42,799 nt of DNA from a virus, in the IMG/VR virus record IMGVR_UViG_3300031276_000005, positions 1 to 42,799 of that record; one strand, written 5' to 3'. The position numbers were made by a program, and so were the translations under genes. This document shows, piece after piece, positions 1 to 42,799 of the stretch (positions within the stretch are counted from its first letter, which is position 1; every line of letters starts with the position of its first letter). Under the pieces are notes generated by a model. It searched no databases, was not told the origin of the DNA, and saw nothing but the letters and a program-made list of their open reading frames with translations.

Positions 1-127
1 CGGGTCAAAAGCGTCGGGCGCAGCGGATCACGGGGCAGGGCCGGGGAGCAAGGCTGATGTTGATATCATGAAACTGCCGCCCGTAGAACGCATGAAAGCA
101 GCACGTCGGGCCGCAGCAAAAAAGTAA
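1..127 (+). repeat. Terminal direct repeat, copy 1 (circular-contig overlap)
   Basis: Bases 1-127 are identical to bases 42673-42799. An exact end-to-end match of 127 bases, cut in the middle of a gene, is what a de Bruijn assembler leaves on a circular or circularly permuted molecule when its largest odd k-mer is 127. It therefore marks a complete genome with a unique length of 42,672 bp, rather than a biological terminal repeat. This copy carries the last 41 codons and stop of the scaffold gene. Confidence 0.95.
1..127 (+). CDS. Scaffold protein, 3' fragment (duplicate of the gene at 42089-42799)
   Basis: The reading frame is open from base 1 to the stop at 125-127 and encodes the same C-terminal residues, ending in a basic Arg/Ala/Lys tail, as the gene that closes the window. 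It is not a separate gene. On the circle it shows that the scaffold gene lies 19 bases upstream of the major capsid gene. A basic helical C-terminus is typical of scaffolding proteins, where it contacts the inner face of the capsid protein. Confidence 0.9.
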   Translation, partial: GSKASGAADHGAGPGSKADVDIMKLPPVERMKAARRAAAKK

Positions 128-146
128 TAACCGAAAGGAAACCGTT

Positions 147-1088
147 ATGGGTTTAACTCTTATTGAAGCTGCCAAGCTCGAAACCGGTGATGCCTACAAA
201 TCCGGCATTATCGAATCTTACGCCGGATCATCGGCGGTCCTTCGCATTCTCCCGTTTGAAACCATTGCAGGAAACGCTCTGAAATACAACAGAGAGTCTT
301 CTCTTCCTGGCGTCGGATTCCGTGGTGTAAACGAAGCGTACACTGCGTCAACCGGCGTTCTCAATCCGATGACTGAAAGCCTCGTTATTGCCGGTGGTGA
401 TCTCGATGTCGACAAGTTCATCATTGACACCATGGGTGAGGAAAATCGTTCAGTTCATGAAGCGATGAAAGCCCGTTCGCTCGCGCTTGCCTGGACGAAT
501 AAATTTTTCAATGGCGATCAGACCGATGACCCGAGAGAGTTTGACGGTCTCAAAAAGCGTATTGTCGGTGACCAGCTTATTCCTGCCGGAACAACCAACG
601 GCGGAACCGCACTTTCTCTTGCAAAGCTGGATGAAGCTCTCGACCAGACCATGAACCCGACGCACCTTATCATGAATAAGGCAATGAAACGCCTATTTAA
701 TGCTGCAGCTCGCGGATCCACTCTGGGGCATCAGATCCAGATTGACATTAACGAGTTCGGCATTCCGATCATGCGTTACGCTGGCCTGCCGATCGAAACA
801 GTGGATCTTGACAATGAGGGTACGGAGATCATCACCAATACTGAAGTTACTTACGAATCCGCTGCGTGGGGTGGTACGGCAACCGGTACATCAATCTACA
901 TCGTTTCGGTTGGTTCGGACATGCTTACCGGTATCCAAAACGGTGGTATGGATGTTCGCGATCTCGGTGAGCTTCAGACGTCTCCGCTTTTCCGTACCCG
1001 CATTGAGTGGTACAACGGAATCGCGATTTTCAATGGCCGGGCAGTTACCCGCCTCGGTTCCATCTCAACCGGCGCAATCACGGCGTAA
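147..1088 (+). CDS. Major capsid protein
   Basis: Codes for 313 residues forming the icosahedral head shell. The identification rests on position directly after the scaffold gene and before cement and connector genes, a length normal for HK97-fold capsid proteins, and a Gly/Ala/Thr-rich sequence with short extended segments. It has an N-terminal segment rich in acidic and small residues, a middle helical part near residues 95-120, and a C-terminal part with an IEWYNGIAIFNGRAV segment near residues 285-300, like the end of the P and A domains of other phage capsid proteins. A clear ribosome binding site (GAAAGGAAA) precedes the ATG at 147. No separate protease gene is visible upstream. The exact capsid family is not identified by eye. 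Confidence 0.88.
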   Translation: MGLTLIEAAKLETGDAYKSGIIESYAGSSAVLRILPFETIAGNALKYNRESSLPGVGFRGVNEAYTASTGVLNPMTESLVIAGGDLDVDKFIIDTMGEENRSVHEAMKARSLALAWTNKFFNGDQTDDPREFDGLKKRIVGDQLIPAGTTNGGTALSLAKLDEALDQTMNPTHLIMNKAMKRLFNAAARGSTLGHQIQIDINEFGIPIMRYAGLPIETVDLDNEGTEIITNTEVTYESAAWGGTATGTSIYIVSVGSDMLTGIQNGGMDVRDLGELQTSPLFRTRIEWYNGIAIFNGRAVTRLGSISTGAITA

Positions 1089-1100
1089 GGAGAAAACAGT

Positions 1101-1526
1101 ATGTCTCAGACAATTAACAACCAGTTTACTTATGATGACGCCCTTTCAATGTGGGATGCTGCAAATACCGTTGCGTCTGCTGATGGCAGTATTCTTGATA
1201 TCGGCGACGGGCTCGTTGATGGATTTCTCGTTGTCGATGTATCTGCCTGTGAAGTTGCGACAACCGACGAGTATTACACTCTGTCACTTGAGGCGTCAAA
1301 TGTTGCAGCGATGACATCAGGTTCGGTTTGCCTCGCCAAAAAAGTCTTCGGAAACCTGGTGGTGCCGATGGATGCTGCTCTCTCGACGGCTGGCCGGTAC
1401 GTTATCCCTTTCCGCAATGAAGAAGGTGGAACCACATATCGGTACGTCCGTATTTCCCTTGTTGTCGCAGGGACGATTGACACAACCGGTATCAACTTCA
1501 GCGCGTTTATCGCAAAGAGGGGGTAA
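1101..1526 (+). CDS. Probable capsid cement/stabilisation protein (Bbp16-like)
   Basis: A 141-residue protein encoded 12 bases after the capsid gene, with a GGAG ribosome binding site. The N-terminus reads as a short helix (YDDALSMWDAAN) followed by an ILDIGDG segment and then alternating beta strands. This pattern and length resemble the Bbp16 family of phage proteins, which bind the outside of the mature capsid. Position in the head operon supports a structural role. There are no catalytic motifs. The family assignment is from memory of the pattern and is moderately sure. Confidence 0.6.
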   Translation: MSQTINNQFTYDDALSMWDAANTVASADGSILDIGDGLVDGFLVVDVSACEVATTDEYYTLSLEASNVAAMTSGSVCLAKKVFGNLVVPMDAALSTAGRYVIPFRNEEGGTTYRYVRISLVVAGTIDTTGINFSAFIAKRG

Positions 1527-1529
1527 CCG

Positions 1530-2153
1530 ATGAGTGGCACAAGAACAGTTGAAGCATGGGAAGAAACCGGAAACATCAAGAGAAAAATCAGGTCGGTTGA
1601 CATTGATAATTCTCTTGTAAACACCGGCGTTGTTCCCGACGCAGCAAAACCGTATGTTACCGCAACTGAGAAGGGCGATGGAGTTTTCCGTCAGACCGTT
1701 CTTACGCTGACTGCGGCTCCGGTCACCATGAGAGATACAGAGCAGGGTGGCGGATTGAAAATATACACCTTCCCGGTCGGTCGGATTACTCCTATCGGTG
1801 CAATCGGCAGCATTGCGGTTACTACTACGTCGGTGCTTGCCAATACTCTAAACGCAAGTAAAACTTGCAACTGGGGTGTAGGTAGCACTACGCAAGCGAG
1901 CGCAACTGTAGCAACTACAGAGCAGAATTTCGTTAATGTGGCGGCGTTCACATCTTCAGCAACGATCAATGTTGCCGGGGCGGTAGCTACCGGGTCGGGT
2001 ATCGGTATTCTTACCTCGCTTGACGGAACAAGTACCGCTATTGCGGCGTTTCTCAACTTGGCTGTTGCCGGTGCCGAGGATATTGACGGCGATGCAACGG
2101 TAACGGTTACCGGAACGATCACCATAACATACGCGGTGCTTGGCGACTATTAA
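1530..2153 (+). CDS. Beta-rich capsid decoration protein candidate
   Basis: A 207-residue, Thr/Ala/Val/Gly-rich protein that is almost entirely predicted beta strand, with many TATV/TITI alternations and no cysteine motifs beyond one residue. The stop overlaps the next start (TAATG at 2151-2155). Genes of this composition between the capsid and head-completion genes usually encode head decoration proteins. It could also be a second cement protein working with the 141-residue neighbour. No family is recognised with certainty. Confidence 0.55.
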   Translation: MSGTRTVEAWEETGNIKRKIRSVDIDNSLVNTGVVPDAAKPYVTATEKGDGVFRQTVLTLTAAPVTMRDTEQGGGLKIYTFPVGRITPIGAIGSIAVTTTSVLANTLNASKTCNWGVGSTTQASATVATTEQNFVNVAAFTSSATINVAGAVATGSGIGILTSLDGTSTAIAAFLNLAVAGAEDIDGDATVTVTGTITITYAVLGDY

Positions 2154-2611
2154 TGTACGTCAATGATGATGATTATACCACGTATGCGGATACGTTGGGC
2201 GTCACCCTCCCTGCAACGGAGGGTGAACGCCTGATACAATTGGTAAAAGCATCTCAGTATATTGACATGCAGGAACCACATCTGAAAGGAGTTCGCACTG
2301 AGCGTGACCAGGATTATGCATACCCGCGTGATGATCTCTGGATAAATGGTTTTGAGTATGACGATGACGAAATACCGGCAATAGTCGAAAAGGTTCAGAT
2401 GGAACTTGCGCTCGATATAAATGCCGGTGTCGATATTTTTGCACCGTCAAACAATCTACCGGTAATCAAGGAGCGTGTTGAAGGTGCGGTTGAAGTGCAG
2501 TACGCTACTCCAAACGGTGTACAGGATCGCGGGAGAGTATCTAAAGCAATGGAGTTAATGAAACAACTCATGCATAACAACACGTCCTCAATACCATTGG
2601 TCAGGGTTTAA
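2153..2611 (+). CDS. Head-tail adaptor (connector) protein
   Basis: A 152-residue, acidic, helical protein. The pattern of a TYADTLGVTL start, a first helix near residues 22-37 (ERLIQLVKASQYIDM), a YPRDD loop and a second long helix near residues 70-90 is that of the adaptor proteins (HK97 gp6 / SPP1 gp15 type, often annotated 'DnaT-like') that form a ring below the portal. It follows the decoration genes and precedes the stopper, which is the usual order. The start overlaps the upstream stop by one base, indicating translational coupling. Confidence 0.75.
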   Translation: MYVNDDDYTTYADTLGVTLPATEGERLIQLVKASQYIDMQEPHLKGVRTERDQDYAYPRDDLWINGFEYDDDEIPAIVEKVQMELALDINAGVDIFAPSNNLPVIKERVEGAVEVQYATPNGVQDRGRVSKAMELMKQLMHNNTSSIPLVRV

Positions 2612-2612
2612 T

Positions 2613-3002
2613 ATGGCAACCTTCGATTATACCGGACTGCAGAACACTGCGTATAATCTTATTGTAAAGTTCGGTACGACGGTAACAATCACCAGAAAAA
2701 ACGCCGTTGAAAATCCTGTTACCGGGGTAAGCGATGCTGCTGCTGCGACAACCGGTACATTAAATGTAGTTTCAGTACCTGCTTCAAAAACTGATTTTGA
2801 TGACAAAATAATCGGAATGGCTGCTGAGATAGGAACAAGTGCGAAATTTTTTATAGCGTATGCTGTTAATGCTGCGTTTGATCCTGCACCACCTGATTAC
2901 ATTACATTTGGAAGTAAAAATTATTCAGTACTTGGAAGTACAAAAATTGCTCCTGCAGGAAGCGGAAGCGAAATTATTTATCGTATCGGTGTAGCCGTAT
3001 GA
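2613..3002 (+). CDS. Head-closure (stopper) protein candidate
   Basis: A 129-residue beta-rich protein, beginning with a short helix (YTGLQNTAYNLIVKFG) and followed by strands with the segment VTITRKNAVENPVTGVSD, a pattern common in phage head-closure proteins. These form the ring that seals DNA after packaging and contacts the tail. Function is inferred mainly from gene order: adaptor, this gene, HK97 gp10-like protein, tail terminator. The stop at 3000-3002 overlaps the next start (ATGA). Confidence 0.62.
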   Translation: MATFDYTGLQNTAYNLIVKFGTTVTITRKNAVENPVTGVSDAAAATTGTLNVVSVPASKTDFDDKIIGMAAEIGTSAKFFIAYAVNAAFDPAPPDYITFGSKNYSVLGSTKIAPAGSGSEIIYRIGVAV

Positions 3003-3364
3003 GTTTTTCATCTGACATTCATAAATGGGCTGAAAAAACGAATCGCAGAGCCGAAGAGGTTTCGAGGGCGACTAAATTGTCTCTGTTTTCTGGTATTATC
3101 AGAGATACCCGAGTTGATACCGGGAGGTTGCGTGGTAACTGGCAAACGTCAACCGGTGCGCCAAAGTCTACTGAAACATTACGCCGTGATCCTACGGGAG
3201 CAAAGGCAATTCAAGAAGCAATGCAGAACGTTACGGCATACGGTACCGACTACATGACCAATAACCTTCCTTACGCTGAAGTATGGGAAGAAAAAGACGG
3301 GATGGTAGCAAAAAACATTGCCCGTATCGAGCGAACTTTGAAAGAGGCGGTCGCTCATGCTTAA
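2999..3364 (+). CDS. HK97 gp10-like head-tail joining protein
   Basis: A 121-residue basic protein. The sequence IIRDTRVDTGRLRGNW near residues 32-48 is the hallmark of the HK97 gp10-like neck/tail-completion family ('T.VDTGRLR.SW'). The C-terminal half is helical and charged (IARIERTLKEAV). It joins the completed head to the tail. ATGA overlap with the upstream gene and an 8-base overlap with the downstream gene place it firmly in the neck operon. Confidence 0.85.
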   Translation: MSFSSDIHKWAEKTNRRAEEVSRATKLSLFSGIIRDTRVDTGRLRGNWQTSTGAPKSTETLRRDPTGAKAIQEAMQNVTAYGTDYMTNNLPYAEVWEEKDGMVAKNIARIERTLKEAVAHA

Positions 3365-3749
3365 GGTAGATCAGGGATTGACAAATCTTTTCATCTCTTC
3401 CGCTTTCGGATTGCCGATAGCTCATGAGAATGCAAAATATGAGCCAACGCTCGGCACCGCTTATGCAGAAATCTTTACAATTCCGAACGATGAAACCGCA
3501 CTTTCAACCGACTCTGATGTAACCGATGGTTTATTTCGGATAATACTTAGATATCCGGTACAGGGCGGAGCAATTGCAGCAAAAACAATGGCGGATACAA
3601 TTTTTGATGTATTTAAAGTCAATTCATATTTTTACTACGACAATCAGAAAATCGAGATAATTGGCTTTTCCCGCGATACAGGGTATCATGAATCGGGATG
3701 GTATAAGCTGGTTTTATCTATTCGGTACAACGCTTTTATCAGGAGGTAA
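3357..3749 (+). CDS. Tail terminator protein
   Basis: A 130-residue protein with a mixed alpha/beta pattern: an N-terminal Leu-rich segment, a strand with a 'GLFRIILRYP' signature near residues 58-67, a helix (KTMADTIFDVFKVN) and two C-terminal strands. This is the layout of the DUF4128/lambda gpU-type tail terminator family that caps the tail tube. Gene order immediately before the major tail protein agrees. It overlaps the upstream gene by 8 bases. Confidence 0.78.
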   Translation: MLKVDQGLTNLFISSAFGLPIAHENAKYEPTLGTAYAEIFTIPNDETALSTDSDVTDGLFRIILRYPVQGGAIAAKTMADTIFDVFKVNSYFYYDNQKIEIIGFSRDTGYHESGWYKLVLSIRYNAFIRR

Positions 3750-3752
3750 TAA

Positions 3753-4445
3753 ATGTCTATTGGAGATGATGCGAACACCACTGCTGGATCGATACTCTAT
3801 GTGTCAACAAATTTGCCGGCTACCGATACGCTTGCAGGGTTTCAGGCGGTTGCAAGTTACACGAAGATCGGAGACATTTCCGACATGGGTGAATTGCCTA
3901 TTGTTTATACGGCAGTTCCGCATGAAAACATTGAAGAGCGTGTGACAAAAACTCTCAAAGGCGGAAAGGAACCTCAGTCAACAACTATTCAGGTGTCAAG
4001 GGTTGTTTCAGACGCCGGACAGGTGATTCTTTCAACCTACGCTGACGATTCGACGTATCGTGATACTGAGTTGACGGTAAGGATTGTTCATAAGGACGGT
4101 ACTGTATTTTATGGTACTGCCTTGGTTATGTCATTCAGTACCGCTTTCGGGACCATGAATTCGGTTACCGCTCGAACGATTGTCTTTACATTTAATTCAA
4201 CTACATGGGAAGATGTGACAACCCACCATACCATTACATATGCTTCTGGAGCGAACGGACAGGTTATCGGTCCTACCACTCAGGTTATTGCTGATGGTGC
4301 AGACGGTGAATACGTTATTGCACTTCCTGATGCCGGATATCAGTTTGTCGAATGGACTGAGGATAGCGGGGCCGACGAGGAACGGTATGAAGCTGAAGTT
4401 GATGCGGACGCAACATATACCGCGACATTTGAAGCCATACCATAA
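3753..4445 (+). CDS. Major tail tube protein with C-terminal InlB-B-repeat-like domain
   Basis: A 230-residue protein. Residues 1 to about 150 look like a siphophage tail tube subunit (beta-rich, with the EERVTKTLKGGKEPQSTT loop near residues 55-72). Residues about 157-230 form a separate domain. It opens with HTITYASGANGQV, contains PDAGYQFVEWTEDSG, and ends in DADATYTATFEA. That is the pattern of divergent InlB B-repeat (beta-grasp) domains found on bacterial surface proteins. Such C-terminal extensions decorate the outside of the tail tube and may bind carbohydrate or cell surfaces. The RBS is AGGAGG before 3753. Confidence 0.85.
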   Translation: MSIGDDANTTAGSILYVSTNLPATDTLAGFQAVASYTKIGDISDMGELPIVYTAVPHENIEERVTKTLKGGKEPQSTTIQVSRVVSDAGQVILSTYADDSTYRDTELTVRIVHKDGTVFYGTALVMSFSTAFGTMNSVTARTIVFTFNSTTWEDVTTHHTITYASGANGQVIGPTTQVIADGADGEYVIALPDAGYQFVEWTEDSGADEERYEAEVDADATYTATFEAIP

Positions 4446-4475
4446 TAATCACTTAACAATACGGGGTATTGTAAA

Positions 4476-4871
4476 ATGGATTTCGCAAAATTAAATGCAG
4501 TCGAGCACGGAAACAAAGGATCTACGATTAAAAATATCGTAGGTCCTGATGGTAATATCCTTGAGGGAGTTACCGTAACGCTTTTGAGTTTTAACTCTGA
4601 TGTCGCAAGGGCATGTGATAAACTTGCCAGAAAAAACCATTCAATGGCGAAAGTCATTACTGATGACATGCGGCAAAAAGCACTTGAAGAAAAACTCGCT
4701 GCCGTCACTGTCGCATGGACCGGAATTGATTTTGAAGGCGTATCGCTTGAATGTACCAAAGAAAATGCGATGCGTCTTTATTCGACTGACGGTTTCGACT
4801 GGTTTACTATTCAGTTGATAAAGTATGCGAATGATGATGCAAATTTTTTCTCGAAGGCGAACGACAGTTAG
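4476..4871 (+). CDS. Tail assembly chaperone, short form (gpG-like)
   Basis: A 131-residue protein between the tail tube and tape measure genes, the standard place for the tail assembly chaperone. The C-terminal codons hold the slippery run A AAT TTT TTC (4841-4850), from which a fraction of ribosomes is expected to shift -1 and make a 256-residue fusion (see 4850-5245). Both forms normally coat the tape measure protein and bring tail tube subunits during assembly and are absent from virions. The normal stop is TAG at 4869-4871. Confidence 0.8.
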   Translation: MDFAKLNAVEHGNKGSTIKNIVGPDGNILEGVTVTLLSFNSDVARACDKLARKNHSMAKVITDDMRQKALEEKLAAVTVAWTGIDFEGVSLECTKENAMRLYSTDGFDWFTIQLIKYANDDANFFSKANDS

Positions 4872-5245
4872 AGGCTTTCGTTCGCCTTCAGGCATGGCTT
4901 GACGCAACTCTGTATGATGAAAAAGGAAACAAGTACAGACCACGAAGAGAGTTGTATGATGGAAACCAACCTGAAGTCGGGCCGTTAGGTTACATTTGGG
5001 AATTCATTTCAGAAGCAGGGCTTCTCACTTCGTGGCAGGAAATAAAAGCATGGTCTGAATTGACCGGCAATTACCTCGAAACTTGGGAGGCTTCTTTGAT
5101 TTGGAAAACATCTACAGCCTACCTGAATCAATTCCAAAAATCTTCAGATATGTCATGTCCTTGTCCTGTTGCACCGATCGAACAGAATGATGCAGTTACT
5201 GTTGACAAAAAAGTAAAATCTATAATGAGGTCTATCAATAAATGA
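4850..5245 (+). CDS. Tail assembly chaperone, -1 frameshift extension (gpGT-like)
   Basis: The -1 frame is open from the slippery heptamers (A AAT TTT at 4841-4847 and T TTT TTC at 4844-4850) to the stop at 5243-5245, with coherent protein sequence from the first codon after the slip (LEGERQLEAFVRLQAWLD). It has no good start of its own: the only candidate start near the beginning is a TTG at 4952, without a ribosome binding site, already well inside the conserved-looking sequence. The fusion with the upstream frame gives 125 + 131 = 256 residues, a usual size for GT fusions. The stop overlaps the tape measure start (ATGA at 5242-5245). Confidence 0.82.
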   Translation, partial: LEGERQLEAFVRLQAWLDATLYDEKGNKYRPRRELYDGNQPEVGPLGYIWEFISEAGLLTSWQEIKAWSELTGNYLETWEASLIWKTSTAYLNQFQKSSDMSCPCPVAPIEQNDAVTVDKKVKSIMRSINK

Positions 5246-7380
5246 GTGCCAATGTTGATTTTGCATCTTTGGTAGTAAAGGCTAATTCTACCGAATTAAA
5301 ACAACTTCGAAATGTGATGCGAGAGGTTGACGGTCAGGCAAAAAAGACCGAGAAATCAACTGGTATGCTTTCAGGTGCTTTCGGTAAACTTGCCGCTGCC
5401 GCAGGTGCTTATTTCGGAATAAGAAAAGGAATTGACATATTTAAGGATTTGACCAGAGCTGGATCTGACCTTTACGAAACGGTGAATAAAGGTGCAGTTG
5501 TTCTTGGTGATTCATTTTCTGAGGTTGAAAAATTCGCCGATAATGCTGCAGCTTCACTCGGACAATCCAAAAAAGAAGCAATTGACGCCGCCTCTACATT
5601 TGGAATTTTCGGGAAATCTGCCGGGCTTGCCGGTAAGGATCTTGGGGATTTTTCAATTCAGTTTACAAAACTCGCTTCTGATTTTGCTTCATTCTACAAT
5701 ACATCTCCAGAAGATGCGATAACGGCTATCGGTGCAGCCATGCGCGGCGAACAGGAGCCTATCAGGAGATACGGTATACTGCTCGATGAGGCAACTCTAA
5801 GGCAGGCTGCATTAGAGGCCGGTATAGTGTCAACCACAAAAAAGGCATTGACACCACAGCAACGTGTTCTTGCTGCAAGTAAAGAAATAATGAAGCAATC
5901 ATCTGATGCGCAAGGAGATTTTGCGAGGACATCTGACGGGTTAGCGAATAAACAGCGGATACTTGCGGCTACCATTGAAGATACTAAGGCGGCTCTTGGG
6001 GAGGGGTTGATTCCAATTATGGATCAGTTCCTTGAGTTGTCCCTCAAAATAGCTGGAAGCAAAAAGTTGACAAGTTTTTTCAAGGATTTGATCAAAGGTG
6101 TTTCAATTGAAATCGATTTGCTTACTGGTAAATCTATTGACTACATAAAAACAACCAGAAGCATATCTGATGCAATGAAAGAAGGTGGAGAAACCGGGGA
6201 AAAGATATTGTCGTTGAGATTGACAGAATTAAATCAAAAATGGGAAGAAACCAACCAGAAAATAAAGGACGTTCAGAATCCATCTACTGTTTTGGGTAAG
6301 ATATGGCAGAAAATGGGCGGTTCAAAATTCGGAGATGATCTTGAAAAATATAAAAAAGAGCTTAAAGAAATTGAAGAACAAACCGTATTGATCGGTCGGG
6401 CAATGGCTGGTGGAGATAATGTTCCTGGAACCGATTCAGGTGCAACCACAAACAAAAAAACAGCCACTGAAGATACATCATGGAAAGACCTGAAAGATGC
6501 TTTAGGCGCGGAATGGCTTGACATACACAATAAAAAACTTGAAATCACTAAAAAATCAAATGAGGCAATCAAGGCAGAAAATGACAGAAAACTACAGGAA
6601 GATATTGAGCGTGATACTATCTATCGTCAATTAATTGATGAGGCGAGAGTTGCAGAAATTGAAAACATACAAAACGAAGTTGAAAAGGAAATTGCTTTAC
6701 ATGAATATAAGTTTCAAAGGTTGAAAGAACTATACGAAGAAGGATCTGAAGAGTTAACGGCAATAGAGCGTATCGAGAACGCAGAACGTCAAAAATTGAT
6801 TTTGCGTACTAAAAAAATCCAAGACGAAAATAATATGGCTGCACTTTCTTCTGCCGAAAAAATGTTTGGCGGAATAATGGAGGCGACATATAAATTCGGT
6901 GGAGAACAAACGGCGTTTTATAAAACAATGTTTGTAATGAAAAAAAGTATCGCCCTTGCCGAGTCAATTATGGCAATTGCAACAGGATTAGCCGAATCTT
7001 CAAAAGTCGGTTGGCCTCAAAACCTGATTACCATGGCAGGTCATATTGTTACTACTGCAGGAATTATTGGAGAGATAGCAGCAGTAAACTTTTCCGGAGC
7101 AAAAGACAGAGGCGGAACAATCCCTGCTGGTACCTGGGGAATAGCCGGGGAGTACGGACCTGAGATTGTTCAGGGACCGGCAAATGTGATAAGCAGGGTA
7201 GATACTGCGAATATGCTGAATGGTAATACCACATCGAATAATCAGAGACCGATCGAGTTTCATACTCATATAACGGTAACAGGTAATTTTATCGGAAACA
7301 ATGCAGCAATGCGCGATCTTGCAAAAGAGGTTAATTTACAAATGCAAAATGAACTTACCAGACTCGGGGCGGTTATATAA
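5242..7380 (+). CDS. Tape measure protein
   Basis: A 712-residue, largely helical protein. It has the typical N-terminal start (MSANVDFASLVVKANSTEL, then KQLRNVMREVDGQAKK), a hydrophobic segment near residues 45-62, the conserved 'FGIFGKSAG...QEPIRRYGILLDEATL' region (about 120-190) and a long coiled-coil part (about 320-520) rich in Glu and Lys. A second hydrophobic region lies near residues 565-625 and precedes the C-terminal 'RGGTIPAGTWGIAGEYGPEIV' motif common to these proteins. It sets tail length: about 700 residues at roughly 0.15 nm each suggests a tail near 100 nm. It likely also helps DNA cross the host envelope. Confidence 0.93.
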   Translation: MSANVDFASLVVKANSTELKQLRNVMREVDGQAKKTEKSTGMLSGAFGKLAAAAGAYFGIRKGIDIFKDLTRAGSDLYETVNKGAVVLGDSFSEVEKFADNAAASLGQSKKEAIDAASTFGIFGKSAGLAGKDLGDFSIQFTKLASDFASFYNTSPEDAITAIGAAMRGEQEPIRRYGILLDEATLRQAALEAGIVSTTKKALTPQQRVLAASKEIMKQSSDAQGDFARTSDGLANKQRILAATIEDTKAALGEGLIPIMDQFLELSLKIAGSKKLTSFFKDLIKGVSIEIDLLTGKSIDYIKTTRSISDAMKEGGETGEKILSLRLTELNQKWEETNQKIKDVQNPSTVLGKIWQKMGGSKFGDDLEKYKKELKEIEEQTVLIGRAMAGGDNVPGTDSGATTNKKTATEDTSWKDLKDALGAEWLDIHNKKLEITKKSNEAIKAENDRKLQEDIERDTIYRQLIDEARVAEIENIQNEVEKEIALHEYKFQRLKELYEEGSEELTAIERIENAERQKLILRTKKIQDENNMAALSSAEKMFGGIMEATYKFGGEQTAFYKTMFVMKKSIALAESIMAIATGLAESSKVGWPQNLITMAGHIVTTAGIIGEIAAVNFSGAKDRGGTIPAGTWGIAGEYGPEIVQGPANVISRVDTANMLNGNTTSNNQRPIEFHTHITVTGNFIGNNAAMRDLAKEVNLQMQNELTRLGAVI

Positions 7381-7763
7381 TGGCTGAAAATGGCGACATT
7401 ACACTGTATAAAACTGGTGAATCAGAGGTATTGCTTTCCTCGTATGGTAGACGTGTCAAGAAATCATGGGAAGAGGGCGGAAGATCTGATAGAACTTTTT
7501 CGGGGCCATTAAAAACAGATATTACCTGGAGAAGGTACCGATTTGAAATACCATACAGCTTAATAACTCCAGCAGCATATACCGCATTGTTTGCATTGTA
7601 TAATCTTGATTGTGACCTCAACTTAAAATTGTATACATCACCAACAACATGGTTTTTGAACTTTGATGGAAATATTCCTGTCGTTAAGATGGAGCCTTTT
7701 GGAGATGAAAGATTCGTACAGTCATATTCAAAGAACGTTAACCTTGTTTTGATTGAAATATAA
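7380..7763 (+). CDS. Tail tip protein (distal-tail-like)
   Basis: A 127-residue protein starting at the last base of the tape measure stop (TAATG). Beta-rich, with the segments RRVKKSWEEGGRSDRTFSG and ITWRRYRFEIPYSLI, as in small minor tail proteins that follow the tape measure and connect the tail tube to the hub. Residues 95-127 contain FVQSYSKNVNLVLIEI, typical of the final strands of such domains. Function is inferred from position, size and pattern. Confidence 0.6.
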   Translation: MAENGDITLYKTGESEVLLSSYGRRVKKSWEEGGRSDRTFSGPLKTDITWRRYRFEIPYSLITPAAYTALFALYNLDCDLNLKLYTSPTTWFLNFDGNIPVVKMEPFGDERFVQSYSKNVNLVLIEI

Positions 7764-9739
7764 TGATTACTCCTCCGAGTGCAGAATTTACCACTGCGGC
7801 ATCTTCAAATAGAAGGTACCCGAAAATAAAAATAGATGCGTTATGGACTGATCCATTCGTACAGTCTGGTAATACTGTAACATCATCTCATGTCAATAAC
7901 TTTGGCGATCTCGATTCTGAGGTAGTTGACGATTTGTTGCTTCACGTTGCTGATACTAAATTATCCACTCCTCACAAGTACGTTATCAATGATGGTACCC
8001 TCATAAACGACGGCACATTTTACCCGGTTCCAGGAACCATTGAGGAGGCGGCATACAACCAAGTGGGATGGTATACTTCTGGAGTTGCGGATGGTGCCGG
8101 AGATTTTGCAACTCCACAACAAATAACTGTTACGTTTGCAGAAGCGAGAACAGTGAAGCAATTGATTGTAGTTGGCGAGCCAACTTTAGGTGAGTATCCT
8201 ACTGATTTTGACGTTGAAGTGTACGACGACGACGACGTTCTTCTGAATTCAGTAACCAATTATACCGGAACATCCGTTGAAACGATAGTCGATCTGACTG
8301 CCGACGAAATAAACACTGCAAAATATATGGTATTGACTTTGAACTCATGGTCTGCAGCAGATACAATCGGGAAAATAGTTGAATTTTTCGGCGTTGTTTC
8401 AGATACGTTTACTGGCACAGATATTGTATCGATGAACATTCTTGAAGAGCTTATGGCAGACGATGGAACACCATACGGTGCTATGTCAAGTAATGAATTG
8501 ACTATTGATTTACAAAACATATCACTTACCAAAGACGGTACAGATATAGAAGATCCTTTTTTACCTGAAAATACAGCTTCGTACTTGAAAAATTCCATAA
8601 CTCAAAACGTCAGACTTACTCCTTACATTGGTTTTTTACTACCTGATACTTCAATCGAATATGTAAAAATGGGTGTGTACTGGTCAATGCCAGATTGGGA
8701 AGTGTCTCAGAGTGAATACTCGGCGTCCGTAACAGCCCGCGACCGGATGGAGATATTGAGAAACAATACTTTTATTGCGGATGAAATACTTGAAAGCACC
8801 AGTCTTGCAGAAATAGCAGAATATGTATTGAACTCTGCAAAAGTAAATATTCCGCTCAATGATCTTGAATGGGATGTCGATTCATCATTAGAAGATTTTT
8901 CTGTAGATTACGCATGGCTTGGAAAGGTAACATATTTTGAAGCACTGACTCAAATTGCGAAGGCATGTATTGGAAGGTGTTATTGCAACCGAGACGGAGT
9001 TATAGTTCTTGAATCATATCTGTCAGATTCTGTTACTGGATCAGCAGATTTTACGTTGACAGGAAACGATTATTTCAAATTAAATCGTAAAATGCAAAAA
9101 ATAAAGAATTATATAAAAGTTCCTGTATGTCCACTTATTCCTGAAGATGAAGACGACGACATTTACACGTCTGATGAAATAACTGTTGGCGAATCAGATA
9201 CCACTATCGAGCAGGAAATCGATTTAGACGACATTGTGGTATACGAGTATTCAGATGTAATTATAGAGGATACTGACGTTGAAATGTATGTATCAGTAAG
9301 CGAATATTATCCTAACAGGTTTAAAATAACTTTTACCAAGGCAACCGGAACGTCTGGAACATTCAACTATAAAATTGTCGGTAAAAAACTTGTTCCAACA
9401 GAAGGAAATGAACCAGTAATTGATTTTGACGCCGACTCTATATCAAAATACGACAAGCAGGAACACGAGTTGAAGGATAATTATTTAATACAAACAACCG
9501 AAGTTGCCGAATTGATTGCATCGGTGATGTTGCTTACTCTAAAAAACAATCGACGTGATGCAACCGTTGAATATCAGGGTAATCCGTGTTACGAGATAGG
9601 TGACAGATCAGACAGCGAGACGTATACAAAATTGTCAAGATCAGAAGAGTTTCGGACAATACGGCAGCGGTTTGTAGCTAACAGATCAGGGTTGAGGTGT
9701 AAAATGACGGCAAAAAAAACAATTAACTACGGAGAGTAA
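7763..9739 (+). CDS. Large tail hub / receptor-proximal protein with discoidin-like insert
   Basis: A 658-residue acidic protein. Residues about 100-215 look like a galactose-binding (F5/8 type C, discoidin) beta-sandwich: 'QITVTFAEARTVKQLIVV' followed by 'PTDFDVEVYDDDDVLLNSV' and 'TAKYMVLTLNSW'. The rest (about 220-658) resembles central tail hub proteins, with a helical part (TSLAEIAEYVLNSAKV) and repeated strands. Its place directly after the small tail tip protein supports a baseplate hub role. A carbohydrate-binding module inside a hub would help first contact with the host surface. The C-terminus is basic (RFVANRSGLRCKMTAKKT). Confidence 0.7.
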   Translation: MITPPSAEFTTAASSNRRYPKIKIDALWTDPFVQSGNTVTSSHVNNFGDLDSEVVDDLLLHVADTKLSTPHKYVINDGTLINDGTFYPVPGTIEEAAYNQVGWYTSGVADGAGDFATPQQITVTFAEARTVKQLIVVGEPTLGEYPTDFDVEVYDDDDVLLNSVTNYTGTSVETIVDLTADEINTAKYMVLTLNSWSAADTIGKIVEFFGVVSDTFTGTDIVSMNILEELMADDGTPYGAMSSNELTIDLQNISLTKDGTDIEDPFLPENTASYLKNSITQNVRLTPYIGFLLPDTSIEYVKMGVYWSMPDWEVSQSEYSASVTARDRMEILRNNTFIADEILESTSLAEIAEYVLNSAKVNIPLNDLEWDVDSSLEDFSVDYAWLGKVTYFEALTQIAKACIGRCYCNRDGVIVLESYLSDSVTGSADFTLTGNDYFKLNRKMQKIKNYIKVPVCPLIPEDEDDDIYTSDEITVGESDTTIEQEIDLDDIVVYEYSDVIIEDTDVEMYVSVSEYYPNRFKITFTKATGTSGTFNYKIVGKKLVPTEGNEPVIDFDADSISKYDKQEHELKDNYLIQTTEVAELIASVMLLTLKNNRRDATVEYQGNPCYEIGDRSDSETYTKLSRSEEFRTIRQRFVANRSGLRCKMTAKKTINYGE

Positions 9740-9742
9740 TTT

Positions 9743-10195
9743 ATGGGTACCGAACAGTGGCAGACGGCAAAAACTGATTATGGCGTAGAAGGAATACCAA
9801 CTACATTTTTTAATAAAATCGAGGGCAATGCTGCGGTGAATCATAAGGGGGGCGGGCAAGCGTCACTGTCTACCATAGCGGCTGATTCAAACTATTTGCT
9901 CGATATAGACGATGATGAAAACACGTTCTACCTTGATCTTGATACGTCATACGATCTAAAGTTTATATCTACAACAAACCGGCAACCGAATAATACCATA
10001 CGTTTGATTACCACAGGAACCGGGATCGTATCACTCTTTAACAATTCTGCATCACCACCGGCGAACTCAGAGGCGATATATGTTAGCGGTGCTGGTGCAT
10101 CAGAATCAAGTTATGCCTTTGCATCGTATTCAATTTACACTTTCACGTACAGCGGAACACACTGGTATTGTAATCCGTTCGCGGTATTAACCTGA
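9743..10195 (+). CDS. Small tail-associated protein, unknown
   Basis: A 150-residue beta-rich protein of unknown family between the hub and the fibre genes. It begins with a tryptophan-containing helix (GTEQWQTAKTDYGVEG) followed by strands with many Asn, Ser and Thr, ending in the aromatic HWYCNPFAVLT. Composition and position suggest a virion component near the tail tip or a fibre-attachment domain. A GGAGAG ribosome binding site is placed before ATG 9743. Confidence 0.6.
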   Translation: MGTEQWQTAKTDYGVEGIPTTFFNKIEGNAAVNHKGGGQASLSTIAADSNYLLDIDDDENTFYLDLDTSYDLKFISTTNRQPNNTIRLITTGTGIVSLFNNSASPPANSEAIYVSGAGASESSYAFASYSIYTFTYSGTHWYCNPFAVLT

Positions 10196-10196
10196 T

Positions 10197-10721
10197 ATGT
10201 ATAAAAGAAAATCAACAACCGGAAGTAAGATATTTGATAGTGCTCTTGATGACATCTATCATATCTTGAACACCTTTTCTCCAAGGGCAATAACTGCCGG
10301 TGGCTCATCGGTTACAAATAATTACCCGATTACTACCGAGGGTGGATTCTATGTAACCGGAACAAACGGAATGGGTTATAAGTTGTTGAAAGGAATGCTG
10401 GTCAAGGCGTCGAGCACATCGAATCAATCGATTAGAATAGCCGATATGGGTGACTATAATATTCTCGGTGTTGTTTATGAAGATACACTTCCTGCCGGTA
10501 CCTGTAAAATAGTCGTTTCCGGTATGGTTTATATATATTTTAATAGTAACGGAGCAACAAGGGGCGATTACTTGAGAATAAGTAAATCAGGCGATACGGC
10601 GAACGAGGACAGGGGCAAGGCGCAATCGTCCTTTACCCGCCCTGATGCCTTGTTTTTGAAAGGATTTGTGCACGAAACCATTGCCGGAGAAGGGTTGGCG
10701 TTATGTACGTTATTGCGATAA
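10197..10721 (+). CDS. Tail-associated beta protein, unknown
   Basis: A 174-residue protein. Residues about 60-150 read as a compact beta barrel (YKLLKGMLVKASSTSNQSI, ILGVVYEDTLPAGTCKIVVSG, GATRGDYLRIS), reminiscent of the capsid/tail decoration folds that carry 'lifted' polypeptide loops. The family is not recognised. Its last 19 bases overlap the start of the fibre gene, so the two are probably translated together and may form a complex. Confidence 0.55.
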   Translation: MYKRKSTTGSKIFDSALDDIYHILNTFSPRAITAGGSSVTNNYPITTEGGFYVTGTNGMGYKLLKGMLVKASSTSNQSIRIADMGDYNILGVVYEDTLPAGTCKIVVSGMVYIYFNSNGATRGDYLRISKSGDTANEDRGKAQSSFTRPDALFLKGFVHETIAGEGLALCTLLR

Positions 10722-13699
10722 TATTAGCCTTTTTATATGTAAACGCATTTGGTCTTCAACAAGCTGTTGATGACAGTTTGTATACTATGGATGTTGAAAT
10801 AGGTAATGCTGAAGTTGTTGCGGCAGGTGGAGACTCTTTACTTTTTTTAAAGGATGGTCATATTGTTGTTGGGCCTGATAGTGTGAGGGCGTCACACGTC
10901 GCAGATAGTGCGTGGGTTGCCGAGTATGCCGACAGTGCTGAAGTTGCTGGCATCTCTGACACGGCATTAAATACGCCAGATTCGGTACGGGCGTGCCACG
11001 TCGCAGATACTGCGCTTAATATCGGTGATTATTTAAAACTTGATCAGACAACACCACAAACGGTTGAAAACGGAGCACCGATTTTTAATGGTGGGATATT
11101 GTCAAACGATACCGTTATAATACAAAATTGGGCGACCACATATCTAACCGGTGACTATATGATAATCCGTAAACCAACATATTCTGCTGGAAGTTGGGCC
11201 AGAGTGCTAATGTGGTTTCAAGAATATGATGAAACAAACTACTTCCAGATGGGTGCGTATGGTTCTAATAACACGCTTAGATACGGTTACCTTGGAACTG
11301 CATATAATAATGCCAATATAAAATTTAGAGACGGTCTTACTGCTGTAGGACTTGGAAGTGCAACATTGCCGTATGCGCCATTCTCAGTTGGAAACGCTTA
11401 CGAAATAGTTGTTGGGTACGGTGGAACAAACAATGTCGGAATTGGCACGTTTGCAGCAGATGAACGGCTTGAAGTTTCTGGTAATATCATGTTACATGCC
11501 GATAATCAGTGGTATTATGTAGGTACTGCAAGGGATGCCGGATTGACATACGACGGAACCAACATGGTTTTTAATAGCCGCCTTATCGGTTCCGGTAATT
11601 ACGTTTTTGAGGGTGGCACAGTTGCTATTGAAAACATACCTAACAGTGAAAGTGATACCCTTGTTGTTGATAGTTCCGGGGTGTTAAAAAAACGCCTTGC
11701 ATCTTCAATTACTGCAGGAACAGCAGATACGTTGACAATTCCAACGGATACATCGTATTTAACTTTTGCGGATTCAACGGATTCAATTGTGAAAATATCA
11801 GGAATAAAATATGATAAATATACTGAATCAACAACATTTCCGTTTCACGTATATTCTCCCGATAACGGACAGGTGTTTGACATTTCAAAATTAGGTACAG
11901 ATCAATCGGTATGGTTGAGCAACGGCGGATTTCCGTCGCCTGACAGTGGCGCATATATCGGGTTGCGCGGGATAAATAATTCAACACGACCCGGAGATAT
12001 TGTACACGTGGCCGGTAATGAGGGGAAAATATGGCTGCAAACAGCAGCAGGGGTATTTATTGGATACCAGGAAGAATACTCCATTGATTCTCCGGCAGTT
12101 TACATTAAACCTGTTACTGTAAGCAGGTGTCGGTGGGGGATCGGTGCAAATGGTGCTGAAGACGCCGGTCTTGCGTATGGGGGGAACGGTAGGGCATTGA
12201 TAAAAAATATTGATGACACCATTATATTTTCCACCTCAGATGATGAATATCCGTCTGTAATAAAAATTGATTCTCTTGAGGACTACAGTTCTGGCGGTTA
12301 TGATTTTGTGGTAAGAAATATTTCTGACAATAGCCTTGTGAAAGTAAACTCTGGTTTTCAGGACACTGCTTACCGAAACGATGGAAGAAACTACGGTATT
12401 GTGTTCAAGGGTGACGGGTTTACAAATAATTTAGGTGTATCAGATTATTTCTGGATGGAATCGGCTGATTTCTTGGGCGATGTAGGGTATATCGGAAGCC
12501 TATTTACACTGTACAGCAACGCAGATGGTGGTGGTGATGCCCGTTTTGTTTTGTGGAATCTGGCATCAGACACTGTTTACAGTTTTTTTCGGGATGATGA
12601 TGGTTTGAAATTGCAACACACGGATTCAGCCGACGCTGATTACCCAAACCCGTGGACCGGATCAACTGATTTAATGGTGTGGTCACCGAGTTTGATAAAG
12701 TTATACGGCGCACTTGACATACAATACAGCGGAATTTCAATGATTCTCGGTGCCGACGCAACAGGTAATACAAGGACCGACAATACCGCAAAGCTCGCTA
12801 AAATTGTTTCCGCTCATTACGATAATGATGAAGAACCGGTTGGGCTGGCGTATTCATTATCTGATGGTACCAATAATTCAATAGTGGTTGGGGGTGGTGG
12901 TGTTGGTGATATGAACGCTGCAACAGATATATCATTTAGAACGGCCGCAAACGCGACCACAACGGGTGGAACAGAGCGGGTAAGAATAGCATCAAACGGA
13001 AGGGTAGGAATTGGTACCGCTTCACCACAAAGACCTTTACATGTAGAAGATGGTTTGTGCAGGGTACGGCTTTCAGCCACTTCATATAGTACACCAGATT
13101 CAGCAATAGCATATTTAGAATTTTACTATAAAAACGATGATACACGCCTTGGGTATGTAGGGTTCCCTACTTCTGCTAATGCAGATATGTATATAAACAA
13201 CACTTTAAATAGTGGGCTGAGACTATTGACAAATAACACATTAGCTATCCGTATAGATTCTGATCAAAATGTTGGAATTGGTACCAATGACCCGAAACAA
13301 CTATTGCATATATTTAGTACCAGTAGTGGAGCAGATCCATTCGCAACTTCTAAATTAATTATAGAGGACGCTTCTACTGCTGGCCTTAATTTTTTAACCG
13401 AGAACACGGGAAATGCTGATATATTTTGGGGCGACCCAGAGGATGATGAGGCTGGAAGGGTAAACTTTGATCATTTACTAGAGCGATTTTCTTTTAAAAT
13501 ACACGAAAACGAAAAATTAAAAATAGATACTACTGGAATAGATGTAAGCGGAACCATAAATGCGGATGATACTGTTTCTGCACCATGCGGAGAGTTCGAT
13601 ACGATAAATGGTCTAAATCTTTCAAGTTGGTACGTAGAAAGCGACACGCTTTTTTATATAGTTGGAACTGATACATTTTTTACGGCAACTAAAAAGTGA
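10703..13699 (+). CDS. Tail fibre / receptor-binding protein with an N-terminal hydrophobic leader
   Basis: A 998-residue protein. Residues 1-16 form a hydrophobic leader (MYVIAIILAFLYVNAFG) that looks like a signal peptide. Residues about 50-110 hold imperfect repeats with 'DSVRASHVADSA', 'YADSAEVAG' and 'DSVRACHVADTA', a trimeric-fibre-like pattern. Three [NR]VGIGT motifs start near residues 243, 767 and 856 (NVGIGTFAADERLEV, RVGIGTASPQRPLHV, NVGIGTNDPKQLLHI), each of the type that precedes fibre shaft segments. There is no obvious intramolecular chaperone domain at the C-terminus. The start has a good GGAGAAGG site upstream. It is most likely the host recognition fibre. Confidence 0.75.
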   Translation: MYVIAIILAFLYVNAFGLQQAVDDSLYTMDVEIGNAEVVAAGGDSLLFLKDGHIVVGPDSVRASHVADSAWVAEYADSAEVAGISDTALNTPDSVRACHVADTALNIGDYLKLDQTTPQTVENGAPIFNGGILSNDTVIIQNWATTYLTGDYMIIRKPTYSAGSWARVLMWFQEYDETNYFQMGAYGSNNTLRYGYLGTAYNNANIKFRDGLTAVGLGSATLPYAPFSVGNAYEIVVGYGGTNNVGIGTFAADERLEVSGNIMLHADNQWYYVGTARDAGLTYDGTNMVFNSRLIGSGNYVFEGGTVAIENIPNSESDTLVVDSSGVLKKRLASSITAGTADTLTIPTDTSYLTFADSTDSIVKISGIKYDKYTESTTFPFHVYSPDNGQVFDISKLGTDQSVWLSNGGFPSPDSGAYIGLRGINNSTRPGDIVHVAGNEGKIWLQTAAGVFIGYQEEYSIDSPAVYIKPVTVSRCRWGIGANGAEDAGLAYGGNGRALIKNIDDTIIFSTSDDEYPSVIKIDSLEDYSSGGYDFVVRNISDNSLVKVNSGFQDTAYRNDGRNYGIVFKGDGFTNNLGVSDYFWMESADFLGDVGYIGSLFTLYSNADGGGDARFVLWNLASDTVYSFFRDDDGLKLQHTDSADADYPNPWTGSTDLMVWSPSLIKLYGALDIQYSGISMILGADATGNTRTDNTAKLAKIVSAHYDNDEEPVGLAYSLSDGTNNSIVVGGGGVGDMNAATDISFRTAANATTTGGTERVRIASNGRVGIGTASPQRPLHVEDGLCRVRLSATSYSTPDSAIAYLEFYYKNDDTRLGYVGFPTSANADMYINNTLNSGLRLLTNNTLAIRIDSDQNVGIGTNDPKQLLHIFSTSSGADPFATSKLIIEDASTAGLNFLTENTGNADIFWGDPEDDEAGRVNFDHLLERFSFKIHENEKLKIDTTGIDVSGTINADDTVSAPCGEFDTINGLNLSSWYVESDTLFYIVGTDTFFTATKK

Positions 13700-13726
13700 C
13701 CCCGGAACAATCGGCAGCGACCGGGG
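13700..13726 (+). other. Hairpin after the fibre gene
   Basis: CCCCGG at 13700-13705 pairs with CCGGGG at 13721-13726 around a 15-base loop. It begins two bases after the fibre stop codon. No T run follows, so it is not a standard intrinsic terminator. It may protect the 3' end of the structural message or lower expression of downstream genes. Confidence 0.45.
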
Positions 13727-13764
13727 ATCGAAATGCTGCAAAACCCTTATCGGGAGGAACTAAA

Positions 13765-13848
13765 ATGTCAAACGCCAAACAGGAGGGCTATTATGAGACT
13801 CATAATGTTGGCGGCATTGGTTGCAGCGTTGTTAATCAGTACCGCTAA
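13765..13848 (+). CDS. Possible 27-residue small ORF
   Basis: ATG at 13765 is preceded by a strong ribosome binding site (GGGAGG at 13752-13757, 7-base spacing) and runs to TAA at 13846-13848. It overlaps the start of the exported protein at 13793 in another frame. It could be a leader that couples translation of the next gene. The peptide resembles nothing I know. Kept at low confidence because of its size. Confidence 0.3.
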   Translation: MSNAKQEGYYETHNVGGIGCSVVNQYR

Positions 13849-14170
13849 AGCAGACGAGGAACTTGATACTATTGTTGTCAATGAATGGAGACCGTCACCA
13901 TTTCTTGAATTACGAATAGGAGACACAGTCCCTCTTGCAACGTGGAGAATTATATGTAAATCAGGGAGCTGTGTTGACACAACAATACGAATCAGGTATG
14001 TGCGCCTCGGCAGGTTTAACGGGACGGCATGGAGGGACCACCTCGTTGGCAGTCCAACAAACAAGCCAGATTCATTGTTGCTGATCAGTAGGGAGTTTTT
14101 ATATGTCAATCCTAAACAAATAATTCCGATTTCTGTAACTGATTCCGTTGTATCAGATACGATTTTTTAA
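13793..14170 (+). CDS. Exported protein, unknown
   Basis: Translation from the ATG at 13793 (AGGAGGG ribosome binding site at 13781-13787) gives 125 residues starting with a textbook signal peptide: MRLIM, hydrophobic LAALVAALLIS, then TAKA before DEEL. A longer frame from 13733 would bury this leader and lacks a ribosome binding site. The mature part is beta-rich with two Cys (IICKSGSCVDTT) that could form a disulphide. It is probably periplasmic or surface-located. Position after the fibre and before the lysis genes suggests a role in superinfection exclusion or lysis, but there is no direct evidence. Confidence 0.6.
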   Translation: MRLIMLAALVAALLISTAKADEELDTIVVNEWRPSPFLELRIGDTVPLATWRIICKSGSCVDTTIRIRYVRLGRFNGTAWRDHLVGSPTNKPDSLLLISREFLYVNPKQIIPISVTDSVVSDTIF

Positions 14171-14198
14171 CTATAAATATCTGAATGAGGATAACAAA

Positions 14199-14483
14199 AT
14201 GAAAACATCGATTATGCTGCTGTTGATCTCGTTGTCTGTTCTTGCTGAAGTGGAACTGTCCTACACACTCACAAATAATCAGGCGGCACGGCTATCGGCT
14301 GCAGTAATCGGGTTTCGGCCAATCCCACAGATAAATACCGGGACCGAAGAAGAACCGGTATGGATTGACAGTTGCAACGCTAATCAGTGGGTGCGTTTTG
14401 TTATTAAAGACGAACTCAAAAAAAAGGTTCTCAGATGGGAAGAAAAACAAGCAAAAGAAGCAGTGACAGTTGAAGATTGGTAG
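14199..14483 (+). CDS. Exported protein, unknown
   Basis: From ATG 14199 (upstream GAGG) it encodes 94 residues with a signal peptide (MKTSIMLLLISLSVLA before EVEL). The mature part begins LSYTLTNNQAARLSAAV and ends in a charged helix (DELKKKVLRWEEKQAKEA). Beginning at 14148 instead would add 17 residues before the leader and has no ribosome binding site. The mature region, TLTNNQAARLSAAVIG, resembles small phage proteins found near tail and lysis genes. No function is assigned. Confidence 0.6.
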   Translation: MKTSIMLLLISLSVLAEVELSYTLTNNQAARLSAAVIGFRPIPQINTGTEEEPVWIDSCNANQWVRFVIKDELKKKVLRWEEKQAKEAVTVEDW

Positions 14484-14550
14484 TTTACACCGGGATATCG
14501 GCGTTACCGGTAGGCGCACCGCCTGAAACATTGGCAAGATAGAGGTTGAC

Positions 14551-14748
14551 ATGGACGCAGTACAAATTGAACAGCTTAAAAATATTTTATGCGCATCATA
14601 TCAGAAAAATGTAAACGATCAGATACGCGATATCTGGAGGGAAATTAACAGTATGAAAAAAATGGTAATAATCGCAATGAGTGGCGTTATATTACAGGTA
14701 GTTGCATTTATCGGGGCCGTTGCGTTGGTTTTGATTCAGAATAGTTGA
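14551..14748 (+). CDS. Small membrane protein (one C-terminal membrane span)
   Basis: A 65-residue protein. Residues 1-35 are polar and helical, and residues about 38-62 are a membrane span (VIIAMSGVILQVVAFIGAVALVLI). The cytoplasmic-helix-plus-tail-anchor layout and the place ahead of the holin candidate suggest a lysis regulator or accessory holin. The RBS is AGAGG before 14551. No family is recognised. Confidence 0.55.
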   Translation: MDAVQIEQLKNILCASYQKNVNDQIRDIWREINSMKKMVIIAMSGVILQVVAFIGAVALVLIQNS

Positions 14749-14752
14749 TGTT

Positions 14753-14962
14753 ATGAAACTTTTCGGAATAATAGCGGTATTATTATTGATAAGCTGCGTT
14801 CCGTATCTGGAATGTGCAGATCCAGTTGTTTTGCCTTACAATGGCAGCGTTGATACGTTGGCAGTAATTCGCAAATGCGACGGACAGACAACAATTGATC
14901 TGGTGGTACAGGAGGGCGGAAAATTCAGGGTGGTTAAAACGGCAACGAAGGAGGACGAATGA
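14753..14962 (+). CDS. Small exported or lipoprotein-like protein
   Basis: A 69-residue protein with leader MKLFGIIAVLLLISC. LISC fits a lipobox, which would leave a 55-residue outer-membrane lipoprotein. Cleavage after LEC further on is an alternative. The mature part is short and beta-rich. Sitting between a small membrane protein and the holin candidate, it might act as an outer spanin, but no inner spanin partner with the usual coiled coil is evident. Confidence 0.5.
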   Translation: MKLFGIIAVLLLISCVPYLECADPVVLPYNGSVDTLAVIRKCDGQTTIDLVVQEGGKFRVVKTATKEDE

Positions 14963-15108
14963 GCGAACTTACAAAAGCCCTTTTGCCAATGATAGAAAAG
15001 AAGCTTCCTGACAAGCTCAGAAAAAAAGGACTTTCTGATTCTGACATTAAAAAAGCCATGAAGGCATACCGGGAAGCAGCGGAAAAAATTTTAAAAGAGG
15101 AGGGGTGA
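14959..15108 (+). CDS. 49-residue helical protein
   Basis: The ATG at 14959 overlaps the previous stop (ATGA) and the frame ends at TGA 15106-15108 right before the next ATG. A GGAGGA site precedes it. The 49 residues are highly charged and helical (KALLPMIEKKLPDKLRKKG, then SDSDIKKAMKAYREAAEKILKEE). Tight packing on both sides supports a real gene. The function is unknown. Confidence 0.6.
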   Translation: MSELTKALLPMIEKKLPDKLRKKGLSDSDIKKAMKAYREAAEKILKEEG

Positions 15109-15330
15109 ATGAAATCTAAAAAATACAGGCTCAACGTCCGTGATCTGTTGTGGGGTATTATGTACGCATTGACGCCGGTTGTAATTCCTCTCGGAAAAAT
15201 ATTCTCTTCCGGAGCGTTTCCTACTGGCCAGCAGTGGTATGAATCGGCGATGAAATCTATTCCTGTGATCGTCGTGTATCTCGCTGTTCATTTTTTCAAA
15301 AACAGCCGAGGTGAAATAGGTAAAGAATGA
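15109..15330 (+). CDS. Holin candidate
   Basis: A 73-residue protein with two membrane segments, about residues 10-30 (VRDLLWGIMYALTPVVIPLG) and 48-63 (SIPVIVVYLAVHFF), joined by a short polar loop with a SGAFPTGQQW segment, and a charged C-terminus. This matches a small holin family in phages of diverse hosts that start with 'xxRDLLxG...TP...L' and have an 'SG.FPT' loop. It would make the inner-membrane hole that starts lysis. It overlaps the downstream lipase-like gene by four bases, which supports a lysis module. Confidence 0.62.
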   Translation: MKSKKYRLNVRDLLWGIMYALTPVVIPLGKIFSSGAFPTGQQWYESAMKSIPVIVVYLAVHFFKNSRGEIGKE

Positions 15331-16061
15331 ATATCATCGCTGAAATGTGGTTTCACTGTTTGCTTACCGAGCATTTTAAGGATACCGGCTTTATCCGGCG
15401 ACAACTTGAAGCACATTACGGCGAAGGTGAAATAACCCCGATGCGCCACGGAAGCGACTACGGGTATATATGGGAAACACACTCAAGATTCGTAATTCCG
15501 TTTCGCGGCACTCACGGCAAGGGTTGGTTCTCAAATTTCAAGTTCTGGCAAAACAAAGAGGGGTTTGAAACCGGGTTCGCCCAGGGGTTTAAACCGTTCT
15601 GGGAGCCGATACGGGCGAGGCTTGAGGAAAGCCCGGAAAAGGTATGTGACAGCGGGGGGCATAGCCGTGGTGCGCCGTTCTCGCTGCTTCTCGCGCTTCG
15701 TGCAAAGATGCACCTGCGGAGGTATATAAAATCGAATCTGTTTTGCCCGCCGAGATTGGTAAAGAAAAAAGGTGAGCGATTACTTAAGGAACATAAGATT
15801 GATTGCAATTCGATAATATCTCCGAACGATGCGGTGGATAACGTCGGGGTTGGTATAATCAGCGGGAGACAGTACGGGAAGGTAATTGAGTTGCCAAGGT
15901 CCGAAGAGTATACGGTTCGAGAAAAGTTGCGTGATTTCATACCGAGCTGGGGTCACGCACCGAGTGAAGTAACCGATGGACTGGTACAGTATTTTTACGG
16001 ACGCGGAATGGAAGAGGAAGCGGAGTTTTTAAAATCAAAACGATGGATTGCAAGTATATGA
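15327..16061 (+). CDS. Class-3-lipase-like alpha/beta hydrolase (putative lysis enzyme)
   Basis: A 244-residue protein. The segment VIPFRGTHGKGWFSN (56-70) followed by SGGHSRGAPFS (109-119) is the pattern of Lipase_3 enzymes: the first supplies the oxyanion region, and Ser113 in GHSRG is the nucleophile elbow. Asp168 or Asp171 (SPNDAVDNVG) and His210 (SWGHAPSEV) are in the right order for the triad. No signal peptide is visible, so release probably needs the holin encoded just upstream (ATGA overlap). It likely cleaves membrane or envelope lipids during lysis. No other lytic enzyme is recognisable in the genome. Confidence 0.75.
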   Translation: MNIIAEMWFHCLLTEHFKDTGFIRRQLEAHYGEGEITPMRHGSDYGYIWETHSRFVIPFRGTHGKGWFSNFKFWQNKEGFETGFAQGFKPFWEPIRARLEESPEKVCDSGGHSRGAPFSLLLALRAKMHLRRYIKSNLFCPPRLVKKKGERLLKEHKIDCNSIISPNDAVDNVGVGIISGRQYGKVIELPRSEEYTVREKLRDFIPSWGHAPSEVTDGLVQYFYGRGMEEEAEFLKSKRWIASI

Positions 16062-16095
16062 AACTGGACAGGATAAAACAATGACAAACTATTTT

Positions 16096-16252
16096 GTATA
16101 ACGGTTTAGCAAGGCAGAAGTTTGCCCGCTGTTACAGTTTTTCTCCACAGTATGAACAATTGGCCTGCCTTGATTCCCATTCAGAAAGCTCGCACCCGCA
16201 TGAAGGGCAAATTTGGGTGAAGGCTTCCGTAACCTGCCTTGCATTGTTATGC
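16096..16252 (-). repeat. attC-like element 1
   Basis: On the + strand it reads GTATAACGG (16096-16104), arm GCAAGGCAG (16109-16117), a long spacer, the perfectly complementary arm CTGCCTTGC (16234-16242) and a GTTATGC box (16246-16252). The outer boxes pair (AAC with GTT) with unpaired bases between the two stems, as in integron attC hairpins. Total length 157 bp. The 3' end of the gene at 16132-16377 runs into it. A further inverted repeat (GCCCGTTTTAGAA at 16253 onward against TTCTAAAACGGGC at 16391 onward) flanks the cassette. Confidence 0.7.
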
Positions 16253-16377
16253 GCCCGTTTTAGAAGCTCCTTAATGTCCTCAAATTTGACCCACACACCG
16301 TTTGGTGACTCGCCTACATAAAGTTGGGTCGGATCATCTACCGAAATGCCTATTCTGTACCTTTTCAAATTTGACAT
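16132..16377 (-). CDS. Cassette gene: zinc-ribbon protein
   Basis: An 81-residue protein, last gene of the array in the direction of transcription. The N-terminal half has strands and a helix (VKFEDIKELLKRAH). The C-terminal half is a zinc ribbon with CPSCGCELSEWESRQANCSYCG. The ribbon is encoded inside attC-like element 1, so any exchange at that site would change the C-terminus. Start ATG at 16377. The function is unknown. Similar two-CxxC ribbons occur on small phage proteins that bind nucleic acid or host factors. Confidence 0.6.
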   Translation of the reverse strand: MSNLKRYRIGISVDDPTQLYVGESPNGVWVKFEDIKELLKRAHNNARQVTEAFTQICPSCGCELSEWESRQANCSYCGEKL

Positions 16378-16403
16378 ACAATAAAGACCTTTCTAAAACG
16401 GGC

Positions 16404-16443
16404 GTATAACGGTTTCAGGCACCCGCCCGAAGTTGCGTTACGA
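16404..16443 (-). repeat. attC-like element 2 (compact)
   Basis: GTATAACGG at 16404-16412 and GTTACGA at 16437-16443 flank a hairpin TTTCAGGC-accc-GCCCGAAG with one mismatch and one wobble. AACG pairs with CGTT outside it and there is a G/TTG internal loop between the stems. This is the smallest member (40 bp), and its 3' box is less like the GTTATGC form, so it may be degenerate. It lies over the stop of the gene at 16415-16633. Confidence 0.5.
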
Positions 16444-16633
16444 CTGCATTCAATTCCATTTCCAAAATATCTTTTTTACATGCCTCCATAGCTTTCCCGA
16501 AGGCACTATAACACTCTTCGCATAGTGGACCGATTTCATCACCGTGAGGAATCTCAAGATATATGCTATCGTCAGAACGACCGGCCCGACCTGTTTCTGA
16601 ATTGCACAACTGACAGTATTCTAAAGGAGGCAT
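16415..16633 (-). CDS. Cassette gene: cysteine-rich protein
   Basis: A 72-residue protein starting at ATG 16633, preceded by the TTGGAG ribosome binding site shared by several cassettes (an upstream TTG would include that site in the coding region). It carries CQLCNSETG near the N-terminus and CEECYSAFGKAM in the middle, consistent with one zinc knuckle, followed by a helix of acidic and hydrophobic residues. Leader DNA of about 170 bp separates it from the next element. The function is unknown. Confidence 0.55.
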   Translation of the reverse strand: MPPLEYCQLCNSETGRAGRSDDSIYLEIPHGDEIGPLCEECYSAFGKAMEACKKDILEMELNAVVTQLRAGA

Positions 16634-16682
16634 TAGAAACTCCAATTCTAAAAAGTAAAATTTGATTGCCCTCCTTATTATT

Positions 16683-16844
16683 CAGCGCACATTTCACCCG
16701 CTCGTCAGCTAACCACTTGGACGTATGCAAAAGCCACTCTCCCCGCATGGATCACAGCCTTACACGGTGGTACTCAGTGCGCCTATAATTCAAAGAGCAA
16801 TCAAAACTTGCACACAACGGGTTGCAAATGGGTGAAGTGCGCTG
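16683..16844. repeat. Long inverted repeat overlapping attC-like element 3
   Basis: CAGCGCAC-AT-TTCACCC at 16683-16699 pairs with GGGTGAA-GTGCGCTG at 16830-16844, 15 base pairs with a two-base bulge on one side. A GTTACTG box follows at 16847-16853, but I see no matching AAC box on the outer left side. It may be a decayed attC-like site. The span 16634-16807 otherwise holds no gene that I can support. Confidence 0.5.
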
Positions 16845-16902
16845 GCGTTACTGATCGCAACCGGTAGCACTCATCCGACCGCTAAATCCACCCCGTGTGC
16901 AA
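16808..16902 (-). repeat. attC-like element 3
   Basis: TTGCACAC at 16808-16815 is the reverse complement of GTGTGCAA at 16895-16902, and an ACAACGG box follows the first arm. On the reverse strand the pairing GCACACGGG with CCCGTTGTGTGC leaves three extra bases, similar to extrahelical bases in attC hairpins. Length 95 bp. It overlaps the 3' end of the gene at 16871-17128. Boxes are less canonical than in elements 7, 9 and 10. Confidence 0.5.
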
Positions 16903-17128
16903 CCGAGATGTCCAAGCGCATTTCCACCCTTTGCGTGTTGGTAGAAGTTTTTGTTTCCACCAAATTATACTGTCGCTCCTGCATCGGTAAAACAGGGCCG
17001 TAACTTTCTTTTGCGATAGCACCACATACAGAACACTGTTTAGGAGGTGGGTTTATTCCGTACCAAGCCGAAGGAATGCAAACGGGACCACCACAGACAC
17101 CACACGTTCCAACTGTAATATTGCTCAA
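16871..17128 (-). CDS. Cassette gene: small zinc-binding-like protein
   Basis: An 85-residue protein. The likely start is the TTG at 17128, eight bases after a TTGGAGG ribosome binding site. Residues 8-40 contain CGVCGGPVCIPSAWYGINPP and CSVCG, two CxxC pairs suited to a zinc ribbon. The rest is unstructured-looking and ends within attC-like element 3. No function is known. Confidence 0.5.
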   Translation of the reverse strand: MSNITVGTCGVCGGPVCIPSAWYGINPPPKQCSVCGAIAKESYGPVLPMQERQYNLVETKTSTNTQRVEMRLDISVAHGVDLAVG

Positions 17129-17171
17129 AGCGACCTCCAAATTAAAAGAAACAAAAATTTACGAAGCGAAC

Positions 17172-17424
17172 TACCAACGGTTCGCGGTTAAGCGAAGTAT
17201 TTAAAATATTCCTAATTTCTTTTTTAGCTCGCGTGCCTTATCGCGCACCATTTGCCAAGCATAATCTTCCGCAAACAAATCTTCTGAATAAACCTTCTCA
17301 CCATTATGGAAAAGGCACACACTGTTTCCAACCTGCTTGATAATAATCTGATGTTCCATTTTTTCTCCAAGAGCTAAAAACTATAATTAAAAATTTTAAA
17401 TATTTTGTTTAACCGCTGTTAGTT
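17172..17424 (-). repeat. attC-like element 4, enclosing a whole small gene
   Basis: TACCAACGG at 17172-17180 with arm GCGGTTAA (17184-17191) pairs perfectly with TTAACCGC (17409-17416), followed by GTTAGTT (17418-17424). The 253-bp element is longer than usual because the 52-residue gene at 17201-17359 lies between the arms. The right arm overlaps the last codons of the gene at 17396-17773. Either one cassette carries two genes or a gene was inserted into the loop. Confidence 0.5.
17201..17359 (-). CDS. 52-residue protein inside attC-like element 4
   Basis: ATG at 17359 is preceded by TTGGAGAAAAA, the cassette-type ribosome binding site, and the frame runs to TAA at 17201-17203. The product begins MEHQIIIKQVGNSVCLF, continues with a short acidic part and ends in a basic helix (MVRDKARELKKKLGIF). 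It has coding-like composition and a proper start. No family is recognised. It sits wholly between the arms of element 4. Confidence 0.6.
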   Translation of the reverse strand: MEHQIIIKQVGNSVCLFHNGEKVYSEDLFAEDYAWQMVRDKARELKKKLGIF

Positions 17425-17773
17425 TCCCCGCAGGGCAAGCCGCATGCAACATAGAATCGATTTTATCCCGCATAGTTAAAAAGTCATGAAAACCACATTC
17501 TGCCAATTCACAAGATAATGCATCGTCCGAATCTGCTATTGCCCGACAATCAATCATTTTTTGATCACACCACTGTTTCAATTCAAGAAGCGGCGCAGAG
17601 TTTGCCGGTTGCTCCTTATTTAATTCAAGAGCACGCTTGACCAGTAAAAGCAAATCATCCTCAATTACGCCAAAGAGCATATGCCCGTCTTTCCAGTAAC
17701 ATTTTTTAAGAAGCCCGAAGGCAAAATCATACACCATCTGGGTAATTGGATCTCGTTGACAATTTTGGCTCAT
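17396..17773 (-). CDS. Cassette gene, unknown
   Basis: A 125-residue mainly helical protein. A GGAGCACGCT site precedes ATG 17773. It contains helices QMVYDFAFGLLKKCYW and ELNKEQPANSAPLLELKQWCDQKM, ending in KLTAVKQNI where the codons overlap the right arm of attC-like element 4. Five of its residues are cysteine but they are not in CxxC pairs. No family is recognised. Confidence 0.6.
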   Translation of the reverse strand: MSQNCQRDPITQMVYDFAFGLLKKCYWKDGHMLFGVIEDDLLLLVKRALELNKEQPANSAPLLELKQWCDQKMIDCRAIADSDDALSCELAECGFHDFLTMRDKIDSMLHAACPAGKLTAVKQNI

Positions 17774-17810
17774 AGCGTGCTCCTATCATAGAGTAAAACC
17801 GGCAAATTGA

Positions 17811-17978
17811 AACTAACGGTTTAGGGTAAAAGAAGTTAGACGGGAATCCACCCGGAATAACCACTATCGCATTTATCCGGTAAACAAGTTCCGCTACTTC
17901 TACGACCGCACGAACCACAAACCCGTCCAATTTCCCCACCGGGCGTAGGCGCAGCCGGAGTTTTACCCTTTGTTATGG
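17811..17978 (-). repeat. attC-like element 6
   Basis: AACTAACGG (17811-17819), arm GGGTAAAA (17824-17831), and on the other side TTTTACCC (17961-17968) with GTTATGG (17972-17978); 168 bp. The stretch 17943-17983 is identical to 18907-18947 in element 8, and AACGGTTTAGGGTAAAAGAA is shared at the left end, while the spacers differ. Near-identical ends around different cargo are the mark of cassette repeats such as VCR or XCR arrays. Confidence 0.72.
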
Positions 17979-18270
17979 GCTGTGTTTCCGCTTCCTTTGA
18001 ATCATGTTTTTCGCAAACGTCTCGGCCTACCAACCATTCTACCTGCTGCATTGTAATGGCGTTCGCACACTGTTCGCAAACAGGGACAAGATCAAAATCA
18101 ATATTGAACCTATTTACAGCTAAGCCTCCACACACTTTACATTCCATGCGAAAAACCTCCAATTTCAAAACGGTTACACCGGGAAACTGATCATTATCTG
18201 CAAAGGCGTTACGTACTGCCTCGTCATCCCATGAATCATCAAATGTAAGAATGGCTTTCAACTGCGACAT
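17836..18270 (-). CDS. Cassette gene: cysteine-rich protein with attC-encoded tail
   Basis: A 144-residue protein from ATG 18270 (AAAGGATATT upstream). A longer frame from 18318 has no ribosome binding site. A first zinc-type motif, CKVCGG with CEQC, lies near residues 44-70. The tail is QPITKGKTPAAPT followed by CGSCGRRSSGTCLPDKC. The QPITKGKTPAAPT part is encoded by the 41-bp repeat shared with the gene at 18791-19057, so it comes from the recombination element, not from common ancestry of the genes. Confidence 0.6.
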   Translation of the reverse strand: MSQLKAILTFDDSWDDEAVRNAFADNDQFPGVTVLKLEVFRMECKVCGGLAVNRFNIDFDLVPVCEQCANAITMQQVEWLVGRDVCEKHDSKEAETQPITKGKTPAAPTPGGEIGRVCGSCGRRSSGTCLPDKCDSGYSGWIPV

Positions 18271-18321
18271 ACTGCAATATCCTTTCTTAGCCCGGCCTTT
18301 GATATGGCCGCCGAGCAATTG

Positions 18322-18400
18322 CCTATAACGGTTCGCGGCACCGGCCAGAGCCGGGGCGCACGAAGTAATTGAAAATTATTTTGTGCTGCCGCTGTTATGC
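18322..18400 (-). repeat. attC-like element 7
   Basis: CCTATAACGG (18322-18331), arm GCGGCA (18335-18340), an inner CCGGCCAGAGCCGG hairpin, then TGCCGC (18387-18392) and GTTATGC (18394-18400). Length 79 bp. It lies entirely between two genes, which is the standard attC position, and has both boxes, both arms and unpaired central bases. One of the clearest members. Confidence 0.78.
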
Positions 18401-18413
18401 GAAGTTTTTTAAC

Positions 18414-18746
18414 CTACCCTACTGTTAAAATTGCCGGGTTAACGACGCCACTGTTTGCTTCACTTTCTTTGACACCGTGGTCACCATTCCATTTAATTCT
18501 GAACTCTTCGCCGCGACTGTGACATTGCGAAATAATGTTTGCTGCACACCCAGCCATGAACCCGGTAATACCACCGGCACCGCACTCCTCGTCAGCACGG
18601 CATAATAGTTTGTAACAGTCAAATTCACCGGACTCAGCATCAAGTATTTCCATTGCGCGGCGAGCTACATCAACCACGGCTTTACCGTATGGGTCTGAAT
18701 TGTTTGAAACGCACTGCTGCCACTCTTTCTGCTTAACGATAGGCAT
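18414..18746 (-). CDS. Cassette gene, unknown
   Basis: A 110-residue protein starting at ATG 18746 (TTGGAGTAAAAT ahead). Helical N-terminal half (KAVVDVARRAMEILDAESGEF), then ADEECGAGGITGFMAGCAANIISQC in a Gly/Ala/Cys-rich segment. The C-terminus is polar. Similar cassette-like genes are common in phage genomes but I cannot name a function. Confidence 0.6.
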   Translation of the reverse strand: MPIVKQKEWQQCVSNNSDPYGKAVVDVARRAMEILDAESGEFDCYKLLCRADEECGAGGITGFMAGCAANIISQCHSRGEEFRIKWNGDHGVKESEANSGVVNPAILTVG

Positions 18747-18780
18747 ATTTTACTCCAATTTAAAAAGGTTAAAAAATTTT

Positions 18781-18942
18781 GTATAACGGTTTAGGGTAAA
18801 AGAAGTTGCCGCGCCCATTCCCGTAATTTACTATTATGATGGTTATAACACTGAGCTTTATTTGACTCAGCCAGTGCTATCATTTCAGCGGCAATTTCCG
18901 CGTAGCGCGTAGGCGCAGCCGGAGTTTTACCCTTTGTTATGG
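18781..18942 (-). repeat. attC-like element 8
   Basis: GTATAACGG (18781-18789), arm GGGTAAAA (18794-18801), complementary TTTTACCC (18925-18932), GTTATGG (18936-18942); 162 bp. A second pairing GGCGCAGCC with GCCGCGCCC lies inside. It shares both ends with element 6 (41 identical bases at the right end) and nothing in the middle. The gene at 18791-19057 reads through it. Confidence 0.72.
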
Positions 18943-19057
18943 GCTGTTGAACGGGCTCCAAAGCACTTTTTATGCGCAACCACGCAGGAGTAATAGATTC
19001 GCTATACGCACGATTTACAAGATACGTTTCAATTGTTTCAATATTGTCACTGAGCAT
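18791..19057 (-). CDS. Cassette gene with attC-encoded C-terminus
   Basis: An 88-residue protein from ATG 19057 (ATTGGAGTTTTTT ahead; the in-frame TTG at 19069 is part of that site). The N-terminal 36 residues are unique (LSDNIETIETYLVNRAYSESI), followed by QPITKGKTPAAPT and a helix with ALAESNKAQCYNHHNSKL. The second half is encoded by attC-like element 8. No function is assigned. Confidence 0.55.
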   Translation of the reverse strand: MLSDNIETIETYLVNRAYSESITPAWLRIKSALEPVQQPITKGKTPAAPTRYAEIAAEMIALAESNKAQCYNHHNSKLREWARQLLLP

Positions 19058-19090
19058 AAAAAACTCCAATCAAATTTAGGAGTGAAATTG

Positions 19091-19165
19091 CCTATAACGT
19101 TTGTGCATAGCAGAAGTGCGCAGCATTTGGGAGAGCGGTAGCGAACCTGCTATGCTGTGTTAGCT
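19091..19165 (-). repeat. attC-like element 9
   Basis: CCTATAACG (19091-19099), arm GCATAGCAG (19105-19113), complementary CTGCTATGC (19147-19155), GTTAGCT (19159-19165); 75 bp and fully intergenic. Nine perfect pairs in the inner stem, paired outer boxes and short unpaired stretches between them make it the most typical attC-like hairpin of the array. Confidence 0.8.
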
Positions 19166-19188
19166 GTTGTTTGCGGATGCTCCCCTTG

Positions 19189-19404
19189 TCAAATTTCTTC
19201 CACTGTTACGTGACCGGAAATGCGCACGAAATCTTCTTCTGCCCAACCTTGCTGATGAAACCCGACACCCAACGACCCCTCACGGCCTTTAACCAGGCAT
19301 GTTCCAGTATTAGGGCTTGAAAACAACACAACTCTACCTGTGCTCTTTGCCTGCTTTAGACATGGGTATTCTTCCACTTTGTTAACAACTGTTCCTTTAA
19401 GCAT
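19189..19404 (-). CDS. Cassette gene, small beta-rich protein
   Basis: A 71-residue protein with ATG at 19404 after an ACGGAGG site. The sequence (LKGTVVNKVEEYPCLKQAKS, VVLFSSPNTGTCLVKG) reads as four or five strands, suggesting a small barrel. It ends 24 bases before attC-like element 9. No function is assigned. Confidence 0.58.
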   Translation of the reverse strand: MLKGTVVNKVEEYPCLKQAKSTGRVVLFSSPNTGTCLVKGREGSLGVGFHQQGWAEEDFVRISGHVTVEEI

Positions 19405-19455
19405 ACAAACCTCCGTTTTTAGAAATTTAATCCAATATGGTCAGCCGCAAATTGC

Positions 19456-19609
19456 AGCTAACGGTTAAGACTATGTGCAGTTTTCCGCTTTGGGAAAATT
19501 GAGGCTCGCTATTAAGTCGCTCACCTTACCAACCTTGGTAACAGTATCGCCTCGACCGTGAATAATTTTCTTAATCTTTACAAGAGCCGCCATATAGTCT
19601 GTGTTATGC
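19456..19609 (-). repeat. attC-like element 10
   Basis: AGCTAACGG (19456-19464), arm AGACTAT (19468-19474), complementary ATAGTCT (19594-19600), GTTATGC (19603-19609); 154 bp. The right end resembles that of element 12 (GCCRTATAGTC before GTTA). The last 47 codons of the gene at 19471-19755 lie inside it. Confidence 0.7.
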
Positions 19610-19755
19610 GCTGGTTTTTGAACATCCGAATTATACGAAATTTTTCTACCACAAATTTCGTTAACAACGGGTAAAACCGAATCGCCACCACCTGCAACCA
19701 GGCCAGCCATGTGAAATTGACGCAACTCAGTATCGTTAATAACAAACCAGTCCAT
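19471..19755 (-). CDS. Cassette gene with attC-encoded C-terminal helix
   Basis: A 94-residue protein from ATG 19755 (GGAGGAAATTTTT ahead). The N-terminal half starts DWFVINDTELRQFHMAG. The C-terminal half reads HNTDYMAALVKIKKIIHG and so on, and parallels NIDYTAALEEELMDFFG in the gene at 20274-20534, because both are translated from related attC-like ends. This is a shared C-terminal module on otherwise unrelated proteins. Confidence 0.58.
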   Translation of the reverse strand: MDWFVINDTELRQFHMAGLVAGGGDSVLPVVNEICGRKISYNSDVQKPAHNTDYMAALVKIKKIIHGRGDTVTKVGKVSDLIASLNFPKAENCT

Positions 19756-19792
19756 AAAAATTTCCTCCAACTCAAAAGTTCAAACAACTGGC

Positions 19793-19878
19793 GTATAACG
19801 GAAAAGCTAAACGACGTTACCGGCTTCCGGTAATGTGCCTTGTGCCGGAGCCGAAGGCGGAGCGTTTAGCGGTTGTTG
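19793..19878 (-). repeat. attC-like element 11
   Basis: GTATAACGG (19793-19801), arm GCTAAACG (19806-19813), complementary CGTTTAGC (19863-19870), GTTGTTG (19872-19878); 86 bp with an inner hairpin CCGGCTTCCGG. The right-hand box is the most divergent of the set. It covers the last codons of the gene at 19807-20196. Confidence 0.65.
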
Positions 19879-20196
19879 GTTGTTGTTCGAGTTTTCTTCC
19901 GCATTCTCCAGCGGCGCATCTTTGACTCTTTGAACGATTGCCGCATGACCCTTGACCGCATCATCCCAACTGCAATATCGATCCATTTCGCCATCTAATG
20001 GACCGCCAAAAACCATCGTCTCGAAAAGTACAGGTTCACCGGACTCGAAACTATGATCGATACATAAAAAAACTGTCGAAACCTGCACGTTGCCTATCTT
20101 GGTTTTATCAACCCTTCGATTGGCAATATCCCATGCCGAAGCGTCAAACTCTTCGCACGCCACCGGAACTTTGTTTACTAATTTGTAGTGTTTCAA
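19807..20196 (-). CDS. Cassette gene: widespread phage/environmental hypothetical protein
   Basis: A 129-residue protein. The start is TTG at 20196 after GAAAGGGG. The sequence KHYKLVNKVPVACEEFDASAWDIANRRVDKT, then VSTVFLCIDHSF and PVLFETMVFGG, then YCSWDDAVKGH, matches a family I know as very common and uncharacterised in phages and plasmids. The core ends near residue 95. The last 35 residues (Asn/Pro-rich) come from attC-like element 11. Function is unknown. Confidence 0.72.
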   Translation of the reverse strand: MKHYKLVNKVPVACEEFDASAWDIANRRVDKTKIGNVQVSTVFLCIDHSFESGEPVLFETMVFGGPLDGEMDRYCSWDDAVKGHAAIVQRVKDAPLENAEENSNNNQQPLNAPPSAPAQGTLPEAGNVV

Positions 20197-20258
20197 ATTT
20201 AACCCCTTTCGTTTTTATTAGCGCCGCGATTACAATTCAAGAGAAAACTCGAATTGCA

Positions 20259-20421
20259 ACCAACGGGCCTCGACTATGCGAAGTTCTGCAGTGCTTTGAC
20301 TGCGGAATTTAGGCGCGTTGCCAGTTTACTTAAATTAAGGTTTTTTATTATATCTAAAGGGCCGGTACCGAAAAAATCCATCAACTCCTCTTCCAGCGCC
20401 GCCGTATAGTCGATGTTAGCA
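20259..20421 (-). repeat. attC-like element 12
   Basis: ACCAACGG (20259-20266), arm TCGACTAT (20270-20277), complementary ATAGTCGA (20406-20413), GTTAGCA (20415-20421); 163 bp. First element of the array in the direction of transcription. A further GTTAGCA on the reverse strand at 20575-20581, just before the first gene, could be the boundary or an attI-like remnant. Confidence 0.7.
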
Positions 20422-20534
20422 GATGCGGAGGGAGCGGATTCATCAGATTCAGAGGCCATTAAACACGGCTCACAATAGCACTCAATCTGCATTGGTGAAA
20501 TCTCTCTACCGCACCTTGTACACATTATTCTCAT
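20274..20534 (-). CDS. Cassette gene 1: zinc-finger protein with attC-encoded helix
   Basis: An 86-residue protein, ATG 20534 after GGAGG. Residues 5-25 have CTRCGREISPMQIECYCEPC, a four-cysteine zinc site. A Ser/Ala/Asp-rich linker follows, then NIDYTAALEEELMDFFG and a Leu-rich helix encoded inside attC-like element 12. First gene of the cassette array. Function unknown. Confidence 0.6.
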   Translation of the reverse strand: MRIMCTRCGREISPMQIECYCEPCLMASESDESAPSASANIDYTAALEEELMDFFGTGPLDIIKNLNLSKLATRLNSAVKALQNFA

Positions 20535-20587
20535 TATGGCCTCCTATAATTCGTTCCGGAGCGACCGGAGTTTTTGCTAACTTGTTT

Positions 20588-20788
20588 CTAAACGAACTTT
20601 TTATCTACAATCCGATCCTCATCGAACGCAACCAGAAGATAATGAATAACGTCACGGTAATCTATCTTTTTATAACCTTCTGATATGTGATCAATTACAT
20701 CGTTCGCAATTCTAATATCATTTTTACCGACGATCCGAGTCTGTATAAAATCGCCGGTTCCTCGTTTGGTATATTTTTTCTTGGTCAT
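20588..20788 (-). CDS. Small basic protein at the head of the array
   Basis: A 66-residue protein. It is basic at the N-terminus (MTKKKYTKRG), with a strand-like QTRIVGKNDIRIAND and a helix-turn-helix-like ISEGYKKIDYRDVIHYLLVAFDED that could be a ribbon-helix-helix type DNA-binding fold. The promoter at 20795-20823 would start transcription at or next to the A of its ATG, so it may be made from a leaderless message. It lies outside the attC-like elements. Confidence 0.55.
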   Translation of the reverse strand: MTKKKYTKRGTGDFIQTRIVGKNDIRIANDVIDHISEGYKKIDYRDVIHYLLVAFDEDRIVDKKFV

Positions 20789-20794
20789 GATAGT

Positions 20795-20823
20795 AATATA
20801 ATCAAATTATAATTGAGATGCAA
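20795..20823 (-). promoter_or_regulatory. Early-type promoter upstream of the cassette array
   Basis: On the reverse strand TTGCAT (20818-20823), 17 bases, TATATT (20795-20800). The hexamers and spacing are identical to those of the main leftward promoter at 30375-30403. Transcription would run into the 20588 gene and the cassettes, independent of the replication operon upstream. Confidence 0.7.
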
Positions 20824-20830
20824 ACTATTT

Positions 20831-21271
20831 CTAAGTGATAAACATTATTTCTATTCTCGGTCCTTCTCCATCGTCCCAAAACTTCCCGGTCAATCCGATA
20901 GCGACTCCAGAATCGTTACCGAACAGTGAATCGAGTATAGCCTTGTCTATGTTGTCCCGATCCGGCTTAACCTGATGTATTGGGAACAACCGCCCGGATA
21001 CTTCGGCGCGTTTCTTTTTGCTCCACGACTTCGGGATCGGGAAATATGCCAGCCATGACACTCCTTTGATCTGATGCGGCAACGGTACATTTGAATTACC
21101 TAATCTGTACCGCAGTTCGTCTTTGAAGGCCCAATACGAATTAACACAACTCCTCCCCTTCCACCGGTCGGAACGTGTCATACGTGGCTTACCGAGCGGT
21201 ATGATGTCGATCCGGTACCATATTCCTGTAACGCACATATCAGCAAGTTTTGACAATTTATCTTCGTTCAT
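20831..21271 (-). CDS. rusA: RusA-like Holliday junction resolvase
   Basis: A 146-residue protein. The segment IDIIPLGKPRMTRSDRW with the following KPDRDNIDKAILDSLFG (about residues 100-120) is the RusA signature. The acidic residues in DRDNIDK and the later Asp in KFWDDGEGPRIEI bind the metal. RusA cuts four-way junctions made during phage recombination and replication before packaging. The start overlaps the 46-residue gene upstream. Confidence 0.88.
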   Translation of the reverse strand: MNEDKLSKLADMCVTGIWYRIDIIPLGKPRMTRSDRWKGRSCVNSYWAFKDELRYRLGNSNVPLPHQIKGVSWLAYFPIPKSWSKKKRAEVSGRLFPIHQVKPDRDNIDKAILDSLFGNDSGVAIGLTGKFWDDGEGPRIEIMFIT

Positions 21272-21398
21272 TTTTCACCGCCTCAATCTGCCTCTCTATT
21301 TCCACCCGCTCCCGGTGGCCTTCGGGATACGTGTTCTGTATTTCCCGGTACCGTTTTATTACGGATTCGGTCGGTTCTGGTTCGGAGTAGTCTTTCAT
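21258..21398 (-). CDS. 46-residue charged helical protein
   Basis: ATG at 21398 to TAA at 21258-21260, overlapping the start of the RusA gene by 14 bases. The product (MKDYSEPEPTESVIKRYREI and so on to EIERQIEAVKNERR) is Glu/Arg-rich and helical. Overlap and operon position support it. Function unknown. Confidence 0.5.
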   Translation of the reverse strand: MKDYSEPEPTESVIKRYREIQNTYPEGHRERVEIERQIEAVKNERR

Positions 21399-21402
21399 GG
21401 GT

Positions 21403-22038
21403 TTAAATTACCTTAAATTTTATGACCCATAACCACGGGTTAATATCCCATCCGTATCCACGCTTTTTGTTGATTGTGTTCCAAAGAGTTCTAAAGCTAT
21501 CAACCGGATCCTGCAACATTGCCTGCTTCATCCCTCCGGTGCGATAATCTTTCCACGTAATCCCGCTTCGGTCAATACCTTCTGCAATCGCGTCGCTTGC
21601 CGTAATATTCTGTAGTCTCTCCACCCTGATGCTGATAATTTCAAGGTTGATTCTTGAGTCTGACCTTTTCAGGAATATTGAAGGTCTTTTTCGATATGAT
21701 CTATTCTTTGTTTCGGTCGGTGTTTCTGACGCAGCGTAATAAATTCGGTCATTATTATTTATACATTGCCACCATGTTTCACGTACCCAAAGAGCGCCAC
21801 CAACTTTACTATAGGGACACTTTATTTTACAAGTAGCGCAATCATCAACATCTGTTTGAATTTTAAATTCCAATATCCCATCCTCAAGCCCTACAAATGA
21901 ACTTAAAGCCCAGTCCCCCAATAGCTTACCGTAGTGCATCTGATTCATCGGACCATTAATAATACGCCTTGTTTGAGTTTTTTCTCCAGACAGTATTTTC
22001 TTGACCATTTCACCTTTAAATAAAATCGGCTTTTCCAT
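21403..22038 (-). CDS. ASCH/PUA-like phage protein
   Basis: A 211-residue protein. It opens with KPILFKGEMVKKILSGEKTQTRRII, contains GGALWVRETWWQ (near residues 80-92) and ends in a WVIKFKVI strand, which together are the signature of the ASCH (PUA-like) proteins that many phages carry. The fold binds RNA or nucleotides. The phage role is not settled. Residues 67-75 (CATCKIKCP) form a possible extra metal site. Confidence 0.8.
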   Translation of the reverse strand: MEKPILFKGEMVKKILSGEKTQTRRIINGPMNQMHYGKLLGDWALSSFVGLEDGILEFKIQTDVDDCATCKIKCPYSKVGGALWVRETWWQCINNNDRIYYAASETPTETKNRSYRKRPSIFLKRSDSRINLEIISIRVERLQNITASDAIAEGIDRSGITWKDYRTGGMKQAMLQDPVDSFRTLWNTINKKRGYGWDINPWLWVIKFKVI

Positions 22039-22039
22039 T

Positions 22040-22204
22040 TCACTCCTCCACCTTCCTGAAAATAACCGTCTCGCCGTCTTTGCGAGTCGATGCGTGACAA
22101 TTTAAATCCGGATCTGGACATGACATACCGATAAAAAAACAACAGTCGTAACAGTATCCACGTACAGCTTCGTACCCTTCCGGGGCTTCTTTTGGATCGA
22201 TCAT
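22040..22204 (-). CDS. 54-residue cysteine-rich protein
   Basis: ATG 22204 to TGA 22040-22042. Residues 18-36 hold CYDCCFFIGMSCPDPDLNC, a four- or five-cysteine cluster similar to small zinc-binding phage proteins. It starts two bases before the gene at 22206 ends and nearly abuts the ASCH gene. Function unknown. Confidence 0.55.
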   Translation of the reverse strand: MIDPKEAPEGYEAVRGYCYDCCFFIGMSCPDPDLNCHASTRKDGETVIFRKVEE

Positions 22205-22205
22205 T

Positions 22206-22553
22206 TCAAAACACCTCCGTCAAATCCCGTTCAACCGTCCGCGTCCGGGTTGGCTCCCAAAGCGAACAGTTTATATTTATATCATCAACATTTTCGTGCT
22301 TCTGGTTCCATTCAGCGTCTCCCGGTCCGATTCCTTTTTTACATTCGGTCCATATCCACGTTTCGAGATTCTGCGGCTCATGTTCCATTCCGTTGCTGTC
22401 GTGTATCTTATTAGCGTGTCGACAAGTTTTGCACGTTCTATACGTAGGATTGCCCCAGCACTTACACACCTTTTCGTGGTTAATAGCTCGGTCCTTCCTC
22501 CAGAATCCGCGCCCGCATTCGGCGTAATATCGCAACACTCTTTTTGCATTCAT
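22206..22553 (-). CDS. Zinc-binding phage protein, unknown
   Basis: A 115-residue protein from ATG 22553 (ACCGAGG upstream; the GTG three codons earlier is too close to that site). It has CKCWGN, CKTCRHANK, CKKGIG and a final NCSLWEP, which resembles the 'C..C.....W.Y.C' pattern of small phage cysteine proteins. Position before the DnaC-like gene puts it in the replication operon. No known function. Confidence 0.6.
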   Translation of the reverse strand: MNAKRVLRYYAECGRGFWRKDRAINHEKVCKCWGNPTYRTCKTCRHANKIHDSNGMEHEPQNLETWIWTECKKGIGPGDAEWNQKHENVDDININCSLWEPTRTRTVERDLTEVF

Positions 22554-22610
22554 AATTACCACACCTCGGTTAAGTTTCTACGAATTTCCCGCGTCCGGTA
22601 CGGCCAGATT

Positions 22611-23423
22611 TCAGAAATTAATTTTATTCCGTTCGGCAGCTTCTTTGTTCTTTACCCGGTTCACTATCCTCTGATCGTCTCCTTTAAGCTCGAATATGAC
22701 GCCGGACGCCAGCCGTGACGCTATCCTGTCAGACATCTGAGAACTGATCTCCTTGAGCGTTATATTGCTTGTGAATACCGTAGGATAATTACCCATGTAC
22801 CGCGTGTTGATTATGTTGTACCACGTTTCAAGTGCGTATTCGGACATTTTCTGACTACCGAAGTCGTCGAAAAATGCAATGAAATTACCGGAGCAGTGTT
22901 CGATAATATCCGATTCCGTTTCCCCGTGGTCGTTGTTGAATGACTTCCGGATCCTTAAAAACACTTCGGAAGAGAAAAACAGCCTTGAATAAATATCGAG
23001 CTCGTTGTATCGACTTTTCATTGAGCAGAGCAGGTGTGTTTTGCCTGTTCCGGTATTCCCATAAATGTACAGAAACCCTGCCGGTTTTTTTGCCCACTCA
23101 ATAACAGGCCCGATGTTTTGAAAATCATTGATGCTGCAATTCGAGTATATTGGCGGGATCCCTTTCAAAACCTTTTTTCGGTACGCATCTTTTTTCTCTT
23201 GGGTTTCGCGCCTTGTTCTTTCCTGCTCTTTTAATTTTTCGCAGTGCTTGCATTCAAAGTGGTACTTTACCTCTTCAGTCTCCGAACCCTCTTCTTCGGG
23301 CACCCCGAGTTTTTTTCGCATATCAGAAAAAACGGTTGATATATAATCCTCAACGTATTCCATCTCGTTACCGCACTTTTCACAGATTTTCGTATTTACT
23401 GGCTGCTCCGATTTCGTATTCAT
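22611..23423 (-). CDS. DnaC/IstB-like helicase loader
   Basis: A 270-residue protein from ATG 23423 (GGAAGCTCA upstream; a longer frame from 23465 has no ribosome binding site). CEKCGNE and CKHCEK at residues 14-17 and 58-61 make an N-terminal zinc site. Walker A GNTGTGKTH lies at about 122-130, Walker B FIAFFDDFG near 180, and the sensor/arginine part TSNITLKEISSQMSDRIASRL near 225-245. These are features of DnaC-type AAA+ loaders that put the host DnaB helicase on the phage origin. It overlaps the initiator gene, as expected for an O/P-like pair. Confidence 0.88.
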   Translation of the reverse strand: MNTKSEQPVNTKICEKCGNEMEYVEDYISTVFSDMRKKLGVPEEEGSETEEVKYHFECKHCEKLKEQERTRRETQEKKDAYRKKVLKGIPPIYSNCSINDFQNIGPVIEWAKKPAGFLYIYGNTGTGKTHLLCSMKSRYNELDIYSRLFFSSEVFLRIRKSFNNDHGETESDIIEHCSGNFIAFFDDFGSQKMSEYALETWYNIINTRYMGNYPTVFTSNITLKEISSQMSDRIASRLASGVIFELKGDDQRIVNRVKNKEAAERNKINF

Positions 23424-24105
23424 TGAGCTTCCTTTGTGTTTGCTGGTTTCCAAACCATTTTTCATTGTTGTTTTTCCAAGTAATCAGTCTCTTTTTTATT
23501 TCAAAAGTTCTATTCATTTCAAATTTCATCTTTTTCCCGTTCTTACTTTTCTCAGTCCAGTGTCGTATAAAATCATCTCGTAATTTCTGGTCGTATTCTG
23601 CGAACGAATTTACCTCCTGTTTAAACCTCTCTTCCCTTTCATCCAATGGAAGTATAGATATATTTTTTACATTCTTTTCATTATTCACGTTCTTTACATT
23701 CTTGTTTGTGGTCGGTTGCTGGTCGGTTGCTGGTCGGTTGCTGGTCGCCGGAGTGACGGCTTGTTGGTCGTCTTGCTGGTCGTTTTGTTCGTACGGGCAG
23801 TTGTATATATCGTAATTACATAGAGTTATAATACTATGCTTGTTGGTCGTTTTGATGGTTATTTCGCCGGTCGCTTTTAGTCGAGTAAGTGCAGTCCTGA
23901 TTGAGCGCTCACTGACTCCTGTTTTTTCTGAAATAGATTTCCGGCCGGTTAGTATCTGCCCTCTTTTTACCGGAAATCCTTTGTAGTTTTCGTCTGAATG
24001 GTTTGCCGATAGAAATAAAAACGCGAATACGTGAAACGTCTCGGAAGATGTGAACCACTCCCACTCAAGTATTTTTCTCCAGAATTTAACGTATCCACGG
24101 TGCAT
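23380..24105 (-). CDS. Replication initiator (winged-helix, lambda O / DnaD-like)
   Basis: A 241-residue protein. Residues 1-95 resemble the winged-helix N-terminus of phage initiators and conserved 'phage replisome organiser' proteins: YVKFWRKILEWEW, VKRGQILTGRKSISEKTGVSERSIRTALTRLKATGEI. A Gln/Asn/Thr-rich linker (about 108-150) follows, then a basic C-terminal domain rich in Lys/Glu that probably contacts the loader encoded next. The linker is coded by tandem repeats (23710-23742) that look like an origin. The start is ATG 24105; its ribosome binding site is weak. Confidence 0.78.
   Translation of the reverse strand: MHRGYVKFWRKILEWEWFTSSETFHVFAFLFLSANHSDENYKGFPVKRGQILTGRKSISEKTGVSERSIRTALTRLKATGEITIKTTNKHSIITLCNYDIYNCPYEQNDQQDDQQAVTPATSNRPATDQQPTTNKNVKNVNNEKNVKNISILPLDEREERFKQEVNSFAEYDQKLRDDFIRHWTEKSKNGKKMKFEMNRTFEIKKRLITWKNNNEKWFGNQQTQRKLNEYEIGAASKYENL
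23710..23747. repeat. Tandem 11-bp iterons, candidate replication origin
   Basis: Three perfect copies of GGTCGGTTGCT lie head-to-tail at 23710-23720, 23721-23731 and 23732-23742, followed by a partial GGTCG. Related GGTCG-containing sites follow at about 23767, 23778 and 23844. Because 11 is not a multiple of 3, the repeats are read in all three frames and do not make a repeated peptide, so the DNA itself seems to be conserved. Iterons inside the initiator gene are the arrangement of lambda ori within O. Confidence 0.72.
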
Positions 24106-24125
24106 ACTGTTTTTAAAATAGTCCT

Positions 24126-24503
24126 TTATCTGTGCTGTTTATTCAAGTCTGGCCTAAATTTTTTTATCAGTCTTTTTTCAAGTCTGATATAATCGGTAGT
24201 TGTTTTAATAAAAACAATTGGAAGTATTGGAAAATCAACGTTTAATACTTCACGCCCCCTACTAACCCGTTTGAATAAGTTCTTTGATGATCCGATATAC
24301 GCCAAACTGCTCTCGTTGGAATAATAGTTCCAGTAAAAAACCAAATAGCAGCCAGATTCTTGAGGTGGACAACAACAATATTTTGAGTTGTCGTAAGTCC
24401 AAATTTGATGCCAGTTTTTCATGGTAGATAACTTTAAATAGCCATCCGGGTTGGTAGTGACTGACGGCCAAGTCTGAACGCTACCAAGGGAACCCGGAGG
24501 CAT
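24126..24503 (-). CDS. GIY-YIG endonuclease
   Basis: A 125-residue protein. GCYLVFYWNYYSNESSLAYIGSS (about 51-73) carries the two halves of the GIY-YIG motif (GCYLV for GIY and AYIG for YIG), followed by the catalytic Arg region (KNLFKRV) and Glu in LEKRLIKKF. Members cut DNA as free-standing homing or repair nucleases. A start at ATG 24422 (MKNWHQIWTY) is an alternative that keeps the domain. The upstream one fits the promoter better. It has no sign of an intron around it, so it is a free-standing gene. Confidence 0.82.
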   Translation of the reverse strand: MPPGSLGSVQTWPSVTTNPDGYLKLSTMKNWHQIWTYDNSKYCCCPPQESGCYLVFYWNYYSNESSLAYIGSSKNLFKRVSRGREVLNVDFPILPIVFIKTTTDYIRLEKRLIKKFRPDLNKQHR

Positions 24504-24552
24504 TAAAGAAAAATTATAATTTCAGTTTTGATAGTTTGGCCGTCATACCCCT

Positions 24553-24581
24553 AATATACCACGTTTCCCCGCCGAAATCAA
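24553..24581 (-). promoter_or_regulatory. Early-type promoter of the replication operon
   Basis: On the reverse strand TTGATT (24576-24581), 17 bases, TATATT (24553-24558), upstream of the GIY-YIG gene, initiator and loader. The start would be about 24546, giving a leader of about 43 bases. The rest of 24504-24628 holds no gene. Confidence 0.62.
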
Positions 24582-24628
24582 GTTTTGTCGGGGGTGGGTT
24601 GAGGAATCATAGTGGCTCCAACCACTGG

Positions 24629-25174
24629 TTAATAAGATGAGATGAGAACTTTTTCGTCGGTGAACACCCGACGATGCGATCTTTCAAACACTTCTTTGGG
24701 TGACCATGAGTGATACCTTTTGCCTTCAGGATTCGGATATACCACATGATACCCCTCGGTCCACTGTTCTGCACTTACTACGGTATTTTCCTCTATGTCA
24801 AATTCATGGGGGAAACCGTTTTTCTTTGCTTCATCGAAGCTTTCCTTCGAGCACTCTTCAGCAAGAATAATCTTGCAACCAATAAATGCTTGCATACTAC
24901 CTTTTTCTATGTGTTTGGAGCCACTAAACCTATCTGGAAATGAAAGAGAAAGTTCTTCGTAACATTTATTGCAGTCGTCCAGATCGCACCCTTTGCGTTC
25001 CAATTTATAATGCTTATCGACACAATTCGAACACAACCGAAGCCGTTCCATGTCCGGGGTACACGATCCAGATTCAGTATCGACCAATTTTTTGCATCCG
25101 GACCCGGTACAGGTGAACCGCTCGAAATCCGGATCTGAGTCATCCGGCCCGAATTGACCGCCTCGTATCATCAT
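24629..25174 (-). CDS. Zinc-finger phage protein with SWSPKEVFE domain
   Basis: A 181-residue protein. Residues about 20-75 have four CxxC-type pairs (CTGSGC, CSNC, CDLDDC, CYEE) that suggest a zinc-binding domain. Residues about 95-180 carry MQAFIGCKIILAEECS, a 'GYHVVYPNPEGKRYHSWSPKEVFERSHR' region of the type seen at the C-terminus of many short phage hypothetical proteins (usually GY.V.Y.....Y.SWSP..VF). It looks like a fusion of a zinc part with that module. Function unknown. ATGA overlap with the upstream gene. Confidence 0.65.
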   Translation of the reverse strand: MMIRGGQFGPDDSDPDFERFTCTGSGCKKLVDTESGSCTPDMERLRLCSNCVDKHYKLERKGCDLDDCNKCYEELSLSFPDRFSGSKHIEKGSMQAFIGCKIILAEECSKESFDEAKKNGFPHEFDIEENTVVSAEQWTEGYHVVYPNPEGKRYHSWSPKEVFERSHRRVFTDEKVLISSY

Positions 25175-25437
25175 GATCGCCCCAAGTGTCTATTTGAAAA
25201 TTCGAGTTTGGCTTTGCGTTTCCCGGTGTAATCCGTCTTGCCGTTTTCGACCGTGAACTTCTTTGGCCTGAATCCGGTTTTACCGAGTCCCTCCGCTTCG
25301 TCTGCCTTGCATTCGACGCACCGATCTGTAGAAAGGCATCCATGCTTTCCATACCGGCAATTTCCGCAGAAGGGTGCAACCGGTACTTTAACCTTCGCCT
25401 TTCTCGACTTCGCTTCAATTCCGCGCACTGTCTGCAT
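25171..25437 (-). CDS. Zinc-ribbon protein, unknown
   Basis: An 88-residue basic protein. Residues about 24-43 carry CGNCRYGKHGCLSTDRCVEC, four cysteines for zinc. The C-terminus is basic (KTGFRPKKFTVENGKTDYTG). A good AAAGGGG site precedes ATG 25437. It overlaps the end of the membrane protein gene upstream. Function unknown. Confidence 0.58.
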   Translation of the reverse strand: MQTVRGIEAKSRKAKVKVPVAPFCGNCRYGKHGCLSTDRCVECKADEAEGLGKTGFRPKKFTVENGKTDYTGKRKAKLEFSNRHLGRS

Positions 25438-25657
25438 CGACGAACCCCTTTCCTGCTACAATTACACTCATTTTCTGACGAACCACTTTCCGACGTTCTT
25501 CCGTGATCCGCTGCCCCTTGATTCGATCCGCCTGGCGCTTTTTGTCCCGATCCGAAACGACATACCGCTGCCGGTTCCGTTTCAGGCATTTTCCGACTCC
25601 GATCCCGAGCAGGAACCAGACAGCCGCTATTCCGAGAAAGATAAATCCGAGTGTCAT
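25415..25657 (-). CDS. Small membrane protein, paralogue A
   Basis: An 80-residue protein. Residues 1-24 form one membrane span (MTLGFIFLGIAAVWFLLGIG) followed by a basic tail (CLKRNRQRYVV...KKRQADRIKG). The N-terminal 28 residues and their DNA are closely similar to the start of the chimeric gene at 25873-26095. Function unknown. A basic-tailed single span in an early operon may target the host membrane. Confidence 0.6.
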   Translation of the reverse strand: MTLGFIFLGIAAVWFLLGIGVGKCLKRNRQRYVVSDRDKKRQADRIKGQRITEERRKVVRQKMSVIVAGKGFVDADSARN

Positions 25658-25848
25658 ATTTTGGCCTCCTTCTTTTTTAATCCGAGCTCTTCGGGGTCAA
25701 GATAAAAAACCGGTCCACGAAAACCACAAGGACACCACACTCCATACGTGTCAGAATATGCCTCTGGTCCGTGTAGTTCGTGCCCGCAATCCTTCGGCAG
25801 ATGTGAATATGGACACTCGTACTGAGAATAATCTGCTTGGTTTTTCAA
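25654..25848 (-). CDS. Small cysteine-rich protein, unknown
   Basis: A 64-residue protein with a TTG start at 25848 after GGAGGTAGAT. Contains CPYSHLPKDCGHELHG and WCPCGFRG. The two Cys pairs and two His suggest a zinc finger. ATGA overlap with the gene at 25415-25657. The function is unknown. Confidence 0.55.
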   Translation of the reverse strand: MKNQADYSQYECPYSHLPKDCGHELHGPEAYSDTYGVWCPCGFRGPVFYLDPEELGLKKKEAKI

Positions 25849-25872
25849 ATCTACCTCCAGTATATTAAAACC

Positions 25873-26095
25873 TTAAACAAGTCCATCCCCATCAGTACGA
25901 TCAGAATCGGTATCAAATCCATGACTACTCCAGATTGTTGCGAACGATTTCCATTTGCGCGTAATCAGATTGTACAGGATAAACCACGACGCGATACAGA
26001 GCGAGAGTACGACCGATCCGTTTCAGATATTTTCCGGCTCCGATCCCGATCAGGAACGAAGCGACTATTCCGAGAAAGATAAATCCGAGTGTCAT
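25873..26095 (-). pseudogene. Chimeric gene: paralogue A 5' part joined out of frame to paralogue B 3' part
   Basis: Bases from ATG 26095 code MTLGFIFLGIVASFLIGIGAGKYLKR, nearly the start of paralogue A (25415-25657). After a CGGA shared with both parents the DNA becomes the end of paralogue B (26296-26517). The junction shifts the frame by +1: reading straight through gives an unrelated tail ending at 25925, whereas the B frame is open to TAA 25873-25875 and reads SVVLSLCIASWFIL then NLITRKWKSFATIW, close to paralogue B. It is either a recent microhomology recombination product, a site of ribosomal frameshifting, or a one-base assembly error. Confidence 0.65.
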
Positions 26096-26096
26096 T

Positions 26097-26273
26097 TTAA
26101 ACCTCCTCAGCCTCTTCATGAATAAAAGTACAGTCACGAAAACTAGACTCATTTAACAGGTTACATATTTCATCTATTACCTCATCGGTTGCGTTGTATT
26201 CGGTAATACGACAAAAATTCTGGTATTCGTTTGGTCTTGAGTTGTGGGCAACCTTAATTATAAAATCCAACAC
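26097..26273 (-). CDS. 58-residue protein, unknown
   Basis: GTG at 26273 follows TACTGGAGGTAA and the frame runs to TAA at 26097-26099, two bases before the chimeric gene. The product (MLDFIIKVAHNSRPNEYQNF, then TEYNATDEVIDEICNLLNES) is acidic and mixed alpha/beta. Intact frame and ribosome binding site support it. Function unknown. Confidence 0.5.
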   Translation of the reverse strand: MLDFIIKVAHNSRPNEYQNFCRITEYNATDEVIDEICNLLNESSFRDCTFIHEEAEEV

Positions 26274-26295
26274 TTACCTCCAGTAGATTATTGTT

Positions 26296-26517
26296 TTAAA
26301 CAAGTCCATCACGATCACGACGTGCACGATCAGAGCCAGAATATCCATACTTTGCATCCCATATTAAGGCGAACGATTTCCATTTGCGCGTAATCAGATT
26401 ATGTAATGCAATCCACGTTGCCGCAACCATGGCGAGTACGACCGATCCGAAAACTACCAGAATGATTATGTACGACTGGTACTCTGCCCGGATTAGTGCG
26501 GCGTAGGTGGAGTCCAT
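26296..26517 (-). CDS. Small membrane protein, paralogue B
   Basis: A 73-residue protein from ATG 26517. Residues about 17-41 are a membrane span (SYIIILVVFGSVVLAMVAATWIAL), followed by HNLITRKWKSFALIWDAKYG and a charged Asp/Arg tail. Its 3' half and the DNA just downstream match the 3' half of the chimeric gene at 25873-26095. Function unknown. Confidence 0.58.
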   Translation of the reverse strand: MDSTYAALIRAEYQSYIIILVVFGSVVLAMVAATWIALHNLITRKWKSFALIWDAKYGYSGSDRARRDRDGLV

Positions 26518-26536
26518 TATTTGTCGTTCCGATCTA

Positions 26537-27370
26537 TTAATTAAACGGCAATTCTGATTGTGCCGCTTCCCGGTCAAGCTCTGCGGCAAGTTTTTTTCCC
26601 TCAGAACTGGCTGGATCGGGATTTATCTGATCGATAATTCCGTCAAGTTCCGGATGCTTGTCTACCACATGGTTTCCAAGTTCATCCTGTTCTTCGTGGT
26701 GAATTACCAACGCCATTTCAACGGAAAATGGCTCTGTTTTCGAGTGTCGACGAACGCAAGTTTTCTTCCTCATCTCTGGTTCAAACAGAGGGTCTTTCCA
26801 CGGGGTTGATGATGTTTTCATACGCGCCAAAACAAGCTGCTTTATTTTGTTGATATGGTCACTTCTCATGGTGTGAACTTGGCAAAAACCGGTTGCACGG
26901 TCAGTAAAAACAGAGTACGCGAAAAGCTCCTTGCCCCTGTTGTTGTCGAGAAAGTTCTCCCGGTGCAAAAAGTGCTGGCCCCGTTCTGTTTCCTCGTATT
27001 CCCAAACGTCTTTTTCGTATACAAGATTTGATCTCACCGATTTTCCTGCACGATTTGCCAGTTCAATCATTCCTATGTATCCTACCTGATAGGTGAGCTC
27101 CCCGCCATACGGAATAAAGTAAATCTGCCTCATTACCGGGTCCGGATGAAGATTCAGTTTTGCTGCGGTAAACAGAGTAGGGAGAATGCTTTTCTTGTCG
27201 GTAACGTAACTGTTGCTAGCCCAATGGTCTCCGATCATTTTGTATTGGAGCCAGAATGCCTCTTTGTTCAGTGAATCGGCAAGCATTCTCATTGTCTGCT
27301 CTTTGAACATATCGTAACCCTTTTGACTTCCAACGAGGTCTATCATTTTTAATACTTTATCGATACCCAT
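26537..27370 (-). CDS. recT: RecT-like single-strand annealing protein
   Basis: A 277-residue protein. The signature region is WASNSYVTDKKSILPTLFTAAKLNLHPDP (50-78), PYGGELTYQVGYIGMIELANRAGK (88-111) and SDHINKIKQLVLARMKT followed by TPWKDPLFEPEMRKKTCVRRHSK (about 172-215), matching the RecT family. RecT anneals single strands at recombining ends. The exonuclease and ATPase genes next to it would prepare those ends, so it belongs to a phage recombination cluster. GGAAT ribosome site before ATG 27370. Confidence 0.9.
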   Translation of the reverse strand: MGIDKVLKMIDLVGSQKGYDMFKEQTMRMLADSLNKEAFWLQYKMIGDHWASNSYVTDKKSILPTLFTAAKLNLHPDPVMRQIYFIPYGGELTYQVGYIGMIELANRAGKSVRSNLVYEKDVWEYEETERGQHFLHRENFLDNNRGKELFAYSVFTDRATGFCQVHTMRSDHINKIKQLVLARMKTSSTPWKDPLFEPEMRKKTCVRRHSKTEPFSVEMALVIHHEEQDELGNHVVDKHPELDGIIDQINPDPASSEGKKLAAELDREAAQSELPFN

Positions 27371-27381
27371 TGTTATTCCTT

Positions 27382-28065
27382 TCAGAAAATGTATTTTTTC
27401 ATCTGCTGGTATATATCAAATGTCAGACCGGTATCGCAAAGGCAATCTATACCAATTTTATCACCTTCGCCGTTTTTGATCAGATCGAGATACGTTGAAT
27501 AGTCTCGATCGGTTTTCCCCCTTCCGAGTACCGACCTGCCGATTGCGTCGAGATTCCATCCCTTTGTGTCTGATTTCCACCCGGTAAATTCCTGCAGCAG
27601 ATCACAGTGCGGAACCCGAGTGTATCTCTTTGTCCAGTGAGAAAGAGGGGGAATAAATCTTGACGTCATTTCAATTTTTAATATCATCGCCCTGATATAG
27701 ATAAACCTGAAATCAAAAGCCATTCCGTTGTGGGTGATGATAATTCCATTGTTGAACTCACCCTCTTCGGTATGGGTGTAAATTGTTTCAAACGTCCAGT
27801 TGAGAAGCTCAATTTCTTCGGCGTCTGTTGGTTCTGAAATCACCCGGAACTCACTCATGTTTGTTCCGTGGAAAGCAGAACAGCAAAACCTTCCGGTAAG
27901 TGGCGAAAGACCAAGGGTGAAGAGTTGTTTTTCTTTTGCCTCTTGTTCTTTGGCTGCTCTTTTTTCCGGGTCTTTTGCATTGCCGTATGCCACTTCAGGT
28001 GGAGGCAGCATGGATATTATTGATTCGTTCGGTATTGTTTCAATGTCAAAAGCGTGTTCGGTCAT
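27382..28065 (-). CDS. Predicted 3'-5' exonuclease (PolB exonuclease-like)
   Basis: A 227-residue protein. Exo I is FDIETIP (residues 6-12), Exo II is THNGMAFDFRFI (about 109-120), and Exo III appears as IGIDCLCDTGLTFDIY (about 204-219). PolB exonucleases usually have Y..xD in Exo III, and here the first position seems to be Asp rather than Tyr (DCLCD). It is predicted to digest single strands for RecT. The start overlaps the ATPase stop by three bases, so the three genes are one unit. Confidence 0.8.
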   Translation of the reverse strand: MTEHAFDIETIPNESIISMLPPPEVAYGNAKDPEKRAAKEQEAKEKQLFTLGLSPLTGRFCCSAFHGTNMSEFRVISEPTDAEEIELLNWTFETIYTHTEEGEFNNGIIITHNGMAFDFRFIYIRAMILKIEMTSRFIPPLSHWTKRYTRVPHCDLLQEFTGWKSDTKGWNLDAIGRSVLGRGKTDRDYSTYLDLIKNGEGDKIGIDCLCDTGLTFDIYQQMKKYIF

Positions 28066-29462
28066 AATAGTTCTGGCCTTTCTTCGGTTTCTGATTCGTC
28101 TGCAATTTTACAGTCACGGAGAACAATGGCGTTGTCGTGTTCAACACGTTCGCCGGGAATTGATACTATAACCTGAAAACCATCTTTTATCAAATCGTCA
28201 ACGAGCTTTTTCTGGTTATCCTCATCGAGAATACCGAACTCATCGATAAATCTGGTTTTGAAAAGAGGGTTCTGAGATGCCGCAAGTTTCGCAACGATAA
28301 TTTCAAGTTCTCCCTTACTGAAATTCTGCTCTGTTATTGGACGATCTTTGAAAAGCAAACACCCGTTTTCATCGGTGTTGAGTCCTGCAAATGGAAATTT
28401 CATCGATGTAATATATTCCGTTCTCGCCGTTTCTTCGTCTTCAATCTGCTTGTTCAGATCGTCAATCTTTTTCTGACGTGTTTTTGCCGCTACGGTTCTG
28501 ATAAGGTAATCAGCGTACTTTTTTGCCTCTTCGTTCGTTGCGTATGCCGATTCGATTTCTTTGTCGATGGTAGTGTGTTCGGAATCGTCCGGCATTTCAA
28601 TTATGTACGTAGGCTCAACCGGTTCAGATTCTTTGAATTCCGGAAAGGATTTCAGTGTTTCCAAAAACTTCTGTACCTCACCCCCCTTGTATCCGTGCGT
28701 TTTCAGCTTTGAAAGCGAGTCGAAGCATTCATTGTACGCAAGCCTCATATTGGTTATTGCTTCGTTGTGATCGTGGAGCTTGGTATTGTATTCTGTTTTT
28801 GCCAGCTCGTATTCATTACGCAACTCGTTGTTGTGGTCCCTGTTTTTTTTGTAGATCTGATTCAGTTTTTCGGCAATCTTCTTTTTCTTTTCCCGCAGTG
28901 CGTCGATGTCAACCGGTTCAACCTTTTCAACCGGTTCGATAGTGCCAGATTCTTTAAGTAGGCGGTTTTCGATTTTGCGATCTTCCTTCAACTTTTTAAT
29001 GTTGACATCAAAGGAACTGGTATCAATTCCGAGGGCAACCGCCTGGTCAACTCCCGATAACCGGCAGAAGTTACGGGCACTCAAAAGCGACACGTTGAAA
29101 AAATCGTCGAGAAAATCATCGGCCAGCGGTGAACCTTCGATTGCCTTGAATGTAATCTGGTTTGACGCTTTGGTAACGTGGTTTTTGATTTCGAATTTTG
29201 AACCAGTTTCGGAGTCGGTAAATTCGTATTTAATGTCACCGGATGCCCCGCCCTTTCCGATGCACCTGAAACGCTGGGAAATGAACTTGTCGCCCTGTTC
29301 CGCAATTCCCTTAATGCAGGCCCATAACCCGGAGATGGTAAGAGACGATTTCCCAGAACCATTCTTTCCGTAAATATAATTCGCCCCGTCGTTGAATTTC
29401 GCTTCGATTGCCTCAAACCCGAAAACGTTCCTGATACTTGCCTTTGAAATAAAAAAGCCCAT
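28062..29462 (-). CDS. Rad50/SbcC-like recombination ATPase
   Basis: A 466-residue protein. Walker A YGKNGSGKSS (31-40), central coiled coil with Lys/Glu repeats (about 190-370, with ALREKKKKIAEKLNQIYKK), ABC signature ITEQNFSKGELEIIVAKL (about 381-398) and Walker B RFIDEFGILDEDN (about 411-423). This layout is an SMC-type ATPase with a shortened coiled coil, as in phage RecF/SbcC relatives that bind DNA ends. It probably works with the exonuclease in the next gene. Confidence 0.85.
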   Translation of the reverse strand: MGFFISKASIRNVFGFEAIEAKFNDGANYIYGKNGSGKSSLTISGLWACIKGIAEQGDKFISQRFRCIGKGGASGDIKYEFTDSETGSKFEIKNHVTKASNQITFKAIEGSPLADDFLDDFFNVSLLSARNFCRLSGVDQAVALGIDTSSFDVNIKKLKEDRKIENRLLKESGTIEPVEKVEPVDIDALREKKKKIAEKLNQIYKKNRDHNNELRNEYELAKTEYNTKLHDHNEAITNMRLAYNECFDSLSKLKTHGYKGGEVQKFLETLKSFPEFKESEPVEPTYIIEMPDDSEHTTIDKEIESAYATNEEAKKYADYLIRTVAAKTRQKKIDDLNKQIEDEETARTEYITSMKFPFAGLNTDENGCLLFKDRPITEQNFSKGELEIIVAKLAASQNPLFKTRFIDEFGILDEDNQKKLVDDLIKDGFQVIVSIPGERVEHDNAIVLRDCKIADESETEERPELL

Positions 29463-29491
29463 TATAACCTCTTTCTGTGTATGGTGTTGTG

Positions 29492-29794
29492 TTAAATTGA
29501 TTCCTCAACTATTTCATGTTCACCGTAGACGTCAATGTTATGGATGATGTTTGGTAGTTCGATGTGGGATATAATTGAGAATACAAGCCCCTCCTGAGAG
29601 TACCGATCACCGAACATACGCTTGATTGACGCCGAAACCTTCATCGTGTCCAGATCGTCCGAGAATTGCGGATCGGTTTTAATCACACCCTCTTTGTGCA
29701 TAATCTTCCGCACCTTGATCAGATGCAACGATACGCAGGTTCCGATCATCCGTACCGGTACGTTATAGATGCTGGTTACGCTGTAGTTGTACAT
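29492..29794 (-). CDS. Early operon protein, unknown
   Basis: A 100-residue protein from ATG 29794 with CTGGAGGAAGAG ahead; a longer frame from 29884 has no such site. Beta-rich N-terminus (MYNYSVTSIYNVPVRMIGTCV) with helices later (DDLDTMKVSASIKRMFG), ending acidic. Immediately upstream of the Rad50-like ATPase gene. Family not recognised. Confidence 0.6.
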   Translation of the reverse strand: MYNYSVTSIYNVPVRMIGTCVSLHLIKVRKIMHKEGVIKTDPQFSDDLDTMKVSASIKRMFGDRYSQEGLVFSIISHIELPNIIHNIDVYGEHEIVEESI

Positions 29795-29811
29795 TATCTC
29801 TTCCTCCAGTT

Positions 29812-29967
29812 TCAGATTAAGTATCCGAGTGAAAACCCGGCGACAAGTGCTATTGCAATATTTGTTTTTGACCACGGAAACCATTTTTTGATCAAAAACA
29901 ATTCAAGTTCACCCAAAACAATCCACGACAATCCGGATAGCGCAAGTCCCTGAAGTATTTCGTTCAT
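29812..29967 (-). CDS. 51-residue membrane protein
   Basis: ATG 29967 to TGA 29812-29814. Two short hydrophobic stretches, about residues 6-27 (QGLALSGLSWIVLGELELFLI) and 37-51 (IAIALVAGFSLGYLI), around a basic loop (KKWFPWSKT). It overlaps the upstream gene's stop by four bases. Likely an inner-membrane early protein of unknown role. Confidence 0.58.
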   Translation of the reverse strand: MNEILQGLALSGLSWIVLGELELFLIKKWFPWSKTNIAIALVAGFSLGYLI

Positions 29968-30173
29968 CTTCCCTTCTTTCCGATAAGGGTTACGATTTTA
30001 TCTCGCCGTTTAGCATCGTATCCGGCCCGATGCGCACACTGTCGAACTGCCCGCGCCTCTTTCACCGTTTCGCACTGGATACTGTTGTTCCGGGCGAATG
30101 CGGTCTCGATCACCTCAATATAAGGTGACGGTCTGCCCCGAGTCTCGCCGGGTCGTTTTCTGGTAAGTTTCAT
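29964..30173 (-). CDS. Small basic protein
   Basis: A 69-residue Arg/Lys-rich protein starting KLTRKRPGETRGRPSPYIEVIE. The ETVKEARAVRQCAHRAGYDAKRRD segment is a charged helix, and the C-terminus is basic (IVTLIGKKGR). This resembles small DNA-binding proteins, but no family is certain. Four-base overlaps on both sides tie it to the early operon. Confidence 0.58.
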   Translation of the reverse strand: MKLTRKRPGETRGRPSPYIEVIETAFARNNSIQCETVKEARAVRQCAHRAGYDAKRRDKIVTLIGKKGR

Positions 30174-30349
30174 TGCTGCTCCTGTTTTGATTGTTTTTCT
30201 CGCTGATATTGGACAAGCTCTGACACGAGCCCGCCCCCCTTTGATTCGATAAAATCGTGTACGGTGTTATTGTGCCGGATCAGGTTACACAGCGGACAAG
30301 TTGCCCCATCGTGAACTATTGTTGTATGTCCATTGCTACAAATATTCAT
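30170..30349 (-). CDS. First gene of the leftward early operon, zinc-finger protein
   Basis: A 59-residue protein from ATG 30349 (AAGGAGG ahead; the longer frame from 30403 reads through the promoter). CSNGHTTIVHDGATCPLCNL carries a C-x-H/CxxC type site. The tail is polar and Gln/Glu-rich. About 25 bases of leader separate it from the start of transcription. Function unknown. Confidence 0.6.
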   Translation of the reverse strand: MNICSNGHTTIVHDGATCPLCNLIRHNNTVHDFIESKGGGLVSELVQYQREKQSKQEQQ

Positions 30350-30374
30350 AACACCTCCTTTTCTCTTCTCCCTT

Positions 30375-30403
30375 AATATATCACCACTCGAACAGAAATG
30401 CAA
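30375..30403 (-). promoter_or_regulatory. Main leftward early promoter
   Basis: On the reverse strand TTGCAT (30398-30403), 17-base spacer, TATATT (30375-30380). A/T-rich DNA between the two divergent promoters (30404-30447) could act as an UP element. It drives 30349 down to about 24.6 kb or further. Confidence 0.78.
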
Positions 30404-30447
30404 GAAAAAAGTGATAAAAATAAAAATAAAATAAAATTAGAAATAAG

Positions 30448-30476
30448 TTGCACAAATGTCGGGTTTGTGCTATATT
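30448..30476 (+). promoter_or_regulatory. Rightward early promoter
   Basis: TTGCAC (30448-30453), 17-base spacer, TATATT (30471-30476), starting transcription near 30483 and followed by CCGGAGG before ATG 30505. It is divergent to the leftward promoter and shares its -10 and spacing, so both probably fire together right after infection. Confidence 0.78.
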
Positions 30477-30504
30477 GTAGGAAACGGAAACCGGAGGTGG
30501 AAAT

Positions 30505-30822
30505 ATGTGGAGACTGCTTGAAAACGGTGAAGAAAAGCGAGATGGCGACGAGACTTTTATCGTGTCTGGTCGTGATTTCGGATGGTATCAGATACGAACG
30601 ACATCTTCCGGATCGTTGTGGCTCGAAGGAGATTTGCCGGTACGGCGCAGGACATACGGAACCTGCAACTGGCGCGAGGACTCGGATGGAGACTATGAAA
30701 CAGATTGTCGTAATATGCACTACTGTTTTCATAAAAGTGATGAACCTACGGAGCGGGGTTACAAATTCTGCCCCTACTGCGGACGGAAACTGGTGGAAAT
30801 CAAATATACAGAGGAGGATTGA
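30505..30822 (+). CDS. Early zinc-finger protein, Lar-like C-terminus
   Basis: A 105-residue protein. The N-terminal part is acidic and aromatic (ETFIVSGRDFGWYQIRTTSSG). The C-terminus CRNMHYCFHKSD and then KFCPYCGRKLVE is a zinc ribbon of the type common in small phage proteins such as the Lar family. First gene of the rightward early operon. Possible role in meeting host defences, inferred only from its class and position. Confidence 0.62.
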   Translation: MWRLLENGEEKRDGDETFIVSGRDFGWYQIRTTSSGSLWLEGDLPVRRRTYGTCNWREDSDGDYETDCRNMHYCFHKSDEPTERGYKFCPYCGRKLVEIKYTEED

Positions 30823-31322
30823 TGAAGGTACGGATTAAGAAGGCTACGGGCCAGTTTTTTTGGTATGCAAAAGAAATAGGGCAGGAATACAACGTTGAGA
30901 GGTATAGGAAAAAAAAAGGTGAAGACGATTTCCAGTATCGCGTAGTAGGAACATCTTGTCTTATACTGCAAGGTGATAGCGAAATAGTCCGACCGAAGCG
31001 GAAACGAGTCGAACGAAAGCGGGAGCTTCGGGTCGGGGATCGGGTCAGAATTGTTGGACCTGCGTCCGGGGTTGGAATAGAGTTTCCTATTGGTTCTATT
31101 GGCGTAGTGATGTCCGCGTATAATGAGGGACTAAAAATAAAGTCAAACGGTACGTGGTGGTGGTATAAAAGAAGTTGCGTTGAACATATTAAGCTTCCAC
31201 CCACCTACACCGCCGCGCTCCGGGAAAAGCTCCGGGATCTGATCGAGCCGAAAGACATGGACCGGGCGGTAAAGCGGGTCGAGCGGTTAAATAAACGGTG
31301 CGGAATGGAGGCGAAGGCATGA
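30822..31322 (+). CDS. Early protein with KOW/SH3-like segment
   Basis: A 166-residue basic protein from ATG 30822 (TGATG overlap with the upstream stop; GAGGAGG ahead). Residues about 1-70 are beta-rich (KVRIKKATGQFFWYAKEIGQEYNV). The region KRELRVGDRVRIVGPASGVGIEFPIGSIGVV (about 67-98) resembles a KOW/SH3-type barrel with its 'GDRVRI' turn. The C-terminal part is helical and basic (ALREKLRDLIEPKDMDRAVKRVERL). Could bind nucleic acid. Function unknown. Confidence 0.58.
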   Translation: MKVRIKKATGQFFWYAKEIGQEYNVERYRKKKGEDDFQYRVVGTSCLILQGDSEIVRPKRKRVERKRELRVGDRVRIVGPASGVGIEFPIGSIGVVMSAYNEGLKIKSNGTWWWYKRSCVEHIKLPPTYTAALREKLRDLIEPKDMDRAVKRVERLNKRCGMEAKA

Positions 31323-31729
31323 TGATGAAAGCGTGTCCGAATGAGGATTGTATCGCCCGATACGGTTGCCCACACTCCGAAGAGCACGAGAAACTCGCGG
31401 ATTGTTACGATGAAATGTTTTTATGCTGCCCCGTGTGCCAGCCGGTCGAACAGGAGCCGAAAAAGGTCGAACAGAAACAAACCAAAAAAGGAGGAAGTAT
31501 GGCGCAGAATCGATACGTGATCAAGCAGGAACCGGAGCCGGTTAAGCCGAAGCTGGTCGAGTTAGAAGAAAGCTCAAGGGGTGTTAATGTGCTGGTCGAG
31601 GGGTATGTTGTTTTTGAATTGCTCAACGACGGTAGTATATATCGCGCTGAAAACGTTTGCCCGGATCAAACCGGGCTGCCAGTAGACGACAAGGGCAGGG
31701 TCCGGATCAAGGGAATGCGGAATAGTTGA
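31319..31729 (+). CDS. Early protein, unknown
   Basis: A 136-residue protein from ATG 31319 (TGGAGGCGAAGG ahead, ATGA overlap with the upstream stop). Residues 1-35 have CPNEDCIARYGCPHSEEH and CCPVCQP, a possible zinc site. A Lys/Glu-rich linker (about 36-75) follows and then a beta-rich end (VNVLVEGYVVFELLNDGSIY). Translation could also begin at either of the next two ATGs. Function unknown. Confidence 0.55.
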   Translation: MMMKACPNEDCIARYGCPHSEEHEKLADCYDEMFLCCPVCQPVEQEPKKVEQKQTKKGGSMAQNRYVIKQEPEPVKPKLVELEESSRGVNVLVEGYVVFELLNDGSIYRAENVCPDQTGLPVDDKGRVRIKGMRNS

Positions 31730-31745
31730 AGAGAGGGCCGATTTT

Positions 31746-31786
31746 AGTGTAAAATTTTCAATAATCGTGTCAGATTTTTTTACACT
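31746..31786. promoter_or_regulatory. Inverted repeat after the first rightward operon
   Basis: AGTGTAAAA (31746-31754) pairs with TTTTACACT (31778-31786) around 23 bases that contain a T7 run. It may terminate the upstream operon or serve as a binding site for an activator of the 31925 promoter. A second palindrome, ATATCA-aaa-TGATAT, lies at 31877-31891. Confidence 0.45.
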
Positions 31787-31924
31787 TTGATTAATAAACA
31801 CAAGTCTATACAATACACCAACTTACAATAATTTCCTAACCTAAAACATTACTAACCTGTCGGAATTTTTTACATTATATCAAAATGATATTGCGTTTTT
31901 AGTGTTGTTTTCGGCATTTATTCT

Positions 31925-31940
31925 TGGCACGATCATTGCT
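31925..31940 (+). promoter_or_regulatory. Sigma-54-type promoter
   Basis: TTGGCACGATCATTGCT includes the -24 element TGGCACG (31925-31931), four bases, and the -12 element TTGCT (31936-31940). GG (31926-31927) and GC (31938-31939) are exactly 10 bases apart, the fixed spacing for RpoN promoters. Start near 31951. A sigma-70 reading (TTGGCA, 16 bases, TATATG) is possible over the same DNA but matches the other early promoters of this phage less well. If RpoN-dependent, an enhancer-binding protein of the host must act on it, perhaps through the palindromes upstream. Confidence 0.68.
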
Positions 31941-31986
31941 TTTTATATATGTGTAATTAAATTTAACACTCAACAGAGGAGTAAAT

Positions 31987-32196
31987 ATGAGCAGCACTGG
32001 AAAAAGATTGACGATAGTTGTTGAGCCAAAAGGCGACGGGTGGGTATGCGTAGCAGCAAATGGCGAATTACCGTTTGAGGGCCGCATCCACGAATCTAAA
32101 GAGGCAGCAATGGATGACCTTGACGCCGCGTATAATAACCATACTTGGCGCGGTACTCGTCATACTGATATCGCATACTCGATTGAGGTGGAGTAG
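31987..32196 (+). CDS. Small protein, HicB-like fold possible
   Basis: A 69-residue protein after an AGAGGAG site. The layout of strands (RLTIVVEPKGDGWVCVAANGELPFEG) followed by a helix (ESKEAAMDDLDAAYNNH) resembles the partial RNase-H-like fold of HicB-type proteins, but no toxin partner is adjacent. First gene after the sigma-54-type promoter. Function unknown. Confidence 0.5.
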   Translation: MSSTGKRLTIVVEPKGDGWVCVAANGELPFEGRIHESKEAAMDDLDAAYNNHTWRGTRHTDIAYSIEVE

Positions 32197-32202
32197 ATCG
32201 AA

Positions 32203-32218
32203 ACCGGCTCCGGCCGGT
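32203..32218 (+). other. Perfect hairpin with UNCG-type tetraloop, copy 1
   Basis: ACCGGC-TCCG-GCCGGT: six perfect pairs closed by C(UCCG)G, a very stable tetraloop type. It lies seven bases after the stop of the gene at 31987. The same 16 bases recur at 32445-32460 after the next gene. No T run follows, so RNA stability or processing is more likely than termination. Confidence 0.7.
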
Positions 32219-32274
32219 ATGCCGGTAATTCCGGTACTGATGAGATCATAAACACTCAACGGAGGAGATGGAAG

Positions 32275-32436
32275 ATGAAACGCTACGAACTAATTAAGGA
32301 TGGCAAATACTACGATTACTGTTATGCCGGATCGATTAGAGCAGCCCGGGGAAAATTCGAACCGAAGTGGAGTGGATCTTACACCATTATCTGCACCGGC
32401 AACGACTGGGAGCGTAAAAACGTCCGATTTAAATAA
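32275..32436 (+). CDS. 53-residue protein, unknown
   Basis: ATG 32275 after GGAGGAGATGG, stop TAA 32434-32436. The product MKRYELIKDGKYYDYCYAGS and so on is basic and beta-rich and ends RKNVRFK. It is bracketed by the two identical hairpins. The ATG at 32269 is out of frame with a longer reading. Function unknown. Confidence 0.58.
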   Translation: MKRYELIKDGKYYDYCYAGSIRAARGKFEPKWSGSYTIICTGNDWERKNVRFK

Positions 32437-32444
32437 CAGACCTC

Positions 32445-32460
32445 ACCGGCTCCGGCCGGT
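32445..32460 (+). other. Perfect hairpin with UNCG-type tetraloop, copy 2
   Basis: Identical 16 bases to 32203-32218, placed nine bases after the stop of the gene at 32275. Two copies 242 bases apart, each just after a small gene, argue for selection for the RNA structure. Confidence 0.7.
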
Positions 32461-32517
32461 CTGCAGGAGAAGGTGGGTGTATGGGAAAAAATAAACTTAT
32501 AACAACAAAAGGCTGTA

Positions 32518-33312
32518 ATGAAAACGTGTTGCCACTGCAAGCAAGAAAAACCACTGTCTGAATTTTTTAATTCGTCAAAATCTGCGGATAGAAAATGGCA
32601 CTGGTGCAAACAATGTGAATATTTGGCAAGAAAACAAAGCGACGAGATGAAATACTGTCTATCCTTCTCTGGCGGGAAGGACAGTACGGCACTTTTGATT
32701 TTACTGCTTGAGAAAAAAATGCCACTCGATAAAATAGTTTATTTTGATTGCGAGGAGTTTGAATTTCCAGAAATGCGCGGTCATATCGAAAGGGTAAAAC
32801 AGGTTTTAGGGGTAGAAATAGAAGAGTGCCATACAGTAAAACCGTTTCGTCAGTACATAGAAGAAATCGGGTGGGCAACACCGCGTTTGAGGTGGTGCAC
32901 AAATGAAAAAATAAACAGCATACGACGGGCGCTAAGATTTTATCGTCCGTGTACTCAGTATGTTGGGTACGCATCAGACGAAACTATGAGAATAAAAAGG
33001 GCAAACAAAAAGAACAAAGCAAGAAGGAGAGATTATTTTCTTAAATATTCCTTTCCTCTTGTCGAGTATGGTATAACAGAAAAAAAGGCGTTAGAAATAT
33101 GCTATTCTAATGGCTTTGACTTCGGTGGGCTATATGAACATTGGAATCGTGTTTCGTGTTGGTGTTGTCCGCTACAAAGAAATAAAGACCTCGAAAAACT
33201 ACAAGAACTAAGGCCTGAGCTTTATAAAAAACTAATTGATATGGATAAAACCGCGCCTAATGGGTATAAGTTTGGTTCATATAAAAATAAGGAAGCTTTA
33301 AAGCTAAAATGA
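32518..33312 (+). CDS. PAPS-reductase-family protein with N-terminal zinc finger
   Basis: A 264-residue protein. Residues 4-33 hold CCHCKQEKPLSEFF and CKQC, a small treble-clef type finger. SFSGGKDSTALL (49-60) is the PP-loop of the PAPS reductase / adenine-nucleotide-alpha-hydrolase superfamily. Downstream ATPRLRWCTNEKI, GYASDET and CWCCPLQ are the family's other blocks. Phage members of this family may modify DNA or nucleotides with sulphur, similar to DndC, or act in anti-defence. Substrate cannot be read from sequence. Transcribed from the sigma-54-type promoter. Confidence 0.82.
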   Translation: MKTCCHCKQEKPLSEFFNSSKSADRKWHWCKQCEYLARKQSDEMKYCLSFSGGKDSTALLILLLEKKMPLDKIVYFDCEEFEFPEMRGHIERVKQVLGVEIEECHTVKPFRQYIEEIGWATPRLRWCTNEKINSIRRALRFYRPCTQYVGYASDETMRIKRANKKNKARRRDYFLKYSFPLVEYGITEKKALEICYSNGFDFGGLYEHWNRVSCWCCPLQRNKDLEKLQELRPELYKKLIDMDKTAPNGYKFGSYKNKEALKLK

Positions 33313-33506
33313 AGCGTATCTTGCACAAACTTGCTCGATCACTCGCTTTGTCGACCGGACACAAATGGTACGTGATTCGGTTCGAGTTTGGCGGAAAACA
33401 GTTTGAAATTGTGCGCGACCATGTACCGGATTGGCTCCCTGAAAACAATAGAATAACAGTGTATAAACAAAAACGTTGCGCTTCGGGCCGATTTGTGGTA
33501 TATTAG
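33309..33506 (+). CDS. Small basic protein, unknown
   Basis: A 65-residue protein whose ATG overlaps the upstream stop (ATGA). Arg/Lys-rich with strands (WYVIRFEFGGKQFEIVRDHV) and a final KQKRCASGRFVVY. The promoter of the small RNA lies inside its last codons (33476-33504). Function unknown. Confidence 0.58.
   Translation: MKRILHKLARSLALSTGHKWYVIRFEFGGKQFEIVRDHVPDWLPENNRITVYKQKRCASGRFVVY
33476..33504 (+). promoter_or_regulatory. Promoter of the small RNA
   Basis: TTGCGC (33476-33481), 17 bases, TATATT (33499-33504), of the phage's own early promoter type. It lies in the last codons of the gene at 33309-33506 and cannot serve a protein gene nearby, which points to an RNA gene. Start near 33511. 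Confidence 0.68.
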
Positions 33507-33510
33507 TGAG

Positions 33511-33631
33511 TAGTTCTTTTACAGTTGGGCCAATACCAAGTATCGAGCAAACAATGCCCGGTATATTCAGCACCTTCCTACTTTCGTTGGCCCGAGGAGG
33601 AAGGAAAGTTTTGAGTATACCGGGCTTTTTT
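33511..33631 (+). ncRNA. Phage small RNA (about 120 nt) ending at an intrinsic terminator
   Basis: Starts after the promoter at 33476-33504 and ends at a hairpin with a T run. GGGCCAA (33527-33533) can pair with TTGGCCC (33587-33593), and GCCCGGTATA (33556-33565) with TATACCGGGC (33616-33625). The two pairings cross, so they form a pseudoknot or two exclusive states. CCTTCC (33573-33578) also pairs with GGAAGG (33599-33604). No protein frame with a good start is present. A regulatory RNA or a decoy is likely. Confidence 0.65.
33556..33631 (+). terminator. Intrinsic terminator of the small RNA
   Basis: A ten-base perfect stem (GCCCGGTATA / TATACCGGGC at 33556-33565 and 33616-33625) encloses a second stem and is followed by TTTTTT (33626-33631). 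The loop is large, about 50 bases, and the outer stem competes with the GGGCCAA/TTGGCCC pairing, so termination may be conditional. Confidence 0.7.
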
Positions 33632-33659
33632 ATTTGATCTTTTAAATTTGGGGTTTTCT

Positions 33660-34085
33660 GGATTGTACGCGATTAAAGAAACGGCTTCTCTTTGTAGCGA
33701 AAAGTGACACGTACAATGCCCGATACGGCTGCCACGCGAATCAGCAGTGCAACACGGCATCGCTTATATCTGGAAAGCCCCTAATTCAATATGTAGTCGG
33801 TCAAAGCCTGGTGAGAAATTCCGGCGTTAAAGTGGGTCCATGTTTCCCCACTGAAAGAGTGTCTCCGGAAAGCGGCATGGCTTTAACGAGCTAAAGCTGA
33901 CGACACATGGAAACGTAACCGCTGGATAGGGACACCAGCGGGATAAAAGTTAAAACACGCGGAGTTTTGGGGTCTTACCGCGCCCTATACCGTATACCTG
34001 AGCCGTCAAGTATCGTATGGGGGTAAGGGGGTTTTGCTCCCTACCCGAACTTGTCCTGTCCATCAATTAGGCTCTGAAAGTAAGG
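33660..34085 (+). ncRNA. Candidate large structured RNA
   Basis: About 425 bases without a supportable protein gene but with many complementary arms: TTGTACG 33663-33669 with CGTACAA 33710-33716; AGTGGG 33831-33836 with CCCACT 33847-33852; TTCCGG 33819-33824 with CCGGAA 33865-33870; GTTAAAG 33826-33832 with CTTTAAC 33881-33887; TCCATGT 33837-33843 with ACATGGA 33905-33911; CCGCTGG 33919-33925 with CCAGCGG 33935-33941; CGCGG 33958-33962 with CCGCG 33978-33982; GGGTA..GGGG with CTCCC..TACCC at 34021-34047. Some cross, implying pseudoknots. The class is not recognised. Confidence 0.5.
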
Positions 34086-34091
34086 ATCAAA

Positions 34092-34301
34092 ATGCTTACA
34101 ACTGAATGTGGTAAATGCGGTGCGGCAATGCCAATATTAGCAAGTGCAAGTTATGGATGGCTGTCTCGTGTAGAAATGACCATTACTGGATACCTTTGCA
34201 AAGAATGCGGACACTGGAACAATTTTAAGCTGCGCAAATGGTACCAAGATGCAAAAAATAAATCCGAAACTGTAGACAAAAATAGACAGGAGCAAATATG
34301 A
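34092..34301 (+). CDS. Small zinc-ribbon protein
   Basis: A 69-residue protein with CGKCGAAM and CKECGHWNNF, a two-pair zinc ribbon, then a basic helix (LRKWYQDAKNKSETVDKNRQ). The ATG at 34092 has only weak ribosome binding (AAAGTAAGGATCAAAATG). ATGA overlap with the next gene supports it. Function unknown. Confidence 0.6.
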   Translation: MLTTECGKCGAAMPILASASYGWLSRVEMTITGYLCKECGHWNNFKLRKWYQDAKNKSETVDKNRQEQI

Positions 34302-34603
34302 GCTTGTACGATATGGACCTTGGTCAGACCGATTGGTTTGTGTTACATGAAAGCCGGGTCACTCGCGTTCCGGGTGGATGGTGGTTCTTTCGGGAGGATA
34401 CGAGCTATAACGGTATTTTCGTCCCGTACAACACCGAGTTTGCCGAGGAAAAGCCGGGGGAGGAGAGGGATTATACTGAGGCGATTGATAGGCAATTGCG
34501 GTCCGATTTGGATGGGGCAGATATTCCATCGTGTTTAACTGTGTCGAATATAGCCGCACGAATCAACAACGCGATACATAGCAGCCGGAAGGGCGGGGAG
34601 TGA
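34298..34603 (+). CDS. Common phage hypothetical protein
   Basis: A 101-residue protein. SLYDMDLGQTDWFVLHESRVTRVPGGWWF and VPYNTEF match a pattern I have seen in many small phage proteins ('W..H...I.RVPGGWI'), with a helical C-terminus. Its stop (TGA at 34601-34603) directly abuts the stop of the opposite gene at 34604. Function unknown. Confidence 0.6.
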   Translation: MSLYDMDLGQTDWFVLHESRVTRVPGGWWFFREDTSYNGIFVPYNTEFAEEKPGEERDYTEAIDRQLRSDLDGADIPSCLTVSNIAARINNAIHSSRKGGE

Positions 34604-35143
34604 TTATTGAGTAGCAAATGACCACGAAACAGCCGGAACAATACAAAGCATAAACGGGATAGGTATTGCAGCAGGTTTGAAAATAGCACTTGATACAAGT
34701 CCGGCAAATCCTACTCCACCAACAACTATTTGAATTGTTCCGATTTGTTTCCTACCTGATTTAATCTGACAGTACCCCGGAATTAAACCACGTGCCGACT
34801 TGTGTTCTGGGTTAAACTCTCCACCCTCAATCTTAAATTTTATCTTAGTCGTATCGGTTACTTTGTCGGTTATATTTTTACTCGTTAACCCCTTCTGACG
34901 ATACTCGAACCATTTTTCACGAGATATACTGTCCGGTACCCAAGGCTCGGAAATATACTCGAATATTCCTATCCCGTAAGTGGTGATAATCTTTATTGAG
35001 TCCTCAGATATACCGCGTTTGTTTGCCGCAGCGTACTCCTTCGATGTAATACCGAGTTTTTCCCACGGTTTGAGCGATTGCGTAAAGTAATCCTGACCGA
35101 AACAGATAGACAGCAATCCGACAATAAAAAGCATGGTTTTCAT
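34604..35143 (-). CDS. Exported protein of module 1 (HTH + exported protein)
   Basis: A 179-residue protein with a clear signal peptide (MKTMLFIVGLLSICFG before QDYF). The middle is charged and helical. Two hydrophobic stretches near the C-terminus (about 135-175: GTIQIVVGGVGFAGLVSSAIF and IPIPFMLCIVPAVSW) may anchor it. It is encoded after the HTH gene with a four-base overlap and lies against the direction of the surrounding genes, as lysogenic-conversion or superinfection-exclusion genes do. Function is inferred only. Confidence 0.65.
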   Translation of the reverse strand: MKTMLFIVGLLSICFGQDYFTQSLKPWEKLGITSKEYAAANKRGISEDSIKIITTYGIGIFEYISEPWVPDSISREKWFEYRQKGLTSKNITDKVTDTTKIKFKIEGGEFNPEHKSARGLIPGYCQIKSGRKQIGTIQIVVGGVGFAGLVSSAIFKPAAIPIPFMLCIVPAVSWSFATQ

Positions 35144-35310
35144 TTTTTGGCCTCCTCTAAAATGTAATCGATTCGTTCTTTGATATAATCCGGCATATCT
35201 CCGAAATCGTTTAGCCAGTAATTGAGGTGTGAATACGATACACTGATTCGCTTTGCCAGTTCTTTGCGACTGATTCCTGCTGATTTGATCTGTTCCTTAA
35301 GTTCTCTCAT
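35140..35310 (-). CDS. Small HTH protein of module 1
   Basis: A 56-residue protein from ATG 35310 (AAGGAGGATAAAGT ahead; the longer frame from 35376 is an AT-rich artefact). The region SAGISRKELAKRISVSYSHLNYWL is a helix-turn-helix of the Cro/XRE type. It has 26 of 47 identical residues with the HTH protein at 40435-40623. Likely a DNA-binding regulator of its own module or of the AT-rich promoter region upstream of the packaging genes. Confidence 0.75.
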   Translation of the reverse strand: MRELKEQIKSAGISRKELAKRISVSYSHLNYWLNDFGDMPDYIKERIDYILEEAKK

Positions 35311-35677
35311 TACTTTATCCTCCTTAATAATAATTATAATAAAAAAATGGCGTTTAAGATAAAATATTAACACCAACCATATACCCTAACTTACTACAAA
35401 TATAAATAATAATAAAATATACTATATAATAATTATTATTATTGTTAATACAACAATAATACTGTTAATATAAATTAGGTAATTGATAATAATAATTATT
35501 AATAAGTTTTATTTAAAATTATTTGTGTTTTTTACAGGAAGAAGTACTATATACCTGGTCTTGAATAAACGCTAAAATCGGCAATTTTTAGTTTTTGATA
35601 ACTTTTTGTTGCTTCTTAACAGAAAATAATTATATTATTATATAACATCTTGTGGATGTTTAAACGCCGGGGGCGAA
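35311..35677. promoter_or_regulatory. A/T-rich control region before the packaging genes
   Basis: About 370 bases without a gene. It is very rich in A and T with many TAATAATTATTA-like palindromes (35330-35520). A promoter-like TTGCTT (35609-35614), 16 bases, TATATT (35631-35636) is set to drive the terminase operon. The A/T palindromes are plausible operators for the small HTH protein encoded next to them. TTGTAT-N16-TATTAT on the reverse strand near 35426-35453 may drive the HTH gene. Confidence 0.55.
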
Positions 35678-36163
35678 ATGAATTCTGTTGGTAGACCGCG
35701 AAAATTTAAATCTCCTGAAGAATTATACAATAAATTTCAAGAATATAAAAAATGGGCTAATTCTAACCCGTGGAATAAGATTGAGGCTATAAAATCCGGG
35801 GTTCGTGCTGGAGAACTTCTATATTTACCAATTACGAGACCTCTTACTGAATGGGGGTTTGCTGTTTTTTGTGAAATGTCTCGTAGAGGGCTTATTGAAT
35901 ATGCAAGTAGAAAGCAATATTCACACATCTATGCGCGCATAAAAGATGAAATGTCAGAACAAAGGATCTCTGGCGGTATGACTGGTGTGTATGATGGAAG
36001 GTTGACAGCTCGCATTGATGGAATAAAAGAACCGAAAGATAGTTTTGATGATGATGATTCATTACCTTTACCGATAAAAATAAACATACAGGTTGAAGAT
36101 GGCAGAAGGAATCAAGGCGAACAGGCCGCAGGGAATATTTCTACAGATGCCGGAGAAGTTTAA
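35678..36163 (+). CDS. Terminase small subunit (DNA-packaging protein gp3-like)
   Basis: A 161-residue protein. MNSVGRPRKFKSPEELYNKFQEYKKW then ITRPLTEWGFAVFCEMSRRGLIEYASRKQYSHIYARIKDEM resembles the P22-gp3-like or Terminase_2-type small subunits: a basic AT-hook-like GRPRKF, then an HTH and an oligomerisation helix. It would recognise the packaging start on the phage genome. The next gene starts inside it. Confidence 0.82.
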   Translation: MNSVGRPRKFKSPEELYNKFQEYKKWANSNPWNKIEAIKSGVRAGELLYLPITRPLTEWGFAVFCEMSRRGLIEYASRKQYSHIYARIKDEMSEQRISGGMTGVYDGRLTARIDGIKEPKDSFDDDDSLPLPIKINIQVEDGRRNQGEQAAGNISTDAGEV

Positions 36164-37346
36164 GGCTTTTGTAGCTGGGTTTGGAAGCGGTAAAACATGG
36201 GTATGCGGCATGGGCTTGTGTATTCATTTTTGCGCATGGCCTCGAATTAATGCTGGTTATTTTGCTCCAACATATCCACAAATAAGAGACATTTTTTATC
36301 CAACTATTGATGAGGTCGCGTTTAATTTTGGAATGCGAACCAGCATCAGAGAAGCAAATAAAGAAGTACATTTTTATTTTGGTAGACAATATCGTGGTAC
36401 TTGTATTTGTCGATCGATGGAAAGGCCGGAAACAATAATAGGATTTAAAATAGGTCATGCCGTTATGGACGAGCTTGATGTAATGAAAATTGATAAAGCA
36501 GAGTTGGCTTGGCGTAAAACAATTGCAAGGATGAGATATAATATACCTGGATTAAAAAACGGAATAGATGTTGCGACTACTCCAGAGGGTTTTAAGTTTA
36601 CTTATAAAAAATTTGTTACTGAAAAAACTGAATCTTATGGAATAATTAACGCTTCAACGTATGAAAACGAAAAAAATCTTCCTGTTGATTATATTCCCTC
36701 TCTTATTGAAACATATCCATCAAATGTAATTAGTGCTTACCTGGATGGACAATTTACAAATCTTACCACTGGAACCGTTTATATAGCATTTGATAGAAAA
36801 AAACATTTTTCAAATGAAGAAATAAAAGACACTGAACCATTGTTTATCGGTCAGGATTTTAATGTTGGTAATATGTGTTCGTGTATTTATGTAAAACGCG
36901 GCAATGAATGGCATGGAGTTGATCAACTTCAAAGAGTGTATGACACTCCATCTCTTATTGAAACAATAAAAAGCAAATATAAGAAGCATGATATTATATT
37001 ATATCCTGACGCAAGCGGAGCCAGTAGAAAAACTGTAAATGCAAGCGTGTCAGATATATCGCTTCTTAGAAAAGAAGGATGGACTGTTCGAGCTCATAAA
37101 TCAAATCCAATAGTAAAAGACAGAATATTATCTGTAAACAAGGCCTTTGAGTCTGGATTGTTGAAAATAAACGTAAATAAATGCCCTGATATTGCAGGGG
37201 CATTAGAAAAACAGAATTACGATAAAAACGGAGAGCCTGACAAAACTTCTGGTTACGACCATTTTTGTGATGCTGCAGGTTATCCGATTGCATACGAAAT
37301 GCCGGTTGTTAAAAAATCTTTCATCTCTAATATGAGGGTGCGATAA
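36099..37346 (+). CDS. Terminase large subunit
   Basis: A 415-residue protein from ATG 36099 (TTG 36093 is a weaker choice). Walker A is GFGSGKT (about 27-33), Walker B AVMDELD (about 126-132), the motor motif region VATTPEGFKFTYKKF (about 158-172). The nuclease acidic residues are in FIGQDFNVG (about 252-260), YPDASG (about 311-316) and YDHFCDAAGY (about 390-399). It packages DNA into the prohead with the small subunit and cuts it. It starts inside the small-subunit gene, a common translational coupling. Confidence 0.95.
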   Translation: MAEGIKANRPQGIFLQMPEKFKAFVAGFGSGKTWVCGMGLCIHFCAWPRINAGYFAPTYPQIRDIFYPTIDEVAFNFGMRTSIREANKEVHFYFGRQYRGTCICRSMERPETIIGFKIGHAVMDELDVMKIDKAELAWRKTIARMRYNIPGLKNGIDVATTPEGFKFTYKKFVTEKTESYGIINASTYENEKNLPVDYIPSLIETYPSNVISAYLDGQFTNLTTGTVYIAFDRKKHFSNEEIKDTEPLFIGQDFNVGNMCSCIYVKRGNEWHGVDQLQRVYDTPSLIETIKSKYKKHDIILYPDASGASRKTVNASVSDISLLRKEGWTVRAHKSNPIVKDRILSVNKAFESGLLKINVNKCPDIAGALEKQNYDKNGEPDKTSGYDHFCDAAGYPIAYEMPVVKKSFISNMRVR

Positions 37347-38752
37347 TGGAAAGAGACATTGACTATACGAATGAAGAGTATAACAAGCTCAACAAAAAAT
37401 GGCAATTGATTAATGATATTTGTGATGTCGACGAGGTCGAAAAATATATCGTCAAACTTAATCCAAATGACTTGAGCACTGCGAATACTACCAGGAACAA
37501 CACGTATAAATCACGGGCTGTATTTTACGAGTTGGCGTCATTTACCCGTCGTGGACTGCTTGGTATGCTGTTTAGAAAGTGGCCGAAGTTTTCTGCGCCT
37601 TCTCAGATTGAGTACTTAACTTTTAATGCTGATGGTGAAGGAAATTCAATATATCAACAGTCTCAACAGGTGGCGAAGTCTGTTATCGGTAAAGGAAAAT
37701 GCGGGCTGCTTGTTGATTATCCACAGGTCGACGGTGATGTTTCTCGCGAAGATATGATATCGCTTCGGTATGTTGCGACGATTAAAAAGTTTGAACCTGA
37801 ACAAATTCTTCTACCGATTGACACTATCACTATCGGTGCAGTGACAAAAGTATCGAGAATTCGTCTTAAAACATCGGTGTTTGAAAACGGTGAGGACATA
37901 TCGGTTATCCGTGTTCTTGAGTTGGTTGATAATGTGTATTATTCTTCTGAATATCGAGAATTAGATAAGGGATGGCAGTTATACAAAAGTGCTGCCGTTA
38001 AAGATGGTTCAGGGAAATTTCTCGATGAAATACCTTTTGTTTTTATCGGATCAGAAACAAATACGATGCATACCAACCAGCCTCCGATGTATGGAATCTG
38101 CAAAATAAATGTCGGACATTATAATAACTCAGCAGCGTATGAGGATTCAGTGCATTTTGTTGGACAGGTCCAGCCGGTTGCAAGCGGATTGACTGTTGAT
38201 GATGTAAAAAACATGGAAAAAGAAGGTATGTACTGGGGCTCTGGTAGATTAATGGCAATGGCCGATCCATCTGGAAAATGGGAGCTGCTTCAAGGTGAAG
38301 AGAATATGATTGCCCGGGAAGCAATGGACGCAAAGGTAAAAGATGCAGTCGGTCTCGGTGCTATGTTTATAATGCCTGGTAGTGCGGTAAAGACGGCAAC
38401 ACAATCAGAAGGTGAACAGATTGTTCAGCATTCCATACTTTCTCTTATAGCAAGTAATTTATCTGAAGGATATACAAAGCTTCTTGAATGGTGTTGCGCG
38501 TTTATGAATGTTACACCTCCTGCTGATATGGAATATACGGTATTTCAGGACTTCATTTCAAAGAATGCCGACCCGCAACTGTTGCAGCAGTTGCTTGCCG
38601 GTCTCATGAGTGGAAACATTACGCAAGGCGCGTTTATCGGGTACCTGCAGAAAATGGAGATCGAAGACTCTGAGAAAACGGTTGACGAAATAAAAGAGGA
38701 GCTGCAAGGTGAGGGTGGATCAGCCGGAAATCTTGATTTGAATGTGGAGTAA
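37346..38752 (+). CDS. Portal protein (DUF4055-type)
   Basis: A 468-residue protein starting at the last base of the terminase stop. KYIVKLNPNDLS..NTTRNNTYKSRAVFYELASFTRRGLLGMLFRKWP at the N-terminus, IGKGKCGLLVDYPQ and MFIMPGSAVKTATQSEGE match a portal family annotated as DUF4055. It forms the dodecamer at the vertex through which DNA enters. The C-terminal 60 residues are helical (LLQQLLAGLMSGNIT...QKMEIEDSEKTVDEIKEELQG). Confidence 0.9.
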   Translation: MERDIDYTNEEYNKLNKKWQLINDICDVDEVEKYIVKLNPNDLSTANTTRNNTYKSRAVFYELASFTRRGLLGMLFRKWPKFSAPSQIEYLTFNADGEGNSIYQQSQQVAKSVIGKGKCGLLVDYPQVDGDVSREDMISLRYVATIKKFEPEQILLPIDTITIGAVTKVSRIRLKTSVFENGEDISVIRVLELVDNVYYSSEYRELDKGWQLYKSAAVKDGSGKFLDEIPFVFIGSETNTMHTNQPPMYGICKINVGHYNNSAAYEDSVHFVGQVQPVASGLTVDDVKNMEKEGMYWGSGRLMAMADPSGKWELLQGEENMIAREAMDAKVKDAVGLGAMFIMPGSAVKTATQSEGEQIVQHSILSLIASNLSEGYTKLLEWCCAFMNVTPPADMEYTVFQDFISKNADPQLLQQLLAGLMSGNITQGAFIGYLQKMEIEDSEKTVDEIKEELQGEGGSAGNLDLNVE

Positions 38753-38754
38753 AA

Positions 38755-39021
38755 ATGACTGATGACGATATTGAAAAAATGTTAAGTAGTGACGGACAAT
38801 ATGAAGATGAAAAGTTTCTTGAAAAAAAAGTCGCTGAAATAATGGAAAAATTTGACTCTGTCCAGATATTTGCCACAAGATACACTCCGGGAGATGGTAA
38901 TAAAAGCGTATCAGTGACAAAGGGGAATGGTGAATGGTATGCAAGAGTTGGTCTTGTAAAAGACTGGATAATAAGGCAAGATGAATGTACTCGAATAAAC
39001 GAAAGAGAACAAGAGGAATAA
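38755..39021 (+). CDS. Small head-operon protein, unknown
   Basis: An 88-residue acidic protein between portal and MuF-like genes. The N-terminal half is a Glu-rich helix (EDEKFLEKKVAEIMEKFDSV), the rest beta-like (QIFATRYTPGDGNKSVSVTKGNGEWYARVGLVKDWI). The layout, strands then a helix ending in charged residues, is common in small phage proteins of this place. Function unknown. Confidence 0.6.
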   Translation: MTDDDIEKMLSSDGQYEDEKFLEKKVAEIMEKFDSVQIFATRYTPGDGNKSVSVTKGNGEWYARVGLVKDWIIRQDECTRINEREQEE

Positions 39022-39022
39022 T

Positions 39023-40111
39023 ATGCCTAAAGCTCCACCGCTACTCATTCAATCAACGACCCGCCATCAAGTATATCTCGAAGGACATAAAACTCACGTT
39101 GCCAACGAGTTTAAACCGTTTCTGAAAAAAATGGCAAAAATCGTAAATCAACGCCTCGGTGTGAAAGATATTACCGAGTTTAACCGTGTTCGCCTTGAAA
39201 AGATGATCAAACATATTCACGATGACGTTTCCGACGTTTATCGATCACATTACAAGGTATGGTGTGAACAAGTATACGACCTGGCAGAGTATGAAGCAGG
39301 ATTTGAGGTTCGCAGCCTGTCTAATATTGTTGACAATTGCGATTTCGCTCTACCGTCTCGATCACAACTTGAATCGGCGGTAAAAAATACTCCGTTTACA
39401 TCATTACCAGGACCAGATAAAGGAAAGCTCCTTGAATCGTTTTACGCTGAATGGAGTATGAAAACAATCAATTCTGTCGATGGTATAGTTCGAGCAGGAT
39501 TTTATAATGGATTAACCACACCTCAAATAGTACGGCAGATTATCGGTACTCCGAAGCTCAAATTTGCAGACGGTCAACTCAACAAAGGAAATCGCGATAT
39601 TGAAATACTCACTCGTACCGCATTGCAGCATTCAGCTGCGGTTGCCAGAAAGACGGTAGGTTTAGCAAACTCTGATATCGTTCGCGGAATACAAATTGTC
39701 GCAACACTCGACGGCAGAACATCAACTCAGTGTAAGGCAAGAGATGGCCAAATTTATCCTATTTCAACTGGTCCGTATCCTCCTTATCATCCTGGGTGTC
39801 GTACATCGTTTGTTTATACGCTTGATAATCGGTATTCATTTCTCGATAAAAACGCAACCAGGGCGTCACGCAATGAAAGTGGTACGGTAACGCCGGTTGA
39901 TGCGAAAAAAGATTATTACCACTGGTTAAAGGATCAGAGCAAAGATTTCCAGGTATCAGTACTCGGAAAAAAGAGAGCAGTATTATTTCGCGATGGTAAA
40001 TTGTCAGTTGAGAGATTCAAAGAATTGAATTACGATAAAAACTTCAAGCAGCGGACGCTTGAAGAAATGGAAGAGTTGGAACCGTTGGTGTTTGAGCGAG
40101 CGGGGTTATAA
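39023..40111 (+). CDS. MuF-like head morphogenesis protein
   Basis: A 362-residue protein. Residues about 195-270 carry TRTALQHSAAVARKTVGLAN, VATLDGRTSTQCKARDGQIYPI and PPYHPGCRTSFVYTL, the classic phage Mu F / SPP1 gp7 domain (Cys/His motif 'C..RDG...P.HP.CR'). The N-terminal half is helical. It is a minor capsid component that helps early DNA entry and head assembly. Its stop is two bases from the stop of the convergent lipoprotein gene. Confidence 0.9.
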   Translation: MPKAPPLLIQSTTRHQVYLEGHKTHVANEFKPFLKKMAKIVNQRLGVKDITEFNRVRLEKMIKHIHDDVSDVYRSHYKVWCEQVYDLAEYEAGFEVRSLSNIVDNCDFALPSRSQLESAVKNTPFTSLPGPDKGKLLESFYAEWSMKTINSVDGIVRAGFYNGLTTPQIVRQIIGTPKLKFADGQLNKGNRDIEILTRTALQHSAAVARKTVGLANSDIVRGIQIVATLDGRTSTQCKARDGQIYPISTGPYPPYHPGCRTSFVYTLDNRYSFLDKNATRASRNESGTVTPVDAKKDYYHWLKDQSKDFQVSVLGKKRAVLFRDGKLSVERFKELNYDKNFKQRTLEEMEELEPLVFERAGL

Positions 40112-40112
40112 C

Positions 40113-40406
40113 CTACCACAAAAAAACCTTATACTTCATACAAAAAAGCGTAGATGTAAATTGAACAGTTCCACGTTCAAAATCCCAAACACCCGAAAGG
40201 TCTTTCCATGTGGTATCTGTTATCATCGCCATAATTTTTCCACATGAAAATTTGCCTGGTTCAAATGTTTCGCAGAAACCGATTTCACTCTCACATGGAA
40301 ACGTGCCTTCGATTATTTCCGGCGAATCGATGTAGACAATTTTCTCGATTGTGTTTGTGCATGCTGATAAGATTAACAACGACAGTAGAATGGTGAGTGT
40401 TTTCAT
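40113..40406 (-). CDS. Lipoprotein of module 2 (HTH + exported protein)
   Basis: A 97-residue protein from ATG 40406 (AAGGAGCACATC ahead). MKTLTILLSLLILSAC carries a textbook lipobox (LSAC), giving an 80-residue outer-membrane or periplasmic lipoprotein with three more cysteines (PCESEIGFC, SCGK). It follows the HTH gene at 40435 in the same way as the exported protein of module 1. Candidate superinfection-exclusion or conversion lipoprotein. Confidence 0.68.
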   Translation of the reverse strand: MKTLTILLSLLILSACTNTIEKIVYIDSPEIIEGTFPCESEIGFCETFEPGKFSCGKIMAMITDTTWKDLSGVWDFERGTVQFTSTLFCMKYKVFLW

Positions 40407-40434
40407 GATGTGCTCCTTTGGTATGGTTTGTAAA

Positions 40435-40623
40435 CTATTTCTCCACCTCTTCCAGTACCTGGTCAATTTTCTCTCTGATGTGATCCGGCATATCATAAAA
40501 CCCGTTCAGGTAATTCGACAGCGTACCGTATGGCACACCTATTTTAATTGCAAGTTCCTTTCGGCTAATATTGCCCTTTCTGATTTTTTCCTTCAGGGCG
40601 TTTAATTTTTTTAGGTCAGGCAT
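40435..40623 (-). CDS. Small HTH protein of module 2
   Basis: A 62-residue protein. ISRKELAIKIGVPYGTLSNYLNGFYDMPDHIREKIDQVLEE is a helix-turn-helix region homologous to the module 1 protein. The N-terminal MPDLKKLNALKEKIRKG is basic. It is a likely DNA-binding regulator. It sits at the end of the 41.8-kb leftward operon. Confidence 0.75.
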   Translation of the reverse strand: MPDLKKLNALKEKIRKGNISRKELAIKIGVPYGTLSNYLNGFYDMPDHIREKIDQVLEEVEK

Positions 40624-40637
40624 ATTTTTCCCTTCTG

Positions 40638-41198
40638 TTAAATTGAAAATAGTACCGCGAGTGATTCGGCGGCGGCTTTTTCGGCGCAGCGTTTACGCTG
40701 CCACTCCCTGTACTTCTCTCGATTCTCTGGTTTGGAATAATACTTCTGATTGTACTTTCGTTGTTTCTTCAATCTCAGCATCCGCCTCGTATTATCTAAT
40801 TTAGAACAGTATTCTTGTATGTACTCCCGCATCCTCTCCCGGTTGTACTCCCGCATCCTCTCCCGGTTCTCTGGTTTGGAAAGATACTTCTGGATGTACT
40901 TCCGGTACTCTGGTTTTGAACGTCGCACCCGCTCTTCCTCTCGGTGTTTATCCCTGAACTCTGGTTTGGAATGGTACTCTCGCTGCCTCTCTCGCCTGCT
41001 CTCAATATTCTCTGGTTTTCGCGCCCATTTCAGCTTCTGCTCTCGGTAACGCTCTCGGTTTTCCGGTTTGGAAAGGTACTCTCGCATCCTCTCTCGACCC
41101 TTATTCCGGTTTCTTTCCTTCGAGCAAACCTTCCCGCAAGTTACAGCACATCTCTTCTTCTCAAACACCTTCCCACAAACCACGCAAACCGCAATCAT
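40638..41198 (-). CDS. Repeat protein with N-terminal zinc finger
   Basis: A 186-residue protein from ATG 41198 (GGGAGAAAAAA ahead, ATGA overlap with the previous stop). Residues 4-28 CVVCGKVFEKKRC and CGKVC form a zinc site. From about residue 38 to 165 there are about eight imperfect 15-20 residue repeats built on Y.SKPENRER.RE, which at the DNA level are also repetitive (TTCTCTGGTTTGGAA). Extremely basic with Glu, so probably nucleic-acid binding. Function unknown. Confidence 0.68.
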   Translation of the reverse strand: MIAVCVVCGKVFEKKRCAVTCGKVCSKERNRNKGRERMREYLSKPENRERYREQKLKWARKPENIESRRERQREYHSKPEFRDKHREEERVRRSKPEYRKYIQKYLSKPENRERMREYNRERMREYIQEYCSKLDNTRRMLRLKKQRKYNQKYYSKPENREKYREWQRKRCAEKAAAESLAVLFSI

Positions 41199-41827
41199 TT
41201 TTTTCTCCCTGCCAATTCCTTTACTATCGCCCACAATTCAGATTCGGTAAATTCCGCTTTCGACGGAAAAACAACTTTACCGTTTGAGATAACATACTTT
41301 TTATTTTCCGGCGGCGCTGATTTCGTCCATTCCGTTGTGCGCTGACTCTCGACGTATGCCCGCTGCTCTGGCAAAGTGCGGATGTGATCGTATGCAACTA
41401 CCTGGCGCTGCTGTTGTCCGGTAAGCGATTTGAATTCAGCTTTAATGGAATCGGTCTGCCCGTTTTCTCGAATGACAAGAACATCAATAGGCTTTGAGAG
41501 AATGACTTCCTGATCTTTTACGGGCAACCGGCGGATCAGGTTCGCACCGTTGTGACTGTAAACGAGTAGCGCCGGGGCAATCTTACCCATTCCGCAGAGT
41601 GCAAATTGTTCCCATTTGATTTCCGGTATATCGGGAAACGCCTCTTTGGCCTCGGATTCTTTCCCGGCAGCTATTAACCGGACATAGTTTCTTCCGAAAT
41701 TGAGCAACCGTTCACCGATGAACTTATAATCGGCTTTCATTTCGTCAATGATCTTCTGAAATTCGCCAGCGGACATTTTCACCGTTCTTCCCATAGCGTT
41801 GTCGAGCAATTCTTTATCACTTGTCAT
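41195..41827 (-). CDS. First gene of the leftward block beside the scaffold gene, unknown
   Basis: A 210-residue protein, ATG 41827 after AAAGGAG. N-terminal helical part (NAMGRTVKMSAGEFQKIIDEMKADYKFIGERLLNFG), then DQEVILSKPIDVLVIREN, TDSIKAEFKSLTGQQQRQVV and a C-terminal strand-rich part. The helix-turn pattern KSLTGQQQRQVVAYDHI may be a DNA-binding element. No family is recognised. Could be a regulator, given its own early-type promoter. Confidence 0.6.
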   Translation of the reverse strand: MTSDKELLDNAMGRTVKMSAGEFQKIIDEMKADYKFIGERLLNFGRNYVRLIAAGKESEAKEAFPDIPEIKWEQFALCGMGKIAPALLVYSHNGANLIRRLPVKDQEVILSKPIDVLVIRENGQTDSIKAEFKSLTGQQQRQVVAYDHIRTLPEQRAYVESQRTTEWTKSAPPENKKYVISNGKVVFPSKAEFTESELWAIVKELAGRKK

Positions 41828-41882
41828 TTAACAACTCCTTTGATTAATGTTTAAACTACACAAAAACAACACCACAACAATA

Positions 41883-41911
41883 AATATAACAATTATGTTG
41901 GAAAAATGCAA
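41883..41911 (-). promoter_or_regulatory. Early-type promoter of the 41.8-kb operon
   Basis: On the reverse strand TTGCAT (41906-41911), 17 bases, TATATT (41883-41888), identical hexamers and spacing to the main leftward promoter. Start near 41876 and about 50 bases of leader before ATG 41827. Confidence 0.72.
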
Positions 41912-41936
41912 CAATTAAATAGATTATTTTAGCCTA

Positions 41937-41942
41937 TATAAT
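41937..41942 (+). promoter_or_regulatory. Late promoter -10 element
   Basis: A perfect TATAAT (41937-41942) with no good -35 at 17 bases (ATTAAA at 41914). It would start a short leader of about 100 bases that ends at the terminator 42018-42054, in front of the scaffold gene. Weak -35 elements are usual for promoters that need an activator. Confidence 0.5.
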
Positions 41943-42017
41943 AATATATTAATAACGACAGGTGTATCACACCAAATCGGGCACCTCACGGACTGATCCT
42001 CCGGGATGCAAGAAAAA

Positions 42018-42054
42018 GCGGCGTATGGGCCATACCTCATGCGTCGCTTTTTTT
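42018..42054 (+). terminator. Intrinsic terminator before the late operon
   Basis: GCGGCGTATG (42018-42027) pairs with CATGCGTCGC (42038-42047) with two G-T wobbles, followed by seven T (42048-42054). The upstream side has AAAAA, so it could also act on the other strand. It lies 35 bases before ATG 42089 with no recognisable promoter between, so late expression must read through it. Confidence 0.78.
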
Positions 42055-42088
42055 ATGCCCGAAACCAAACAATAAAACCGGGGGTTTT

Positions 42089-42799
42089 ATGGCTTTAAAG
42101 TATGAACTTGACAATCTGGACGGCGTATCGGATGCGCTGAAAGGTGAGTACGAGAAGACAGATGCAGGAAAGTACCGTCTCAAAGTCGATGGCGTCGAGG
42201 ACGTTACCGGACTGAAGAAAAACCGAGACGACCTTCTTGCAGAGCAGGTGAAGGCGAAGGAAAGAATTCGGGCGATGGAAGCCGAGCTTGAAGAGTTCAA
42301 GAAAACCGCCGCCAAAGGTTCTGGGAATTACGAAGACGTTGTGAAAATGTATGAGGACAAAATCAACGCCATCAAAACCGAAACCGAAACCAACATTTCG
42401 CAGATGCGAAGTCAAATCGGTCAACTTACAGCCGGTGCAGAAGCAACGAAGCTCGCTGCAAAACTCGCCAGATCGGTGAAAGGCGAAGACGGTAAAGATT
42501 ATTCGACTATCGATGTTCTCGAACCGCTTATCAAGCAACGGACAAGAACCGACATTCGGGACGGTAAGGCCGTTCTGGTAGTGCTTAACAAAAACGGAAA
42601 TCCGACAGCCGATACGATGGCTGATCTCGAAAAGGAAATCGTAAACAATCCAGCATATTCCCCTCTTATTACCGGGTCAAAAGCGTCGGGCGCAGCGGAT
42701 CACGGGGCAGGGCCGGGGAGCAAGGCTGATGTTGATATCATGAAACTGCCGCCCGTAGAACGCATGAAAGCAGCACGTCGGGCCGCAGCAAAAAAGTAA
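42089..42799 (+). CDS. Capsid scaffold protein
   Basis: A 236-residue acidic protein with no hydrophobic core. The N-terminus MALKYELDNLDGVSDALKGEY, followed by YRLKVDGVEDVTGLKKNRDDLL, is the usual start of phage scaffold-like proteins. Residues about 55-120 form a long charged coiled coil. A basic tail (PVERMKAARRAAAKK) ends the protein, for contact with the capsid. Its stop is the end of the window, and the same end occurs at 1-127. On the circle it is the first gene of the late operon. Confidence 0.85.
   Translation: MALKYELDNLDGVSDALKGEYEKTDAGKYRLKVDGVEDVTGLKKNRDDLLAEQVKAKERIRAMEAELEEFKKTAAKGSGNYEDVVKMYEDKINAIKTETETNISQMRSQIGQLTAGAEATKLAAKLARSVKGEDGKDYSTIDVLEPLIKQRTRTDIRDGKAVLVVLNKNGNPTADTMADLEKEIVNNPAYSPLITGSKASGAADHGAGPGSKADVDIMKLPPVERMKAARRAAAKK
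42673..42799 (+). repeat. Terminal direct repeat, copy 2
   Basis: Identical to bases 1-127. See copy 1. Joining the ends restores one scaffold gene followed by the major capsid gene. Confidence 0.95.

What the first reader, a model, noticed from the sequence alone, without database searches (positions are those of the whole stretch)
16096..20581. Integron-like gene-cassette array inside a phage genome
Seen directly: twelve small leftward genes separated by eleven palindromic elements that share one plan on the + strand: YAACGG box, arm, spacer, complementary arm, GTTATGC/GTTAGCN-like box. Seven elements have perfect inner stems of 6-9 bp (for example GCATAGCAG/CTGCTATGC at 19105/19147). The elements are similar to each other, the genes are not, and all genes point one way. 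Established knowledge: this is the plan of attC sites in integron cassette arrays, including arrays without an integrase (CALIN). Inference: the phage either acquires genes through host integron integrase or carries mobile cassettes between hosts. No integrase gene is in the window. Phage-borne arrays of this size are not something I know to be described.
Basis: partly seen in the sequence, partly recalled or inferred. Interest (0 to 1): 0.93.

Follow-up and report, generated by a model that had tools for sequence, protein, structure and literature searches.

The report
Phage array of integron-like gene cassettes
A complete phage genome carries a row of eleven small swappable gene units separated by DNA-hairpin recombination sites, one unit encoding a likely inhibitor of a bacterial immune system, and the sites match a little-noticed kind of integron whose recombinase lacks the part thought essential for cassette shuffling.

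Summary
Confirmed and extended. 16096-20600 of this complete 42.8-kb phage record (127-bp terminal repeat; capsid, portal, terminase and tape-measure genes) holds 11 leftward gene units and 11 attC-like sites (10 complete, one half). Each unit's two ends are complementary to each other far beyond the R box (0 of 200,000 permutations), while the two flanks of one site are not. That is the signature of units joined at G^TT. No recombinase is encoded, so formally this is a CALIN. Phage CALINs are published (Qi 2023, PMC9892861), so that part is not new.

The sites are not canonical IntI sites. They lack the extra base at +9 and have short/long spacers (1-4/5-6 nt). The same geometry occurs beside tyrosine recombinases that lack the IntI-specific I2 insertion: three bacterial MAG loci and many of 80 IMG/VR contigs (128 of 140 sites on one strand). 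A model trained on 118 of those sites ranks nine window sites first on the strand; canonical sites score much lower. In one contig the integrase and array lie between terminase and portal genes, and a 92%-identical relative carries other cassettes from the crossover onward.

One window cassette encodes a Tad4-family Thoeris inhibitor. Most likely the array is shuffled in trans by such an I2-less integrase. Recombination is inferred, not shown.

The parts
20576..20600 (-). attI-proximal end of the array; - strand CGTTTAGAAACAAG^TTAGCA resembles the junction after the integrase in L031 (CGTATATGAATAAG^TTAGGC), L074 (CGTATATGAACGAG^TTAGGC) and L076 (CGGATATGAACAAG^TTGTGT)
   Evidence: sequence; resemblance only, partly due to the R box
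20274..20534 (-). cassette 1 ORF, 86 aa, Cys-rich N-terminus; stop codon TAG inside the 3' arm of attC E11
20258..20421 (-). attC E11
   Evidence: strict pattern (8-bp stem, spacers 1/5); one search score 31.3
19807..20196 (-). cassette 2 ORF, 129 aa, relatives in several large phages (31-45% identity); ORF runs through attC E10
19793..19881 (-). attC E10
   Evidence: one search score 29.1
19471..19755 (-). cassette 3 ORF, 94 aa; ORF runs through attC E9
19456..19609 (-). attC E9
   Evidence: score 38.1
19189..19404 (-). cassette 4 ORF, 71 aa
19092..19165 (-). attC E8 (66 nt between boxes)
   Evidence: 9-bp stem; one search score 39.9
18791..19057 (-). cassette 5 ORF, 88 aa; stop TAA 3 nt before the crossover
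18781..18942 (-). attC E7, same stem and outer 56 nt (91%) as E5 but a different loop
   Evidence: one search score 43.9
18414..18746 (-). cassette 6 ORF, 110 aa, Tad4 family (type I Thoeris inhibitor)
   Evidence: PF25186, 46.2 bits against a cut-off of 25, E 6e-12; phrog_9822 E 8e-15
18323..18400 (-). attC E6
   Evidence: score 37.8
17836..18270 (-). cassette 7 ORF, 144 aa, Cys-rich tail encoded inside attC E5
17811..17978 (-). attC E5
   Evidence: one search score 43.1
17396..17773 (-). cassette 8, first ORF, 125 aa
17201..17359 (-). cassette 8, second ORF, 52 aa, lying wholly inside attC E4
17172..17424 (-). attC E4 (245 nt between boxes)
   Evidence: 8-bp stem; one search score 36.2
16871..17128 (-). 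cassette 9 ORF, 85 aa, Cys-rich
16812..16943 (-). attC E3 (stem with one extra base)
   Evidence: weak (23.5)
16415..16633 (-). cassette 10 ORF, 72 aa; residues 4-43 match an Azospirillum phage Cd sequence at 62% identity
16404..16435 (-). attC E2, 3' half only (CAACTTC...GAAACCGTTATAC)
   Evidence: sequence; one search score 22.7, not above background
16132..16377 (-). cassette 11 ORF, 81 aa, zinc-ribbon-like tail encoded inside attC E1
16096..16252 (-). attC E1
   Evidence: 9-bp stem; one search score 42.0

Best explanation
The region is an integron-type cassette array that has lost, or never carried, its own recombinase. Each unit runs G^TT-ORF-attC on the - strand. The attC sites belong to a class recombined not by classical IntI but by related tyrosine recombinases without the I2 insertion, encoded by bacteria and by other phages. 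Inferred mechanism: such an integrase, supplied by the host or a co-resident phage, folds one strand of a site into a hairpin and exchanges it at G^TT. Units can then be gained, lost or reordered as single-gene circles. The phage benefits from a changeable set of small accessory genes, one of them a Thoeris inhibitor (Tad4). Shown: anatomy, own-end complementarity, site class, adjacency of that class to I2-less integrases, and cassette turnover in relatives. Inferred: trans-recombination of this array and its benefit.
For: Own-end pairing of each unit: mean score 9.9 against 5.3 off-diagonal, 0/200,000 permutations, and still 0/200,000 with the 4-nt R box removed. The two flanks of one element do not pair (156,062/200,000). 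All ORFs are in one direction; most start 33-68 nt after the crossover. Site class: the strict pattern hits 7 window sites, both sites in each of L031, L074 and L076, 2 in a 71-kb phage record (L021), and none of about 30 canonical Vibrio, Shewanella, class 1 or TJE1 sites. Next to I2-less recombinases in 80 viral contigs: 128 sites on the strand opposite to the integrase against 12 on its strand. A model trained on 118 of those sites ranks nine window elements 1st to 9th on the - strand, seven above every shuffle. I2 region: 0 residues in all 80 recombinases against 29-31 in three IntI (alignment). Turnover: L151 and L155 are 92% identical but differ in cassettes from GGATAAC onward; L155 has terminase and portal-like genes on either side. 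No recombinase in the window. Tad4.
Against: No recombination was observed, and no close relative of this phage was found, so gain or loss in this very array cannot be shown. The recombinase acting on it is unknown. E3 and E2 score at background in the trained model. IntegronFinder and HattCI were not run. In most viral relatives the ORFs run against site polarity (59 of 68), whereas here they run with it. Some IMG/VR contigs may be bacterial rather than viral.
Confidence: 0.75

Rival explanations
1. An ordinary CALIN: cassettes from a classical integron, recombined in trans by a host IntI that has the I2 helix.
For: R boxes, hairpin plan and one-ORF units are those of integrons. IntI1 recombined five of six attC sites from virulent phages. 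Canonical cassettes also show own-end R-box pairing (Vibrio 476/200,000).
Against: No extra base at +9, spacer asymmetry of 2-4 nt, and own-end pairing beyond the R box that Vibrio and Shewanella arrays lack (127,036 and 91,160 of 200,000). Canonical sites score lower under the class model (about 23-33 against 29-44 for the nine window sites).
Confidence: 0.17
2. Palindromic regulatory or RNA-processing hairpins copied between genes of a phage operon, with no recombinase involved.
For: All genes are co-directional and hairpins lie at gene ends; many ORFs read through the hairpins.
Against: Such hairpins would not have crossovers at G^TT, complementarity between the two ends of each gene unit but not across a hairpin, a fixed polarity, or the same site class next to integrases.
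Confidence: 0.05
3. Assembly artefact: a bacterial integron fragment joined into a phage contig.
For: The record is metagenomic (a virus record of IMG/VR type), so a chimera is possible in principle.
Against: Terminal 127-bp repeat; phage genes on both sides; similar G+C (0.446 against 0.430); cassette genes related to phage genes; an independent 71-kb phage record carries the same site subfamily.
Confidence: 0.03

Closest known systems
CALINs in virulent phages (Qi et al. 2023, PMC9892861: TJE1, PH101, P12002L)
   Same: attC-separated small genes in a phage, no integrase
   Different: Ten complete sites here against three in TJE1. The TJE1 site found here has canonical geometry with an extra base at +9; the window sites do not.
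Classical integrons run by IntI (class 1, Vibrio, Shewanella)
   Same: R boxes RYYYAAC/GTTRRRY, single-ORF cassettes, hairpin sites, own-end R-box pairing
   Different: Unequal spacers, mostly unbroken 7-9 bp stem directly inside them, conserved [CA]AC[TG]TC before the 3' arm, own-end pairing beyond the R box, associated recombinases without I2
Arrays beside NF040815-type (XerA / 'integron integrase') recombinases: L031, L074, L076 and IMG/VR loci such as L155, L107, L095
   Same: Same site geometry and own-end pairing; attI-like junction in L031, L074 and L076
   Different: These carry the recombinase; in most of the viral ones the ORFs run against site polarity
Tad4, type I Thoeris inhibitor (PF25186)
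   Same: Cassette 6 matches over its full length
   Different: Distant: about 30-35% identity to Bacillus phage homologues; function untested

Membership tests
Classical (IntI) integron | IntI with the I2 insertion in the record | tested here: not met
   No match of TIGR02249 at E 1e-3 in the whole window; the same search rings in all 14 control genomes
Classical (IntI) integron | attC R boxes RYYYAAC / GTTRRRY bounding a hairpin | tested here: met
Classical (IntI) integron | attC with near-equal spacers and an extrahelical base about 9 nt after AAC | tested here: not met
   Present in Vibrio, Shewanella, class 1 and TJE1 sites, absent from window sites
Classical (IntI) integron | Recombination of the sites by IntI | not testable with these tools
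   needs an assay
CALIN | At least two attC within 4 kb, no integrase | tested here: met
   Ten complete sites in 4.5 kb; no integrase. Scored with my own models, not IntegronFinder
Arrays of I2-less integrases | Site geometry: YAAC, 0-4 nt, perfect stem, 4-7 nt, GTTR, polarity outward from the integrase end | tested here: met
   Seven strict sites; nine top-ranked sites under the trained model
Arrays of I2-less integrases | Own-end pairing beyond the R box | tested here: met
   0/200,000 in the window and in 68 viral cassettes
Arrays of I2-less integrases | I2-less integrase in the same genome | tested here: not met
   the window record is complete
Arrays of I2-less integrases | attI site at the array head | tested here: inconclusive
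   14 of 20 bases shared with the L031 junction, partly R box
Tad4 | Match above the Pfam gathering score | tested here: met
   46.2 bits against 25
Tad4 | Inhibits type I Thoeris | not testable with these tools
   needs a plaque assay

The most novel reading that the evidence does not exclude
A separate class of integrons, driven by tyrosine recombinases without the I2 helix and recognising hairpins of a different geometry, is widespread in phages and some bacteria. Phages use it to carry and swap small accessory and anti-defence genes, some as recombinase-free arrays like this one. The I2 helix would then not be needed for cassette shuffling, and this class may resemble the ancestor of classical integrons.
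Probability: 0.55. Interest if true: 0.94.

Novelty: new variant of a known kind. Interest (0 to 1): 0.86.

Why it matters
The literature holds that the I2 helix is necessary for cassette capture and marks integron integrases (PMC7790495), and IntegronFinder's authors distinguish IntI from other integrases by this extra domain (PMC9024848). Arrays with I2-less recombinases would therefore be recorded as CALINs or missed. If they work, the question of how integrons arose, and whether I2 was needed, becomes testable with living systems. For phage biology, a shuffled array holding a predicted anti-defence gene would mirror the defence genes that bacterial integrons carry.

Tried and rejected
Close relatives of the phage: none by megablast against phages, by flanking gene and portal in viral contigs or by an exact site sequence, so synteny across relatives could not be tested. 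Tad4 cassette in viral contigs: none. Rfam: no family at gathering score. Site pattern in viral contigs: of eight hits, seven look like chance and one (L008, 71-kb phage) is real. Site pattern in genomes: of 22 hits mostly chance; L031 is a real site, and L041 and L045 look similar but lack a matching arm. L031 recombinase in 145 genomes of the phylum of G004: one match, with stop codons inside; related recombinases in phages and plasmids were found but not followed. Ideas dropped: the reverse polarity (+ strand as top), because no strict + strand site exists and its best model score is 26.5; tail swapping between genes by recombination in that polarity, for the same reason. Literature on I2-less integrons: none found in the open-access library; most preprints and subscription journals were not covered.
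Full report
What the record is. The window is a whole virus record of 42,799 bases with an exact 127-bp terminal repeat, i.e. a circularly assembled genome. PHROG matches give major head protein, portal, large terminase, head morphogenesis, tape measure, tail fibre and RecT; RusA, a DnaA/IstB-like ATPase and a PAPS-reductase-like protein are also present. It has no near relative among 50,697 phage records (first 25 kb searched); the terminase is at best about 56% identical to phage proteins over most of its length. There is no tRNA and no tyrosine recombinase: TIGR02249, a model that rings in all 14 control genomes, finds nothing here.

The observation. The twelve leftward ORFs and eleven elements are real. 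Ten elements have both arms; E2 has only its 3' half. Under a strict pattern (YAAC, 0-4 nt, perfect stem of at least 8 bp, 4-7 nt, GTTR) the - strand holds seven sites, all in the array, and the + strand none. Unrelated sequence holds 8 in 730 kb of strand.

The units are cassettes. If each unit once was a circle closed at G^TT, its two ends must have been neighbours in one site and should be complementary. They are: the ends of one unit pair with a mean score of 9.9 against 5.3 for ends of different units, 0 of 200,000 permutations, and this holds after removal of the R box. The two flanks of one element, which come from different units, do not pair (156,062 of 200,000). The same test on a Vibrio and a Shewanella array finds own-end pairing only within the R box. 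The window thus has the integron signature in an extended form; the 31-, 27-, 23- and 22-nt inverted repeats around gene bodies are largely this pairing.

The sites are not of the classical geometry. Vibrio, Shewanella, class 1 and TJE1 sites mostly have near-equal spacers and one extra base about 9 nt after AAC in the 5' arm. Window sites have 1-4 nt on the R'' side, 5-6 nt on the R' side, and mostly an unbroken 7-9 bp stem; most carry [CA]AC[TG]TC just before the 3' arm.

Where this geometry occurs. A pattern scan of viral contigs found one real match, a 71-kb phage record with a small array including an MT-A70 methylase cassette. A scan of genomes found L031, a groundwater MAG labelled Caldisericum: a tyrosine recombinase with an N-terminal HARP-like stretch, a junction ATATGAATAAG^TTAGGC, a cassette, a site, a methylase and a second site. 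Relatives of that recombinase in two other genomes have the same layout (L074, L076; the L076 recombinase carries a stop codon). An alignment with three IntI shows that the recombinases of L031 and L074 lack the IntI-specific insertion. NCBIfam puts the L031 protein above the cut-off of NF040815 (XerA / integron integrase) and below that of TIGR02249.

The class in viral contigs. A search with the L031 recombinase returned 80 IMG/VR loci. All 80 recombinases have no residue in the I2 region, against 29-31 in IntI. Their loci hold 140 strict sites, 128 on the strand opposite to the integrase, in most cases just beyond its start codon; background predicts about 18 over both strands (some loci are near-duplicates). 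Own-end pairing beyond the R box also holds there (0 of 200,000). ORFs in these viral cassettes mostly run against site polarity (59 of 68), unlike the window, L031, L074 and L076. In a tree of 20 recombinases the I2-less proteins and IntI lie together on one side of a supported branch, with three Xer-like proteins on the other; rooting is open.

Phage context and turnover. In L155 the integrase (5664-6464) and array lie between large terminase (2506-4050) and a portal-like gene (8146-9453). In L107 the terminase follows the integrase. Six of 20 records tested have a terminase over cut-off; others may be bacterial. L151 is 92% identical to L155 downstream, but similarity on the array side stops exactly at GGATAAC and different cassettes follow. 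That is cassette turnover at the crossover, seen between natural relatives.

Assigning the window. A model of boxes, spacers and stem trained on 118 of those viral sites, with no window sequence, ranks nine window elements first to ninth on the - strand. Seven lie above every site in 30 shuffled windows. The best + strand score is 26.5. Sites of L031, L074 and L076 score 32-45; canonical sites mostly 23-33. E3 and E2 are not above background.

Cargo. Cassette 6 matches Tad4, a type I Thoeris inhibitor (PF25186, 46.2 bits, cut-off 25). Cassettes 2, 6 and 10 have relatives in other phages. Several others encode small Cys-rich proteins; none matches a PADLOC family convincingly. Eight of eleven cassettes have the ORF running into its complete site, and in five the stop codon lies 3-9 nt before the crossover, so the sites are translated into C-terminal tails. 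E5 and E7 share stem and outer sequence but have different loops and so give different tails.

Mechanism. Most likely an I2-less integrase from the host or another phage recombines these sites in trans, adding and removing single-gene circles. Shown: anatomy, class, polarity, adjacency in relatives, turnover in relatives. Inferred: folding of a single strand, trans action on this array, benefit through anti-defence genes. The classical alternative, a host IntI, keeps some weight because IntI1 recombines diverse phage sites (PMC9892861).

Novelty. Phage CALINs are known. New here are an array of ten complete sites in a complete phage genome with a predicted anti-defence cassette, and its link to a class of arrays whose recombinases lack I2. 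Published work calls I2 necessary for cassette capture (PMC7790495), and the IntegronFinder paper says the extra domain distinguishes IntI from other integrases (PMC9024848). I found no description of I2-less integrons in the library searched, which is open-access only and lacks most preprints and subscription papers.

Noticed in passing
L155 2506-9453 and L151 1-2010: Two 92%-identical phage contigs with an I2-less integrase carry different cassettes between the same flanks.
   Followed up: partly
L082-L161 (68 cassettes): In most viral arrays the cassette ORFs run against attC polarity, towards the integrase; how such cassettes are expressed or selected is unexplained.
   Followed up: partly
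window E5 17815-17974 and E7 18785-18938: Two sites share stem and outer sequence but enclose unrelated loops that encode different protein tails.
   Followed up: no
window 17176-17420: Site E4 is 245 nt long and encloses a whole 52-aa ORF.
   Followed up: no
window 16132-16230 and L021 19137-19287: Zinc-ribbon-like tails are encoded inside attC loops in two phages, with an exact 17-nt match between the two records.
   Followed up: partly
L107 6754-10414: The large terminase appears split into two ORFs with another gene (phrog_22677) between them.
   Followed up: no
L096 and L157 (one 246-kb record): One record carries two I2-less integrase loci that share a 234-bp segment at 99% identity ending at a site edge (seen via its near-copy L154).
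   Followed up: no
NZ_CP041688 16020-17030 and NZ_CP094530 38306-39316: Chryseobacterium plasmids encode relatives of the L031 recombinase (about 42% identity over 95%); whether arrays lie beside them was not checked.
   Followed up: no
window 32518-33312: PAPS-reductase-domain protein (PF01507) in the phage.
   Followed up: no
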